Source: Sphingosinicella soli (GTDB lineage: Bacteria; Pseudomonadota; Alphaproteobacteria; Sphingomonadales; Sphingomonadaceae). Taken from it: 64,000 nucleotides of DNA. A program made the position numbers and the translations under genes. The stretch is taken from NCBI RefSeq assembly GCF_014199685.1, contig NZ_JACHNZ010000010.1, positions 1 through 64,000 of the forward strand, in the 5' to 3' direction. Position 1 is the first letter of the stretch, and each line of letters opens with the position of its first letter. A model generated the notes under the pieces. It had not been told where the DNA came from and searched no databases. It saw nothing but the letters and a program-made list of their open reading frames with translations. This document shows positions 1-64,000 of the stretch, in pieces.

Positions 1-95
1 GAAAACCAGGCCGCTGCCTAAACCATCGAAATGAGGGGTCCCTATTGGACGCCGATCACCCCGCTAACGGGGTCCCTTTTGCACGCCGGTCCACA
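1..95 (+). mobile_element. Right end of an IS21-family element (remnant)
   Basis: Bases 1-21 read E-N-Q-A-A-A-stop and may be the last codons of an istB-type helper gene that lies mostly outside the window. After it come two direct repeats of about 26 bases, beginning ggggtccct at 35 and at 69 and continuing with an (a/g)cgcc core. Multiple terminal repeats of this kind are a feature of IS21-family ends. The element stops about 100 bases before the first sugar gene. The IS assignment rests on remembered family resemblance and not on a search, so it is moderate. Confidence 0.5.
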
Positions 96-198
96 TTGTG
101 GAATGAGCTAGTTCGTGCTAGCTACGCCGCCTCGCTGTCAGAGAATTGCTTTTAGCCATGGACGATCGGCGAGCGTTGAGCGCATATCGGGAGCAGAG

Positions 199-1182
199 GT
201 GCCGACCATTCGCCTGGCCAACGCCACGATCTTTGCGGCCGGAAGTGGCAGGTCAATCCTCGACGCCGCCGCCGAGGCTGGACTGCTTCTCGAACATAGC
301 TGCCGCACAGGGCGTTGTGGCGCCTGCAAGGCGCAGGTATTGGAAGGGAGAACGCGCGCGCTGTATCCCGAGATTGCCTTGACCGAGGCGGAACGCGCTC
401 AAGGATATGTACTGACTTGTGCGCGGGAGGCCGAGGATGATGTGGCCCTAAATGTCTCTGACCTCGGTTTTCCAGCGGACATCGTGGCGCGAACGCTGCC
501 CTGCCGCATCGCCAGCATCAAGCGGCTGGCGCCCGCGGTGGTGGGTGTTAGGTTGCGTCTGCCACCCAACGCGCGGTTAAAATATTTACCCGGACAGTAT
601 CTCGACCTGACCCGTGCTGGCGTGCGGCGCAGCTATTCCATTGCCAATGCTCCGCGTGACGACGGCATGCTGGAGTTCCATATTCGGCATGTCACGGATG
701 GGCAGATGAGCCGCTACTGGTTCGATGAGGCGCAGGGAAACGATCTGCTGCACCTCCATGGCCCACAGGGGACCTTCTTTCTACGAGATATCGCTGATCG
801 GCATCTGGTATTTCTTGCAACTGGCACGGGGTTGGCGCCGATCAAGGCTATGGTGGAACAACTGGCGACCATGAAGCCGGAGGAGCGGCCCAACTCTGTG
901 ACGCTGTTTTGGGGTGGGCGGTACTTGCCCGACCTCTATTGGATGGCCATCGCCGAGTACGACATCCGGTTCGTGCCCGTGCTGTCACGCCCGGATGTTG
1001 GCTGGACCGGCATGGTAGGCCACGTGCAGGATCGCTTCCTCGACATCCGCCCTGACCTAGCCGAAACGGTTGTCTACGCCTGCGGCTCGCCCCTGATGAT
1101 CGATGATGCGCGTGCACGGCTGGAAGCGGAGGGCCTTGCGCCGGGATGTTTTTTTGCCGACGCGTTCGTCAGCTCCGACTGA
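199..1182 (+). CDS. rfbI: CDP-6-deoxy-delta-3,4-glucoseen reductase (E3-type ferredoxin/flavin reductase)
   Basis: This cytoplasmic reductase would pass electrons from NADH through FAD and a 2Fe-2S cluster to the RfbH dehydrase, completing C3 deoxygenation of a CDP-hexose. With a start at GTG 199 the protein has 327 residues, the usual family size. A plant-type ferredoxin domain comes first, with Cys35, Cys40, Cys43 and Cys74 (C-x4-C-x2-C-x30-C). The FAD domain follows with RSYSIAN, then the NAD domain with GTGLAP. GTG 199 was chosen because GGGAG lies at 189-193 and the ferredoxin fold begins directly after it. The frame is open to 115, but that part is not conserved-looking. It is the first gene of the sugar operon, directly behind an IS end. 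Also called ddhD or ascD. Confidence 0.88.
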   Translation: MPTIRLANATIFAAGSGRSILDAAAEAGLLLEHSCRTGRCGACKAQVLEGRTRALYPEIALTEAERAQGYVLTCAREAEDDVALNVSDLGFPADIVARTLPCRIASIKRLAPAVVGVRLRLPPNARLKYLPGQYLDLTRAGVRRSYSIANAPRDDGMLEFHIRHVTDGQMSRYWFDEAQGNDLLHLHGPQGTFFLRDIADRHLVFLATGTGLAPIKAMVEQLATMKPEERPNSVTLFWGGRYLPDLYWMAIAEYDIRFVPVLSRPDVGWTGMVGHVQDRFLDIRPDLAETVVYACGSPLMIDDARARLEAEGLAPGCFFADAFVSSD

Positions 1183-1207
1183 AAAATAGCGAGGCAAGAA
1201 GAAACGC

Positions 1208-1981
1208 ATGAAAGCAGTGATTCTGGCAGGAGGCCTCGGCACGCGTCTCAGCGAGGAAACAGCGACGCGACCGAAACCAATGGTGGAGATCGGCGGAAAG
1301 CCCATCTTGTGGCACATCATGAAGATGTATTCGTCGCACGGCGTAAACGAATTCATCATCTGCTGCGGCTACAGAGGGTATATCATCAAAGAATACTTTG
1401 CCAATTACTTCCTACACATGTCTGACGTCACCTTTGACATGCGGGGCAATTGCATGGACGTGCACCAGGAGCGTGCCGAGCCTTGGAAGGTGACGCTAGT
1501 CGACACCGGGGACGCGACGATGACGGGTGGCCGCCTGTTACGCGTGGGACGCTATGTCGAGAAGGAGGATGTCTTCTTCTTTACTTATGGTGACGGAGTG
1601 GGCGACATTGACATCACTGCGACGTTGCGCCGTCATCTGGAGCATGGCCGCAAGGCAACGCTGACCGCGACCTATCCACCCGGTCGTTTCGGTGCGCTAA
1701 ACATGCATGAGGGGCGGGTCACCAGCTTCACAGAAAAGCCGAAGGGTGATGGAGCTATGATTAATGGCGGCTTTTTCGTCCTTTCGCCCGCGGTGCTGGA
1801 CTATCTGACGGATGATACAACGGTGTGGGAGCAGGAACCGTTGCGGATGCTTGCAGACGAGGGGCAGCTCATGGCCTATGAGCATCATGGATTCTGGCAT
1901 CCGATGGACACGCTGCGCGATAAGCATCTGCTGGAGAAGCTGTGGAACGAGGGTCAGGCCCCTTGGAGGAATTGGAGCTGA
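1208..1981 (+). CDS. rfbF: Glucose-1-phosphate cytidylyltransferase
   Basis: It makes CDP-glucose from glucose 1-phosphate and CTP, the first committed step of CDP-3,6-dideoxyhexose synthesis. The 257-residue protein starts MKAVILAGGLGTRL, the sugar-nucleotidyltransferase signature, followed by RPKPMVEIGGKPILWH. This is close to RfbF/DdhA in both length and motif order. It begins 25 bases after rfbI and its TGA shares one base with the ATG of rfbG, so the genes look co-transcribed. Substrate choice (CTP rather than dTTP) is inferred from the overall match and from the rfbG and rfbH neighbours. Confidence 0.93.
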   Translation: MKAVILAGGLGTRLSEETATRPKPMVEIGGKPILWHIMKMYSSHGVNEFIICCGYRGYIIKEYFANYFLHMSDVTFDMRGNCMDVHQERAEPWKVTLVDTGDATMTGGRLLRVGRYVEKEDVFFFTYGDGVGDIDITATLRRHLEHGRKATLTATYPPGRFGALNMHEGRVTSFTEKPKGDGAMINGGFFVLSPAVLDYLTDDTTVWEQEPLRMLADEGQLMAYEHHGFWHPMDTLRDKHLLEKLWNEGQAPWRNWS

Positions 1982-3036
1982 TGCTCGTGCACTCGCAATT
2001 CTGGCGTCGCAAGCGGGTCTTCTTGACGGGGCACACAGGCTTTAAGGGAAGCTGGTTGTCACTTTGGCTGCAGTCGATGGGAGCCGAGGTGCAGGGCTTT
2101 GCCCTTGACCCGCCCACCACCCCCAATCTGTTTAAGATCGCGCGGGTGGCCGACGGTATGACCTCGACCATCGGCGATATACGCGATTTCGAGACGCTGT
2201 CGGCTTCGATGCAAGTGTTCCAGCCAGATATTGTCATTCACCTGGCAGCGCAGGCGCTGGTCCGCCTTTCCTACCAGAAGCCGGTCGAGACCTACGCCAC
2301 CAACGTCATGGGCACGGTTAATCTGCTCGAGGCGGCGCGGCGCGTCGAAAGTGTGCAAGCCATCATCAATGTGACGACCGACAAGTGCTACGAGAATCGC
2401 GAATGGGTCTGGGGCTATCGTGAGGATGAGGCGATGGGCGGCCATGACCCCTATAGCAGCAGTAAGGGGTGCGCCGAGCTGGTGACGGCAGCCTATCGCC
2501 GCTCTTTCTTCCAGAGCGGCACGGCTGTGGCCTCAGTGCGTGCAGGCAACGTCATCGGCGGCGGCGACTGGGCCGAAGACCGCTTGGTTCCGGATATACT
2601 GCGCGCCTTGGCCGCGGGCCAACCGATCGTGGTCCGCAATCCTCAAGCCATCCGGCCATGGCAGCATGTTCTGGAACCACTGGGCGGCTATCTGGCTCTC
2701 GCCGAACGACTGTCTACCGATGGAACGACCGTCGCCGAAGGGTGGAACTTTGGTCCGGTCGACGAAGACGCGCGCCCTGTGCGCTGGATTGTCGAGCAGA
2801 TCGTTGACTTGTGGGGCGACGCGGCTGCATGGCTGCCCGACACAGCATCTCACCCGCATGAAGCTAATTATTTAAAGCTGGACATCTCCAAGGCGCGGCA
2901 CAGGCTGGGCTGGAGCCCCCGCTGGTCGTTGGGTCAGACTCTTGAGCACATCGTTGAATGGCAGCGATCCTGGCTTGCGGGCGCTGACATGAGGGCAGTC
3001 TCGGTTGGACAGATCGCCCGCTACATGGAAGAATAG
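1981..3036 (+). CDS. rfbG: CDP-glucose 4,6-dehydratase
   Basis: It converts CDP-glucose to CDP-4-keto-6-deoxyglucose with bound NAD. The 351-residue protein is an extended short-chain dehydrogenase. It has TGHTGFKG at residues 16-23 for NAD binding, [12 protein letters not shown] around the catalytic Thr-Asp-Lys, and YSSSK as the Tyr-x3-Lys pair. The frame is open upstream to 1942, but ATG 1981 is preferred: it overlaps the rfbF stop (TGATG), is preceded by GGAGG at 1963-1967, and gives the family's normal short N-terminus. It lies second in the canonical rfbF-rfbG-rfbH order. Also called ddhB. Confidence 0.93.
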
Positions 3037-3044
3037 GAAGCTGC

Positions 3045-4361
3045 ATGAAAACCCCGGACGTGCTTCGCGCACAAATCTCACAGTTGGTCGCCGAGTTCGC
3101 AAACCTCACACTGGCGCCAAAAGCCTTCGTGCCGGGCCACACGCCTGTGCCCGTCTCGGGCAAGGTGATTGGCCCGACCGAACTGCAAATGATGGTTGAA
3201 GCGTCATTAGATGGTTGGCTGACGACGGGCCGCTTCAACGAGATGTTCGAGAAGCGCTTGGCTGCCTATCTGGGGGTCGACTATTTGATTACGGTCAACT
3301 CGGGCTCGTCGGCCAATCTTGTCGCTTTCTCGACGCTTACCTCGCCCCGTTTGGGTGGTCGCGCCATTTTGCCCGGTGACGAGGTTATCGGCGTGGCTGC
3401 TGGCTTCCCCACGACGGTCAACCCAATCCTTCAGTTTGGCGCAGTGCCTGTCTTCGTGGACGTCGAACGGACGACGTACAATATAGATGCCTCGCAAATC
3501 GAGGCAGCGATCACGTCTAAGACCAAAGCGATCATGCTGGCGCACACGTTGGGCAATCCTTTCAACCTAGAAGTGGTCACGGCCCTGTGCCGCAAGTATG
3601 GCCTTTGGCTGGTGGAGGACTGCTGCGACGCGCTCGGTTCCACTTATAATGACCGAAAAGTGGGCACCTTCGGCGACATTGGAACGCTGAGTTTCTACCC
3701 TGCACATCATATTACCATGGGCGAAGGAGGGGCGGTTTTTACCAACAATTCAGAGCTGAAACTGATCGCCGAGTCGTTCCGTGACTGGGGCCGCGACTGC
3801 TATTGCGCACCCGGCAAGGACAATAGCTGCGGCAAACGCTTCTGCTGGAAGTTGGGTCAGCTTCCCGAGGGCTATGACCATAAGTATATCTATTCGCATC
3901 TCGGCTATAATTTGAAGATTACCGACATGCAGGCCGCTTGTGCTCTTGCACAGCTAGACCGCTTGGAGGGCTTCGTTCAGGCGCGCAGGGACAATTTCCA
4001 CTTCCTGAAGGAGCGGCTGCGCAGCTGCGAGGACTATCTTCTGCTGCCCGAGGCGACGCCGGGATCAGACCCGTCATGGTTCGGCTTCCCGATCACGCTG
4101 CGCCCTGAGTCGGGCGTGCGGCGCGTTGACCTTCTCAACTATCTCGAAGAGCAGAAAGTGGCGACGCGCCTTCTGTTTGCGGGCAATCTGATCCGTCAGC
4201 CCTACATGCAAGGGCGCAACTATCGGGTGGTAGGTGATCTCGCAAACACCGAGACCATTATGCACCAAACCTTCTGGCTGGGTGTTTTTCCAGGATTGAC
4301 CGAGGAAATGCTGGATTACATGGCCGGCTGTGTCGAGACTTTCGTCGGCGCGAACTTCTAG
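3045..4361 (+). CDS. rfbH: CDP-6-deoxy-L-threo-D-glycero-4-hexulose 3-dehydrase (E1)
   Basis: This PMP- and 2Fe-2S-dependent dehydrase removes the C3 hydroxyl of CDP-4-keto-6-deoxyglucose. The 438-residue protein has an aminotransferase fold in which the usual PLP lysine is replaced by His221 ([13 protein letters not shown]), the hallmark of E1. Cys194, Cys252, Cys254 and Cys262 give C-x57-C-x1-C-x7-C, exactly the cluster motif known for the Yersinia enzyme. All signature residues are present, so it should be active and should need the reductase encoded by rfbI. It starts eight bases after the rfbG stop. Also called ddhC or ascC. Confidence 0.95.
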
Positions 4362-4369
4362 GCCGCACG

Positions 4370-5425
4370 ATGACGCGGCCGCCGCTTCCTGTCGAAGACT
4401 TGGACCTCATCCTGTCTGAGACAGAGACATTCTGGCAGGCCTTTCGGGGAGCGCGCCTTCTGGTCACGGGAGGAACCGGCTTTATCGGTTCTTGGTTGGT
4501 CGAGACGGTGCTGCGCGCTAACGCAGAGCGCGGCGCCGACATCCGCTTGGCGGTATTGACGCGCGCGCCAGAGCATGCGTGTCGTACTGCGCCTCATGCC
4601 TTCGTAAACGAAGCGGTCGAACTTATCGCCGGCGACGTCACGACGATCGAGCCGAAGCTGGGTAGCATAGATGCCTGCATCCATGCCGCTACCGACGTCG
4701 GTGAGCCCGTTCGAGCGGCTGACCACCTGGCGGTTTTCGACAGCTGCGTGACAGGCACGCGGCGGATACTTGATGCTTGCATCGCTGGCGGGGCACGGCA
4801 TTTTCTTCTATTGTCGAGTGGTGCGGTCTACGGCACGCAGCCTACCAACATCGACAACATGCCCGAGTTAATGCTGTGGGCCCCTGATACATCCGACCCG
4901 GCTTCCGGCTATGGTGAAGGCAAGCGTGCCGCCGAATGGCTTGCCTCGGCTTATGCGGCACGGGCCAACTTCTCGGTCGCCATCGCCCGCATCTATGCAC
5001 TGATTGGGCCCAACCTTCCGTTGCACGGCAATTTCGCGGCAGGAAACTTCATTCGCGATGCTCTGGCCGGGATGCCTGTCCGGATCAAGGGCGACGGGCG
5101 ATCGCTACGTTCTTATCTCTACATGGCCGACGCGTGCATTTGGTTATTGCGGATGATCGCTACTGCAGCACCGTCTGGGGCTAGGCAGTGCTACAATCTG
5201 GGGTCCGAAAAGGCTATTTCCATTGCTGAACTGGCGCAGCGCGTGGTGCTGGGGAGTGGCCAATCCGTTGAAGTAATGACGCAAGGGCTATCTGTGTTAC
5301 CTCCACCACGTTATGTTCCGAATACGGGAAAAGCCCGCGCCGCGTTGGGCGTTGCGGAATATACCGACCTTGACACTGCCATAGGCAAGACGATTGCATG
5401 GACCCGAAAATCAACCCCCTTCTGA
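4370..5425 (+). CDS. NAD-dependent epimerase/dehydratase, probable CDP-dideoxysugar reductase in the rfbJ position
   Basis: An extended SDR of 351 residues with TGGTGFIG at residues 33-40, LLSSGAVYG, and YGEGK as the Tyr-x3-Lys pair. In Salmonella the gene after rfbH is rfbJ, which reduces C4 of CDP-3,6-dideoxy-4-ketoglucose to abequose. By position this gene could do the same. It is longer than RfbJ, with about 25 extra N-terminal residues, and a transketolase pair follows, so it might instead reduce a ketone on an added two-carbon branch, as YerF does in yersiniose synthesis. The family call is firm and the exact substrate is inference. It overlaps the next gene by 28 bases. Confidence 0.75.
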   Translation: MTRPPLPVEDLDLILSETETFWQAFRGARLLVTGGTGFIGSWLVETVLRANAERGADIRLAVLTRAPEHACRTAPHAFVNEAVELIAGDVTTIEPKLGSIDACIHAATDVGEPVRAADHLAVFDSCVTGTRRILDACIAGGARHFLLLSSGAVYGTQPTNIDNMPELMLWAPDTSDPASGYGEGKRAAEWLASAYAARANFSVAIARIYALIGPNLPLHGNFAAGNFIRDALAGMPVRIKGDGRSLRSYLYMADACIWLLRMIATAAPSGARQCYNLGSEKAISIAELAQRVVLGSGQSVEVMTQGLSVLPPPRYVPNTGKARAALGVAEYTDLDTAIGKTIAWTRKSTPF

Positions 5426-6225
5426 GGCCTTTCAGCGCGACGGACATTCGCAAGGCAATTCTCGACATGGCTTATTCGGGTGGCACCGTGCACATTGCCT
5501 GTGCTTTCTCGATCGTCGAGTTGCTAGCGGTCCTCTACCGTAAGCATCTGCGCGTGGCCGCCGACAACCCTGATCACCCGGAGCGCGACTACATGGTGCT
5601 CAGCAAAGGTCATGGGGTGATGGCGCAGTATGCTTGCCTCCATCATCTGGGTTGGCTGCCTGACGCTGATCTGCGTGACTATTTCAAGGATGGCACGCGC
5701 CTCAAGGGATTAGCCGATGCTCATGTTCCAGGAGTTGAGGTTACCTCCGGTTCACTGGGGCACGGTTTGTCGGTTGGGGTCGGCCTTGCGCTGGCCGCCC
5801 AGCGCCGCAGCACCGAACAGAAATGCTACGCGCTGGTCGGTGACGGAGAACTGAACGAGGGCGCTGTGTGGGAAGCAGCGCTGTTTGCCGCTCAGTTTTG
5901 CCTCGATAATCTCATCGTAATCATCGACAAGAACGGCTTTCAGGCGATGGGCAGCACTGACGAAGTGATTGCTCTAGGCGATATAGCTGCCAAGTTCGCC
6001 GCCTTCGGCTTTGATGTAATCGAAGTCGACGGACATGACGAAGCGGCAATCGACCATGGTTTTCGAGTGTTGGGTGCTCGCACCGATGGCCGCCCGAAGG
6101 CAATGGTGGCGCGCACGGTCAAGGGCAAGGGCGTATCCTTCATGGAGCATAATAACCTTTGGCATTACACGCGACTCTCGCCAGAAATCTATGAGCGCGC
6201 CGTTGGTGAAGTGATTGCGGTATGA
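5398..6225 (+). CDS. Transketolase-like protein, N-terminal (TPP-binding) subunit
   Basis: A 275-residue protein equal to the pyrophosphate half of transketolase. It carries SKGHGVMAQ, GSLGHGLSVGVGLAL, and a TPP/metal motif GDGELNEG followed by DKNGF. It would bind thiamine diphosphate at the interface with the next gene product. Housekeeping transketolase is normally one polypeptide of about 660 residues, so a split pair inside a sugar cluster points to a specialised role, perhaps two-carbon ketol transfer to a CDP-ketosugar. The start ATG 5398 lies inside the end of the previous gene and the stop overlaps the next start (ATGA), which indicates translational coupling. The substrate is not shown by sequence. 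Confidence 0.88.
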   Translation: MDPKINPLLRPFSATDIRKAILDMAYSGGTVHIACAFSIVELLAVLYRKHLRVAADNPDHPERDYMVLSKGHGVMAQYACLHHLGWLPDADLRDYFKDGTRLKGLADAHVPGVEVTSGSLGHGLSVGVGLALAAQRRSTEQKCYALVGDGELNEGAVWEAALFAAQFCLDNLIVIIDKNGFQAMGSTDEVIALGDIAAKFAAFGFDVIEVDGHDEAAIDHGFRVLGARTDGRPKAMVARTVKGKGVSFMEHNNLWHYTRLSPEIYERAVGEVIAV

Positions 6226-7142
6226 GGGCCGCGTTCTCCGACGCGCTGGTAGCCGCTGCCGAGGCCGATAAGCGAGTGCTGCTGCTTACAGGCGACCATG
6301 GTTATGCGCTGTTCGATGCCTTCCGCCGCGAATGTCCCGAGCAATATATCAACTGCGGCATTGCAGAGCAAAACATGGTGGGCGTGGCGGCCGGCCTTGC
6401 CAAGGCCGGCTTTCGGCCGCTGGTTTATGGACTGGCCGCTTTCGTTCCGATCCGCGTTCTGGAGCAGATCAAGATTGACGTTTGCTATGAGGGGCTGCCC
6501 GTGGGCTTCATCGGCGACGGCGCGGGTGTAGTCTATTCGCATCTCGGGGCCAGCCATCAGAGCACCGAGGACATTGCTGCGCTTAGGCCGCTGCCGGGTA
6601 TCTCGATTTACTCGCCCGCCGACCGGCATGAGCTGACGGCCTGCATGCGGCATATGTTACAGGGCCAGGCGCCAGCCTATCTACGCATGGGCAAGGCGGA
6701 CATGGGCGATGTTCATGCCGCTCCGCTGGATGGTCAGAACATCACCGCGCCACTGCTGCTCGGCGAGGCCGGCGGGCCACTCCTGCTCGTGGCGACGGGA
6801 TCCGGTACGCGTATCGCGCAACACGTTGTAGCAATGCTGGGGCAGGGTGATATTCTGTCGGTCCCTTGCATCAAGCCGTTCGATCCAGCGCCGTTGAAGG
6901 CAGCGGCGCTGGGGCGGCAGTTGGTCGCGGTGATCGAGGAGCATTCGGTCGTCGGTGGGCTGGGGAGCCTGGTCGCCGAGACACTGGTCGGCACCTATAC
7001 GGGCGATTTCCTGCGTATCGGCATGGGCGAGCGCTTCTCCGAACGCTGTGGATCGCATGCTTATCTGTTGTCCGAACATGGGCTGGCGGCCGACGCGGTC
7101 GCCGCGCGGCTGCGCGGCCTGCTGGCCGGCGCGCCGGCCTAG
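6222..7142 (+). CDS. Transketolase-like protein, C-terminal subunit
   Basis: A 306-residue partner of the preceding gene. It has the pyrimidine-binding domain with INCGIAEQNMVGVAAGLA, including the conserved cofactor-activating glutamate, then GASHQSTEDIAALR, then a C-terminal transketolase domain (VIEEHSVVGGLGS). The same halves also occur in split transketolases of archaea and in DXS-like or acetoin dehydrogenase-like systems, but the motif set fits transketolase best. It overlaps the N-terminal subunit by four bases. With rfbFGHI upstream, a role in building a branched deoxysugar is plausible. Supply of pentose or tetrose precursors is the alternative. Confidence 0.88.
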   Translation: MRAAFSDALVAAAEADKRVLLLTGDHGYALFDAFRRECPEQYINCGIAEQNMVGVAAGLAKAGFRPLVYGLAAFVPIRVLEQIKIDVCYEGLPVGFIGDGAGVVYSHLGASHQSTEDIAALRPLPGISIYSPADRHELTACMRHMLQGQAPAYLRMGKADMGDVHAAPLDGQNITAPLLLGEAGGPLLLVATGSGTRIAQHVVAMLGQGDILSVPCIKPFDPAPLKAAALGRQLVAVIEEHSVVGGLGSLVAETLVGTYTGDFLRIGMGERFSERCGSHAYLLSEHGLAADAVAARLRGLLAGAPA

Positions 7143-7150
7143 GCTTGAGT

Positions 7151-8101
7151 ATGGATGACAAAATGGGTGCTAGCCTGACCATCTATGTGCTTTCGCGCGA
7201 TCGCCCGGACATGTTGCGGGCAGCGCTCGACTCCATTCTCGCCCAAATTGACCCCCATTTCGAGCTAATTGTTTCGGACAATTCGTTGGGCGACGCGGTA
7301 GAGCGGATGATGTGCGCCGACTATCCGGCAATCCATTATGTGCGGCGTGCGCCGCCCCTCGAAGCTCTGACTCATTTCAAGGCGATCCTGCAGGCATGCA
7401 GTTCGGACTATGTCACGCTTTTCCATGACGACGACATCATGGAGCCAGATTATGTCCAGCGCATGCGCGCTGCCCTGGACATGAATGCCCGGGTAGGAGC
7501 CGTCGGTTGCAACGCTTGGGTGTTGCGCGATGATCAGCCGACGCGCCAAACGGTCATGGGTCGGATCTCGGCGCCGGTGCTGATCACCAGCGGTGAGGCG
7601 TTGGCACGTCCCTATATCGGTATAAGGGGTGCCCGACCGGCACCCTTTCCGAGCTATATGTACCGGCGGGAGGCTGTTTCCGGCCTGTTTCTGGACGCAG
7701 CGAGCGGCGGGAAATATGCCGATGTGGCTTTTTTGATGAAAGTGCAACAGCGCCTGCCGATCCTCTGGCTCCCCAACATATTGATGTCCTATCGAATCCA
7801 CGCTAGCAACGACAGTGGCGCAGTCGACCCGGTGCAGCAGATGAGGCTTGCTCGCTACATCTGTAACAACACATGCATTGCCCGACACGACCGCGCGATG
7901 GAGGAATTCCGTTTCCTCGCTTATCTGAGCTGGTGGCGGTCGCGTCGGCGTGGCCAGGGGCCACGACGTCGCACACACCGTATCATTCTGAAATATTTGC
8001 TCCTTAAAGGACCTAAACTGCTGCTGACCAGCGGCGAGGCGTGGCGTCGTGCGCTGGCGCGGATTGCGCCAGCGCTCAGGAAGCGTCAACCGGCGTGGTA
8101 G
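7151..8101 (+). CDS. Family 2 glycosyltransferase
   Basis: A 316-residue GT-A fold transferase, probably cytoplasmic and membrane-associated through its basic C-terminus. The N-terminus has SLTIYVLSRDRPDMLRAAL and the metal/nucleotide motif LFHDDDIMEPDY, both typical of GT2. It presumably adds one sugar of the polysaccharide repeat; donor and acceptor cannot be read from sequence. The frame is open far upstream into the transketolase gene, but ATG 7151, nine bases after that stop, gives the normal GT2 N-terminus. ATG 7163 is an alternative. Confidence 0.85.
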   Translation: MDDKMGASLTIYVLSRDRPDMLRAALDSILAQIDPHFELIVSDNSLGDAVERMMCADYPAIHYVRRAPPLEALTHFKAILQACSSDYVTLFHDDDIMEPDYVQRMRAALDMNARVGAVGCNAWVLRDDQPTRQTVMGRISAPVLITSGEALARPYIGIRGARPAPFPSYMYRREAVSGLFLDAASGGKYADVAFLMKVQQRLPILWLPNILMSYRIHASNDSGAVDPVQQMRLARYICNNTCIARHDRAMEEFRFLAYLSWWRSRRRGQGPRRRTHRIILKYLLLKGPKLLLTSGEAWRRALARIAPALRKRQPAW

Positions 8102-8129
8102 AATTGGACCGCTCACGGATGGTGATCAA

Positions 8130-9134
8130 GTGAAGATTCTTTTGGTTATCATGCGCCATGACTATGGCGATCCTGAGCGCGGCGACTCTTATGAATATCG
8201 GAATTTCCTACCGCCGCTCGAGAGCCTTGGTCATGAAGTGCGCTTGTTCGACTATATGGGTGAGATGCGCCAGTCGAACCGAGACGCAATGAATGCTAAG
8301 CTGTTGACGGCAGCGCAAGATTTTTGCCCCGACCTTGCAATTTTTTCGCTCTATACTGATCAAATATTGCCCGAAACGGTCGAGAAACTAAGGGCCGCCA
8401 CCAAGACCTTCTGCTTCTTTCATGACGACACCTGGCGCATCGATTTCTCGCGTTTCTGGGCTGCGCGTTTCGACTGGTTTTCCTCGCCTGACGCTGAAGC
8501 GAAGAATAAATACCGTCGTATCGGACTTCATAATGTCATTTACTTTCCCTTCGGGGTCAATGAAGCGCTCCACCTGCCTGCAGCGGTGGGGAAGGACTTT
8601 GATGTCTCCTTCGTCGGCGGTTGGCACCCCTATCGCCAGTGGCTGGTCGACCGGTTACGCCGCAGCGGCCTGAAAGTGGAGGCGGCCGGCTATGGCTGGC
8701 CGGCAGGCGTTCTCTCGCAGACGCACATGGTCGACTGGTTCAACCGCAGCCGGATCAACCTTAATCTATCTAACTCTAGTTCTTGGGACGCGCGCTATCT
8801 GCTCTCTTCGCCACGTGCTCTGCTGAACAGTCTACGCTCGCCCAAGATGGGCGAGCAGTTAAAAGCGCGCGCATTCGAAATCAATGCCTGCCGGGCCTTC
8901 CAGCTATCCTATTATGTTGATGGGCTGGAGCGCTGTTACCGAATCGGCGAAGAGATTGCCATCTATCTCGATCCCGACGATCTGGTTCGGAAACTCTATT
9001 ATTATCTTGAGGATGAAGGGCTACGGCATGCAATCGCTGAAGCGGGTTATGCTAGAACGCTCGCCGAACACAGCTATGCCAGTCGCTTCGCACGCGTCTT
9101 CTGCGAGATGGGACTGGAGGGGCGCGAGGTATGA
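8130..9134 (+). CDS. CgeB-like glycosyltransferase
   Basis: A 334-residue protein resembling the CgeB/GT4-like family, with a C-terminal glycosyl-transferase domain (SFVGGWHPYR, LNLSNSS, and a late region rich in sequence like LRHAIAEAGY). These proteins occur in surface-polysaccharide and glycosylation clusters, and their donors are seldom known. GTG 8130 is chosen because GGTGAT lies four bases upstream and because VKILLVIMRHDYG is the expected first beta strand. The gene overlaps the next by four bases (ATGA). Confidence 0.72.
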   Translation: MKILLVIMRHDYGDPERGDSYEYRNFLPPLESLGHEVRLFDYMGEMRQSNRDAMNAKLLTAAQDFCPDLAIFSLYTDQILPETVEKLRAATKTFCFFHDDTWRIDFSRFWAARFDWFSSPDAEAKNKYRRIGLHNVIYFPFGVNEALHLPAAVGKDFDVSFVGGWHPYRQWLVDRLRRSGLKVEAAGYGWPAGVLSQTHMVDWFNRSRINLNLSNSSSWDARYLLSSPRALLNSLRSPKMGEQLKARAFEINACRAFQLSYYVDGLERCYRIGEEIAIYLDPDDLVRKLYYYLEDEGLRHAIAEAGYARTLAEHSYASRFARVFCEMGLEGREV

Positions 9135-10171
9135 CGCGTCATGCTGTCTTCATCGATCCATCGAGCGACGATTTCCTTGAGGACCGGTTGTTCGACGCCA
9201 CGAACTCCCGGTTGAACCGCGATGGCACGCTGCTGCCTTTTATCCGTTTGCGCGAGCGGCTGAACGAACAGGGCATCCCAGTTCATACCGCTGACCGATT
9301 GGGGCAGGCTCGCTACATGGGCGAGGTGAATCATTATTGGTCATTCGGTCGGCTCTCCGCCTATCAAGCACTGAGTGCCCGCCCGGACGTGCGCCTGCGT
9401 GGGTTCATCCTGTTGGAGCCGCCTCTGGTCTTGCCGCAGATGTATGAAAAGTTGCCCGAATTGACCCGTCGCTTTGAAGAGGTGCACGTCCATAATGTTT
9501 TGGGCGATGGCTATTCGCTCGCAGGTGTTGACTGCGGGCGTCTGCGCAAGCTTTACTGGCCACAGCCTTATAATACGGTCGCTTCTTCATGGGAGCGCGA
9601 TGATCGACTGAACAGGGCAGTCGTTATCAGCGGCAACCATAATCCATTGTGGCGTCGCCCGGAATATTACAGCAAGCGCATTGAGGCAGTTTCCGCTCTG
9701 AATCGCTACAATGCAGTCGACCTTTATGGTCGTGGTTGGGATTGCAAATGGGGCCGGCAGTCGATGTGGCTACCTTATTGGCGTCACTACCGGGCGATCA
9801 CTCGGGCTTATCAGGGCAGTTGCGAATCAAAGACAGAAGTACTCAGCCGTTACCGCTTTTCGCTGTGTCTCGAGAACATGCCTATGACCGGCTATGTTAC
9901 CGAAAAAATCTTCGACTGCTTATATGCAGGTGTGGTTCCTCTCTATCTGGGCGCTCATGATATTGCGCAGCTTGTCGGAAGCGGAGCTTACATCGACGTT
10001 TCCGCTTATCCCTCGTGGGATGCATTGTGGCTGGCAATCCAGAAAATGCCGGAGGATCGCTGGAACGCTTATCGCGCCGCGGGACGGGATTTTATCGAGG
10101 GGCCGGGGTTCATGGCCTATTACCATTCTCTTGAGCGTATGGTGCAGGTAGACCTTGAACTCGAGCGATGA
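9131..10171 (+). CDS. Family 10 (alpha-1,3-fucosyltransferase-like) glycosyltransferase
   Basis: A 346-residue protein whose C-terminal half carries the GT10 donor-site signature FSLCLENMPMTGYVTEKIFD followed by CLYAGVVPLYLGA. Characterised GT10 enzymes use GDP-fucose, yet no GDP-fucose genes are in this window. The donor may be made elsewhere, or this enzyme may have adapted to another deoxysugar nucleotide. It is the last intact gene of the island and is translationally coupled to the CgeB-like transferase. Family membership is well supported; linkage and donor are unknown. Confidence 0.85.
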   Translation: MTRHAVFIDPSSDDFLEDRLFDATNSRLNRDGTLLPFIRLRERLNEQGIPVHTADRLGQARYMGEVNHYWSFGRLSAYQALSARPDVRLRGFILLEPPLVLPQMYEKLPELTRRFEEVHVHNVLGDGYSLAGVDCGRLRKLYWPQPYNTVASSWERDDRLNRAVVISGNHNPLWRRPEYYSKRIEAVSALNRYNAVDLYGRGWDCKWGRQSMWLPYWRHYRAITRAYQGSCESKTEVLSRYRFSLCLENMPMTGYVTEKIFDCLYAGVVPLYLGAHDIAQLVGSGAYIDVSAYPSWDALWLAIQKMPEDRWNAYRAAGRDFIEGPGFMAYYHSLERMVQVDLELER

Positions 10172-10219
10172 CAACGCGGCCTCATCAGCCGAACCGGAAG
10201 CGTGAACCGTCCATGTTCA

Positions 10220-10247
10220 GAGGGTCAATATTGCAGGCCGATTCACA
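10220..10247 (+). repeat. IS21-like terminal repeat remnant
   Basis: The stretch beginning gagggtcaatattgcaggcc resembles the two repeats at 35-60 and 69-95 in length, order of conserved blocks (gggtc, ttgca, gccg, caca) and orientation. It lies just after the last glycosyltransferase. It suggests that an IS21-type element also once bordered the right side of the island. Only a single degraded copy is visible. Confidence 0.45.
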
Positions 10248-10266
10248 GACTAACTGCCGCCGATGA

Positions 10267-10572
10267 TCTGATGTACCTACCATTACCAAGGCACAGCGGG
10301 CCGATAGGAGCTATGACGGCGACAGGTTCCTTGAAAACCTGCTCATGCGCGGCATTCTGCCGATCATCCCTCCACGCTCAATCCGGAAGGTGCCGGTCCA
10401 TCCCGACTATCGGCACTATAAAGATCGCAACCGCGTCGAGCGCACGTTCGGCAAGCTCAAACAACAACGCTACATCTCCACCCGCTACGAGAAGACAGTT
10501 CTCTCATTCGAGAGCTTCCTGACCCTCGCCGCAGCACACCTATGGCTGGAGTCTTTTGTCAACGCGGTCTAG
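10267..10572 (+). pseudogene. IS5-family (IS427-like) transposase, C-terminal fragment
   Basis: About 100 codons remain, open from just after an in-frame stop at 10264-10266. They read as the end of an IS5-type DDE transposase: ADRSYDGDRF, then DYRHYKDRNRVERTFGKLKQ with the final catalytic glutamate, then LAAAHLWLESFVNAV. The N-terminal half and both catalytic aspartate regions expected upstream are missing or frame-shifted, so the gene is dead. Its stop codon overlaps the stop of ugd on the other strand, so the insertion reached the very end of that gene. Confidence 0.8.
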
Positions 10573-11882
10573 TTCAAACTCAAGCGACCAACAGACATAT
10601 AGTTTATTTCGTATGCTGACATCTCGTCCACTGGATAGACATTACGTAAATCAAAAAATACTAGACTCCTTGCCTGTTTTCGCACTCGCCCCAGATCCAG
10701 CGCCCGAAACTCGTTCCATTCCGTCAGCAGCACGGCGGCATCCGCACCCTTGATCGCCGCATAGGCATCTTCGCACATCTCCACGCCGGGCAATAGCGGC
10801 GCGGCCGCTTTCATCCCCTCGGGATCGAATGCTTTCACCGTCGCGCCCGCATCCTGCAGCGCCGGGATGATGACGAGGCTCGGTGCATCGCGCATGTCGT
10901 CGGTGTTGGGCTTGAAGGTGAGGCCGAGGATGCCGATCGTCTTGCCTTCCACCGATCCGCCGCAGGCGGCGATGATGCGGTCGGCCATGGCGCGCTTGCG
11001 TTCGTCGTTCACCTTCACGGTTGCCGCCACGATCTGCAGCTGCACGGCATTATCCTCGGCGGTTTTCAGCAGCGCGAGCGTGTCCTTCGGGAAGCATGAG
11101 CCGCCATATCCCGGCCCGGGGTGCAGGAACTTCGCGCCGATCCGCTTGTCGAGGCCGATACCCTTCGCCACGCCCTGAACGTCCGCGCCCACCTTTTCGC
11201 ACAGGTCCGCGATCTCGTTGATGAAGCTGATCTTGACGGCAAGAAAGGCGTTCGCCGCGTACTTGATGACCTCGGCAGTCGCCCGCTCGGTGAACAGGAT
11301 CGGCACTTCGCGCAAGCTGAGCGGACGGTAAATGGCCTTCAGCACGTCGCGCGCCTGGTCGTCCGCCACGCCGCAGACGACGCGGTCGGGGCGCATGAAG
11401 TCCTCGATCGCCGAGCCTTCGCGCAGGAATTCGGGGTTGGAGGCGACGCTGATCGCCTTTCCGGGCGCCACTTCGCGCGCGATGCGTTCCACTTCGTTGG
11501 CGGTGCCCACGGGCACGGTGGACTTGTTCACGATAACGCAGGTGTCGGGCGCCGCCTCCGCGATCTGGCGCGCGGCGGCATAGACGTAGGAGAGATCGGC
11601 ATGACCATCGCCGCGGCGGCTCGGCGTGCCGACCGCGATGAACACGGCGTCGGCATCCCGTACGCCCGCCGTCAGGTCGGTCGTGAAGGTCAGGCGGCCC
11701 GCTTTGGCGTTGCGCGCGACCAGATCATCGAGGCCGGGCTCGAAAATGGGAATGTCGCCCGCCTTCAGCCTCTCGATGACCGCAGCGTTCAGATCGACGC
11801 ACGTTACGCTGTGGCCGAACTCTGAAAAACAGGCACCGGAAACAAGGCCGACGTAGCCCGTCCCGATCATCGCAATACGCAT
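10569..11882 (-). CDS. ugd: UDP-glucose 6-dehydrogenase
   Basis: It oxidises UDP-glucose to UDP-glucuronate with two NAD, feeding acidic polysaccharide synthesis. The 437-residue protein has MRIAMIGTGYVGLVSGAC at the NAD site, NPEFLREGSAIEDF, and the catalytic cysteine in PGYGGSCFPKDT. The C-terminus reads DLRNVYPVDEM and later VGRLSLN. Homologues often stop soon after the GR, so the last few residues may derive from the adjoining IS fragment. Codon use is that of the GC-rich backbone, which places the island boundary at its 3' end. Confidence 0.95.
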   Translation of the reverse strand: MRIAMIGTGYVGLVSGACFSEFGHSVTCVDLNAAVIERLKAGDIPIFEPGLDDLVARNAKAGRLTFTTDLTAGVRDADAVFIAVGTPSRRGDGHADLSYVYAAARQIAEAAPDTCVIVNKSTVPVGTANEVERIAREVAPGKAISVASNPEFLREGSAIEDFMRPDRVVCGVADDQARDVLKAIYRPLSLREVPILFTERATAEVIKYAANAFLAVKISFINEIADLCEKVGADVQGVAKGIGLDKRIGAKFLHPGPGYGGSCFPKDTLALLKTAEDNAVQLQIVAATVKVNDERKRAMADRIIAACGGSVEGKTIGILGLTFKPNTDDMRDAPSLVIIPALQDAGATVKAFDPEGMKAAAPLLPGVEMCEDAYAAIKGADAAVLLTEWNEFRALDLGRVRKQARSLVFFDLRNVYPVDEMSAYEINYMSVGRLSLN

Positions 11883-11967
11883 TCAGTGACCCCTGAGCAG
11901 CAGACACTTCTGCGGTTAACCCGCGCTGCCGTGAAATGCAAAGCCGCCGTTACGGCTCGGCCCGTGT

Positions 11968-13392
11968 TCAGCCCGTGTGGCCGAACTGGACGGGGTTCGG
12001 GCCGCGCTGCTTTTCGTCGATGATGAGGCTGCTGTTGGCGGGCGGGCGGGCGCGCTGGCGGCAATGGGGGCGCTCGCAGAGTTCGCAGCCGAGGCCGATC
12101 GGCGTCGCCTCGCCGATGCCGAGGTCGAGTCCGCGCGCGTAAACGAGGCCGTGCGCGTGCCGTGCCTCGCAGCCTATCGCGATCGCATATTCGGGGCGGA
12201 CGCCGCCGTAGGGCTGCGCATAGGCGCGCACGGTGCGGGCGATGGATACGTATTTCGCGCCGTCTTCCATTTCCACGAGCTGGCGCAAAATCTGGCCCGG
12301 CCGCTCGAACGCCTTGTGCAGCGTCCACAGCGGGCAGTTGCCGCCGTGGCGCGAGAACGGAAAGCCGCCCGCCGAGAAGCGCTTGGAGATGTTGCCGGCG
12401 CGATCGACGCGGACGAGGAAGAACGGAATCCCGCGCGCGCCGGGCCGCTGCAGCGTGGTGAGCCTGTGTGCGACCTGCTCCAGCCCGGCGCTGAACCGCG
12501 CCTGCAGCAGATCGAGATCGTAGCCCGTCGCCTCGCAGGCGGTGTGGAACCGGCCGTAGGGCATCATCAGCGCGGCGGCGAAATAGTTGGCGAGGTTCTG
12601 GACGAGCAGACGCTCGGACGCTGTATCGGGCATGCCGGCGCGCGCCACGATCGCATCGATTTCGGCGCGGCCTTCGGAAAGCGCGAGCTGGTATGCCGCC
12701 TGAAAACTGCGCGAGGCAGGGTCAAGCAGCTCGGAAAGCTGAAGCTGGCGGCCGTGCAGGTCGAGTCGGCGGAGAAGTTCGGGCATCACGTCGGCCGGCA
12801 GGATCCGAACGGTGAGGCCGTGGCGCGCGCGCAGGCGGTCGCTCACCGCCGCATAGAAATCGGGTGCGGCAAGGCGCAGTTCGTCGGCGAGGGCCTCGGC
12901 GCGGGTTTCGAGTTCCGGGAAGTGATTGCGGCGATCCTGAATGAACGCCCGAACGAGTTCGAGCGGGCCGTCGCCTTGCGGGGCTTCGGTGCCGCTGCTG
13001 CGTGCATCGCGCAGCGCGCTGCGCAGCCGGACGATCGCCTGGGCGATGCCCGGCGACGTTGCAACGAACTCCTGCACTTCGGCGCGGCCGACATCGAGCC
13101 CCTTGAGCAGCGGATCGGCGAGCGCCTCGGAAACGTCGAGCGCGAGGCGGTCGTCGTCGGCGCCGGTAAGCTGGCGGAGGTCGAGATTATACTGGTGCGA
13201 CAGCTTGAGCAGAAACGGCGCGGTCAAGGGCCGCTGGTTGCGTTCGATGAGGTTCAGATAGGAGATCGAGACGCCCAGTTCCTCGGCCATGCGGGTCTGG
13301 GTGAGGCCGAGCTGGCTACGCAGGCGGCGCACGCGCGGGCCTGCGAAGAGCTTCCCGCGCGGTTCGGCGAGGTCGAGTGCGATGCTGGCCAT
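11968..13392 (-). CDS. XRE-family regulator of the RamB/ScfR type (short-chain acyl-CoA responsive)
   Basis: A 474-residue regulator. An N-terminal helix-turn-helix (about residues 19-75, with LGLTQTRMAEELGVSISYLN) is followed by an IrrE/ImmA-like middle region (about 160-300). A C-terminal DUF2083 domain carries clustered cysteines and histidine (CELCERPHCRQ). RamB of actinobacteria represses glyoxylate-cycle genes and ScfR-type proteins sense acyl-CoA status. Divergent transcription from aceA across a 218-base region fits control of isocitrate lyase and probably itself. The ligand is inferred from family knowledge. Confidence 0.88.
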   Translation of the reverse strand: MASIALDLAEPRGKLFAGPRVRRLRSQLGLTQTRMAEELGVSISYLNLIERNQRPLTAPFLLKLSHQYNLDLRQLTGADDDRLALDVSEALADPLLKGLDVGRAEVQEFVATSPGIAQAIVRLRSALRDARSSGTEAPQGDGPLELVRAFIQDRRNHFPELETRAEALADELRLAAPDFYAAVSDRLRARHGLTVRILPADVMPELLRRLDLHGRQLQLSELLDPASRSFQAAYQLALSEGRAEIDAIVARAGMPDTASERLLVQNLANYFAAALMMPYGRFHTACEATGYDLDLLQARFSAGLEQVAHRLTTLQRPGARGIPFFLVRVDRAGNISKRFSAGGFPFSRHGGNCPLWTLHKAFERPGQILRQLVEMEDGAKYVSIARTVRAYAQPYGGVRPEYAIAIGCEARHAHGLVYARGLDLGIGEATPIGLGCELCERPHCRQRARPPANSSLIIDEKQRGPNPVQFGHTG

Positions 13393-13610
13393 TTGTACGT
13401 CTTTTTTACTTTTTTACAACAATGACACGAAATTTACAGACAGTTACACACGTTTTTTACACGATTTCCTTGCTGCGAGTAGGGGAAAGACGACATGGCA
13501 TCAATAGCAGATTTACAGACCCTGCGATTCGGAAATGGTCCGATTGGAAGCCCCGCTTCCGCGCTGCAATGTAAAAACGCTGTGAATAGTTAACGACGGA
13601 GTCATACACG
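13393..13610. promoter_or_regulatory. Shared aceA/regulator control region with repeated TTTACA boxes
   Basis: This A+T-rich region holds TTTACA at 13413, 13433, 13456 and 13512, GTTACA at 13443, and the reverse form TGTAAA at 13570. The 10-mer atttacagac occurs exactly at 13432 and 13511. The 13413, 13433 and 13443 copies are spaced by 20 and 10 bases, close to helical turns. These are good candidates for binding sites of the adjacent RamB/ScfR-like regulator. GGAG at 13598-13601 is the aceA ribosome binding site. Confidence 0.55.
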
Positions 13611-14903
<1,293 letters not shown>

Positions 14904-14933
14904 GTCCAACTCATCACCGGGGAGGGTGAGGAG

Positions 14934-14967
14934 GCGCCCGCCGGGACAACCGGCGGGCGCTTCTCTT
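14934..14967 (+). terminator. Rho-independent terminator of aceA
   Basis: A perfect 11-base stem (gcgcccgccgg at 14934-14944, ccggcgggcgc at 14950-14960) with a five-base loop is followed by ttctcttt. It lies 30 bases after the aceA stop. Confidence 0.85.
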
Positions 14968-15035
14968 TGTGTGTCGCGTATCCGTCACAAAGGCAGTGCA
15001 AGGATTGAAGGTCAGATCAAACGCCGGAGCCAGCG

Positions 15036-15509
15036 ATGACCCGTTTCAACCCCAAGCCGCAGGATGCACCGTGGCTGACCCCCTATCTGGTGCTTACCGA
15101 CTGGGCGGATAACCGCCGCTATTATGAAAAGGTGTTCGGCTTCGAACTCGGTCTCGTCCTCGACGGCCCCGGCCACATGCCGATCCACGCCGAATTCCGC
15201 TACAAAGGGCAACTGCTCTTCATGTGTGCGCCCGAAGGCGCAGGCGGCAGCCCGATCCGCAGCCCGCGTTCCGAAGCGCTCGACCATTCGCCGGTCAGCT
15301 TCTGCGTGTATGTCGACGACGTCGACGCCTTCACCAACCATGCGCTCGAAGCAGGCGGGGTCATGACGCACGAGCCCGCCGATCAGTTCTACGGCGAGCG
15401 CCGCGTCACGTTCACCGATCCGTCGGGCTACACGTGGATGTTCATGTCGAACATCGAGGCGATGAGCGAAGACGAGATCCGCGCCGCCGCCCCCGCCGCG
15501 ACCGAATAA
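15036..15509 (+). CDS. VOC-family (PhnB/glyoxalase-like) protein
   Basis: A 157-residue single-module-length protein of the vicinal oxygen chelate fold. It has a beta-alpha-beta start (PYLVLTDWADNRRYYEKVFG), an internal substrate strand (FRYKGQLLFMC), and a second half ending ERRVTFTDPSGYTWMF, with the glutamate typically used as metal ligand near GER. Family members bind metals or act in resistance or isomerisation, and substrate cannot be predicted. It stands alone between the aceA terminator and a convergent transporter gene. Confidence 0.8.
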   Translation: MTRFNPKPQDAPWLTPYLVLTDWADNRRYYEKVFGFELGLVLDGPGHMPIHAEFRYKGQLLFMCAPEGAGGSPIRSPRSEALDHSPVSFCVYVDDVDAFTNHALEAGGVMTHEPADQFYGERRVTFTDPSGYTWMFMSNIEAMSEDEIRAAAPAATE

Positions 15510-15515
15510 CGCCGT

Positions 15516-16409
15516 TCAGGTCGGCGGCACGCGCTTTTCCACCGGCGGGTGCGCGGCGCTCGGCCGCCGGACGAGCATGATGGCCGCGAACAGGATCGCG
15601 ACGCCCGTTGCGGCAACCGGCGTCAGCACCTCCGCGAACCACACGTAGCCGAACACCGCCGCGAACACGGGCTGGATCAGGAGCCCGATACCGCTCGCCA
15701 GCGGCGGCAGGTGCGGCAGCGCATAGACGATGAGCCCCTGCCCGATCACCTGGCTGCCGACCGCGAGCAGGATGACGGGCATCCAGTCCTGCGGCCAGAA
15801 GACGCCCGGCGCCAGCAGCGCCAGCGGCAGCAGGAACAGCGCGCCCGCAAGCGTTACCGGGGCGAGCGTCGCCATCGCCGAAAGGCCGCCCCGCGCCCGG
15901 TCGATGACGACGAGATAGGCCGTGTAGAACACCGCCGCGACGAAGCAGAGCAAATCGCCGAGCAGATGATCGGCGGACAGGCTCGCCGACTGGCCCATCA
16001 GCAGCGCGATGCCGATTGCCGCCATCACCAGCGCCAGCGCCGCCGTGGGCGTCGGCCAGCGGCGCATCACGAAATAGCCCCAGATCGGGAACAGGAAGGC
16101 CGCGCTGTTCGCGATGATGGTGGCGTTCGCAAGCACCGTGAAACCGATGCCGAGATGCCATGCGACGAGGTCCGCCGCGAAGAAGAAGCCCGCGAGGACG
16201 AGCCACGGCAGGCTCCGCCGGGGCGGCAGCAACGGCGCCTGCCGGTCCGAAAGGCGGGCGAGCGCATAGAGCAGCGGCACGGCGAGCGCCAGCCGCCAGA
16301 AAGCGGACTGGACCACCCCCACATCGGCCAGCCGCACGAGCAGCGGCCCCGCCGAGAGCATGGCGCTGCCTGTCAGAAACAGCGGGAAGGCGAAGCGGGG
16401 AGTTTTCAT
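15516..16409 (-). CDS. DMT-superfamily (EamA) transporter
   Basis: A 297-residue inner-membrane protein with about ten hydrophobic segments arranged as two EamA repeats (roughly residues 8-135 and 150-285). It resembles drug/metabolite exporters of the RhaT/YdcZ kind. ATG 16409 is used because the translation from there starts with a membrane segment; the frame stays open further upstream through non-conserved sequence overlapping the next gene's leader. It converges on the VOC gene and is divergent from the OYE reductase gene, with 87 bases between starts. The substrate is unknown. Confidence 0.85.
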   Translation of the reverse strand: MKTPRFAFPLFLTGSAMLSAGPLLVRLADVGVVQSAFWRLALAVPLLYALARLSDRQAPLLPPRRSLPWLVLAGFFFAADLVAWHLGIGFTVLANATIIANSAAFLFPIWGYFVMRRWPTPTAALALVMAAIGIALLMGQSASLSADHLLGDLLCFVAAVFYTAYLVVIDRARGGLSAMATLAPVTLAGALFLLPLALLAPGVFWPQDWMPVILLAVGSQVIGQGLIVYALPHLPPLASGIGLLIQPVFAAVFGYVWFAEVLTPVAATGVAILFAAIMLVRRPSAAHPPVEKRVPPT

Positions 16410-16496
16410 TGACGCGGCAATACCTAATCTTGTTTGTCGCCGCCATCCCGCATCCCCACCTTGGCGGCACGAAGCAAAACGAATGGAAGGTCTTTC

Positions 16497-17588
16497 ATGC
16501 CGACGCTTTTCGATCCCGTTCAACTCGGCGCCATTTCGGCCGCAAACCGCATCCTCATGTCGCCGCTGACACGGGCACGCGCCGACCGCGAAGGCGTGCC
16601 GCAGGCGTTCGTGGCGGACTATTACAGCCAGCGTGCGGGTGCCGGGCTCATCATCGCCGAAGCGACGGGCATTTCCCGGCAGGGTCTCGGCTGGCCGAAC
16701 GCGCCGGGGATCTGGTCGGATGCGCAGGTGGAGGCCTGGAAGCGGATCACCGCCGCCGTGCACGACGCGGGCGGCAAGATCATTTCACAGCTCTGGCACA
16801 TGGGGCGCCTCGTCCATCCGTCGGTGAGCGGCATGGAGTCGGTATCATCGAGCGCGATCCAGGCGCCGCACTACGCCCACACCTACGAAGGCAAGAAGGA
16901 CTATGTCGTCCCGCGCGTGCTGACGAAGGACGAGATCGCCGGCATCGTTTCCGATTATGCCGCCGCCGCCCGCAACGCGATCCGCGCCGGGTTCGACGGC
17001 GTCCAGCTCCACGGCGCGAACGGCTATCTGATCGACCAGTTCCTGCGCGACAATTCGAACACGCGCGACGACGAATACGGCGGCAGCCCGGAAAACCGCA
17101 CGCGCTTCCTGAACGAGGTGCTGGACGCGGTGATCGCGGAGGTCGGCGCCGACCGCACCGCGATCCGTTTCTCGCCGAACGGCGACACGCAGGGCACCGA
17201 CGACAGTGACCCCGTCACGCTGTTCGACCTCGTCGCGCGGCAACTCGCCGGGCGCGGCCTCGCCTTCGTGGAACTGCGCGAGCAGCGCCCCGACGGCACG
17301 TTCGGCAAATCTGACGTGCCGCTCGTATCGCCGTCGTTCCGCGCGCTCTACGACGGCCCGCTGGTGCTGAACAACGACATCACGCCCGCCATGGGCGCGG
17401 CGTTCGTGGAGAGCGGCAAAGCCGACGCCATCGCCTTCGGCCGCCCGTTCATCGCGAACCCGGACCTGCCGCTGCGCATAAAGGACGGCCACTCGCTCGC
17501 GACCGAAGACTTCAAGCTCTGGTACACGAACGGCACCGAAGGCTACACCGACTATCCGACGTGGGAACAGGCGCAGGCTGCGGCGTGA
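16497..17588 (+). CDS. Alkene reductase, Old Yellow Enzyme family
   Basis: An FMN-dependent NADPH:enone/nitro-ester reductase resembling NemA and XenB, 363 residues. Visible signatures are MPTLFDPVQLG at the barrel start, QLWHMGRLVHP, the substrate-binding HGANGYLIDQFL, and the phosphate-binding YGGSPENRTRF. The C-terminus contains FGRPFIANPDLP. ATG 16497 has GGAAGG seven bases upstream and gives the family N-terminus. It probably reduces reactive enals or nitro compounds. It is transcribed alone. Confidence 0.92.
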   Translation: MPTLFDPVQLGAISAANRILMSPLTRARADREGVPQAFVADYYSQRAGAGLIIAEATGISRQGLGWPNAPGIWSDAQVEAWKRITAAVHDAGGKIISQLWHMGRLVHPSVSGMESVSSSAIQAPHYAHTYEGKKDYVVPRVLTKDEIAGIVSDYAAAARNAIRAGFDGVQLHGANGYLIDQFLRDNSNTRDDEYGGSPENRTRFLNEVLDAVIAEVGADRTAIRFSPNGDTQGTDDSDPVTLFDLVARQLAGRGLAFVELREQRPDGTFGKSDVPLVSPSFRALYDGPLVLNNDITPAMGAAFVESGKADAIAFGRPFIANPDLPLRIKDGHSLATEDFKLWYTNGTEGYTDYPTWEQAQAAA

Positions 17589-17616
17589 CGGGGCAGCCCC
17601 GGCCCTTCCCCTTTTC

Positions 17617-17752
17617 CGTACCCTGAACATGTTTCAGAGGCTGTTCGCCGTCCGGCGGCGGTTACTTTTGCCCCATCGTCACCCTGAACTCATTTCAGGG
17701 TCCATACGGCAGTTCAGCGGCACGGCGGTATGGATGCTGAACGAGTTCAGCA
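17617..17752. repeat. Interspersed palindromic elements between the OYE gene and infC
   Basis: Three related palindromic units lie in the 195-base gap. An imperfect one starts at 17617 (ccctgaacatgtttcag core). Another at 17682-17700 pairs ccctgaa with ttcaggg. A perfect one, tgctgaacgagttcagca, is at 17735-17752. Elements of this sort are scattered through sphingomonad genomes. They might act as transcription stops or mRNA stabilisers for the convergent genes. Confidence 0.65.
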
Positions 17753-17783
17753 TGACAGGAGAGGAAAAGGAGGGGCGAAGCGC

Positions 17784-18332
17784 CTACAGCTTGGGCGCGA
17801 TCACCATCAGCATCTGGCGGCCTTCGAGCTTGGGATGCTGTTCGACCTTGGCATATTCCGCCGTGTCGAGCTGAACGCGCTCCAGCAGCTTCATGCCGAG
17901 CTGGAGATGCGACATCTCGCGGCCGCGGAAACGCAGCGTCATCTTGACCTTGTCGCCTTCCTCGATGAAGCGCTGAACCGCCTTCATCTTGGTGTCGTAG
18001 TCGTGGTCATCGATGTTCGGACGCATCTTGATCTCCTTGATCTCCTGCGTCTTCTGGTTCTTGCGGGCGGCGTTCGCCTTTTTCTGCGCCTCGTACTTGT
18101 ACTTGCCCACGTCGAGGAACTTGGCGACGGGCGGATCGGCATTGGGGGAGACCTCGACGAGGTCGAGGCCGACTTCGGCAGCCGATTCAATCGCTTCTGC
18201 TGTGAGCATCACCCCGAGGTTTTCACCTTCGTGGTCGATCACACGGACTTTCGGGGACTGGATGAACTCGTTGTAGCGAGGGCCCGAGAAGTTTTGCGGC
18301 ACCGGAGGGCGCCGGGTCAGAGGCGGTCGAAT
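17784..18332 (-). CDS. infC: Translation initiation factor IF-3 with ATT start
   Basis: IF3 binds the 30S subunit, blocks subunit joining and checks the initiator codon and tRNA. The protein has the N-domain ([17 protein letters not shown]), the basic linker rich in lysine ([15 protein letters not shown]) and the C-domain ending [12 protein letters not shown]. The only standard start gives 172 residues from GTG 18302. Ten codons further upstream is ATT (18332-18330), with GGAGAG exactly six bases before it, giving 182 residues starting M-R-P-P-L-T-R-R-P. An AUU start is the known basis of IF3 self-repression in E. coli. It lies downstream of thrS. Confidence 0.93.
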
Positions 18333-18344
18333 AGCAGTCTCTCC
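18330..18344 (-). promoter_or_regulatory. infC ribosome binding site and ATT initiation codon
   Basis: Read on the minus strand, GGAGAG (18344-18339) is followed by six bases and then ATT (18332-18330). No ATG or GTG has comparable spacing to a Shine-Dalgarno sequence. This arrangement decides the start and predicts feedback control by IF3. Confidence 0.75.
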
Positions 18345-18442
18345 ATAATCATTGGCGGGAATCGAAGGCGCCTATGTAGTCGCTGGCCGCGCTTTCGAAA
18401 AGGGTGCCGCTGCAACAGGTCGAAGGAAAAATTTCGCAGGGC

Positions 18443-20434
18443 TCAGCGCAGGTCGGGCGGTGTCGCCTCCGCCTGCAGCCAGGCGATAGCTTCGGCGAGC
18501 GGCATCACCTTCTGGCGTTCCTCGCCGAGCGTGCGGATCGCGACGCTGCCCTCCTCCGCCTCGCGCTTGCCGACGACGAGCAGATGCGGAACCTTGGCGA
18601 GGCTGTGCTCGCGCACCTTGTAGTTGATCTTCTCGTTGCGCGCGTCCGCTTCGGCGCGCAGGCCCGCAGCGCGGAGCTTTTCGACCACGTCGTGTGCGTA
18701 GCCGTCCGCATCCGACACGATCGTCGCGACCACCGCCTGCACGGGCGCGAGCCACAGCGGGAACTTGCCCGCATAGTTCTCGATGAGGATGCCGATGAAG
18801 CGCTCGAACGAACCCAGGATCGCGCGGTGCAGCATGATCGGGCGGTGCCGCTCGCCGTCTTCCCCCACATAGCTCGCATCGAGCCGCTCGGGGAGCACGG
18901 TATCGGTCTGGATCGTGCCGACCTGCCAGGTGCGGCCGATCGCGTCGGTCAGGTGGAACTCCAGTTTCGGCGCATAGAAGGCGCCTTCGCCGGGCAGTTC
19001 TTCCCAGCCGAACTCGGCGGTGTTGCGCCCCGTGGCGGCGACGGCGTCGCGCATGGACTGCTCGGACCAGTCCCACATCTCCTCGCTGCCGAAGCGCTTT
19101 TCGGGGCGGAGCGCGAGCTTGATCGCGTATGTGTCGAAGCCCAGATCCTTGTAGACCGTGTCGAGCAGGTCGACGAACTTCGCCACCTCGCCGACGAGCT
19201 GGTCGGCGCGCACGAAGATGTGCGCATCGTCCTGCGTGAACTGGCGCACGCGCATGATGCCGTGCAGCGCGCCGTGCGGCTCGTTCCGGTGGCAGCAGCC
19301 GAACTCGGCCATGCGGATGGGCAGGTCGCGGTAGCTCTTGATGCCTTGCCGGAAGATCAGCACGTGCGCCGGGCAGTTCATCGGCTTCAGCGCCATCCAG
19401 TCCGCATCGTTCGAAACGACCGGGCCTTCGTCTTCGGTGTTCGGCACCTCGTCGGGGATGACAAACATGTTCTCGCGGTACTTGCCCCAGTGGCCGGATT
19501 GCTCCCACTGGCGCGCGTCCATGATCTGCGGGGTCTTCACCTCTTCATAGCCGCCCGCATCGAGCCGGCGGCGCATGTAGGCCTCAAGCTGGCGCCAGAT
19601 GAGATAGCCCTTCGGGTGCCAGAAGACGCTGCCGTGCGCCTCCTGCTGCAGATGGAACAGGTCCATCTCCTGCCCCAGCTTGCGGTGATCGCGCTTGCCC
19701 GCCTCCTCCAGCATGTGGAGGTGCGCGTCGAGCTGCTTCTTCGAAAGCCACGCGGTGCCGTAGATGCGCGAGAGCATCGCGTTCTTCTGGTCGCCGCGCC
19801 AGTAAGCGCCCGACACGCGGGTCAGCTTGAACGCCTGCGGGTCGAGCTTGCCGGTGGAGGCGAGGTGCGGCCCCCGGCACATGTCGAACCAGTCGTCGCC
19901 CGACCAGTAGACGCTGATCTCGTCGCCCGCCGGAAGCTCCGCGGCCCACTGCGCCTTGAAGGTCTCTCCCTGCGCCTGCCAGCGCGCGATGAGCGCATCG
20001 CGCGCCCACACCTCGCGGCGCAGCGGCTGGTCGGCGCGGATGATGCGGCGCATCTCTTCCTCGATCACCGGGAGGTCTTCCTCGGTGAACGGACGCACCG
20101 GCGCGAGGTCGTAGTAGAACCCATCGTCGGTCGCCGGGCCGAAGGTGATCTGCGTGCCCGGAAACAGGCGCTGCACCGCCTCGGCAAGGATGTGCGCGAA
20201 ATCGTGACGCACGAGTTCGAGCGCGTCCGCCTCGTCCTTCGCAGTCACGAGCGCCAGCGACACGTCGCGTTCGATGGGGCGTTCAAGGTCGATGACCTCG
20301 CCGTCCACCTTGGCGGCGAGCGCCGCCTTCGCCAGCCCCGGCCCGATCGCGCGCGCCACGTCGCCGCCCGTGGTACCGCGCGGCATCTCGCGCACGGAAC
20401 CATCGGGCAGGGTAAGGCGGATCATCTCGGACAT
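18443..20434 (-). CDS. thrS: Threonyl-tRNA synthetase
   Basis: It charges tRNA-Thr. The 663-residue class II enzyme starts with a TGS domain ([17 protein letters not shown]), followed by the editing domain ([17 protein letters not shown] with the conserved histidines). The catalytic core has motif 2 ([20 protein letters not shown]) and the zinc cysteine in [12 protein letters not shown]-terminal anticodon-binding domain begins near FPLWLAPVQ. The frame is open upstream, but ATG 20434 gives the standard TGS start. infC follows 110 bases downstream, the classical thrS-infC order, while rpmI and rplT are not adjacent. Confidence 0.97.
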
Positions 20435-20514
20435 GGTCAAAACTTCGCTTTCAGGCGGCAGGTGGGCTAATGCTGCGCGCAACCTATGGACGGAAAGGCC
20501 CGAGTCAAGCAGCC

Positions 20515-21243
20515 ATGCGTGTTTCATCGATCACATCGCGTCACGGCCCTTCGCTTGCCTGTGCGCACCGCGCGGGAAGCGGCCCGGCGCTCGTGTTCCT
20601 GCCCGGCTACATGTCGGACATGGAGGGCAGCAAGGCGCTCGCGGTGGATGCGCGGTGCGCAGAGCTTGGCCGCGCGTGCCTGCGGCTCGACTATTCGGGG
20701 TGCGGCGCAAGCGGAGGGGCTTTCCGCGAGGGCACGCTGGAGCGCTGGCGCGACGACGTTCTCGATGTCATCGCCGCTGCGGCGCCCGAAGGCCCGCTGG
20801 TGCTGATCGGATCGTCGATGGGCGGGTGGCTGATGCTCCTCGTGGCCCTGGCGATTCCCGATCGCGTCTCAGCGCTGGTGGGCATCGCGGCGGCGCCCGA
20901 TTTCACCCACTGGGGTTTCAGCGATGCGCAGAAGGCCGGCTTTGCGCGCGGCGAAGATCTTGTGGAGCCCTCCGCCTACTCGGACGATCCCTATGTCACG
21001 ACCGCCGCGTTCTGGCGCTCCGGCGAGGCCAACCGGCTGCTCGACGCGCCGATCCCCATCGCCTGCCCGGTGCGGCTGCTGCACGGGCAGGCCGACCCGG
21101 ATGTGCCGTGGTCCGTCTCGCTGCGGCTCGCCGAGGCGCTTGGTTCAGCGGACGTACAGACGCTGCTGGTGAAGGACGGCGACCACCGCCTGTCGCGGCC
21201 GCAGGATATCGCCCTGCTGCTGCGCGTGATCGAGGATCTTTGA
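20515..21243 (+). CDS. Alpha/beta-hydrolase (ABHD10-like carboxylesterase)
   Basis: A 242-residue alpha/beta-hydrolase. The nucleophile serine sits in GSSMGGW, the acid is likely the aspartate in GQADPDVPW, and the histidine is in [10 protein letters not shown] cap-like region lies between about residues 130 and 170. It resembles small esterases of the mycophenolate acyl-glucuronide esterase type. Substrate is unknown. The start at 20515 is preferred over 20470 because it begins at the first beta strand, though neither has a strong Shine-Dalgarno. It is divergent from thrS and two bases ahead of the TPR gene. Confidence 0.83.
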
Positions 21244-21244
21244 G

Positions 21245-22003
21245 ATGCTGACGTTTGCAGCCCTTATGCTGATGCAGGCGGTTGCGCCGCTGCCGATGCC
21301 GGGCACGACCGCCATGCCGAGCGACACGGCGCTTTACGCAGACTGCGTGCGCGCCGCGAACGAAGGCGTTCCGGGCGCCATCGATGCGGCGACGCAGTGG
21401 AAAAACGGCACCGGCGGCGTTCCGGCGCGGCATTGCCTGGGCCTAGCCTACATGGGCGCGAACCGCCCCGCAGACGCCGCCCGCGCGTTCGAGGATGCCG
21501 CGCGCGTCGCGGAGGCGCAGGGCAACCCGGCCGCCGTGGAGCTTTACGGCCAGGCCGGAAACGCGCTGCTGCTTGCGGGGCAATACCCCCGCGCCGAAAC
21601 GGTGCTGGGCAATGCCCTCGTGCTCGCGGCGCGGCGGCCCGCATTGAAGGGCGATCTGCTCATCGATCGCGCGCGGGCGCGGGAGGCGCAGAACAATGCG
21701 CTGGGCGCCCGCTCCGATCTTGAACAGGCGGTGGAGGTCGCGTCGAACAATGCGACCGGCTGGCTGCTGCTCGGCGCGCTCGCCCGGCGGGAGGAACGGC
21801 TGGAGCCGGCGCGCACGGCGCTGGCCACGGCGCTGAGACTCGCGCCAGGCGATCCCGACGTTCAGGTCGAGGCGGGCAACATGGCCGCAATGGACGGCGA
21901 TTATGCCAAGGCCCGCGCGCTGTGGAGCGCCGCCGCAAAGGCCGCGCCCGACACGCCCGCAGGCAAGGCGGCCGATCTCGCCCTGCTGAGGAACCCGCAG
22001 TAG
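21245..22003 (+). CDS. Exported tetratricopeptide-repeat protein
   Basis: A 252-residue protein with a hydrophobic N-terminus (about residues 1-17) that looks like a signal peptide or anchor, then an alanine-rich array of helical pairs. At least four TPR-like units are visible between residues 60 and 245, for example PADAARAFEDAARVAEAQG, ARSDLEQAVEVASNNATGW and YAKARALWSAAAKAAP. TPR proteins are binding scaffolds, and no enzyme motif is seen. It begins one base after the hydrolase stop, so the two are probably co-transcribed. Confidence 0.75.
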   Translation: MLTFAALMLMQAVAPLPMPGTTAMPSDTALYADCVRAANEGVPGAIDAATQWKNGTGGVPARHCLGLAYMGANRPADAARAFEDAARVAEAQGNPAAVELYGQAGNALLLAGQYPRAETVLGNALVLAARRPALKGDLLIDRARAREAQNNALGARSDLEQAVEVASNNATGWLLLGALARREERLEPARTALATALRLAPGDPDVQVEAGNMAAMDGDYAKARALWSAAAKAAPDTPAGKAADLALLRNPQ

Positions 22004-22390
22004 CTATTCGCCCTTGGGCGGCAATTCCCACGGCGTGAACGAGGAGAGGCCGCAGCTTCCCGTCGTCATCCGCGTCGTCGTGTCGAACGTCGTGATGATG
22101 TCGCCGCGGCAGTACTGCGCCATCGACGATTTGTGGCTGAAGGCGTCGTTCTTCAGGCCCCTGCAGCTTTGCGGGAAATCCATCCGGTAAACGCGGCTTC
22201 CGCGCATGTGGAAGAACGCGACATAATCGTTCACGGCTTCGACGCGATCGACGTCGCGCTGCTGAATGCAGGTCAGCGGCTCGCCGACGGCCTTGCCGGG
22301 CACAGCGGCAAGCGCCTCCTGGCGGGCGGGGCCGTCGTTTGCGGCGCATCCCGCCAGCGCGGCGGCGGTAAGCAGAATCAGGCTACGCAT
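22004..22390 (-). CDS. Small lipoprotein, possible DUF6491 family
   Basis: A 128-residue protein with a lipobox (LAGC, Cys15) after a short hydrophobic signal, so a lipid-anchored periplasmic protein. The mature part has four more cysteines and the pattern CIQQRDVDRVEA, YRMDFPQSCRGL and QYCRGDIITTF. This resembles the DUF6491 proteins of sphingomonads and xanthomonads, though the match is from memory. Its stop abuts the convergent TPR gene with no gap. Function is unknown. Confidence 0.72.
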   Translation of the reverse strand: MRSLILLTAAALAGCAANDGPARQEALAAVPGKAVGEPLTCIQQRDVDRVEAVNDYVAFFHMRGSRVYRMDFPQSCRGLKNDAFSHKSSMAQYCRGDIITTFDTTTRMTTGSCGLSSFTPWELPPKGE

Positions 22391-22489
22391 GAGGTGATCC
22401 TCCAGTGGTCTCTGCCCCCCGGCATGCGGGAAACTAGCAGAAGGCGCGGCGGTTCAACAGGATCAGTTTAGGGTGTTCGGCACGATGCG

Positions 22490-24301
22490 TCAGTAACCCC
22501 CCGCCTGCCCGTCTTTCCGCATTTCAGAGGCGCCCCGGTAGACGCCCGTAGCCGGATCGCGCCAGATCGCCTGATAGCCGCCGAAGGGCCCGGTCGTGTA
22601 GCGTACGGTGTGGCCCCGCGTGCCGAGCGCCTCGGCCACGGCTGCAGGCACGCCGGATTCGATTTCCAGAACGCCGCCGTCCGTCATGGGCGCGCCGCCT
22701 TCGGGATCGGTGGAGCCGTCGTGGTGAAAGCGCGCGGCATCACCCGCCGCCTGCACGCCCATGCCGAAATCGACCATGTTCACGACGATCTGCGCATGGC
22801 CCTGCGGCTGCATCGCGCCGCCCATCAGGCCGAAGCTCATCAGCGGCTTGCCGTCTTTGGTGAGGAACGCGGGAATGATCGTGTGGAAAGGCCGCTTGCC
22901 GGGCGCATAGGCGTTGGCGTGCTTCGCATCGAGATTGAACTGCGCGCCGCGATCCTGGAACATGAAGCCGAGCGTGCGGCCCTGCCCGTCGCCATGTCCG
23001 TCGTCGGGCACCAGCCCCGAGCCCAGACCGCGATAGTTCGATTGGATGAGGCTCACCATCATACCGTCCTTGTCGGCGACGGTCAGGTAGATCGTGTCCT
23101 TGCCCGCGCCTTCGATCGCGAGGCCGGGCATGTCGGTCTTCGCCGCAGCGCCCATGTCGATCGTCGCGCGCTGCTGCGCGGCGCGATCCTTCGACAGAAG
23201 CTGCGCCAGCGGAATCTTCGCAAAGGCCGGGTCCGCATAGAAGCGCGCGCGATCCGCGAAGGCGCGCTTCTTGGCTTCCACGAACACATGCCAGAAGTCG
23301 GGCGAAGCGCGGCCCATCGCCTTCAGGTCGTAACCTTCCAGGATGTTGAGCATCTGCAGCGCCGCGATGCCCTGCCCGCTCGGCGGCAATTCCCACACGT
23401 CGTAGCCGCGATAGTTCACCGAAACCGGATCGACCCATTCGGATCTATGCGCGGCGAAATCGCTCAGCCGCATCGGCGCGCCGATGCGGCGGAAATACCC
23501 GTCCATCGCCTGCGCGAGGCTGCCCTTGTAGAACGCATCGCGCCCGCCCTCGGCAATCTCGATCAATGTGAGCGCGAGGTCCGGATTCCTGAAGACCGCG
23601 CCTTCCTTCGGCGCCGCGCCGCCGGGCATGTAGACCCGGCGCATGTTCTCGATTTCCTCGATCGCGCCCGCCTTCGCCAGCACCTCGAAATTCGCGGTGC
23701 CCGATGCCCATGCGGCGGCGATGATTTCGGAGACCGGGAACCCCTGCTGCGCATAGCGGATCGCGGGCGCGAGCACGCGCTGCATGGGCAGCGCGCCGAA
23801 CTTGGCGTGCATTTCGAACCAGCCGTCGACCGCGCCCGGAACGGTGACGGAAAGCGCCCCCCAGTCCGGCACCGTCCCATCCCTATCCTGCGCATTGCGC
23901 GGCATTTTCGAAATCCGCGCCTTGAGCTGCGCGAGGCTTTGCCCGGAAGGCGCCCGGCCCGATGCGTTGAGGCCGTGGAGCTTTCCCGTCTTCGGATCCC
24001 AGATGATGGCGAACAGGTCGCCGCCGATGCCGTTTCCGGTCGGCTCCATCAGGCCGAGCGCGGCATTCGCGGCGATCGCCGCATCGACCGCGCTGCCGCC
24101 CTGCTTCAGGATGTCGAGCGCGACCTGCGTTGCGAGCGGCTGGCTGGTCGCGGCCATGCCGTTCAGGCCCAGAACCGCCGAGCGCGTGGCGTGGGGCGCG
24201 CCTGCATAGCGGTCGCCCTGATCCTTCAGCATCGGCTCAGCAGCGAAACCGGCCGAGGACAGAAAGGCTGCCCCCAGCGCAAATGCGGCAAGTCGCTTCA
24301 T
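22490..24301 (-). CDS. ggt: Gamma-glutamyltransferase
   Basis: A periplasmic N-terminal nucleophile hydrolase that cleaves or transfers gamma-glutamyl groups from glutathione. The 603-residue precursor has a signal peptide (cleavage near FAAEP). The large subunit has the GGSAVDAAIAANAALGL region. The autoprocessing threonine lies in KDTIYLTVADKDG, after which the small subunit starts. NYRGLGSGLVPDDG and FGLMGGAMQPQGHAQ are further family motifs. It lies 12 bases downstream of gloB, so it may share its transcript and tie glutathione breakdown to the glyoxalase pathway. Confidence 0.93.
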   Translation of the reverse strand: MKRLAAFALGAAFLSSAGFAAEPMLKDQGDRYAGAPHATRSAVLGLNGMAATSQPLATQVALDILKQGGSAVDAAIAANAALGLMEPTGNGIGGDLFAIIWDPKTGKLHGLNASGRAPSGQSLAQLKARISKMPRNAQDRDGTVPDWGALSVTVPGAVDGWFEMHAKFGALPMQRVLAPAIRYAQQGFPVSEIIAAAWASGTANFEVLAKAGAIEEIENMRRVYMPGGAAPKEGAVFRNPDLALTLIEIAEGGRDAFYKGSLAQAMDGYFRRIGAPMRLSDFAAHRSEWVDPVSVNYRGYDVWELPPSGQGIAALQMLNILEGYDLKAMGRASPDFWHVFVEAKKRAFADRARFYADPAFAKIPLAQLLSKDRAAQQRATIDMGAAAKTDMPGLAIEGAGKDTIYLTVADKDGMMVSLIQSNYRGLGSGLVPDDGHGDGQGRTLGFMFQDRGAQFNLDAKHANAYAPGKRPFHTIIPAFLTKDGKPLMSFGLMGGAMQPQGHAQIVVNMVDFGMGVQAAGDAARFHHDGSTDPEGGAPMTDGGVLEIESGVPAAVAEALGTRGHTVRYTTGPFGGYQAIWRDPATGVYRGASEMRKDGQAGGY

Positions 24302-24313
24302 GGCCCTGTCTCC

Positions 24314-25039
24314 CTATCGGAAATTGTCCTTCGCCAAGCGCCGCGCCGCGAGTTCGGCGGCATCGGCGGCGCGCGCGAACGGGTTCGTCGCGCGCTCAAG
24401 GCCGATCGTGGAGGGCACGGTCGCCTCGCCGCGTTTCCGCATGGCGACAACGTCGGCCTGCCGCGCGGCAAGTGCCGCGTTTCCGGGTTCCGCCGTCAGC
24501 GCGAAGCGTCCGTTTGATTCGGTGTACTCGTGCGCGCAGTAAACGCGCGTGTCATCGGGCAGCGCCATCAGCTTCCCGAGGCTGTCGAACATCTCGTCCG
24601 CCGTGCCCTCGAACAGCCGCCCGCAGCCCATCGCAAACAATGTGTCGCCGCAGAACAGCACGCCGTCTTCGGGGAAGCTGAAGGCGATGTGCCCCGCCGT
24701 GTGGCCCGGCACATCGATGACGCGCCCTTCAGACGCCCCGATGCGAACCGTGTCGCCTTCACGCACCGCGCGGTCGATAGCGGTGATCTTCGCCTGCTCG
24801 CCGACGGGCCCGGTGATGCGGCAGCCGGTCGCCGCCTTGATCTCGGCGTTTCCGCCGACATGATCGGGGTGCCAGTGCGTGTTGAGGATCTGCGTGATCC
24901 GCCAGCCGCGCGCGTCCGCCTCCGCAAGCACCGGCGCCGCCACGGCGGGATCGATCACCGCCGTCTCGCCGCTCGCGGCATCGTGGGCGAGCCAGACATA
25001 ATTGTCGGAGAGCACCGGGATGCGGACGACGTCGAGCAC
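24314..25039 (-). CDS. gloB: Hydroxyacylglutathione hydrolase (glyoxalase II)
   Basis: It hydrolyses S-lactoylglutathione to lactate and glutathione, the second step of methylglyoxal removal. The 241-residue metallo-beta-lactamase fold protein has THWHPDHVGG, VIDVPGHTAGH, FCGDTLFAMGCGRLFEG and the C-terminal YCAHEYTESN, all glyoxalase II signatures. GTG 25039 starts it as M-L-D-V-V-R-I-P, four bases after the gloA stop. An ATG at 25060, overlapping gloA, is the alternative. Confidence 0.92.
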   Translation of the reverse strand: MLDVVRIPVLSDNYVWLAHDAASGETAVIDPAVAAPVLAEADARGWRITQILNTHWHPDHVGGNAEIKAATGCRITGPVGEQAKITAIDRAVREGDTVRIGASEGRVIDVPGHTAGHIAFSFPEDGVLFCGDTLFAMGCGRLFEGTADEMFDSLGKLMALPDDTRVYCAHEYTESNGRFALTAEPGNAALAARQADVVAMRKRGEATVPSTIGLERATNPFARAADAAELAARRLAKDNFR

Positions 25040-25043
25040 GGCG

Positions 25044-25460
25044 CTACCAGGCCCCGACATTGGGCATGGAGGCCCAGGGCTCGGCCGGGGCGAGCCGGTC
25101 GCCCTTTTGCAGCAGCTCGACGGAGATGCCGTCGGGCGAGCGCACGAACGCCATGTATCCGTCGCGCGGCGGGCGGTTGATGGTGACGCCGCCATCCATC
25201 AGCCGCTGGCAGGCGGCATAGATATCATCGACCTGATAGGCGAGATGCCCGAAGTTGCGCCCGCCCGTGTAGACTTCGGGATCCCAGTTGCAGGTGAGCT
25301 CGACCTGCGCCGACTCGTCGCCGGGCGCGGCGAGAAAAACCAGCGTGAACCGCCCCGCCTCGTGATCGTAGCGGCGAACTTCCTTGAGCCCGAGCAGCGT
25401 ATAGAAGGCGAGGTTCGCCTCCAGATCGCTGACCCGCACCATCGTGTGGAGATATTTCAT
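25044..25460 (-). CDS. gloA: Lactoylglutathione lyase (glyoxalase I)
   Basis: It isomerises the methylglyoxal-glutathione hemithioacetal to S-lactoylglutathione. The 138-residue VOC-fold protein begins KYLHTMVRVSDLEANLAFY and has the paired metal-ligand regions QVELTCNWD and NFGHLAYQVDDIY, ending with RSPDGISVELLQ. The histidine and glutamate ligands are in expected places. It overlaps the thioesterase gene by four bases upstream and is followed by gloB, so both glyoxalase steps are in one operon. Confidence 0.9.
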   Translation of the reverse strand: MKYLHTMVRVSDLEANLAFYTLLGLKEVRRYDHEAGRFTLVFLAAPGDESAQVELTCNWDPEVYTGGRNFGHLAYQVDDIYAACQRLMDGGVTINRPPRDGYMAFVRSPDGISVELLQKGDRLAPAEPWASMPNVGAW

Positions 25461-25909
25461 GCCGCTGCCTTTTCCGCCCGCAGGGAACGCCCTTCATAGT
25501 CTTCGAAACAGCGCGCGACCCAGTCCGGCACCGGCGCGGCCGCGCCGCGCGCCTCGCTGACGTTCACCGTAACCTGCTGCCCGACCGCGCGCAGATCGTC
25601 CGCCCCCGCGCCGTGGATTTCGAAATCCACGGTCATCGAGCTGCTGCCGATACGGCTGCAGCGCAGGCAGATATCGATCATCTCGTCGAGCAGCACCGGC
25701 TTGCGGTATTCCACCAGATTGCGCGCCACGTGGAAATCGGGGCCCATCGGTGTCGGCGACTGCGCGTAGATGCCGGTCGCGCGCCAGTATTCGGTGATGC
25801 CGATATCCAGATATTCCAGATAGCGCGAATTGAAGACGATGCCCTGCGGATCGCATTCGGCATAGCGCACGCGTTTTGGGAAAAAGAACCGGAAATCGCT
25901 GCGCGCCAT
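25457..25909 (-). CDS. Acyl-CoA thioesterase of the 4-hydroxybenzoyl-CoA thioesterase type
   Basis: A 150-residue single hotdog-fold protein. The N-terminal motif VRYAECDPQGIVFNSRYLEY holds the catalytic Asp (DPQG) of the 4HBT family. It resembles YbgC/FcbC-like cytoplasmic thioesterases, and the acyl substrate cannot be fixed from sequence. It is the first gene of the thioesterase-gloA-gloB(-ggt) run and is coupled to gloA by ATGA. Confidence 0.85.
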   Translation of the reverse strand: MARSDFRFFFPKRVRYAECDPQGIVFNSRYLEYLDIGITEYWRATGIYAQSPTPMGPDFHVARNLVEYRKPVLLDEMIDICLRCSRIGSSSMTVDFEIHGAGADDLRAVGQQVTVNVSEARGAAAPVPDWVARCFEDYEGRSLRAEKAAA

Positions 25910-25989
25910 GAGACCTCTTCATCATTCAGCTATCGTGCAGCGCCCCGCAGTCATAGACTGCGCCGGACCGTCACACATCAAGGTGCAAC

Positions 25990-26709
25990 ATGGCCGCTGA
26001 CACGACGAACCGCAACTCATCACTCATCATAGCCGCGCTGCTGCTGGCCCTCGGCCTCGCCGTCGGCGGCTATCTGATGGGCGATGGGCTGAAGCGCGCG
26101 AAACTGGCCGATCGCGCCGTGATGATGCGCGGGCTCGCCGAGCGCGACGTGACCGCCGACCTTGCGACGTGGACCCTCCGCACGCTTTCCACCGGCAGCA
26201 ATTTCGAGGCGGTGCAGGCCGACGCCGCGCGCGACGCGGACGTGATCCGCGCCTATCTCGGCGAGCACGGCTTCAGCGGCGCGGACATCCAGCCCGCGGG
26301 CATCAGCGTAAACCAGTGGAACAACAACGGCATCGATCAGATCCAGGTGCGCCAGCAGTTTCGCCTGCGCACCGCGAAGATCGCCGACGCCAAGGCCGCG
26401 CACGCCGGGCAGGCGGCGCTGCTCGCGCGCGGCGTCGCGCTCGAAGACGGCGGGCCGTCGATCGCCTACAGCTTCACCAAGCTCAACGACGTGAAACCCG
26501 CGATGATCGCCGAAGCGACGAAAGACGCGCGCAACGGCGCCGAACAGTTCGCCAAGGATTCCGGCGCCAGCGTCGGCGGCATCCGCTCGGCAAGCCAGGG
26601 CTATTTCTCGATCCAGTCCCGCGACGGCGACTCGGGCGGCCCCGCCGAGGCCTCACCCGAACAGAAGGTACGCGTGGTGACGACGGTAGAATTCTACCTG
26701 GCGGATTGA
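25990..26709 (+). CDS. SIMPL-domain (DUF541) protein
   Basis: A 239-residue protein with one N-terminal membrane segment (about residues 12-30), which anchors a periplasmic SIMPL/DUF541 domain. The domain start is visible as VMMRGLAERDVTADLATWTL, with the later PAMIAEATKDARNGAEQFAK helix typical of the family. These oligomerising proteins are linked to oxidative-stress or kinase-interacting roles, but the function is not defined. It is divergent from the thioesterase operon and followed by GC-rich palindromes. Confidence 0.85.
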   Translation: MAADTTNRNSSLIIAALLLALGLAVGGYLMGDGLKRAKLADRAVMMRGLAERDVTADLATWTLRTLSTGSNFEAVQADAARDADVIRAYLGEHGFSGADIQPAGISVNQWNNNGIDQIQVRQQFRLRTAKIADAKAAHAGQAALLARGVALEDGGPSIAYSFTKLNDVKPAMIAEATKDARNGAEQFAKDSGASVGGIRSASQGYFSIQSRDGDSGGPAEASPEQKVRVVTTVEFYLAD

Positions 26710-26717
26710 GCATATCC

Positions 26718-26804
26718 CCTCCCCCTGGCCAGGGGGAGGCTGGGTGGGGGTCGACGGGCGCCGGCGCTTGATGACCCTCCCCAACCCCTCCCTTCCAGGG
26801 AGGG
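26718..26804. repeat. GC-rich palindromic repeats between the SIMPL gene and dnaA
   Basis: A perfect 22-base palindrome occupies 26718-26739 (left half cctccccctgg). A second inverted repeat, ccctccc at 26786-26792 with gggaggg at 26798-26804, follows. Related C/G-run hairpins recur at 51447-51468 and 53749-53845. In this position they could end transcription of the convergent genes. Confidence 0.65.
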
Positions 26805-26816
26805 CCAACACACCCC

Positions 26817-28250
26817 TCAGGCGTCGATGATGCGTGTCAGCCGCGTGATGTCGGCGTCGAGTTCGCTGTCGTCGGCGCGCAGTTCCTCGATGCGCTTCAC
26901 GGCGTGCATCACGGTCGTGTGATCGCGCCCGCCGAAGCGGCGGCCGATGTCGGGCAGCGAGCGGGGCGTCAGGCGCTTGGCGAGGAACATCGCCACCTGG
27001 CGGGGCCGCGCCACTTCGCGCGCGCGGCGCGCCGACAGAAGATCGCTGAGCTTGATCGCATAATAGTCCGCGACCTTGCGCTGGATCTCGTCGATCGTGA
27101 CCTTGCGGTCGTGCGCTTTCAGCACATCGGCAAGCACCTGCCGCGCGAAATCGAGGTCGATGGGTTTGCCCACCAGCGTCGAATACGCGACGATCCGGTT
27201 GAGCGCGCCTTCAAGCTCGCGCACGTTCGAGGTGATCTTGCGCGCGAGGAAATCGATGACGTCCTCGCCCACGTTCGCGCCGGGCATGCGCTTGATCTTC
27301 TCGAGAAGGATGCTCAGCCGCAGCTCGTAGTCGGCGGGGTTGATGTCCGCGACCAGCCCCCACGCGAGGCGCGAGAGGATGCGGTTCTCGATCCCCTCCA
27401 GATTCTGCGGCGAGCGGTCGGCGGTGATGATGAGCCGTTTTCCCGCCGAGATGATCTCGTTCATCGTGTGGAAGAATTCTTCCTGCGTCGAATCCTTGCC
27501 CGCGATGAACTGCACGTCGTCGATCATCAGCAGATCGGCCGTCCGCAGCTTCTGCTTGAACGACAGCGTATCCTTGTCGCGGATCGCCGAGACGAACTCG
27601 ACCATGAACTTCTCGGCCGACATGTAGACGACCTTGGCGCCCGGCACGGCGTTCCGCAGATGCCAGCCGATGGCGTGCATCAGATGCGTCTTGCCCAGGC
27701 CCGTGGTGCCGTAAAGGAAGAGCGGGTTGAAATCGATCGGGCCGCCCTCGGCCACCGTACGCGCCGCATTGTAGGCAAGTTCGTTCGCCTTGCCGACGAC
27801 GAAGCTGTCGAACGTGTAGCGCGGCTCCAGCGCGACGCCGAACGCCGTCTCCTCGCGCACGGTCGCGGGCGCGGGATGCACCGGCTCGGCGGCCGCCGTC
27901 GTCTTGAGGCCATTCTCCACGATGATGCGGACCGCCTGGATCGAAGCCGACTGCGCCGACCAGAGCAGCCGCAGCCGCTCGGCGAAATGATTGCGGATCC
28001 AGTCCGCGGTGAAGTGCGTCGGCGATCCCAGCGTCACCGTGTCGGCATCGACGCTGACGAGCGCAAGCGGCTTCAGCCAGCTGTCGTAGGTGCGCGCGCC
28101 ATACTCGGCGCGCAGATGCGCGCGAATCGTCTGCCAGATCGATTCGGCGGAATCGGTGCCCGACAGAAACATGGAAACGCCCTGCGCCGGGCCGCGACCG
28201 GTCTGCGCCGACGGCACGACCCGATCCCCCGCCTGCTTGCCGTGCGTCAT
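26817..28250 (-). CDS. dnaA: Chromosomal replication initiator DnaA
   Basis: DnaA binds origin boxes and unwinds the origin. Using ATG 28250 the protein has 477 residues. An N-terminal domain I is around SIWQTIRAHLRAEYG, a linker follows, and the AAA+ domain carries Walker A GTTGLGKTHL at residues 181-190 and Walker B LLMIDDVQF. The C-terminal DNA-binding domain has GRDHTTVMHA near residue 441. The start is uncertain: ATG 28172 would remove 26 residues not usually conserved. The next gene upstream is rpsT, a common alphaproteobacterial neighbour. Confidence 0.96.
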   Translation of the reverse strand: MTHGKQAGDRVVPSAQTGRGPAQGVSMFLSGTDSAESIWQTIRAHLRAEYGARTYDSWLKPLALVSVDADTVTLGSPTHFTADWIRNHFAERLRLLWSAQSASIQAVRIIVENGLKTTAAAEPVHPAPATVREETAFGVALEPRYTFDSFVVGKANELAYNAARTVAEGGPIDFNPLFLYGTTGLGKTHLMHAIGWHLRNAVPGAKVVYMSAEKFMVEFVSAIRDKDTLSFKQKLRTADLLMIDDVQFIAGKDSTQEEFFHTMNEIISAGKRLIITADRSPQNLEGIENRILSRLAWGLVADINPADYELRLSILLEKIKRMPGANVGEDVIDFLARKITSNVRELEGALNRIVAYSTLVGKPIDLDFARQVLADVLKAHDRKVTIDEIQRKVADYYAIKLSDLLSARRAREVARPRQVAMFLAKRLTPRSLPDIGRRFGGRDHTTVMHAVKRIEELRADDSELDADITRLTRIIDA

Positions 28251-28622
28251 ATCCCCCAAAACCCAGCATCCTCAGATAAGGCACGCACAGCGACTCGCCG
28301 AACGCCAAACGTACGAAAAAAGCATCGCCCCGCCGGGAAGCTGGCGGGACGCGGCTTACTCTTGCGTCACTTTCAGGAAGGAGCGAACTCCCCATTGGCG
28401 CGAGGCCGAAGCGCACCTTAGGCAGGCCGTGGACGGGCTTTCAAGGGGCTCCGCGTGCAATGAAATTGAAATAAAAGATTTGACAAGGACGCCTGCCGAT
28501 TCGCCCTTTCGGGCCCTTCGAAAGGCATGGTCCGTCACGCGCGCGGAACGAATCACGAATGTGTCCCAAAGTAAAACGCCGCCGGAATCCGGCGGCGTTT
28601 AAACCTTGAATTCAAATGATTT
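28251..28622. other. dnaA-rpsT intergenic region
   Basis: This 372-base gap holds the rpsT terminator (28574-28600) and an A+T-rich patch near 28461-28485. It must also contain the dnaA promoter on the minus strand. I see no match to the DnaA box TTATNCACA on either strand and no AT-rich repeats, so nothing supports a replication origin here. TTGACA at 28480 points rightward, away from dnaA. Confidence 0.5.
28574..28600 (-). terminator. Terminator of rpsT
   Basis: A perfect 12-base stem (aaacgccgccgg and ccggcggcgttt) with a three-base loop lies 23 bases after the rpsT stop. On the minus strand it is followed by ttactttg, preceded by the run of t from the stem end. It may also work in the plus direction. 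Confidence 0.85.
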
Positions 28623-28886
28623 TCAGGCGAGCGCCTTCACGCGCTTGCTGAGTCGCGAAATCGTCCGCGCCACAGTGTTCTTGTGCAGAATGCCCTTGGT
28701 GACGCCCCGCATCATTTCGGGCTGCGCAGCCTGCAGCGCAGCGGCGGCTTCATCCTTCTTGCCGCCCGCGAGCGCGGTTTCAACGCCCTTCACGAAGGTG
28801 CGGATGCGGCTGACGCGCGACTTGTTGATCGCCTGGCGGCGGGTGTTGCGACGGATGCGCTTGCGCGCTTGCGGTGTATTCGCCAT
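28623..28886 (-). CDS. rpsT: Small ribosomal subunit protein bS20
   Basis: An 87-residue basic 16S-rRNA-binding protein of the 30S body. The sequence starts [18 protein letters not shown] and continues with the long helices typical of S20, ending [10 protein letters not shown]. Its length equals the family's. The frame extends 12 codons upstream, but ATG 28886 matches the universal MAN start. It lies between dnaA and the divergent thioesterase gene with its own terminator. Confidence 0.97.
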
Positions 28887-29067
28887 CGAGTCCTCAAATG
28901 ATCCTGATCCGCACCGGCGCACGGCCGGCTGGACGCGGGGAAACCCGCGACCGGGAAAGCGGGCCTCCTACTAGGCGGCGCCGCCCTCGTCAAGCACGCT
29001 TTGCCGCCGCCTTCCTCACAAGTTTCGGGATATACAGCCGCGCCCCCGCCGATAGTCTCCCGGCGCC

Positions 29068-29868
29068 ATGAACCGCAAGGACGAAACCGTGGGAACAAGT
29101 CTCGGCGCCATGATCGCCGCAACGCGTGAAAGCGCAGGCTACACGATCACGGAAGAATGGATGCAGGGCCGCACCACCTACGGCGGCCTGTCGGCGGCGC
29201 TGTGCCTCGCCGGGACGCTGCAGGCCCACGCGGACCTGCAGCCGCTCCGCTCGGCGCAGATCGCGTTCATCGGCCCGGCGGGGGGCGATGTGACGGTGCA
29301 GTCCCGCGTGCTGCGGCAAGGCAGGTCGATGACCTATATCGAGGCCGACCTCAGCCAGGGCGACGCGCTCGCGACGCGCTGCCTCTTCGCGTTCGGCAGC
29401 CCCCGCGAATCGGTGATCCGCCTCGACCGGTTTCCGATGCCTGTCGTTCCCGCGCCCGATGCGTGCGAGCTGCTGTGGCGCAAGCGCGCACCGCTCAACT
29501 TCCTCCAGCAGTTCGATGCACGCATGGCCTACGGCGGCCGCTCCGCCGACGGCACCGGAGACGGCGACATCGCCTACTGGTTCCGTCTGCGCGACCCCTC
29601 CGGCATTCCGCCCGCCGTGCGCCTGCTCGCGCTCGCCGACACGCCGCCGCCCGCCGTGATGCCGATGTTCACCGCCTTCGCGCCGATCAGCACCGCGACC
29701 TGGCAGATCGAGGTGCTGGACACGCAGGCGAGCGGCGAAGGCTGGCACCTCATCCGCTCCACGGCGGAAACCGGCGCAGACGGCTACACCTCCCAAAGGA
29801 TGGGCATGTGGGACGAGGGCGGCCGCCCCGTTCTGGCCGGGCGGCAGATGGTGGCGCTGTTCGGGTAA
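29068..29868 (+). CDS. Thioesterase-family (double hotdog, TesB-like) protein
   Basis: A 266-residue protein with two hotdog halves. The first contains TYGGLSAALCLAGTLQ and PLRSAQIAFIGPAGGDVTV; the second has PPAVMPMFTAFAPISTATWQIEVL and ends GRPVLAGRQMVALFG. This matches the acyl-CoA thioesterase II-like/TesB families, which hydrolyse acyl-CoA in the cytoplasm. Substrate length is not predictable. It converges on an enoyl-CoA hydratase with a four-base gap, which fits fatty-acid metabolism. Confidence 0.85.
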   Translation: MNRKDETVGTSLGAMIAATRESAGYTITEEWMQGRTTYGGLSAALCLAGTLQAHADLQPLRSAQIAFIGPAGGDVTVQSRVLRQGRSMTYIEADLSQGDALATRCLFAFGSPRESVIRLDRFPMPVVPAPDACELLWRKRAPLNFLQQFDARMAYGGRSADGTGDGDIAYWFRLRDPSGIPPAVRLLALADTPPPAVMPMFTAFAPISTATWQIEVLDTQASGEGWHLIRSTAETGADGYTSQRMGMWDEGGRPVLAGRQMVALFG

Positions 29869-29872
29869 GGGC

Positions 29873-30652
29873 TCAGCGCCCCGTGAACTTCGCCTCGCGC
29901 TTCTCCATGAACGCGGCCATGCCTTCCTGCTGGTCGGCGGTGCCGAACAGGCCGTGGAACAGGCGCCGTTCGAAGCGCACGCCTTCGGACATCGTCGTCT
30001 CGTAGGCGCGGTTCACGGTTTCCTTCGCGGCCATCACCGAAAGCGCGCCGTAGCCGGCGATCTGCTCAGCCGCCTTGATGGTTTCCTCCATCAGCTGCTC
30101 GGGCGGATAGACGCGCGCGACGAGGCCGATGCGCAGCGCCTCCTCGGCATCGATCATGCGGCCGGTGAGGATCATGTCCATCGCGGTCGCCTTGCCGACG
30201 AAACGCGTCAGCCGCTGCGTGCCGCCCGATCCCGGAATGACGCCGAGCTTGATCTCGGGCTGGCCGAACTTCGCCTTCTCGCTGGCGAAGATGGTGTCGC
30301 ACATCATCGCGAACTCGCAGCCGCCGCCGAGCGCGAAGCCGTTCACCGCCGCGATCACGGGCTTGCGCGTGCGCGTCAGCTCTTCCCACGTCGCGGTGAT
30401 GAACTCTTCCGAATAGACGTCGGCGAAGGTCTTGGGCTGCATCTCCTTGATGTCCGCGCCCGCAGCGAACGCCTTGCCGTCGCCGGTCAGGATCATCGCG
30501 CCGATATCCGGGTCCGCCTCGAAAGCGCGCAGCGCGGCGGTGATCTCGCTCGTCAGCTGGTGGTTGAGCGCGTTCAGCGCCTCGGGCCGGTACATGGTGA
30601 TGATGCCGACACGGCCGCGCGTTTCCACCTTCAGGCATTTGTATTCGGACAT
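29873..30652 (-). CDS. Enoyl-CoA hydratase
   Basis: It adds water to trans-2-enoyl-CoA in beta-oxidation. The 259-residue crotonase has the oxyanion-hole region AFAAGADIKEM, NGFALGGGCEFAMMCD, and the two catalytic glutamates in GQPEIKLGVIPGSGGTQRL. These residues match the short-chain mitochondrial and FadB1-type hydratases. ATG 30652 (MSEYKCLKVE) is preferred over the longer open frame. It follows mutM by 13 bases and is likely in the same operon. Confidence 0.92.
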   Translation of the reverse strand: MSEYKCLKVETRGRVGIITMYRPEALNALNHQLTSEITAALRAFEADPDIGAMILTGDGKAFAAGADIKEMQPKTFADVYSEEFITATWEELTRTRKPVIAAVNGFALGGGCEFAMMCDTIFASEKAKFGQPEIKLGVIPGSGGTQRLTRFVGKATAMDMILTGRMIDAEEALRIGLVARVYPPEQLMEETIKAAEQIAGYGALSVMAAKETVNRAYETTMSEGVRFERRLFHGLFGTADQQEGMAAFMEKREAKFTGR

Positions 30653-30665
30653 TGGCTGGTCTCCC

Positions 30666-31469
30666 TTATTTCTGACAGGATGGACAATAAAAGCTGGATC
30701 GTCCCGACTGGACGATGCGGACAACCGCCGCGGCGCAGCGCATGCACGCCTCCCCCTCGCGGCCGTAAACGCGGAATTCGTGCTGGAAATAGCCGAGTTC
30801 ACCGGCCACCTGCCGGTAGTCGCGCAGGGTGGAGCCGCCCGCCGCGATGGCGCGTTCCAGCACCTGCGGGATCGCGGCGGCGAGCTTCGCCAGCTCCGCG
30901 CGCTTCACCTTGCCGCCCTCGCGCGTCGGCCGAACCCCCGCGTCGAACAGCGCCTCGCACACATAGATGTTGCCGAGCCCCGCGATCAGGCGCTGGTCGA
31001 GCAGCAGCGCCTTCACCGGCGCGAAACGCCCCTTGAAGCCGGAAAGATCGACCGGCGCGCCGAGCGGCTCCGGCCCGAGGCCCTTTATCAGGAAATGACT
31101 ATCGAGCGCATCCGTCGGCACCAGATGCACCGATCCGAAGCGGCGCGCGTCGTTCAGCACCGCGCGGCGGCCCTCGTCGGTCTCGATCACGATATGGTCG
31201 TGCTTCTCGTCGGTATCGGGATCGACGCGCATCCGGCCGGACATGCCCAGATGCAGGATCATCGTGTCGCCGCGATCGGTGTCGATCAGCCCGTATTTGG
31301 CGCGTCTGCGAACGCCGGTGACGACCGCGCCCGTCAGCCGCTGGCGCAGGTCCGCGGGGATCGGCCAGCGCAGGTCCGGCCGCCGCGCCTCGACGCGCGT
31401 CAGGCGGCGGCCTTCGAGCACCGGCTGCAAGCCGCGCATCACGGTTTCGACTTCGGGAAGCTCCGGCAT
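30666..31469 (-). CDS. mutM: Formamidopyrimidine-DNA glycosylase
   Basis: It removes 8-oxoguanine and formamidopyrimidines from DNA and cuts the abasic site. The 267-residue protein has the catalytic N-terminus PELPEVETVMRGL (Pro1 and Glu2), a helix-two-turn-helix with LIAGLGNIYVCEALFDAG, and a C-terminal zinc finger built on CMRC and CPSC. It is divergent from ubiE, with 58 bases between the starts, as in many alphaproteobacteria. Confidence 0.96.
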   Translation of the reverse strand: MPELPEVETVMRGLQPVLEGRRLTRVEARRPDLRWPIPADLRQRLTGAVVTGVRRRAKYGLIDTDRGDTMILHLGMSGRMRVDPDTDEKHDHIVIETDEGRRAVLNDARRFGSVHLVPTDALDSHFLIKGLGPEPLGAPVDLSGFKGRFAPVKALLLDQRLIAGLGNIYVCEALFDAGVRPTREGGKVKRAELAKLAAAIPQVLERAIAAGGSTLRDYRQVAGELGYFQHEFRVYGREGEACMRCAAAVVRIVQSGRSSFYCPSCQK

Positions 31470-31527
31470 CGCAAGAGGCTCTATGCCGCGTTTACGAAGG
31501 GGGCAAGCGTGGGCTAAGGGCTACACC

Positions 31528-32259
31528 ATGTCCGAAACAGTCTCATATGGCTTCCAGGAGGTCGCGCCCGAGGAAAAGACGCGCCGCGTCGGCTCCGTGT
31601 TCGCGCGCGTCGCGGCGCGCTACGACCTGATGAACGACCTGATGTCGGGCGGGCTGCACCGGCTGTGGAAAGACGATTTCGTCCGCGCCGTGAACCCGCG
31701 CGGCGGCGAGCGCATTCTCGACATGGCGGGCGGCACCGGCGACATCGCCTTCCGCATGGCGAAGCGCGGCGCGCAGGTGACGGTCGCCGACATCAACCCG
31801 GCGATGCTGGACGTGGGCAAGGAGCGCGCGGCGAAGCGCGGTATCGAAGGCCTCGACTGGTCCGAGCAGAACGCCGAAGTGCTGAGCTTCGAAAGTGCCG
31901 GCTTCGACGGCTACACGATCGCGTTCGGCATCCGCAACGTCACCGACATCCCCGCTGCGCTGCGCGAGGCGTACCGCGTGCTGAAGTTCGGCGGGCGTTT
32001 CTTCTGCCTTGAATTCTCGCGCTGCGAATGGCCGGTCTTCGCCGACGTCTACGATGCCTATTCGATGAACGTCGTGCCCAAGGTCGGCAAGGTCGTCGCG
32101 CGCGACGAGGAAGCCTACCAGTATCTCGTCGAATCGATCCGCCGCTTCCCGGATATGTCCGCGTTCAGGTCAATGATCGCCGAGGCCGGTTTCGCGCAGA
32201 CCACGGCGCGGCCCATTCTCGGCGGCGTCGTCGCCATGCACAGCGGCTGGAAGATTTGA
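31528..32259 (+). CDS. ubiE: Demethylmenaquinone/2-methoxy-6-polyprenyl-1,4-benzoquinol methyltransferase
   Basis: It performs the C-methylation step in ubiquinone synthesis with S-adenosylmethionine. The 243-residue protein has VFARVAARYDLMNDLMS, the SAM motif LDMAGGTGDIAF, and the family signature IAFGIRNVTDI. The translation from ATG 31528 matches the normal N-terminus; sequence upstream belongs to the mutM region. Its stop overlaps the likely TTG start of ubiB, so ubiE-ubiB are coupled. Confidence 0.95.
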   Translation: MSETVSYGFQEVAPEEKTRRVGSVFARVAARYDLMNDLMSGGLHRLWKDDFVRAVNPRGGERILDMAGGTGDIAFRMAKRGAQVTVADINPAMLDVGKERAAKRGIEGLDWSEQNAEVLSFESAGFDGYTIAFGIRNVTDIPAALREAYRVLKFGGRFFCLEFSRCEWPVFADVYDAYSMNVVPKVGKVVARDEEAYQYLVESIRRFPDMSAFRSMIAEAGFAQTTARPILGGVVAMHSGWKI

Positions 32260-33785
32260 CCACCGGCATCGTCCACGCCTTTCGGCTGCTGCGCTGGGGC
32301 CGAACGCTCGCGCGGCACGGCGCACTGCGCGAGATTGAAACCGCGCCGCCCGCGCCGCCGCTGCTGCGCCGCCTGGCGCGTTTCGCGCGCCTGGGCACCG
32401 GCGCGCCGAAGACGCCGCATTATGCCGACGCCTTCCAGGTGCTCGGCCCGGCCGCGATCAAGCTCGGGCAGGCGCTCGCCACGCGCCCCGATCTCGTCGG
32501 GCCGGAGGCCGCGAAGGATCTGACGCGGCTTCAGGACAATCTGCCGCCCGCGCCGTTTGACGCCGTGAAAGCCTCGATCGAGGAAGCCTTCGGCGTTCCG
32601 CTCGAATCGCTCTACGCGCGTTTCGACGAAGTGCCGATCGGCTCGGCCTCCGTGGCACAGGTGCACCGCGCCGTCACCACAGACGGGCGCACCGTCGCGG
32701 TAAAGGTTTTGAAGCCCGGCATCGAGGCGGATTTCGCGCGCGCCATCGAGACCTATGAATGGGCCGCCGTCCAGATCGAGACCATCGGCGGCGAGTTCGC
32801 GCGGCTGCGCCCGCGCGCGACCATCGCCTATTTCCGCCGCTGGGTGGAGCGCGAGCTGAACCTGCGCATGGAGGCGGCGTCCGCCTCCGAACTCGCCGCC
32901 GCGCTCACCCCCGAAACCGGCTTCGTGGTGCCCGAGGTGGACTGGGCGCGCACCAGCCGCCGCGTGCTCACCATCGCATGGATCGACGGCGTCAAGCTCA
33001 CCGACCTCGCCGCCGTCGACGCGGCGGGCATCGACCGCAGGCAGCTCTCGCAAACGCTTGTCCGCAGCTTCCTGCGGCAGGCGATCGGGCACGGCTTCTT
33101 TCATGCCGACCTGCATCAGGGCAACATGTTCGCGCTGGCGGACGGGCGCCTCGCCGTCGTCGATTTCGGCATCATGGGCCGCATCGACCGGCGCGCCCGG
33201 CTGTGGCTCGCGGAGATCCTGCACGGCCTGCTCACGGGCAACTACGCCCGCGTCGCCGAAATTCATTTCGAGGCGCAGTACGTTCCCGCGCACCACAACA
33301 TGGCGGATTTCGAAACCGCGCTGCGCTCGGTCGGCGAGCCGATTCGCGGCCTGCCGGTGAAGGACATCTCGATCGGCAACATGCTCGACGGCCTGTTTTC
33401 GATCACCCGCCAGTTCGACATGGTGACGCAGCCGCACCTGCTGCTTCTCCAGAAAACCATGGTGATGGTGGAGGGCGTGGCGCTCGCGCTCGATCCCGAC
33501 GTCAACATGTGGGAAATTTCCGGGCCCTTCGTGGGGGACTGGATGCGCGACGAGCTTGGCCCCGAGGCCGTCATCGCCGACCGGCTGGTGGAAGGCGCGC
33601 GGGCGCTCGCAGGCCTGCCCGATCTCCTCCGGCGTCTGGAAGCGATGGTGCCCAATCCCGGTGCCGCTCCGCCGTTGCCGCCGCTCGCCCCTTTGCCCGC
33701 GCGGCGCGGGATTTCGCGTACCGCATGGCTGCTGCTCGGTGCCGGTCTCGGCGCGGGTCTTGGCTGGCTGGCGATGACGCTTTAA
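32256..33785 (+). CDS. ubiB: Ubiquinone biosynthesis protein UbiB (ABC1/ADCK kinase-like)
   Basis: An atypical protein-kinase-like ATPase needed for ubiquinone synthesis. The 509-residue protein has the family AAIKLGQALATRPDL, SASVAQVHRAV, the kinase-like VAVKVLKPG, HADLHQGNMF and VVDFGIMGR. A C-terminal hydrophobic stretch (TAWLLLGAGLGAGLGWLAM) likely anchors it to the membrane. No ATG fits; TTG 32256 overlaps the ubiE stop and has GGAAG about four bases upstream, so it is taken as the start with moderate confidence. Confidence 0.93.
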   Translation: MTTGIVHAFRLLRWGRTLARHGALREIETAPPAPPLLRRLARFARLGTGAPKTPHYADAFQVLGPAAIKLGQALATRPDLVGPEAAKDLTRLQDNLPPAPFDAVKASIEEAFGVPLESLYARFDEVPIGSASVAQVHRAVTTDGRTVAVKVLKPGIEADFARAIETYEWAAVQIETIGGEFARLRPRATIAYFRRWVERELNLRMEAASASELAAALTPETGFVVPEVDWARTSRRVLTIAWIDGVKLTDLAAVDAAGIDRRQLSQTLVRSFLRQAIGHGFFHADLHQGNMFALADGRLAVVDFGIMGRIDRRARLWLAEILHGLLTGNYARVAEIHFEAQYVPAHHNMADFETALRSVGEPIRGLPVKDISIGNMLDGLFSITRQFDMVTQPHLLLLQKTMVMVEGVALALDPDVNMWEISGPFVGDWMRDELGPEAVIADRLVEGARALAGLPDLLRRLEAMVPNPGAAPPLPPLAPLPARRGISRTAWLLLGAGLGAGLGWLAMTL

Positions 33786-33794
33786 GTCTCTGCT

Positions 33795-35021
33795 GTGAGC
33801 AAACGCATCCTCCTCATCGTCTCGGGCGGCATTGCCGCCTACAAGGCGCCGGAACTCGTCCGGCTGCTGCGGAAAGACGGCATCGCCGTGCGCGCGGTGA
33901 TGACGCAGGCCGCGCGCCAGTTCGTGACGCCGCTCAGCCTCGGCACCGTCACCGAAGACAATGTCTACACCGATCTCTTCGATCTGAAGGACGAGCGCGA
34001 GATCGGCCACATCCAGCTTTCGCGCCAGGCCGACCTCATCGTCGTCGCGCCCGCGACCGCCAACATCCTCGCGAAGATGGCGGGCGGCATCGCCGACGAC
34101 CTCGCCACGACGCTTCTGCTCGCGACCGACAAGCCCGTGCTCGCCGCGCCCGCGATGAACGTGCGCATGTGGTCTCACCCCGCAACGCAGCGGAGCATCG
34201 CGCAGCTGCGCGCCGACGGCGTCACCATCATGGAGCCCGACGAAGGCGACATGGCCTGCGGCGAGTACGGCCCGGGCCGCCTGCCCGCGCCCGAGGCGAT
34301 CCTCGCATCGATCCGCGCGATGCTCGCCGCGCCGCTCGGCGAGGCGCAGGCCGCCACCGCGCGCTTCGGAGAGAACCCGCCCCCGCTTGCAGGCAAGCGC
34401 GCGCTCGTCACGGCGGGCCCCACGCACGAGCCGATCGACCCCGTGCGCTACATCGCCAATCGCTCGTCGGGCAAACAGGGTTTCGCGATCGCGGGCGCGC
34501 TCGCCGCGCTCGGCGCGGACGTTACGCTCGTCGCCGGGCCGGTGTCGCTGGCAACGCCGCCGGGCGTGCGCCGCGTGAACGTCGAAACCGCGCGCGAAAT
34601 GGCTGCGGCGGTCGAAGCCGCGCTTCCCGCCGACGTCGCCGTAATGGTGGCCGCCGTCGCCGATTGGCGCGCCGAAGCTACCGCCCAGAAGATCAAGAAG
34701 GACAAAGGCGGCATCGACGCGCTGCCGCTCGTCGAAAACCCGGACATTCTCGCGGGCCTTTCGAAATCCCCGCGTCGCCCCCGCCTCGTCATCGGCTTCG
34801 CCGCCGAGACCGAGAAGGTCGTCGAACATGCGACAGCGAAGCGCGCGCGCAAGGGCTGCGACTGGATCGTCGCCAACGACGTGTCCGGCGACGTGATGGG
34901 CGGCGCCGACAATCGCATCCACCTCGTCACCCACGGCGGCGTCGAGGATTGGCCGAAAATGGAAAAAGGCGCCGTCGCGCGGCGCCTTGCACAAAGGATC
35001 GCAGATGAACTCAGCCATTGA
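33795..35021 (+). CDS. coaBC: Bifunctional phosphopantothenoylcysteine decarboxylase/phosphopantothenate-cysteine ligase
   Basis: It makes 4'-phosphopantetheine for coenzyme A in two steps. The 408-residue protein has the N-terminal FMN decarboxylase ([16 protein letters not shown], the PAMNVRMW motif and the cysteine in [13 protein letters not shown]). The C-terminal CTP-dependent ligase carries [18 protein letters not shown] and KIKKDKGG. Both domains are complete. GTG 33795 is the start, nine bases after ubiB. It overlaps dut by 17 bases. Confidence 0.95.
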
Positions 35022-35451
35022 AATCCGCCTCAAGCGCCTCCCCCACGGCGAGGGGCTGCCGATCCCCGCGCTCGCGACCAGCGGCGCGGCGGGCATGGAT
35101 GTTGTGGCTGCAGAAGACGTCATCATCCCGCCGGGCGGCCGCCACGCCGTCGCCACCGGCTTCGCCTTCGCGATCCCCGAAGGTTATGAGGTGCAGGTGC
35201 GCCCGCGTTCCGGCCTTGCGCTCAAGAACGGCATCACCTGCCTCAACACGCCCGGCACGATCGATGCGGACTATCGCGGCGAGGTGAAGGTGATCCTCGC
35301 CAATCTCGGCGCCGAGCCCTTCGCCGTGAAGCGCGGCGAGCGCATCGCGCAGCTCGTCGCCGCGCCCGTGCAGCAGGCGCGCTTCGCCGAGGTCGATGAC
35401 CTCGACGAAACCGCGCGCGGCGCCGGGGGCTTCGGCTCAACGGGCCGGTGA
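35005..35451 (+). CDS. dut: Deoxyuridine 5'-triphosphate nucleotidohydrolase
   Basis: It hydrolyses dUTP to dUMP to keep uracil out of DNA. The 148-residue trimeric dUTPase shows its motifs in order: [43 protein letters not shown] and the C-terminal [11 protein letters not shown] 35005 has AAGGA upstream and lies inside the end of coaBC. The coaBC-dut pairing is widespread. Its stop overlaps the next start (GTGA). Confidence 0.97.
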
Positions 35452-36203
35452 GCCTTACCGACCCGCAACTCGAACGCTACGCCCGCCACATCATCCTGAA
35501 AGAGATCGGCGGCGCGGGTCAGGCCAGGCTGCTCGCCGCGCGCGTCGCCGTGGTGGGCGCGGGCGGGCTCGGCAGCCCCTGCATCCAGTATCTCGCGGCA
35601 GCGGGCGTCGGGCATCTCACGATCATCGACGACGATGCCGTCGACCTCTCCAACCTCCAGCGGCAGGTGCTGCACGGCACGAACGACGTCGGCCGCGCCA
35701 AGACGGAAAGCGCGGCAGACGCCGTCGCGCGCCTCAACCCCGACGTGACCGTGGCGCAGCACCGCGTCCGCCTCGACACGACGAACGCGGCGACGCTTCT
35801 TGCGGGCCACACGGTCATCGCCGACGGCTCCGACAGTTTCGAAACCCGCCGCGCCGTCGCGGGTGCTGCGCTCACGCTCCGCATCCCGCTCGTCGCCGCC
35901 GCCATCGGGCCGTTCGAAGGGCAGATCGCCACCTATCGCGGCTGGGAGGCGGACAAGCCCTGCTGGCGCTGTTTCGTCGGCGATGCCGCGGACCGCGAAG
36001 GCGAGACCTGCGCCGAAGCGGGCGTGCTCGGCGCGCTCGCGGGCGTGATGGGCGCGATGCAGGCGCTTGAGGTGATCCGCGAGATCGCCCCCTTCGGGGA
36101 GTCGCTCGCGGGGCGCGTTTTGCTGTATGATGCGCTCGCAGCCCGCATGCGTACCGTGCGGCTGCCGAAGGATCCCCGATGCCCGTCATGCGGAAAAGCG
36201 TGA
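35448..36203 (+). CDS. moeB: MoeB/ThiF/HesA-family adenylyltransferase
   Basis: It adenylates the C-terminal glycine of a ubiquitin-like sulfur carrier, most often MoaD in molybdopterin synthesis. The 251-residue protein has [16 protein letters not shown], the nucleotide-binding [11 protein letters not shown], the [13 protein letters not shown] motif and cysteine pairs (CWRC and CPSC) for a structural zinc. No C-terminal rhodanese domain is present. Whether its partner is MoaD or ThiS is not shown here. It is coupled to dut by GTGA and overlaps the DsrE gene by 25 bases. Confidence 0.88.
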
Positions 36204-36568
36204 AACAGCAAGGCCTTGCGCTCGTGTTTGCCGAGGTGAATCACGCGCGCCTGCACGGCGGGCTCAGTCTCGCCCTCGCAGCCGCCGCGCTCGGGCGGCC
36301 CGTGCGTCTGTTCTTTCAGGGTGAAGCCGTCTGCGCGCTGCAGATCGGGCGGCACTGGGCGGGGGACAAGTCCTACAAGGCAGGCGGCTTACCGCTGCTC
36401 TCCGATCTTCTCGATCACGCCATCGGCCTCGGCCTGCCGATGATGGCGTGCGAATCGGGCATTCACCTCTGCGGCCTCAGCGCGCCGAACCTCATCCCCG
36501 GCGTCGAAACAGGCGGCATGGTCGCCTTCCTCGCCGACGCACGGAACGACGAACTCCTCTTCATATAG
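36179..36568 (+). CDS. DsrE-family protein
   Basis: A 129-residue protein of the DsrE/DsrF/TusD-like fold, with GLSLALAAAALGRPVRLFF at the typical second strand-helix and a cysteine in PMMACESG, followed by a second in HLCGL. Such cysteines can carry persulfide sulfur. The overlap with moeB suggests a link to sulfur transfer, but this is inference. ATG 36188 is an alternative start. It is the last gene of the ubiE-to-DsrE plus-strand run and converges on an SH3 protein gene. Confidence 0.78.
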   Translation: MPVMRKSVKQQGLALVFAEVNHARLHGGLSLALAAAALGRPVRLFFQGEAVCALQIGRHWAGDKSYKAGGLPLLSDLLDHAIGLGLPMMACESGIHLCGLSAPNLIPGVETGGMVAFLADARNDELLFI

Positions 36569-36573
36569 GACTC

Positions 36574-37074
36574 TCAGTTGATCGTCTCGCCCTTGTAGAC
36601 GCCCCACAGATCCACCGCGAGCACATAGCCGTTGCGCCCGCCGAGCGAGAGGCGGCACCAGCCTTCGTCGCAGACCTGAATGTCGGCGACCACGCCCGGC
36701 TCCGCGCGCCACACGGGCGGGCTGGAAAATTCGGCGCGCGCATAGAGATTGGCGATCTTGCCGCGCACCATCGCCGTGCGCTTGCCCGACAGCAGGTTCT
36801 TGTTCATCCAGCCGGTCTCGCCGTCGGGGTCGCGCACCTGCCGCCAGATGCCCCATTCGCGGATCACCTCCAGGGGAAGCCCCTTGCGCATGTAGGTCCA
36901 CGTCACCGGATAGGTCTCGCCGGGCCCGGCGCGCATGTTCGCCTCGCCCGAGGAAATGGAAACCCAGCGCGGGGTCGGTAGGCCGGAAAGCCCCTTGGTG
37001 GCGTCGGTGTCCTGCGCCGCCGCGGGGGTTCCCGCGAAAGCCGCAGTGAGCAGCAAGGCGATGATGCGTTTCAT
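36574..37074 (-). CDS. Secreted SH3-domain protein
   Basis: A 166-residue protein with a signal peptide (cleavage near AAAQD, about residue 21). Two bacterial SH3-like modules follow: one around EANMRAGPGETYPVTW and WRQVRDPDGETGWMNKNLLSG, the second around ANLYARAEF to GWCRLSLGGRNGYVL. This layout is typical of periplasmic SH3 proteins in alphaproteobacteria, with unknown binding partner. ATG 37074 was picked because the signal peptide begins there. Confidence 0.83.
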   Translation of the reverse strand: MKRIIALLLTAAFAGTPAAAQDTDATKGLSGLPTPRWVSISSGEANMRAGPGETYPVTWTYMRKGLPLEVIREWGIWRQVRDPDGETGWMNKNLLSGKRTAMVRGKIANLYARAEFSSPPVWRAEPGVVADIQVCDEGWCRLSLGGRNGYVLAVDLWGVYKGETIN

Positions 37075-37166
37075 ACCGCTATTGAATCGAAACTGCCGCG
37101 CCATGCAAGCACCTCCGTTTCTCTCTCGGCCTTGACGTCGGTGCACGTCAATCCTAGCGACAGGAC

Positions 37167-38159
37167 ATGGAAGATCGCCCCCGCCGCCCGCGCGTCGTCG
37201 TCACGCGCCGCCTGCCGCAACCCGTCGAAGCGCGCATGAGCGAACTGTTCGATTCGGTTCTGAACCCTGAAGACAAGGCGATGTCGCAGGATGCGCTTGC
37301 CGCCGCGATGGCGGATTGCGACGTCTTTCTGCCCACCGTCACCGATACGATCGACGCGGCGCTCATCGCCGCCGCGCCGCCGCGCCTGAAGCTGATCGCC
37401 AATTACGGCACCGGCGTGAACCACATCGATCTCGTCGCCGCGCGCGCGAAGGGCATCATGGTCACGAACACCCCCGGCGTGCTTACCGAGGATACGGCGG
37501 ATCTCGCCATGTCGCTGATCCTCTCGGTGCCGCGCCGCCTCACCGAAGGCAGCCGCCAGCTGTATTCGGGCCATTGGGACGGCTGGAAACCCTGCGACGT
37601 GCACGGCCACCGCATCACCGGCAAGAAGCTCGGCATCATCGGCATGGGCCGCATCGGCCAGGCGATCGCCGCGCGCGCCCGCGCGTTCGGGCTCCGCATC
37701 CACTACCACAACCGCCGCCCTCTGGCGGATACCGTCGAAGGCATGCTGGGCGCGACCTATTGGGACGATCTCGATGCGATGATCGAGGCGGTGGACATCG
37801 TTTCCATCAACTGCCCCCTCACCGACGAAACCCGCCACCTGTTCGACGCACGGCGAATCGCGCTGCTCGGCTGCGACGGGTATCTCGTCAATACGGCGCG
37901 CGGCGAGATCATCGACGAAGAGGCTTTGGCGGACGCGCTGGAAAAGGGCGTCATCGCGGGCGCCGGGCTCGACGTGTTCGAGGATGAACCCCGCATCAAT
38001 CCGCGCCTGCTTCCGCTGGGCAACGTAACGCTGCTGCCGCACATGGGCTCGGCGACGTTCGAGGGGCGGCAGGCGATGGGCGACAAGGTCGTCACCAACA
38101 TCCGCGCCTGGGCCGATGGGCATCGCCCGCCCGATCAGGTTCTTGAAGGTTGGCTCTAA
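37167..38159 (+). CDS. D-2-hydroxyacid dehydrogenase, glyoxylate/hydroxypyruvate reductase type
   Basis: A 330-residue NAD(P)-dependent enzyme with the D-isomer 2-hydroxyacid dehydrogenase fold. It has LIANYGTGVNHID, the Rossmann motif GMGRIGQAIA, and catalytic residues in NTARGEIIDE (Arg), GLDVFEDEP (Glu) and LLPHMGSAT (His). It resembles D-glycerate dehydrogenase and GyaR-like reductases, which would turn the glyoxylate made by isocitrate lyase into glycolate. Formate dehydrogenase is less likely by length. It is transcribed alone. Confidence 0.88.
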   Translation: MEDRPRRPRVVVTRRLPQPVEARMSELFDSVLNPEDKAMSQDALAAAMADCDVFLPTVTDTIDAALIAAAPPRLKLIANYGTGVNHIDLVAARAKGIMVTNTPGVLTEDTADLAMSLILSVPRRLTEGSRQLYSGHWDGWKPCDVHGHRITGKKLGIIGMGRIGQAIAARARAFGLRIHYHNRRPLADTVEGMLGATYWDDLDAMIEAVDIVSINCPLTDETRHLFDARRIALLGCDGYLVNTARGEIIDEEALADALEKGVIAGAGLDVFEDEPRINPRLLPLGNVTLLPHMGSATFEGRQAMGDKVVTNIRAWADGHRPPDQVLEGWL

Positions 38160-38226
38160 GCAGGGAACCGCTTGCCCCCACACGGCGTTTACCCTGCGAT
38201 GGGGCGTTAATTGTGGGAGATATTCC

Positions 38227-38514
38227 ATGCGTAAGTCTATGATTGTTCTGGCATCAGGCGCGTTGCTTGCGCTCGGCGCCTGCACCGGCAGCCGCACGGT
38301 GGATAGCGGCCTTATCGGGGCCGGCGTCGGCGCAGCCGCCGGGTCGGTCGTGCCGGGCGTCAGCACCACCGAAGGTGCGATTGCCGGCGGTGCCGCAGGC
38401 GCGATCTACGGCGCCGTGACCGACGGCAAGGCGAAGCGCGGCAGCAAGGAATATTGCCGCGACCGTTATCCGCGCAATTCGCGCGACTATGATCTGTGTC
38501 GCCGCGATCGATAA
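38227..38514 (+). CDS. Glycine-zipper lipoprotein
   Basis: A 95-residue protein with a lipobox (LGAC) after a short signal peptide, then a glycine-zipper stretch (LIGAGVGAAAGSVVPG and GAIAGGAAGAIYG) that should form a tight helical hairpin in a membrane. It ends in a charged tail with two cysteines. It is a small outer-membrane-type lipoprotein of unknown role, similar to OsmB-like and YMGG proteins. GGGAGA at 38214-38219 sets the start. Confidence 0.82.
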   Translation: MRKSMIVLASGALLALGACTGSRTVDSGLIGAGVGAAAGSVVPGVSTTEGAIAGGAAGAIYGAVTDGKAKRGSKEYCRDRYPRNSRDYDLCRRDR

Positions 38515-38530
38515 CCTCGATCCTTAAACC

Positions 38531-39937
38531 TCAGTCGCCGGTCATGATCCTGTCGACAAGCTGCTTCACCGTCGGCACGAAACCGTTCGAATAGAACGGG
38601 TCTGTCGAGAAGTGGTGGGCGCTGTGACCGGCGAACATGAGATTGTCTTCGGGCGGTGAGCCGTGCGCGATATCCTGAAGCGTCTTCTGGATGCAGAAGG
38701 ATCGCGGATCGGCGAGCCGCCCGGTGCTGTTCTTGTCGAGGTGCTCGGCCCACGCGCTGAAGCGGCACTGCGACAGGCAGCCCATGCAGTCGGCCTGATC
38801 CTTGCGGACGGTCTTCGCCATTCCGGGCGTTTCGAACACCAGCGTGTCGTCGGGCGTTTTCAGCGCTTCGGTATAGCCCTGCGCGTGCCAGCCGCGTGCG
38901 TGCAGCAGGTCGTCGCGCGTGACATAATAGTGCTTGTTGCCCGGAACGCCGACATCCAGCAGGTGCGTGCGATGGTCGTGCGGTTCGGTGGAAATGCCGA
39001 TCTGCCGTTCGGAACGGTGGATAAGGCTTTCCAGAAACGGGGTTCTCACCGCCGAAGAATAAAACCCCGTCGGCGAGAACGCCTGCAGCAGGATGTCGCC
39101 TTCCACAAGCGTCGTCAGCTTGCGCTTCCACACCTCGGGGATCGGGCTTTCCTGCGTCAGCAGCGGCCGCGAGCCGAACTGAAAGGCGATCGCGCCGAGT
39201 TCGGGATTGTCGATCCAGTGATCCCATTCGCGCAGATACCAGACCCCGCCAGCCATCACGATCGGCACGTCGTCGGAAATGCCGACCTCGCGCATCGTGT
39301 CGCGCAGATCCTTCACGCGCGGATAGGGGTCTTGCGGGTGGAGCGGGTCTTCGGCGTTGGAGAGGCCGTTGTGGCCGCCCGCGAGCCACGGATCTTCATA
39401 AACCACCGCGCCGAGCCATTCGGGCGCCTTGCCGTACGCGCGCTTCCACAGCGCGCGGAACGCCCGCGCCGACGAGATGATCGGGTAATAATATGTGCTG
39501 TATCGCGCCGCGATCTCGCTCAGCTTGTAAGGCATGCCCGCGCCGCAGGTCACGCCGTCGACGAGTTCGCCTGCCTCTTCGAGAATGCCTTCGAGGATGC
39601 GCTGCGCGCCGCCCATTTCCCACAGCACGTTGATGTTGATGCCGCCCTGCCCGCCGGAAATCTCGTGCGCGCGGCGGACCTGCTCGACACCGCCGGCGAT
39701 GCCGTAGGCGACCAGCTCTTCGTGGCGGTCGCCGCGCGTGCGGCCGTGATAGATCTGCGGAATGATGTTGCCGGCGGCATCGTAGCTGTCGGCGTTCACC
39801 CCCGACACGGTTCCCAGCCCGCCCGCGGCGGCCCACGCACCCGACGAGGCATGGTTAGTCGCCGAAACACCCTTGCCGCCTTCAACGAGCGGAAGAAGTT
39901 CGCGCCCGCCCATGCGGATGGAATTCAAAAGCTTCAT
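38531..39937 (-). CDS. Nitronate monooxygenase-like flavoprotein with C-terminal cysteine cluster
   Basis: A 468-residue FMN TIM-barrel protein resembling NMO/2-nitropropane dioxygenase, with GGININVLWEMGG, VTCGAGMPYKL, PIVMAGGVWYLREWDHW and LGAIAFQFGSRPLL. It is about 120 residues longer than usual NMOs. The extra C-terminal part has CMGCLSQC (C-x2-C-x3-C) plus a fourth cysteine about 23 residues later, which could bind a metal or iron-sulfur cluster. This extension is seen directly; its role is unknown. It is read convergently with the lipoprotein gene. Confidence 0.82.
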   Translation of the reverse strand: MKLLNSIRMGGRELLPLVEGGKGVSATNHASSGAWAAAGGLGTVSGVNADSYDAAGNIIPQIYHGRTRGDRHEELVAYGIAGGVEQVRRAHEISGGQGGININVLWEMGGAQRILEGILEEAGELVDGVTCGAGMPYKLSEIAARYSTYYYPIISSARAFRALWKRAYGKAPEWLGAVVYEDPWLAGGHNGLSNAEDPLHPQDPYPRVKDLRDTMREVGISDDVPIVMAGGVWYLREWDHWIDNPELGAIAFQFGSRPLLTQESPIPEVWKRKLTTLVEGDILLQAFSPTGFYSSAVRTPFLESLIHRSERQIGISTEPHDHRTHLLDVGVPGNKHYYVTRDDLLHARGWHAQGYTEALKTPDDTLVFETPGMAKTVRKDQADCMGCLSQCRFSAWAEHLDKNSTGRLADPRSFCIQKTLQDIAHGSPPEDNLMFAGHSAHHFSTDPFYSNGFVPTVKQLVDRIMTGD

Positions 39938-40055
39938 GATACCTGTTGTCGTTTCTCAGCCCGCTCGCGCCCCTCCGGCGCATCTCCCCCGCCGAGCTAT
40001 AAACCAACCGGAGCGCTGTTGGGGCAGAAAAATTACCCGGTCGCCAAATAGGCAA

Positions 40056-40082
40056 AGGGGAATCCTCCGAAGAGGATCCCCC
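40056..40082 (-). terminator. Terminator of pnp
   Basis: On the minus strand a GC-rich stem (gggggatcctc with gaggattcccc) closes on a TTCG tetraloop and is followed by ttt. The stem has one bulged base. It starts 15 bases after the pnp stop. Confidence 0.75.
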
Positions 40083-40096
40083 GAAAATGCCGTTTG

Positions 40097-42433
40097 TCAG
40101 TCGCGGTCGCCGGCGATGAAGTCCGGCAGACCGCCGCCTTCACCTTCGCTCGACTCTTCGCGGCGCGGACGCTCGCCGCCCTCTCCGCGATCCCGGCGCG
40201 GGCCACGGTCGCGGTCACGACCGCCACCACCGCCGCCGCCACCACCACGGCCACGATCACCGCCGCGGCCGCGATCGCCGCCGCCGCGGTCGCTGCGCTC
40301 ACCGCGCGGACGCTCCTCGCGGGGCGGGCGCGTGTCGGGCAGTTCCTCGCCCGTTTCCTGATTGACGAGGCGCATCGACAGGCGAACCTTGCCGCGATCG
40401 TCGACGCCGAGCACCTTGACCTTCACGTCCTGGCCTTCGGTGAGCACTTCGGAAACCTTCGCGACGCGCTCTTCCTTGATCTCGGAGATGTGGACGAGGC
40501 CGTCCTTGGCGCCCATGAAGTTCACGAACGCGCCGAAATCGACCATCGACACGACCTTGCCGTTGTAGACCTTGCCCACTTCCGGCTCGGCGACGATGCC
40601 GATGATCCAGTTGCGCGCGGCTTCGATCTTGGCGACGTCCGACGACGCGATCTTGATCGTGCCGTCGTCCTCGATGTCCACCTTGGCGCCGGTCTCCGCG
40701 ACGATCTCGCGGATCACCTTGCCGCCGGTGCCGATCACTTCACGGATCTTGTCCTTCGGGATCGTCATCGTCTCGATGCGCGGCGCGTGCGCCGACATCT
40801 CGTTGCGGGTGCCGTCGAGCGCCTTGTTCATCTCGTTCAGGATGTGCGCGCGTCCGGCCTTCGCCTGGCTGAGCGCCACCTTCATGATCTCTTCGGTGAT
40901 GCCCGCGATCTTGATGTCCATCTGCAGCGACGTGATGCCGAGCTCGGTGCCCGCCACCTTGAAGTCCATGTCGCCGAGATGATCCTCGTCACCGAGGATG
41001 TCGGAGATGACCGCGAAATCCTTGCCTTCCAGGATCAGACCCATCGCGATGCCCGAAACCGGGCGCTTCAGCGGCACGCCGGCATCCATCAGCGCCAGCG
41101 ATCCGCCGCACACCGTCGCCATCGAGGACGAGCCGTTCGACTCGGTGATGTCGGCGATGACGCGCATCGTGTACGGGAACTCCGCCTTGGTCGGCAGCAC
41201 GGGGCGCAGCGCGCGCCATGCGAGCTTGCCGTGGCCGACTTCGCGGCGGCCCGGCGCGCCGAAGCGGCCGACTTCACCGACCGAATACGGCGGGAAGTTG
41301 TAGTGCAGCAGGAAGTTTTCGTGGCTGATGCCGTAGATCGCGTCGATCATCTGCTCGTCGTCGGCGGTGCCGAGCGTCGTGGTGACGATCGCCTGCGTTT
41401 CGCCGCGCGTGAACAGCGCGGAGCCGTGCGTGCGCGGCAGAACCTGCACTTCGGCCATGATCGCGCGAACGTCTTCCTTGCCGCGACCGTCGATACGGCG
41501 GCCGTCCTTCAGGATGGCGCCGCGAACGATGTCGGCTTCCAGCTTCTTGACGAGCTTGCCGAGCTTCATCTTCTCGGCGGGCTCCGCATCCGCATAGGAG
41601 TCCTTCGCCTTGGCGCGCGCGGCGTCGAGCGCGGCGACGCGCTCCTGCTTCACGGTCAGCTTGTAGGCGGCTTCGATATCCTTGCCGACGAGCTTCTTGA
41701 GCGAGGCCTTCTTCGCGGCGGAACCGTCGTCGAGCTTCAGCTCCCACGGATCCTTGGCAGCCTTCTCGGCGAGGCGGATGATCGCATCGATGACCTTCTT
41801 GCCGTTCTCGTGAACGAACATCACGGCGCCGAGCATCACTTCCTCGGAAAGCTCATGCGCTTCCGATTCCACCATCAGCACCGCGTCCATCGTGCCGGCG
41901 GCGACGAGGTCGAGCTTCGAGCCTTCGAGGCCACGGCTGGGGTTCAGCACATACTCGCCGTCGACATAGCCGACGCGGCCACCCGCGATCGGGCCCATGA
42001 ACGGCACGCCCGAAAGCGTCAGCGCGGCCGACGCGGCGATGAGCGCCAGCACGTCCGGCTCGTTCTCGCCGTCGTAGCTCAGCACCTGGCAGATCACGTT
42101 GATCTCGTTGTAGAAGCCTTCCGGGAACAGCGGACGGATCGGCCGGTCGATAAGACGGCTGGTCAGCGTCTCATGCTCGGTCGGGCGACCTTCGCGCTTG
42201 AAGAAGCCGCCGGGGATACGGCCTGCGGCCGAAAACTTTTCCTGATAGTGCACGGTCAGCGGGAAGAAATCCTGGCCTTCCTTCACCGACTTCGCAGCCG
42301 TCACGGCGCAGAGCACCACGGTTTCACCGAGCGTCGCGAACACCGCGCCGTCGGCCTGACGGGCAACACGGCCCGTTTCGAGGGTCAGCGTCTGGCCGCC
42401 CCACTGCGTTTCAACTTTATGGATATTGAACAT
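40097..42433 (-). CDS. pnp: Polyribonucleotide nucleotidyltransferase (PNPase)
   Basis: A phosphorolytic 3'-5' exoribonuclease that forms the core of RNA-degrading complexes. The 778-residue protein has two RNase PH domains ([19 protein letters not shown] and the second core with [19 protein letters not shown]), a KH domain around [15 protein letters not shown], and an S1 domain at [15 protein letters not shown]. The last 77 residues are an Arg/Gly-rich tail. ATG 42433 ([11 protein letters not shown]) gives the normal N-terminus. It follows rpsO, as in E. coli. Confidence 0.97.
40196..40312. repeat. Low-complexity GGN/RGG-coding repeat in pnp
   Basis: Within the 3' end of pnp the sequence is a run of short, imperfect ccgccaccacc- and ccgcggccgcgatc-like units. 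On the minus strand it codes for [13 protein letters not shown] and a run of nine glycines. It is part of the reading frame and not a separate element. Slippage could vary its length among strains. Confidence 0.7.
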
Positions 42434-42574
42434 CTGTTTTTCCGTTTCCTTCACGGCCGGTCAAAAACGGGCCCTATGCCCGCCCGGCCTCCATCGTCCG
42501 TTCCCGCGCCTATCGCGGTGAACGGTTTGCGCACGGCGGCAAGCCAATTCGCATGCCGTACCTTGAATACGAAA

Positions 42575-42596
42575 CGGGCGCCGTGCGCGGCGCCCG
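42575..42596 (-). terminator. rpsO-pnp intercistronic hairpin
   Basis: A perfect 8-base stem (cgggcgcc and ggcgcccg) with a six-base loop, located 14 bases past the rpsO stop. On the minus strand it is followed by tttcgtatt. By analogy with E. coli it may be an attenuator or RNase III site between rpsO and pnp. Confidence 0.7.
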
Positions 42597-42610
42597 AGAC
42601 GAACCTTGTT

Positions 42611-42880
42611 TTACTTGCGAAGCCCGAGCTTCCCGATGAGGTCGGTGTACCGCCCCTCGTCCTTGCGCTTCAGATAATCGAGCAGCGTGCGCCGCTTGTT
42701 CACCAGCATCAGCAGTCCGCGCCGTGAATGGTTGTCCTTGGCGTGGCTCTTGAAGTGCTCGGTGAGGTTCGAGATGCGCTCGGTGAGGATCGAGACCTGG
42801 ACTTCGGGGCTGCCGGTGTCGCCTTCGGCGCGGGCATGTTCCTTGATAAGCGCTTCCTTGCGCTCGGCTGTAATCGACAT
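42611..42880 (-). CDS. rpsO: Small ribosomal subunit protein uS15
   Basis: An 89-residue primary 16S-rRNA-binding protein that nucleates the central domain of the 30S subunit. [20 protein letters not shown] and [20 protein letters not shown] are diagnostic, and the length is exactly that of the family. It lies between truB and pnp in the conserved operon order, with only 15 bases to truB upstream. Confidence 0.98.
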
Positions 42881-42895
42881 CGTGACTCCTTCGTT

Positions 42896-43777
42896 CTAGA
42901 GGTTGAAGCCCCGCTCCACACGGACCGTTCCCGCTTCAACGCGGGCGAGCGCGACAGGCACTGCGTCCAGCATCGCGACCACGAGTCCGTCCGGTTCGGG
43001 ACGTCCGGCGAGCGTCTGGCCCGATTTGAGCCGGGCCGCTTCGCCGGGGTTGACCGCCAGAGCCGGGATGTCGTCCAGCCCCGCGGTCAGCGGCAACAGT
43101 GCCGCTATAAGGCGCTGCTCCATAGCGAGTTCGCCGAGTTTGTCCAGCGATATCGCGCCTTCCAGGCCGAACGGCCCCGCCTGCGTACGCCGCAGCATGA
43201 CGACGTGGCCGACCGTGCCGAGCGCCTCCGCGATGTCGCGCGCCAGGCTCCGCACATAGGTGCCCTTGGAGGAGGAAACCGAGAACGTCGCCGTCTCGCC
43301 GTCCGTCTCTACAAGCCGCAGCGCGTGGATCGTCACCGCGCGCGGCGGCAGCACCACCGTCTCCCCTGCCCGCGCCCGCGCATAGGCCCGCTGTCCATCG
43401 ACCTTCAGCGCCGAATAGGCGGGCGGGCGCTGCGAAATGGGGCCGGTGAAGCGCGGCAGGATCGCCTCGATCGCCGCGCGCGACGGGCGCACGTCCGATG
43501 TCGCCACCACCGCGCCTTCGGCATCCTCGGTTTCGGTCGCCGCGCCGAAGCGCACGGTGAAGGCATAGGCCTTGTCGCCGTTCAGCATCCGCCCGGTCAG
43601 CTTGGTCGCCTCGCCGAGCGCGATCGGCAGCACGCCGGTCGCCAGCGGATCGAGCGTACCGCCGTGGCCGATCTTCGGTTTCGGCAACCCCGCCTGACGC
43701 CACAGCCGTTTTATCGCGGCAACGCCCTGCGCCGAGGTCAGCCCCAGCGGCTTGTCGAGAATGATCCAGCCGTTCAC
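42896..43777 (-). CDS. truB: tRNA pseudouridine-55 synthase
   Basis: It makes pseudouridine 55 in the T-arm of tRNAs. The 293-residue protein has GWIILDKPLGLTSAQGV, the catalytic aspartate in HGGTLDPLATGVLPI, then RPPAYSALKVDGQRAY and GTYVRSLARDIAEALG. The frame runs on upstream through a separate secreted-protein region, but GTG 43777 gives the family N-terminus V-N-G-W. It follows the small DUF6491-like gene by 32 bases and precedes rpsO. Confidence 0.95.
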   Translation of the reverse strand: MNGWIILDKPLGLTSAQGVAAIKRLWRQAGLPKPKIGHGGTLDPLATGVLPIALGEATKLTGRMLNGDKAYAFTVRFGAATETEDAEGAVVATSDVRPSRAAIEAILPRFTGPISQRPPAYSALKVDGQRAYARARAGETVVLPPRAVTIHALRLVETDGETATFSVSSSKGTYVRSLARDIAEALGTVGHVVMLRRTQAGPFGLEGAISLDKLGELAMEQRLIAALLPLTAGLDDIPALAVNPGEAARLKSGQTLAGRPEPDGLVVAMLDAVPVALARVEAGTVRVERGFNL

Positions 43778-43809
43778 GCGTGCGGCTTTAACGCTGCACG
43801 CCGCGCGTG

Positions 43810-44205
43810 TCAGTCTTCTTTGCTGGCGGCCTTTTCGGCTTTGGCCTTTTTGCCGGGGTCTTCCGCCGTCACCAGGCTTTTCAGCTGGCAGGTGCGCCCG
43901 TCGACGAGGATCTGCCCGAACTTGTCGAGTGTGCCCGCGCCCTTGGTGACGAAGCCGATCGCGTTCGCGAAGTTCAGGCCCGTGCAGGGGCCCATCGTCT
44001 CGGCATAATACCAGCGGCCGGTCTGGCCCTCGATATAGAGCGCGCGGTCGCTTTCGGCGCGGAAGTTCCGAATGCCGGTCGTGTCGGCGAAGGGAATGCG
44101 CGCGTCCTCGCCGAACGTCGCCTGCGGTTCGGCCGCGCCCGCCGGAACGACGGAAAGGAGCGCGGCGACAGCGCCCGCTCCGGCAGCCTGGAAAAGGGTC
44201 TTCAT
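43810..44205 (-). CDS. Secreted DUF6491-like protein
   Basis: A 131-residue protein with a signal peptide (cleavage near AGAAEP) and a mature region containing IRNFRAESDRALYIEGQTG, GRWYYAE, the cysteine in PCTGLNFANAIGF, and DGRTCQLKSL, followed by a lysine-rich tail. The pattern fits the DUF6491 family as I recall it. Its function is unknown. It sits between rbfA and truB, an unexpected place for a periplasmic protein. Confidence 0.8.
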   Translation of the reverse strand: MKTLFQAAGAGAVAALLSVVPAGAAEPQATFGEDARIPFADTTGIRNFRAESDRALYIEGQTGRWYYAETMGPCTGLNFANAIGFVTKGAGTLDKFGQILVDGRTCQLKSLVTAEDPGKKAKAEKAASKED

Positions 44206-44354
44206 GCTCTGTCTCCTTCGCCCCGCTTTTCACTCCCGGAGGCTGAACGCCCACTGAGCGGCGCGGTCAGTTCCCGTTCAGGCCGACGCGTGGAAATACG
44301 GCTTCGCCGTCAGCCCGGCGTTTCGATCGGAACCGGCGGCGGCTTCGGCAGGCG

Positions 44355-44744
44355 TCAATCGTCGCCGAGGTCGCGCGCCACCTTGGGGTCGCGCAGCAGC
44401 GCATCGATGCGGCTGGCTTCTTCATAGCTCTCGTCGAGCCGGAACTTCAGATTGGGCGTGTATTTGGTGGACATCGACCGCGCCACCTCGCCGCGCAGGA
44501 ACTTCGCGTTCCGGCGAAGCGCCGCGAGCACCTCTTCGTCATCGCCGCCGAGCGCCTTCACGAAGGCGGTGGCGATGCGCAGGTCCGGCGAGACGCGCAC
44601 TTCGCTCACCGAAACGATGTGTTTTTCGAGCACGGGATCACGCACCTCGCCGCGCCCGAGCACGCTCGCGAGCACATGGCGCACCTGCTCACCGATCCGC
44701 AGCAAACGAACCGATTTGCCTTCGGGGGTTTGCATCTGCCGCAT
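44355..44744 (-). CDS. rbfA: Ribosome-binding factor A
   Basis: It binds the 30S subunit and helps mature the 16S 5' end. The 129-residue KH-type protein has [37 protein letters not shown] and the C-terminal [19 protein letters not shown]. Its length is normal. It lies 20 bases after infB, and 149 bases of apparently featureless sequence separate it from the next gene downstream. Confidence 0.96.
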
Positions 44745-44764
44745 AGGGTTCCCGCGCGAACGCC

Positions 44765-47314
<2,550 letters not shown>

Positions 47315-47323
47315 TCGTACCCT

Positions 47324-47977
47324 TTACAACCCAAGTCCAGCAGACGGCGCACCGTCCGCGTTTTCGATTCCGTCATGCAGACCAAGATACGCGCGCCAAC
47401 GGCCGACCGCAGACTCCACGCGCAGCGCGGCCTGCCGGTCGCGAAGCGCGGCGTGTACCACATTGGCCTGCCCCAGTGCCAAGGACAATTCATCCCGGCC
47501 CGCCGGCAACGCGATTGCTTTGGCCTTTCCGCCCGCCGAATGCAACCGCTGCGCCAGCTTGCGCACGCCGTCGGGCGCCGCGTCGGCGGCGTGCAGCACA
47601 AGCCGCGCCTCGCCGCTGTCCACCGCCGCCGCGATCCGGTCGCTGCCCAGAAGCAGGTTCCCCGAACGCAGCTCCAGCCCCAGCCGATCGAGCGCGGCGC
47701 GCTTCAACCCCGCTTCGATACGCGCCGCCATGCCTTCGGGCACGTGCTTCACATCGCCCTTGAAGGCGCGTTGCAGCGCGCCCCTCAGCTTGCCCTTGGC
47801 TTCCGCCTCCGCGACGAGCGCGTGGTCGGGCTTCACCCATGCGCCGCGACCCGGCGCGCGCGCGCCGATGTCCGGCAGAACCTCGCCGTCGGGGGAAAGG
47901 GCCAGACGCAGCAGTGCGTCCCGTCCCTCCCGCTCACCGCTTATTATGCAGCGACGTTCGGGCTCATGCTTGGGCAT
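47324..47977 (-). CDS. ylxR: YlxR-family (DUF448) RNA-binding protein
   Basis: A 217-residue protein with an N-terminal YlxR domain ([20 protein letters not shown], then [10 protein letters not shown]) and a C-terminal L7Ae-like region ([20 protein letters not shown] and [14 protein letters not shown]). The fused form is usual in alphaproteobacteria. It is thought to bind RNA and to act with NusA or RNase P, but this is not established for the group. ATG 47977 overlaps the nusA stop by 14 bases. Confidence 0.88.
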
Positions 47978-49520
47978 CCGCAGGGGCGTCCTCCCCGGAG
48001 TCGTCGCCCTCGAACCAATGGGCGCGGGCCGCCATGATGATGCGGTTGCCGTCGGCCTCGCTGAGACCGAATTCCTTGAGCACGCCCTCGCGCTTCGAGA
48101 CGAGTTCGTCCGTCGCGAGATCGCCGAGATCATCGAGCGTCTTGATGCCCGCCTTGCCGAGCGTGACGAGCATCTTCTCCGAAAGCCCCTCGATCGCGGC
48201 AAGCGCATCCTCGACGCCGAGCGCACGGCGCTCTTCGCGGGCTGCGGCCTCGCGGCGCTCCAGCCCCTCGGTCGCGCGGTTCTGGAGTTCGCCCGCGAGA
48301 TCCTCGTCGAAGCCTTCGATCGCCGCCAGCTCGCTGGTCTCGACGTAAGCGACCTCTTCGAGTTCCGTGAAGCCTTCGGCGACGAGCAGCTGCGCCAGCG
48401 TCTCGTCCACGTCGAGTTCGTTCATGAACAGCTCGGAGCGTTCGACGAATTCCTTCTGGCGGCGTTCGCTCTCGTCGGCCTCGGTCATGATGTCGATCTG
48501 GTGGCCGGTCAGCTGGCTGGCGAGGCGCACGTTCTGGCCGCGTCGACCGATGGCGAGCGAAAGCTGGTCGTCGGGAACGACCACTTCGATGCGCTGCTCT
48601 TCCTCGTCGATCACCACCTTGGAGACTTCAGCGGGCTGCAGCGCGTTCACCACGAAGGTCGCGATGTCGGGCGACCACGGGATGATGTCGATCTTCTCGC
48701 CCTGCAGTTCCTGCACCACCGCCTGCACGCGGCTGCCCTTCATGCCGACGCACGCGCCGACCGGATCGATCGACGAATCGCGGCTGATGACGCCGATCTT
48801 GGCGCGGCTGCCCGGATCGCGGGCGACGGCCTTGATCTCGATGATGCCGTCGTAGATTTCGGGCACTTCCTGCGCGAACAGCTTCTTCATGTATTCGCCC
48901 GCCGCGCGCGACAGGAAAATCTGCGGCCCGCGGTTTTCGCGGCGCACGTCCTTGATGAGGCACCGCACGCGGTCGTTGACGCGCAGAATTTCGCGCGGGA
49001 TCTGCTGGTCGCGGCGGATGACGCCCTCGGCGCGGCCGAGATCGACGACGACGTGGCCGAACTCGACGCGCTTCACGACGCCCGTCGTCACCTCGTTCAC
49101 GCGATCCTTGAATTCCTCGTACTGGCGCTCACGCTCGGCATCGCGCACCTTCTGCACGATCACCTGCTTGGCGGCCTGCGCGGCGATGCGCCCGAACTCG
49201 ATCGGCGGCAGCGGATCGACGACGAAGTCGCCGATGTCGTTCTTCTTGTCGCGCTTCTGCGCATCCACGATGCTGATCTGCTTGAAGTGATCCTCCGGCG
49301 CCTCGACCACTTCGAGCACGCGCCACAGGCGCATTTCGCCGGACTGCGAATCGATCTTCGCGCGAATGTCGTTCTCGGCGCCGTAGCGGGCGCGCGCCGC
49401 GCGCTGGACGGCCTCTTCCATCGCCTCGATCACGATCGCGCGATCGATCGACTTCTCGCGCGCAACAGCATCGGCAATCGCCAGAAGCTCGGCCTTGTTG
49501 GCGGAAATCGCGGTGGCCAT
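47964..49520 (-). CDS. nusA: Transcription termination/antitermination protein NusA
   Basis: It binds RNA polymerase and nascent RNA to tune pausing, termination and antitermination. The 518-residue protein has an N-terminal domain with [20 protein letters not shown], an S1 domain near [16 protein letters not shown], and two KH domains ([20 protein letters not shown] and [20 protein letters not shown]). Two helical acidic repeats end in a [13 protein letters not shown] tail. ATG 49520 shares a base with the rimP stop (TGATG). It is typical of the alphaproteobacterial long form. Confidence 0.97.
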
Positions 49521-50053
49521 CAATCGTCTTCCTCTTCTTCGTCTATCTCGTCCGCGCCCTCGTCGGAGAGCGGCTTCGTTGCCTTGATGAGTTCGTCCGT
49601 CAGCACCAGCTTCGCACTGACGATGCCTGCAAACGGGAGCGCAGTCTCACCGAATCCTTCGACCGCGATGCGCACCATAGCATCATCTACGCCCAGAAGG
49701 TGCCCCTGAAACCGCTTCCGGCCTTCAAGGGGTTCGGCAAGCTGAATCTTCGCGACATGCCCGGACCAGTCCGTGAAGTCCTGAAGGCGCGTCAGCGGGC
49801 GGTCGATGCCCGGCGAGCTGACTTCCAGACTATACTCGTCGGGGATCGGATCCTTCTCGTCGAGCATGTCCGACACGCGGCGGCTGAGCGACGTGCACTG
49901 CTCGATGGTCAGCTGCCGCGTGGCTGGGTCTTCCGCCATCACCTGCAGCGTCAGCCCGCCTGCGCCGTTCATCATCACGACGCGCACGAGATTGAAGCCC
50001 ATCGCGGTTGCGATCGGTTCCACCAGTGCCTCGAGCGCCTTCGTGTCCGTCAA
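49520..50053 (-). CDS. rimP: Ribosome maturation factor RimP
   Basis: It helps assemble the 30S subunit. The 177-residue protein has [16 protein letters not shown], the [17 protein letters not shown] helix, and [20 protein letters not shown], the family signature. An acidic tail (DEEEEDD) ends it. The only start that fits is TTG 50053, with AAGGGA about nine bases upstream. It is the first gene of the rimP-nusA-infB-pnp operon, and 214 bases separate it from the divergent dehydrogenase gene. Confidence 0.95.
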
Positions 50054-50267
50054 ATTCGGCTTCCCTTGCGGATAAACCCCGTCGGCGCCGGCCCCGATCC
50101 CTGGAACCGACCTCCTCTTGGACTACCCATGTGGAGAACGCCGCTCATATAGGCAAAAAGCCGACCGCCCGCAAGAGCGCCCGGCGCGCTGTTCGTCATC
50201 GTCATTTGTCAGGCGCCCGACATCCCGCTAGCCTGCGCGCAACCCCCGAATGGAGATATCAGAGACG

Positions 50268-51434
50268 ATGATCCGCACCTTTACCGCGCTCGCCATGGTT
50301 TCCGCCCTCAGCCTCGCCGCTTGCGGCGCAAACGGCACCGACACCGGCAACACCGGCAACACCGAAACGGCAGAGACGCCGACGGCCGCGGCCGACGCCG
50401 ACGCCAAGCCCTTCACGTCAGCCGAAATGGGCAAATTCGATGAACCGTGGGCGATGGCGTTTCTCCCCGACGGCCGCATTCTCGTCACCGAGAAGAAGGG
50501 CGTGCTCAAGCTCGTCCGTCTGGGCGGCGAAACGCTGGACGTCGCGGGCGTGCCCAAGGTCGATTACGGCGGGCAGGGCGGGCTCGGCGATGTCGCGCTC
50601 CACCCCGATTTCGCGAACAACGCCTACATCTACCTCAGCTACGCCGAAGCCGGCGACGGCGACACGCGCGGCGCGGCGCTCGCGCGCGGCAAGCTGCTGC
50701 TCGACGGCACGCCCCGCATCGAGGGGCTGCAGGTGATCTGGCGGCAGGAGCCCAAGGTCACCGGCCGGGGCCACTACGGCCACCGCATCGCGTTCGGCCC
50801 CGACGGCATGATGTACGTGTCGAGCGGCGATCGTCAGAAGTTCGATCCCGCGCAGGATCTGAACGCCAACCTCGGCAAGATCGTCCGCCTTTCCGATACG
50901 GGCATGATCCCGTCCGACAATCCGTTCTACGATCAGGGCCGGGTGAAGGCGCAGGTCTGGGCCTACGGCCTCCGCAACCCGCTCGGCATCGATTTCGACG
51001 ATGAAGGCCGTCTCTGGGAAATGGAGATGGGCCCGGCGGGCGGCGACGAGCTCAACCTCATCCGCAAGGGCGTGAACTACGGCTATCCGACGGTCTCGAA
51101 CGGCGACCATTACGACGGAAGGCCGATCCCCGATCACAAGCCCGGCGACGGTTTCGAACCGCCGAAGGTTTTCTGGAACCCGGCGATCTCGCCTTCCAGC
51201 CTGCTCATCTACAAGGGCGACCTGTTCCCCGCGTGGAAGGGCGACGCCTTCATCGGCGCACTTTCGGGCGAGGCCCTGGTCCGCGTCGACCTCAACGGCG
51301 AAACCGCGACCAAGGCCGACGAATGGCCGATGAGCGCCCGCATCCGCTCCGTCGAGCAGGGCCCCGACGGCGCGATCTGGCTGCTCGAAGACGGCGAAAC
51401 CGCCCGCCTGCTCAAACTGACCCCCGCCAACTGA
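50268..51434 (+). CDS. Lipoprotein PQQ-dependent aldose sugar dehydrogenase
   Basis: A 388-residue beta-propeller protein of the soluble glucose dehydrogenase-B/YliI (Asd) type. It has a lipobox (LAAC) after a signal peptide, a threonine- and alanine-rich linker, then the propeller with GGLGDVALHPDF, GRGHYGHRIAFGPDG, the YGLRNPLGIDF and EMGPAGGDELN motifs used for PQQ and calcium. It would oxidise free sugars in the periplasm. ATG 50268 was chosen for the signal peptide; the frame opens six codons earlier. Confidence 0.88.
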   Translation: MIRTFTALAMVSALSLAACGANGTDTGNTGNTETAETPTAAADADAKPFTSAEMGKFDEPWAMAFLPDGRILVTEKKGVLKLVRLGGETLDVAGVPKVDYGGQGGLGDVALHPDFANNAYIYLSYAEAGDGDTRGAALARGKLLLDGTPRIEGLQVIWRQEPKVTGRGHYGHRIAFGPDGMMYVSSGDRQKFDPAQDLNANLGKIVRLSDTGMIPSDNPFYDQGRVKAQVWAYGLRNPLGIDFDDEGRLWEMEMGPAGGDELNLIRKGVNYGYPTVSNGDHYDGRPIPDHKPGDGFEPPKVFWNPAISPSSLLIYKGDLFPAWKGDAFIGALSGEALVRVDLNGETATKADEWPMSARIRSVEQGPDGAIWLLEDGETARLLKLTPAN

Positions 51435-51446
51435 TAACCTAAAAAG

Positions 51447-51468
51447 CCCCTCCCCTTCAGGGGAGGGG
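51447..51468 (+). terminator. Hairpin after the sugar dehydrogenase gene
   Basis: A perfect nine-base stem (cccctcccc and ggggagggg) with a ttca loop, 13 bases after the stop. It is followed by ttggggt and not by a clean T run. It belongs to the C/G palindrome family seen at 26718 and 53749, and may act as a bidirectional stop. Confidence 0.6.
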
Positions 51469-51536
51469 TTGGGGTGGGGCGGTCCCAGCAAATGCCTCTT
51501 TGTTAGGGAAGGGCGTCAACCGCCGCGTCAGAACCC

Positions 51537-52334
51537 TCAGCGGTCGGTCCACACCGGATCGCGCTTGGCAATGAAGGCGCCGATGCCCTCGCAGGCGTCG
51601 GCCGCCATCATGTTGTCCGCCATCACGGTGGACGCATAGGCATAGGCCTCGGCAAGCGGCATCTCGCGCTGCGCGTAGAACGCGCGCTTGCCGATGCCGA
51701 CCGTCAGCTGCGAGCGCGCCGCGATCTGCGCGGCAAGCGCCATCGTCTGCGCGGTGAGCGCGGCATCCTCCACCACGCGGTTGACAAGGCCGATCTCCGC
51801 CGCGCGCGCCGCGTCGATCAGATCGCCGGTCAGCAGCATCTCCATCGCGTGCTTGGCGGAAAGGTTGCGCGTCAGCGCCACCATCGGCGTCGAGCAGAAC
51901 AGCCCGATCCGCACGCCCGGCGTTGCGAACCGCGCCGCCTTGCCCGCAACCGCAAGATCGCAACTCGCGACAAGCTGGCACCCCGCCGCCGTCGCCACAC
52001 CCGCCACCTCGGCGATCACCGGGCAGCGGTGGTTCACGACCTCCTGCATCAACTGGCCGCACGCCTCGAACAGCGCAACGAACCCCCCGCGCCCGCCATC
52101 ATCCGCCGTGCGCGCGCCGTCCAGCTCCTTCAGATCGTGCCCGGCGGAAAACACATGCCCCGCCGCCGCGATCACGATCACACGCACATTGCGGTCGGCA
52201 TCCGCATCGCGGAGCGCCGCCCGCAGCGCCTCGATCATGGCGAACGACAGACTGTTGCGCGAAGACGCCGCGTTCAGCGTAAGGCGAAGAACGCCGCCCT
52301 CCAGCGCGGAAATGACAGGGGTTTCATCGGTCAT
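51537..52334 (-). CDS. Enoyl-CoA hydratase/isomerase family protein
   Basis: A 265-residue crotonase-fold protein with FSAGHDLKELDGA at the oxyanion hole and GVATAAGCQLVASCDLAVAG. The position of the usual first catalytic glutamate is occupied by FATPGVRIGLFCSTP, which lacks the pair of glutamates seen in true hydratases. It may be an isomerase, hydrolase or other crotonase. ATG 52334 gives the family N-terminus. It lies 11 bases downstream of trmB. Confidence 0.83.
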   Translation of the reverse strand: MTDETPVISALEGGVLRLTLNAASSRNSLSFAMIEALRAALRDADADRNVRVIVIAAAGHVFSAGHDLKELDGARTADDGGRGGFVALFEACGQLMQEVVNHRCPVIAEVAGVATAAGCQLVASCDLAVAGKAARFATPGVRIGLFCSTPMVALTRNLSAKHAMEMLLTGDLIDAARAAEIGLVNRVVEDAALTAQTMALAAQIAARSQLTVGIGKRAFYAQREMPLAEAYAYASTVMADNMMAADACEGIGAFIAKRDPVWTDR

Positions 52335-52345
52335 GTCGTGCGTCC

Positions 52346-53026
52346 CTACCGCCGCCGATACCGGAAATACCAGATCGGCCGCCCCTCGCCCGCCGCCCAT
52401 TCGCCGTAGCGCGTCGGCGGCCAGTCGTCGGGGCGATTTTCCCAGTCCTCGGCGTGTTCCGCAAGCCATTCAAAGTCCGAACGCCGTGCCATCTGCATCA
52501 CCGACCAGCGCATGTAGACAGGGTGGTCGGTCGCGATGCGGAATTCGCCGCCGGGTTTCAGCTTCGCGGCGATCAGGTCGAGCGGCCCCGGATTGACGAA
52601 ACGCCGCTTGGCGTGCCGCGCCTTCGGCCAGGGGTCGGGATGCAGCAGGTAAACCCGCTCCAGCGAGGCATCGGGCAGCCGCTCCAGCACGTTCAGCGCA
52701 TCGCCGTCATGCACGCGCACGTTCGAAAGCCCGTCATCCTCGATATGCCCGAGCAGCCCGGTGACGCCGTTCAGGAACGGCTCGCAGCCGATGAACCCCG
52801 TTTCCGGGCGCGCGGCGGCATGAGCAACAAGATGCTCGCCCTTGCCGAACCCGATCTCCAGCTCCAGCAGGCACGCCTTGCCGAACAGCCGCGCAGCGTC
52901 CAGCGCGCCCTCTTTCGGCACCGCCACCTCCGGCAGCAAGTCCTCGACAAGCCGCTGCGCCCGGTTGCGCAGCGCAAACGCCTGTCGCCGCCCATAAAGA
53001 CGGCGGATGGTGGTCGGATCGGACAT
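52346..53026 (-). CDS. trmB: tRNA (guanine-N7-)-methyltransferase
   Basis: It methylates guanine 46 in tRNA. The 226-residue protein has the SAM motif LELEIGFGKGEHLVA, then VRVHDGDALNVL and the family motif VYLLHPDPWPKARHAKRRFV, ending PIWYFRYRR. ATG 53026 (MSDPTTIRRLYGRR) gives the conserved start. Its leader contains a strong inverted repeat at 53092-53154. metK, a common neighbour in related genomes, is not here. Confidence 0.95.
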   Translation of the reverse strand: MSDPTTIRRLYGRRQAFALRNRAQRLVEDLLPEVAVPKEGALDAARLFGKACLLELEIGFGKGEHLVAHAAARPETGFIGCEPFLNGVTGLLGHIEDDGLSNVRVHDGDALNVLERLPDASLERVYLLHPDPWPKARHAKRRFVNPGPLDLIAAKLKPGGEFRIATDHPVYMRWSVMQMARRSDFEWLAEHAEDWENRPDDWPPTRYGEWAAGEGRPIWYFRYRRR

Positions 53027-53091
53027 CGAAACTCGCCAGTTGATTATAGTGGGATAGGTCGAAATCCGGGTCAGGCCGAGCCGAAAGGCGT

Positions 53092-53154
53092 GGTCTTCGA
53101 GAACCGGAGCGGAGCGGACTTCAAGGTCCGTGAGCACCGGAAGCGCAGAAGACC
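53092..53154. repeat. Nested inverted repeat upstream of trmB
   Basis: The outer arms are ggtcttc (53092-53098) and gaagacc (53148-53154), with further partial pairing outside. The inner hairpin is cggac (53115-53119) and gtccg (53126-53130) with a six-base ttcaag loop. Two copies of ccgga flank it. In the trmB direction it lies 66 bases before the start codon. It could be a structured leader RNA or an interspersed element. Confidence 0.6.
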
Positions 53155-53188
53155 GCGTCTTGCAGGCCGGCATCACCCGAATGAACGC

Positions 53189-53671
53189 CTATCTGGGGCG
53201 GCAGGCCTTGCCTTCATACTGATACCGATGCAACCGGTATTCCTTGCCGTTCCAGCGCTCGACCGGGAAGCAGAAACCCGGCCCGCCGATCTCGATGTCC
53301 GGCCAGCCGCCCGCACCCTTCGTGGTCAGCAGGGTCGGAATGCCGGGTCCGCCGTTCATCAGCTTCCAGCCCGCCGCCTGCTTGCTGACGATGGCGTAGC
53401 CCATGCCCGTGTTGCCGAAACAATAGCTGCTGCCTTCGGAGATGACGGCTTCCGGCTGCCCGTCCCCGTTCAGATCGCGCACCAGGTCGATCGCGCCGGG
53501 CGTGTAGGCCGCCGTCCCGGGATCGCCGCAGCCTTCCCAGCGGTTTCCTTTCTTCGCGAACCCCGCCGCCTTGAACGCGGCCGCCGTGTCGGCGGGCGAT
53601 AGCTTGATGTCCGCCGCCAGTGCCGTGGATGCCGAAAACGCCACCAGTACGCCAAGACAGAGAACACGCAT
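53189..53671 (-). CDS. Secreted protein of unknown function
   Basis: A 160-residue protein with a signal peptide (cleavage near ALAADI). The mature region contains a calcium-binding-like DLNGDGQPEAVISEG segment, as found in FG-GAP or VCBS-type repeats, and several cysteines. The end EGKACRPR suggests a disulfide. No enzyme family is recognised. GGGAGG stands five bases before ATG 53671. It stands alone between trmB and purH. Confidence 0.78.
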   Translation of the reverse strand: MRVLCLGVLVAFSASTALAADIKLSPADTAAAFKAAGFAKKGNRWEGCGDPGTAAYTPGAIDLVRDLNGDGQPEAVISEGSSYCFGNTGMGYAIVSKQAAGWKLMNGGPGIPTLLTTKGAGGWPDIEIGGPGFCFPVERWNGKEYRLHRYQYEGKACRPR

Positions 53672-53748
53672 GGCTTCCTCCCTCGCCCTGTTGCGAAGCG
53701 CGGAGCCTACGCCCTTCAAAGCGAAAGCGGAACGATTCCCTGCGTATC

Positions 53749-53898
53749 CCCCTCCTCTTCAGCGGAGGGGCTTTGGAGCGTCCTGAACGCCATCGCAAAA
53801 CCCTTCCCCCTCGCCCCTCCGGGGAGAGGGTCGGGGAGAGGGGAACACCGCTTCAACCGCCGCAACGAAGCCCGGTCTGCCGCAACGAAGCCCCGTCC
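53749..53898. repeat. Palindromes and short duplications behind purH
   Basis: C/G hairpins occupy 53749-53770 (cccctcc with ggagggg) and about 53809-53843. A 20-base unit, starting gccgcaacgaag, is tandemly repeated at 53859-53878 and 53879-53898 with two mismatches. The segment aacgccatcgcaaaaccctt at 53786-53805 recurs with one change at 53926-53945 inside the 3' end of purH. Confidence 0.6.
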
Positions 53899-55490
53899 TA
53901 ATGCCGGAAGTGGCGCATCCCGGTAAACGCCATCGCAAGACCCTTTTCGTTCGCCGCCGCGATCACCTCGTCGTCGCGGATCGAGCCGCCCGGCTGGATC
54001 ACCGCCGTCGCGCCCGCGTCCGCCGCGGCGAGCAGCCCGTCGGCAAACGGGAAGAACGCGTCGGAAGCCACCGCCGAACCCACCGTCTTCGGCTGCGCCC
54101 AGCCCGCCGTTTCCGCGGCGTCGCGCGCTTTCCACGCCGCGATGCGCGCCGAATCGAGGCGGCTCATCTGCCCCGCGCCGATGCCGGCCGTCGCGCCGTC
54201 CTTCGCGTAAACGATCGCGTTCGATTTCACGTGCTTCGCCACGCGCCACGCGAACAGCATGTCGGCGAGTTCCTGCGGGCTCGGCTGCCGCGCGGTGACG
54301 ATCTTCAGATCGCTTTCGGCAATGCTGCCGTTGTCGCGCGATTGCAGCAGGTATCCGCCCGCGATGGTCCTCAGCGCCAGGCCGCCGCGCGCCGGGTCCG
54401 GCAGCGCCGTCAGCAGCAGCCGCAGGTTCTTCTTCTTCGCGAAGATCGCGAGCGCGGCGTCATCGGCACCGGGCGCTACGACGACCTCGGTGAAAATCCC
54501 GGTGATCGCTTCCGCTGCCGCCGCATCGAGCGGCCGGTTGACCGCAATGATCCCGCCGAACGCCGAGACCGGATCACACGCGAGCGCCGCGCCGTAGGCC
54601 TCGGCCAGGCTCGCGCCCGTCGCCACGCCGCACGGGTTCGCGTGCTTGATGATCGCGACCGAAGGCCCCGCGTCCCCGAACTCCGCGATGAGTTCGAGCG
54701 CGCCGTCGGCGTCGTTCAGATTGTTGTAGCTGAGTTCCTTGCCCTGCACCTGCCGGGCCTGCCCGATGCCGCTGGCATGCGGCCCGCGCGGCGCGTAGAA
54801 CGCCGCCTTCTGGTGCGGGTTCTCGCCGTAGCGCAGTTCGTCGCCGCGCGTCATCGCAAGCGTCAGCGTATCGGGGAAGGTCGCGCCCTGATCGGCGAAC
54901 GCGAACCACGAGGAAATCGCGCTGTCATACGCCGCCGTCGCCGCGAATGCCTTCGCCGCAAGCCGCTTGCGAAGCGCCAGATCGGTCGCGCCGTCGCTGG
55001 CGTCGAGCGCCGCGATGAATTCGCCGTAGTCGGCCGGGTCGGTCAGGATCGCGACAAAGCCGTGATTCTTCGCCGCCGATCGCACCATCGAAGGCCCGCC
55101 GATGTCGATGTTCTCGATGATTTCGTCGCGGCCTGCGCCCTTCGCCACGGTCGCCTCGAACGGGTAGAGGTTCACCACCACCACGTCGATCGGCGCGATA
55201 TCGTGGTCGCGCATCGCGGCGGCGTGTTCGGGATGGTCGCGCAGCGCCAGCAATCCGCCGTGCACCTTCGGGTGCAGCGTCTTCACGCGCCCGTCCATCA
55301 TCTCGGGGAAGCCCGTGTGCTCGGAAACGTCCTTCACATTGAGCCCCGCATCGCGCAGCGCCTTCGCGGTGCCGCCGGTCGACAGCAGCTCCACCCCGCG
55401 CGCCGCGAGCGCCCTGGCGAGGTCCACCACGCCCGTCTTGTCCGAAACCGAAATCAGTGCCCGGGTGATCTTCACCGGCATCTCGCTCAT
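53898..55490 (-). CDS. purH: Bifunctional AICAR formyltransferase/IMP cyclohydrolase
   Basis: It carries out the last two steps of IMP synthesis. The 530-residue protein begins with the cyclohydrolase domain ([45 protein letters not shown]). The formyltransferase domain follows with [14 protein letters not shown], the catalytic lysine and histidine in [12 protein letters not shown], and [11 protein letters not shown] near the end. ATG 55490 is preferred over GTG 55496. It follows a heparinase-like gene by 17 bases. Confidence 0.97.
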
Positions 55491-55507
55491 CGTCACTGTC
55501 CTGCCTG

Positions 55508-57244
55508 TTATTTGCTTGCGCGCTTGAACGACCAGTTGACCGTTGCGCCGCCGCTTTCCGTTTCGCCGCTGACGACGATCTGCGCCACGCTGCGGTGTTT
55601 GCCGCTTTCGTCCACGAAGATGCTCTCGTCAACCGTCAGGCGCCCGCCGCGCACCTTCATCTGCCACACGCGCCCCGCCGCCAGTTTCAGCAGCGCGCCC
55701 TTGCCGTCCGCCGTCGGCGTCGCCTCGACACCCGGCGCGAGGTGGAAGCGCACGTCGAACGGCAGCGCCTTGCGGCGGCCGAGCAGCCGCGTGGCGCGCA
55801 CGGGTTCGAGCGCGTCCTCGCCGCGGATGTCGCGTCCGTCGGCGGAGAGGAAGATGCGGCGGCGATGGAGCATGCCGAAGCGTTTCGCATAGCCGTCGTG
55901 CGTCGCGTCGAGCCAGCAGCCCTCTTCGCTTTCGTGGCGCGTGACGACGACTTCGCCGACGCCCTTGCCGAGCCCGCCACCGCCGAGCAGACGCGTCGAA
56001 TTGGTGTCGTTCACGATCAGCGTCGCATGCGCCGCCGTCGTGCGGAGCAGCCCCGCGAGCGCTTCGGGCAACACCGCCGCCGCCCCTTCAGCGCCGCCGC
56101 AGTTGACGATCAGGCGCGCGTCCCCGTCGGACATTTCGAACGCGAGCGTGCCCGCGTGCGCGCCGCTTCCGGCGTCCTTCGCGGGCGGCGGACCGGCATC
56201 GACGACGATCACGCTCTTGCCCGCGTCCATGCGCTGGAACCCGGAAGACGCGCCGTTCCGCGTCGGGCGCACGTTGCCGCCGACAAGCGCAAGCGCCTTG
56301 GCGAGCCGTTCGGGCGCGCAGATGTTTCCACCATGGATCGCCGCAAGCCGCCCGTCGCCGAGCATCAGCCCCTTGACCCCCGACGCCAGCGTTTCAATGC
56401 CCTCCACGACAACTTCGGAAACTTCGACCTTGCGCGCCTCGTAAAAGGCACGGAGCGTCAGCAGCCGTTCGAGGAGCGCAAGCGCGTCGGAAGGCCGCCG
56501 GCTCGCAACGCCGCCGCCGGGCAGCAGCACGTCGCCGAGCGCCTTCCGCAGTGCGTTCTCAGCCCGCACACTGCGCGCCGCACCTTCGGGCAGGATAAGC
56601 CCCGCCGCCAGCAGACCCGCCGCCGCCTCCACGCGCGGCATCCCCTCCGGCATCTTCTCGTGCGCGCGGTCCACATGCCGCGCCGTCCGCGCCAGGTGGT
56701 TGAGAACGAGGCTGCGGTAAATCGGATCGCCGCGCGACAGGATGTAGGGCGCATAAAGCGGCCAGAACATCAGCCGCCGCCCGGCAAGGTCCGCGCGCCA
56801 CGCCAGCTCGTCATACTCGCGGTAGCTCGCAAGCCAGGCCTCGACGACGAGTTCGGCGACGATCGCGCCCTTCTTGCGGTCGCTCGCCGCCGCCAGGTCG
56901 CGCAGCCATTCGAAGCCGTGCACCCATTCGCGCCACGCCAGCGGCGCCCGCGACGTCGCGAAATTCAGCGTGCGGACGGCTTCCGCATGCCCCCCGAAGC
57001 TCAGCTTCCCGGCAGCAATCTCGCGCCCCGCCATAATGTCCCCCGCGATCGGGTCCGCCGTTGCCGCCAGCAGCTTCAGCGGCGGCCGCCCGCGCAGCTT
57101 GCGGTTGTGCAGCGGGGTCGCGTAGCCGATGCGGGCGAGCTTTTCGGACAGGCGCGCACCCAGCGTCCGTGCGTCGCCGCGCCCGCGCGTCAGTCGCTGG
57201 CCACCATCGCGCCCACCTTTGTCGCTACCGCCCGAATCGCTCAC
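55508..57244 (-). CDS. Heparinase II/III family protein
   Basis: A 578-residue protein. The N-terminal half is an alpha/alpha toroid region ([32 protein letters not shown]). The C-terminal half is the heparinase II/III beta domain ([30 protein letters not shown] and [19 protein letters not shown]). Members cleave or bind acidic polysaccharides. No signal peptide is seen, so a cytoplasmic or cell-envelope role is unclear. GTG 57244 overlaps the rpe stop (GTGA). Despite the name, its substrate need not be heparin. Confidence 0.83.
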
Positions 57245-57912
57245 GCCGCGCCGTCTCCCCGCAGCCGCGCGATGTTCGCCGCGTAAGCATCCGGCCCGCC
57301 CCGGAACGTCGCCGTGCCTGCAACGAGCACGTCCGCGCCCGCCGCGATGGCGCGCGGCGCGGTCGCCATGTCGATGCCGCCGTCCACCTCCAGGTCGATC
57401 GTCTTGCCGGTGGCGTCGATCAGCTTGCGGATCGCCTCGATCTTGCGAAGCTGGCTGTCGATGAACGACTGCCCGCCGAAGCCGGGGTTCACGCTCATCA
57501 CCAGCACGAGGTCGAGATCCTCGATCACGTAATCCAGCACGCTGAGCGGCGTCGCCGGATTGAGCACGACTCCCGCCTTCTTGCCGAGCGCGCGGATCGT
57601 CTGGACCGTGCGGTGCAGGTGCGGCCCCGATTCGGGGTGCGCCGAAAGAATATCCGCGCCCGCCGCCGCAAAGGCTTCGAGGAACGAATCGACCGGCGCG
57701 ATCATCAGATGCACGTCGAACGGTTTCGCCGTGTGCGGCCGCAGCGCCTTCACCACAGCGGGTCCGATCGTGATGTTGGGCACGAAATGCCCGTCCATCA
57801 CGTCGACATGAATATAGTCCGCGCCCGCCGCATCGATGCGGCGCACTTCGGCGCCGAGGTCGGCGAAATCAGCGGAGAGGATGGACGGCGCGATACGGAC
57901 GGATTGCTGCAT
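57241..57912 (-). CDS. rpe: Ribulose-phosphate 3-epimerase
   Basis: It interconverts ribulose 5-phosphate and xylulose 5-phosphate in the pentose phosphate pathway. The 223-residue TIM barrel has PSILSADFADLG, HVDVMDGHFVPN, LVLVMSVNPGFGGQSF and EVDGGI. ATG 57912 (MQQSVRIAPSIL) gives the normal start. It lies 44 bases after rsmB and is coupled to the heparinase-like gene by GTGA. It would supply the xylulose 5-phosphate used by transketolases, though it is far from the split pair. Confidence 0.95.
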   Translation of the reverse strand: MQQSVRIAPSILSADFADLGAEVRRIDAAGADYIHVDVMDGHFVPNITIGPAVVKALRPHTAKPFDVHLMIAPVDSFLEAFAAAGADILSAHPESGPHLHRTVQTIRALGKKAGVVLNPATPLSVLDYVIEDLDLVLVMSVNPGFGGQSFIDSQLRKIEAIRKLIDATGKTIDLEVDGGIDMATAPRAIAAGADVLVAGTATFRGGPDAYAANIARLRGDGAA

Positions 57913-57956
57913 GTGACCGGCTTTAACATCCCGTGCCGGGAGGTCAAATTCGCGGC

Positions 57957-59222
57957 TCAAACCCTCGCGATGCGCGCCATGAAAAACCCGTCGAGGCCCC
58001 CGTCCGCAACCAGCTGACCGGGCAGGGTGCGCACGAAACCCTCGGAATTCGGCGCGAGTCCGGCTGGAAGTTCATCCACTGTCACCGGAACTACGCGCGC
58101 CCAAGGCGTCCGCGACAGGAACGCCTCCACCTGCGACTCGCCTTCATCGCGTTCCAGCGAGCAGACGCAGTAAAGCATGCGCCCGCCGGGTTTCAGCATG
58201 TCGAAGGCGTGATCCATCAGCGCCGCCTGCATCCCCGCGAGTTCACCGATCTGCCGCGCCGATTTCAGGTGCAGCACGTCCGGGTGCCGCCGGAAGATGC
58301 CGGTCCCCGAACACGGCGCGTCGAGCAGCACGGCGTCGAGCGGCGCTGGCGGTTTCCATTTCAGCGCGTCAGCCGCGATCACATCCGCCGACAACGCCGT
58401 CCGCTCAAGATTCTCGCGCACCCGCGCCATGCGGTTTTCCGAAATGTCGAGCGCGATCACCTTCGCCCCCGCGCTCGCCAGTTGCAGCGTCTTGCCGCCG
58501 GGCGCCGCGCAAAGATCGGCGATCAGCTCTCCCGCCTTCGCGCCGAGCAGCCGCGCGGGCAGCGCCGCCGCCAGATCCTGCACCCACCACGCGCCCTCGG
58601 CGAAGCCGGGCAGCTCTTCGATGCGCCCATGCCGCGCCAGCCGCACATGGCCGGGCACCAGCGACATGCCGCCCAGACGCTCCGCCCACGCCGCGGTCTC
58701 GCCTGCATCGCGCAGCGTCAGGTCGAGCGGCGGCTCAGCGCCGAGCCCTGCGGCGGCGGCGTCCACCACCGCCTCGCCCCACGCCGCGCCCCAGCGCAGC
58801 GTCCACATCGCCGGCAATGTCGGCGGAGACGGCAGCGCCGCGCCCTGCTTCAGCAGCGTCGAGAGCACGCCGTGCGTCAGCCGTCGCGGCCCGCCTTCGA
58901 GCAGCGGCAGCGCCGTCGCGATCACCGCGTGCGGCGGCGTTTCAAGGAGGATCGTCTGCACCAGCGCCATGCGCAGCACCATGCGCGCGCGCGCATCATC
59001 GGGCAGCGGCTTCTTCGTCGCACCGTCGATCAGCGCGTCGAGATCGGGGAGATGCCGCAGCACGCCCGCAACGATGGCGCGCGCAAGGCCGCGATCGGCG
59101 GGCGCATCCAGCTTGCGAAACGCACGGTCGATGCTGCGGTCGAGCGCTTCGCCGCGCCACAGCACGGCCTGGAGCAGCGCAAGCGCCGCCGCGCGCGCGG
59201 GCACGCCCGAAATCTGTTCCAT
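57957..59222 (-). CDS. rsmB: 16S rRNA (cytosine-967-C5)-methyltransferase RsmB
   Basis: A 421-residue protein with an N-terminal NusB-like RNA-binding domain (residues about 1-130) and a C-terminal NOL1/NOP2/Sun methyltransferase domain. It has LCAAPGGKTLQLAS for SAM, LDAPCSGTGIFRRHPDV with the release cysteine, and MLYCVCSLERDEGE with the catalytic cysteine. The order matches RsmB. It lies two bases after htpX. Confidence 0.93.
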   Translation of the reverse strand: MEQISGVPARAAALALLQAVLWRGEALDRSIDRAFRKLDAPADRGLARAIVAGVLRHLPDLDALIDGATKKPLPDDARARMVLRMALVQTILLETPPHAVIATALPLLEGGPRRLTHGVLSTLLKQGAALPSPPTLPAMWTLRWGAAWGEAVVDAAAAGLGAEPPLDLTLRDAGETAAWAERLGGMSLVPGHVRLARHGRIEELPGFAEGAWWVQDLAAALPARLLGAKAGELIADLCAAPGGKTLQLASAGAKVIALDISENRMARVRENLERTALSADVIAADALKWKPPAPLDAVLLDAPCSGTGIFRRHPDVLHLKSARQIGELAGMQAALMDHAFDMLKPGGRMLYCVCSLERDEGESQVEAFLSRTPWARVVPVTVDELPAGLAPNSEGFVRTLPGQLVADGGLDGFFMARIARV

Positions 59223-59224
59223 GC

Positions 59225-60139
59225 TCAGCGGCGACGTTTGAGCGGATCGAGCGCGCTCGTCCGGCCGCGCTGGGCGGCCTCGTTGATGCTCTGCGGTCGC
59301 GCGGCCTGCCCCATCTCCTGCGCGATGCGGCCGAGCGCCGCGACGCGGTTTTCAGGGTTCGGGTGCGTCGAGAAAAGATTATCCATGCCGCCGCCGATCA
59401 GCGGCGCAACGATATAAAGCTGCGCTGCGGCCGGATTCTTCTGCGCGTAGGGGTTCGGGATGCGCGATGCACCCGCCGCGAGCTTCTGGAGCGCGGAGGC
59501 GAGCTTCATCGGCTTGCCGCTGATCTCCGCGCCCGCCCGGTCCGCGCCGTATTCGCGCGTGCGGCTGATCGCCATCTGCACCAGCATCGCGGCAAGCGGC
59601 GCAACGATCACCGCCGCGATGATCGCGAGCGGATTGCGATTGTTGCCGCCGAAGAACAGCGCGAAATTCCCCAGCATCGAAATCGCGCCGGCGAGTGTCG
59701 CCGTCACCGTCATCAGCAGCGTGTCGCGGTTTTTCACATGGCCGAGTTCGTGCGCCATCACCGCCTCGATCTCGTCGCGGTCGAGGATGCGCAGCAGGCC
59801 GGTCGTCGCCGCCACCGCCGCATTCTCCGGATTGCGTCCCGTCGCGAAGGCGTTCGGCGCATCGGTATCGATGATGAACACCTTGGGCATCGGCAGGCCC
59901 GCGCGCTGCGCGAGCGTCTTCACGAGGCCGACGAATTCGGGCGCGCTCTGCGCGTCCACTTCGCGGGCGTTGTGCATGCGCAGCACCATCTTGTCCGCGT
60001 TCCAGATCGCGAACAGGTTCATGCCGCCCGAAATCAGGAGCGCGATCAGCGCGCCGCCGCTGCCGCCGAGCATATAGCCCAGCCCCATGAACAGCGCCGT
60101 CAGCGCCGCCAGCAGCATCACCGTCTTCATCTGACCCAT
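59225..60139 (-). CDS. htpX: Zinc metalloprotease HtpX
   Basis: An inner-membrane M48 protease that degrades misfolded membrane proteins. The 304-residue protein has two N-terminal membrane segments, the zinc motif HELGH (in [18 protein letters not shown]), two further membrane segments, and the third ligand glutamate in [17 protein letters not shown]-terminal tail of about 40 residues is rich in Gln and Arg. All catalytic residues are present. It precedes rsmB, so they are likely co-transcribed. Confidence 0.95.
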
Positions 60140-60196
60140 GGCACGCGAGGCTCCTTCATTCCTCGCGTCATATTATCGGGATGCACCCGCCTCGCT

Positions 60197-61021
60197 TCAA
60201 GACTTTCCTCCGCCGAGGAAAGCGCCGATGCGCCGAAAATGGCTTACCGGGAACAACCGGGTCATCCAGTCGATGAAACGCGCGTCCTTGCCGATCAGCA
60301 CGCGGTGCCGACGCCGTTCCATGCCGCAGATGATCGTCTCGGCCGCGGCGGCTGGCGTTGTGCGCGCCGCCTTTTCGAATTCGTCGCCCGAATCGAGCGC
60401 GCCGGTCCGCCCGTCCATGCCCATGATGAACTTGGCGTTGCGCGCGACGTTCGTCTTGATCCCGCCGGGATGCACACGGATCACCGTGATGTGCGGATCG
60501 GTCTCTCCGAGTTCCAGATACAGCGCCTCGGTGAGCCCGCGCACCGCGTATTTGGAGGCGTTGTAGGCGGACTGCGTCGGATAGCCCATCAGGCCGAACA
60601 CCGACGAGATGTTGACCAGCCAGGCGCCCGAGGATTTCCGAAGATGCGGGATCGCGTGGCGGCAGCCGTTCACCACGGCATCGAAGTTCACCGCCATCAC
60701 CCGGTCGAAATCGGCCTTGGGCGTATCGGCGAACGGCGCCACCACCGATAGCCCGGCGTTGTTGATGATGCCGTCGAGCCCGCCGTATTCGGCGGCGGCA
60801 GCGTCGATCCAGCCTTTCAGCGCGGCTTCGTCCGTCACGTCGAACGCCGCAATTGTGTGCGGATAGTTGCCGAGCAGCCGCGCGGTTTCGGCAAGTCCCG
60901 CCGCATCCTTGTCGCAAAGTGCCGTCTTCGCGCCGCGCTTGGCGAGCCCCAGCGCAAGCGCGCGGCCGATGCCGCTTCCCGCGCCCGTCACGGCAATCGC
61001 CCGACCGTCCAGACTTTGCAT
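60197..61021 (-). CDS. Short-chain dehydrogenase/reductase
   Basis: A 274-residue classical SDR. It shows GAGSGIGRALALGL for NAD(P) binding, NNAGLSV, the catalytic serine in NISSVFG, and the YNASK pair, followed by VRVHPGGIKTNVAR. A C-terminal extension of about 60 residues with SHFRRIGAFLGGG resembles the acyl-like or retinol-type SDRs. Substrate unknown. It is divergent from the SDHAF4-like microprotein gene and followed by htpX on the same strand. Confidence 0.87.
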   Translation of the reverse strand: MQSLDGRAIAVTGAGSGIGRALALGLAKRGAKTALCDKDAAGLAETARLLGNYPHTIAAFDVTDEAALKGWIDAAAAEYGGLDGIINNAGLSVVAPFADTPKADFDRVMAVNFDAVVNGCRHAIPHLRKSSGAWLVNISSVFGLMGYPTQSAYNASKYAVRGLTEALYLELGETDPHITVIRVHPGGIKTNVARNAKFIMGMDGRTGALDSGDEFEKAARTTPAAAAETIICGMERRRHRVLIGKDARFIDWMTRLFPVSHFRRIGAFLGGGKS

Positions 61022-61103
61022 GTCGATCGCTCTCCCCTATCTCATCTGCATGGTGCCGCGTCGCCGGGGATGCGCACAGCTATGAATATGATGGAAGCGC
61101 ATG

Positions 61104-61229
61104 ATGAAAGACCAGAAGCCCGCGAAACCCAAGGTGCCGCCGAAGCAAAAGGAAGAGGGCGGCCCCGCCGGCCCGGACCCCGTGCGTTACGGTGACTGGG
61201 AACGAAAAGGCATCGCGGTTGATTTCTAA
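61104..61229 (+). CDS. SDHAF4-like (DUF1674) microprotein
   Basis: A 41-residue protein reading M-K-D-Q-K and ending GDWERKGIAVDF. The C-terminal block (P-x-R-Y-G-D-W-E-x-K-G-x-A-x-D-F) is the hallmark of DUF1674, the bacterial relative of succinate dehydrogenase assembly factor 4. The rest is a lysine- and proline-rich disordered stretch. GGAAG at 61093-61097 lies six bases before ATG 61104, so that start is used; ATG 61101 would add one methionine. It is too short for typical gene calls. No sdh genes are adjacent. Confidence 0.88.
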   Translation: MKDQKPAKPKVPPKQKEEGGPAGPDPVRYGDWERKGIAVDF

Positions 61230-61305
61230 AGCATCGTGCGGAAAAGTGGGAACCAGTTTTCCGCAATAAACGATGCGTCCACAAAGATTTAAGGCGCGCC
61301 GCCGC

Positions 61306-62283
61306 TCAGGCGTCCTCGTCGCGCAGCGGGCGGGAAAGCAGGTCGGCGATCACCGCATCCACCGATGCGCTGCCGTCGAGCAGGCTGCACACCGCGCGCG
61401 TGATGGGCATGTCGATGCCCAGCTCGTCTGCCGCCGCGTCCAGAACCGGCGCGGTGAACGCGCCTTCGGCAACCGTGAGCCGGTCGCTCAGCAGATCGCG
61501 CGCGCTCTTGCCTTCGCCGAGCCCGTAGCCCAGCGAAAAGTTGCGCGATTGCGTCGAGGAGCAGGTGAGCACCAGATCGCCGAGCCCCGAAAGCCCGCGC
61601 ATCGTTTCGGAACGCGCGCCCTTGGCGATGCCGAAGCGCAGCATTTCGGCAAAGCCCCGGCTGATAAGCGCGGCGCGCGCATTTTCGCCGAGCTTTCGCC
61701 CGACAACGACGCCGCACGCGATGGCGAGCACGTTCTTGATCGCCCCGCCCACCTCCGCGCCGATCACGTCGTCCGTCCAGTACGGGCGGAAACGCGGCGC
61801 GGCGATGCGCGCCATCAGCCGGTCGGCGAGCGCGCGGTCGGCGCAGGCAAATGTAATCGCGGTCGGCAGCCCCATCGCCACCTCGCGGGCGAACGTGGGG
61901 CCTGAAAGCACGGCGAGCGGCGCGCCGGGCAGCACGTCCGCCGCCACCTCGCCGACCAGCTTTCGCGTCGCCGCCTCGATGCCCTTGGCGCACAGCACGA
62001 TCGGCGTGCCCCGGCTGGGCACACGCTCCAGCACGCTGCGCACATGCTGCGCGGGCGCAACGACGAGCAGCATGTCGCAATCGCCGAGCGCGCCGAGATC
62101 GCTCGTCGCCGTAATCGTTTCGGAAAGGCGCACGCCGGGCAGGAACAGCGTGTTCTCGCGGGCCGTGTTGACACCCTGCACCACCTCCGGCTCGCGCGCC
62201 CACAGCAGCACGTCGCCGCCCGAGGCCGCGACCTCCGCAAGTGCGGTGCCCCACGCGCCGCCGCCGATCACACCGACCTTCAT
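61306..62283 (-). CDS. gpsA: Glycerol-3-phosphate dehydrogenase (NAD(P)+)
   Basis: It reduces dihydroxyacetone phosphate to sn-glycerol 3-phosphate for phospholipid synthesis. The 325-residue protein has [17 protein letters not shown], the catalytic lysine in [16 protein letters not shown], and [14 protein letters not shown]. Length matches the family. ATG 62283 overlaps the tsaD stop by four bases (ATGA), so the two are translationally coupled. Confidence 0.95.
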
Positions 62284-63302
62284 GCTTTCACTCCTGCGCC
62301 GCGCGCCGGTTCCGCCGCCGGATCGAGCGGCCAGCGCGCGCGCGCCGGCACATCGAGCGCGTCGGTGTATCCGGCCCGCAACCGTTCGAGTCCCGCCCAT
62401 GCGATCATCGCGGCATTGTCCGTGCAGAGCGCGAGCGGCGGCGCGCTGAAGCCGATCCCGCGTTCATCGCCGAGCCGTTGCAGCGCCGCCCGGATCGCGC
62501 CGTTCGCCGCCACGCCGCCCGCCACGACAAGCCGCGTCGCCTCGGGCATCCGGTCCATCGCGAGTCGCGTCCGGTCGACGAGGCAATCGACGACCGCCTG
62601 CTGAAAACTCGCCGCCAGATCGGGAACCGAGCCCCCGGCCGCGCGCAGCACGGCGCTTTTCAGCCCCGCGAACGAGAAGTTAGAATCCCCGCTCCCCACG
62701 AGCGGACGCGGCAGCGGCACCGCCTTCGGATTGCCCTCGCGCGCCGCGCGCTCCACGGCAGGCCCGCCCGGAAAGCCGAGCCCCAGGATCTTCGCCACCT
62801 TGTCGAACGCCTCGCCCGCTGCGTCGTCGATCGTCGTCGCCAGCCGCCGGTAGCGCCCGACGCCGTCCACGCCGAGCAGCTGGCAATGCCCACCGGAGGT
62901 CAGCAGCAGCAGATAGGGAAATTCCAGCGTCGGGTCCGCCAGCCGCGCCGAAAGCGCGTGACCTTCCAGGTGGTTCACCGCAACCAGCGGCTTGCCGCTC
63001 GCCAGCGCCAGCGCCTTGCCGGTCACGAGCCCGACCATCACCCCGCCGATCAGCCCCGGCCCCGCCGTCGCCGCGACGGCATCGAGATCGCCGAAACCCA
63101 GCCCCGCCTCCGCCATCACCGCCTCGACGAGCGGCGCCAGCCTGTCCACATGCGCGCGCGCCGCAATCTCGGGCACGACGCCGCCATAGGGGCGGTGCGC
63201 CTCCTCCTGCCCGGCGATACGCTCGGCAAGGATGGTGCGGTTTCCGTCGACGAGCGCTGCGGCGGTTTCGTCGCAACTCGATTCAAGACCCAGAACGATC
63301 AT
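62280..63302 (-). CDS. tsaD: tRNA N6-threonylcarbamoyladenosine synthase, TsaD subunit
   Basis: It transfers the threonylcarbamoyl group to A37 of tRNAs reading ANN codons. The 340-residue ASKHA-fold protein has [16 protein letters not shown], the iron-binding [14 protein letters not shown] (H-x3-H region), [23 protein letters not shown] and [13 protein letters not shown]. All sites are intact. ATG 63302 is used; the frame continues upstream only into sequence opposite hemC. hemC is divergent with 37 bases between starts, the common alphaproteobacterial arrangement. Confidence 0.96.
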
Positions 63303-63339
63303 ATTGTCTCCGCGCTCGTAACTAGATACGCCGCCCCCC

Positions 63340-64000
63340 ATGCACAAGGCTGAGCCTCTGAAACTCGGAACGCGCGGGTCGCCGCTCGCGCTCGTCCAGG
63401 CGCGCGCCGCCGCCGCCGCGCTTGTCGCCGCCCACGGCTGGGCCGAAGACAGCGTCGAGATCGTCCCGATCAAGACCACCGGCGACAAGGTGCAGGACCG
63501 CCCCCTCGCCGAGATCGGCGGCAAGGCGCTGTGGACCAAGGAGCTGGACCGCGCGCTCCTCGCGGGCGACATCGATTTCGCGGTCCATTCCGCCAAGGAC
63601 ATGGAGAGCGTTCGCCCGGAAGCCATCGCGCTCGCCGCCGCGCTGCCCCGCGCCGATGTGCGCGAGCGGATCATCGGCGTCTCCGGCCTCGATGCGCTCA
63701 CGCCGGGCATGCGGGTCGGCACCACCTCGCCGCGCCGCGCCGCGCAGCTTCTCGCGCGTGTCCCCGGCCTCGGCCTCGTGCCGTTTCGCGGCAATGTCGC
63801 CACCCGCCTCGCCCGCATCGACGCCGGAGAGGCGGACGCCACGCTGCTGGCGAGCGCCGGGCTGGAACGGCTCGGCCTGCACGCCATCGGCGCGTTTATC
63901 CCGGTCGAGACGCTGTTGCCCGCCCCCGGTCAGGCGATCATCGCGATCGAGGCGCGCGCGGGCGATTCCGCCATGCTCGGCCGCCTCGCGGCGATCACCG
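63340..64000 (+). CDS. hemC: Porphobilinogen deaminase (hydroxymethylbilane synthase), 5' part
   Basis: It polymerises four porphobilinogens in heme synthesis. About 220 codons are in the window and the rest lies beyond. Visible are [47 protein letters not shown] with the catalytic aspartate, [26 protein letters not shown] and LLPAPGQ. The dipyrromethane-cofactor cysteine would be downstream of the window edge. ATG 63340 gives the family N-terminus. Confidence 0.95.

What the first reader, a model, noticed from the sequence alone, without database searches (positions are those of the whole stretch)
13393..13610. Array of TTTACA boxes between aceA and its presumed regulator
At least four TTTACA copies, one GTTACA and one inverted TGTAAA occur within 218 bases, with an exact ten-base repeat. 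Spacings of 20 and 10 bases suggest binding on one face of the helix. The actinobacterial RamB motif is different, so this may be a separate operator for the alphaproteobacterial branch.
Basis: partly seen in the sequence, partly recalled or inferred. Interest (0 to 1): 0.55.

Follow-up and report, generated by a model that had tools for sequence, protein, structure and literature searches.

The report
RamB operator between ramB and aceA
The repeated TTTACA boxes are real and conserved, and most likely are where the acetate-metabolism regulator RamB binds to control itself and isocitrate lyase; such a site was already shown in a related bacterium, but here the boxes are spaced differently.

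Summary
The boxes are real: 4 TTTACA, 1 GTTACA and 1 inverted TGTAAA in the 218-bp gap between a ScfR-family regulator (RamB-like) and aceA; 5 of the window's 6 TTTACA lie here, and 0 of 20,000 shuffles of the gap reach that count. The organism belongs to the genus of Sphingosinicella microcystinivorans. Across 60 non-redundant divergent ramB-icl/ms gaps of other Alphaproteobacteria, TTTACA/TGTAAA occurs in 51 (103 copies, 10 expected) and shares top rank among 6-mers. A 26-bp site, roughly TTGTMAATATCTTTACAAnaTTACAA, is found next to ramB even without icl (18 of 19) and before icl genes not paired with ramB (6 of 6 with their own promoter). The half-site T[T/G]ACA is that of the experimentally proven Paracoccus denitrificans RamB boxes (Kremer 2023, PMC10370305), so this is a variant of a known operator. 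In this genus the spacing is altered (9-13 bp instead of 8) and a 39-bp core is almost invariant in 5 genomes. The helical-phase idea and the exact ten-base repeat do not hold up. The Paracoccus signal (an ethylmalonyl-CoA pathway intermediate) is unlikely here: no Ccr reached the cut-off in this genome. Nothing was shown by binding assay.

The parts
11968..13392 (-). ramB-like regulator, 474 aa: HTH, M78/IrrE-like domain, ScfR C-terminal domain
   Evidence: Pfam PF09856 215.8 bits, PF06114, HTH families; NF038139 RamB 418.7 bits, below its 700-bit cut-off; Cys353 and C436-X2-C-X4-C444 invariant in 10 homologues; only PF09856 match in the genome
13611..14903 (+). aceA, isocitrate lyase, 430 aa
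   Evidence: PRK15063 742.7 bits over cut-off; the only PF00463 gene found in the genome, matched in two pieces
13403..13428 (+). Site A: ramB-proximal, degenerate version of the family-wide 26-bp operator (TTTTTACTTTTTTACAACAATGACAC), spacings 8 and 9
   Evidence: gapped profile score 25.3, 0 of 60 single-base shuffles reach it; exact profile score only 5.6; TTTTACTTTTT invariant in 5 genus members
13413..13418 (+). TTTACA box 1 (TTTAACA in 3 of 5 genus members)
13427..13465 (+). Core block with three half-sites (TTTACA 13433, GTTACA 13443, TTTACA 13456), 38 of 39 columns invariant in 5 genomes
   Evidence: 22 of 20,000 column shuffles give a window this invariant
13433..13438 (+). TTTACA box 2, invariant in genus
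13443..13448 (+). GTTACA box 3; TTACA invariant in genus, first base G or C
13456..13461 (+). TTTACA box 4, invariant in genus
13497..13514 (+). Invariant block GGCATCAATAGCAGATTT running into TTTACA box 5 (13512-13517; TTTGCA in 2 of 5 genomes)
13564..13587 (-). Site C: inverted half-sites TGTAA (13570) and TGTGA (13581), 11 bp apart; the block ends 23 bp before the aceA ATG
   Evidence: both half-sites invariant in genus; same arrangement before icl in L005, TGTGAAAACAATGTAAAT

Best explanation
The array is the operator region of RamB (class 2 ScfR regulator), which binds T[T/G]ACA half-sites in the gap, represses its own gene through the ramB-proximal boxes (site A) and switches aceA between repression and activation through the core block, with the inverted pair near the aceA start (site C) as a further contact. 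Shown here: the boxes are over-represented, conserved, and tied to ramB genes and to icl genes whether or not these are neighbours. Inferred: that RamB is the binder, that it is a tetramer changing state on a CoA ester as in P. denitrificans, the division of repression and activation between sites, and that the ligand here is not an ethylmalonyl-CoA pathway intermediate.
For: TTTACA/TGTAAA in 51 of 60 other divergent gaps, 103 copies against 10.2 expected, level with TTACAA at the top of all 6-mers. A 26-bp profile exceeds the 99% background score (2.9) in 59 of 60 gaps when each is left out. Sites not used for training: upstream of 18 of 19 ramB homologues not paired with icl/ms, and of 6 of 6 icl genes that are neither divergently paired with ramB nor behind ms; in three genomes ramB and icl lie far apart or on separate contigs (L010/L050, L017/L052, L018/L058) and both carry the site. 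P. denitrificans boxes TGACAAACCTTACA and TGACAATACTGACT use the same half-site; RamB binds them (KD 1.9 uM) and mutation abolishes expression (PMC10370305). Within the genus, 38 of 39 columns of 13427-13465 are invariant against 201 of 357 four-fold sites. Whole own genome: TTACAN{3,5}TKACA occurs 4 times, 2 in the array. Only one ScfR gene in the genome.
Against: No binding or expression data for this organism. The family-wide 26-bp profile fits the window poorly without gaps (5.6; relatives 9-31) and finds no site with E up to 0.05 in any genus member. Half-site columns as a set are not significantly more invariant than the rest of the gap (35 of 40 against 124 of 178; 6.5% of random placements reach it). 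No promoter of sigma-70 type was found, so site positions relative to transcription starts are unknown. glcB, the other glyoxylate-cycle gene, has no TTTACA/TGTAAA upstream. The reversed control pattern occurs 6 times in the genome, more than the pattern itself, so that pattern count alone is not informative; only its clustering is.
Confidence: 0.85

Rival explanations
1. The boxes are sites of another regulator that reads direct repeats of TGTMA, above all PhoB (Pho box, 11-bp repeats of CTGTCAT, recalled).
For: Site C is two TGTRA half-sites 11 bp apart, and the one unlinked half-site cluster in the genome, C14:52888-52936, reads like a Pho box (CTGTCATAAAACTGTAATG). In this species TGTAA...TGTCA on the minus strand at 13423-13438 also has 11-bp spacing.
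Against: Across 60 gaps direct repeats of 11 bp occur in 1, of 8 bp in 38; the top 6-mer is TTTACA, not TGTCAT; the TGTCA half at 13423 is lost in the other genus members; the sites follow ramB and icl genes.
Confidence: 0.05
2. The TTTACA copies are -35/-10-like promoter pieces or simply AT-rich spacer sequence, with no specific operator.
For: The gap is 44% GC in a 66% GC window; TTTACA resembles TTGACA.
Against: Dinucleotide shuffles of the gap reach 5 copies 0 of 20,000 times; no sigma-70-type hexamer pair was found; family-wide enrichment has z about 30 with shuffles of each gap; preferred spacings of 8 and 11 bp.
Confidence: 0.04
3. RamB does bind, but only site A (the canonical remnant) and site C matter; the core boxes serve a second factor or are a neutral duplication.
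For: A 23-bp direct repeat, ACACGAAATTTACA/ACACGTTTTTTACA, suggests duplication; the family-wide site lies next to ramB.
Against: The core is the most invariant part of the gap in 5 genomes, while the box 13413 and TGACA 13423 vary.
Confidence: 0.15

Closest known systems
Class 2 RamB operator of Paracoccus denitrificans (Kremer et al. 2023, PMC10370305)
   Same: Divergent ramB and glyoxylate-cycle gene; half-site T[T/G]ACA; several half-sites in one orientation
   Different: There two 14-bp boxes (9-bp half-site spacing) separated by 18 bp in front of ms; here 6 direct half-sites at spacings 9, 11, 10, 13, 56 plus an inverted pair, in front of aceA. The signal there comes from the ethylmalonyl-CoA pathway, whose key enzyme was not found here.
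Actinobacterial RamB/PrpR (MccR) sites
   Same: ScfR regulator next to icl or prp genes; TTTGCAAA differs from TTTGTAAA by one base
   Different: TTTGCAAA-N-TTTGC(A/G)AA, 17 bp (PMC6765138, passages seen); no TTTGC in the window's gap; regulator scores below the NF038139 RamB cut-off
PccR of Rhodobacter sphaeroides (Carter and Alber 2015)
   Same: ScfR family
   Different: Known to me only through citations in PMC10370305; the paper is not held

Membership tests
ScfR regulator family | HTH plus ScfR C-terminal domain PF09856 with Cys of a 4Fe4S site | tested here: met
   PF09856 215.8 bits over cut-off 24, HTH_19/HTH_3, M78; Cys353, C436-X2-C-X4-C444; PrpR structures match, E 6e-106
RamB class 1 (actinobacterial) | NF038139 equivalog cut-off; TTTGCAAA site | tested here: not met
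   418.7 bits against 700; no TTTGC in 13393-13610 (sequence)
RamB class 2 | ScfR gene clustered with a glyoxylate-cycle gene | tested here: met
   divergent to aceA here; divergent to icl or ms in 138 fetched loci, duplicates and the window included
RamB class 2 | sequence clade with Pden_1365 | not tested
   no Paracoccus locus obtained (one search gave chance-level hits only)
P. denitrificans RamB operator | T[T/G]ACA half-sites | tested here: met
P. denitrificans RamB operator | two TKACA-N4-TKACA boxes 32 bp apart start to start | tested here: not met
   one pair at 9 bp (13414/13423), no second such box 32 bp on
Family-wide 26-bp operator defined here | exact spacing 11 (inverted) and 8 (direct) | tested here: not met
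   best exact score 5.6; a 1-bp-gapped fit scores 25.3
RamB operator | binding by the regulator | not testable with these tools
   needs footprint or gel shift
Pho box | 11-bp direct repeats of CTGTCAT (recalled) | tested here: not met
   DR of 11 in 1 of 60 gaps; site C has the spacing but TGTRA halves

The most novel reading that the evidence does not exclude
Class 2 RamB keeps one half-site code but tolerates very different operator geometries: a near-identical HTH (2 differences in 37 residues from G010) meets an 8-bp canonical site in G010 and a re-spaced 9/10/11/13-bp array in this genus, so the tetramer must bind flexibly; and in this clade, where the ethylmalonyl-CoA pathway seems absent, it must answer to a different CoA ester than in Paracoccus.
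Probability: 0.4. Interest if true: 0.5.

Novelty: new variant of a known kind. Interest (0 to 1): 0.38.

Why it matters
It gives a usable operator definition for RamB in Sphingomonadaceae, Bradyrhizobiaceae and neighbours, predicts a very small regulon (itself and icl), shows that two distantly related isocitrate lyase types (30% identity) sit under the same operator, and suggests that the Paracoccus induction model, which needs the ethylmalonyl-CoA pathway, cannot be general for this regulator.

Tried and rejected
Helical phasing: offsets 0, 9, 20, 30, 43 of the five upstream half-sites look near 10.5-bp periodic, but the family's own preference is 8 and 10-11, so this is not used as evidence. 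Exact ten-base repeat as a functional unit: not conserved in the genus. Regulon: the profile found no match up to E 0.05 in the own genome and one chance-level match at E 3.46; the half-site triple pattern found the array, a single hit on C3 that was fetched but not studied, and a Pho-like cluster. glcB as a second target: no boxes upstream. Testing class membership against the Paracoccus protein: a class-wide search of 385 genomes with the 80-bp Paracoccus fragment gave only short chance-level matches. Literature: searches listed no paper on this operator in Sphingomonadaceae; most subscription papers are not held, so this is weak evidence. Rows dropped before counts: 138 divergent gaps were reduced to 68 by regulator identity (80%) and to 61 (60 without the window) by shared 10-mers; loci whose regulator match began after residue 35 or whose partner lay over 900 bp away were left out. 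The 19 unpaired ramB loci were themselves reduced by shared 10-mers, one more being too short (L100), and still include several similar Bradyrhizobium sequences. One of the 18 that pass is marginal (L096, 3.0), as is L045 (3.1) among icl genes behind ms.

Full report
What is there. The gap 13393-13610 separates a 474-residue ScfR-family regulator (minus strand, start 13392) from aceA (plus strand, start 13611). It holds TTTACA at 13413, 13433, 13456 and 13512, GTTACA at 13443 and inverted TGTAAA at 13570, plus TGACA at 13423 and inverted TGTGA at 13581. Dinucleotide shuffles of the gap reach five TTTACA/TGTAAA in 0 of 20,000 trials, and seven T[TG]ACA/TGT[AC]A in 3 of 20,000.

Within the genus. 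Five genomes were aligned; the sixth, G003, has no match to either gene. The stretch 13427-13465 has 38 of 39 columns invariant; 22 of 20,000 column shuffles of the gap give an equally invariant 39-column window. Four-fold degenerate sites of the two flanking genes are invariant in 201 of 357. As a set, though, the eight half-sites (35 of 40) do not differ clearly from the rest of the gap (124 of 178; 6.5% of random placements reach it). Box 13413 reads TTTAACA in three of the five, TGACA 13423 is lost in the four others, and the second copy of the ten-base repeat is not kept.

Across Alphaproteobacteria. From 138 loci with a divergent regulator and isocitrate lyase or malate synthase, 60 non-redundant gaps without the window remained. 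TTTACA/TGTAAA is in 51 of 60 with 103 copies against 10.2 expected (z 30.1); TTACAA/TTGTAA is level with it (z 30.3). Half-site spacing is not random: direct repeats of 8 bp in 38 of 60, inverted TGTnA to TnACA of 11 bp in 25, 10 bp in 16, 19 bp in 21. A simple profile search gave a 26-bp site, about TTGTMAATATCTTTACAAnaTTACAA, used from 59 of 60 gaps. Leaving each gap out in turn, 59 of 60 exceed the 99% score of 588 background 300-bp windows; L019 does not. The gaps are related by descent, so these counts are not independent events.

Does it follow the regulator or the target? Both, which points to the regulator as binder. Sequences not used for the profile: of 19 regulator homologues not divergently paired with icl or ms, 18 exceed the threshold (L009 fails; L096 only just passes). 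Of eight icl genes not divergently paired with the regulator, the six with a promoter of their own score 10.6-22.7; of the two lying behind ms, L045 just passes (3.1) and L041 does not. In G006, G016 and G032 regulator and icl lie on separate contigs or about 179 kb apart, and both have the site; in L111, L135 and L140 they are in one neighbourhood but not divergent. A genome-wide profile search of 59 genomes found 12 places at E up to 0.05, 11 of them next to the regulator or before icl; 10 of these were in the training set, one (G006, unlinked icl) was not.

The window against the family rule. Without gaps its best score is 5.6, below all 59 sites used from relatives (9.1-30.7); a one-base-gapped fit at 13403-13428 scores 25.3. 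So the genus keeps the half-sites but has changed their spacing, adding a core block that is now the most conserved part. The HTH differs from that of G010 by 2 of 37 residues, while G010 has the canonical site. The P. denitrificans fragment also scores low (2.3) on the profile although its RamB binding is proven; the profile therefore describes the commonest arrangement, not the limit of what RamB binds.

Mechanism. In P. denitrificans (PMC10370305; abstract, sections 7, 8, 9, 11 and the first part of the primer table read) RamB binds two boxes before the glyoxylate-cycle operon, activates on acetate, represses on succinate, and changes from tetramer to dimer with beta-methylmalyl-CoA. From its printed wild-type and mutant oligonucleotides I read the boxes as TGACAAACCTTACA and TGACAATACTGACT. 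I infer a similar dual switch here. The ligand probably differs: crotonyl-CoA carboxylase/reductase (TIGR01751) passes its cut-off in 8 of 40 genomes, none of them this genome or any of the 27 with a strong regulator match. Which boxes activate and which repress, and where transcription starts, is not known; no sigma-70 promoter was found.

Rivals. A Pho-like reading fits site C's 11-bp spacing and a cluster elsewhere in the genome but not the family-wide spacing or distribution. Plain AT-richness is excluded by the shuffles.

Verdict. A real, conserved operator, best explained as the RamB site of this genus: a spacing variant of a site already known from P. denitrificans.

Noticed in passing
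L005, L007, L020-L025, L083-L147 and others against window 13611-14903: The regulator is divergently paired with either of two isocitrate lyase types (about 430 and 531 aa, 30% identical) or with malate synthase A, under the same operator; of 60 non-redundant gaps 26 have the short type, 28 the long, 6 malate synthase.
   Followed up: partly
G036, G037, G039, G041, G043, G045, G047, G049: The eight of 40 relatives with crotonyl-CoA carboxylase/reductase over the cut-off are among the 13 without a strong RamB match; none of the 27 with RamB has it.
   Followed up: partly
L184:2889-2939 (own genome C14:52888-52938): Pho-box-like repeat cluster TGTCACAAAACTGTAATAATTCATTTACACGACTGTCATAAAACTGTAATG between a cysD-like gene (name by resemblance, recalled) and a small lipoprotein-like gene.
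   Followed up: no
13497-13514: GGCATCAATAGCAGATTT is invariant in five genus genomes and explained by no box or promoter found.
   Followed up: no
L085, L127, L144, L164, L166 just before icl: A TGTAAAGGA-like or related box lies at the likely ribosome-binding site of short-type icl genes in several sphingomonads, e.g. L085, L144, L164, L166.
   Followed up: no
13425-13470: A 23-bp direct repeat (ACACGAAATTTACA / ACACGTTTTTTACA) suggests that the core block arose by local duplication.
   Followed up: no
L155-L177: All 23 newly fetched short-icl loci of the family have the regulator close by on the other strand (10 further genomes with a match were not fetched).
   Followed up: partly
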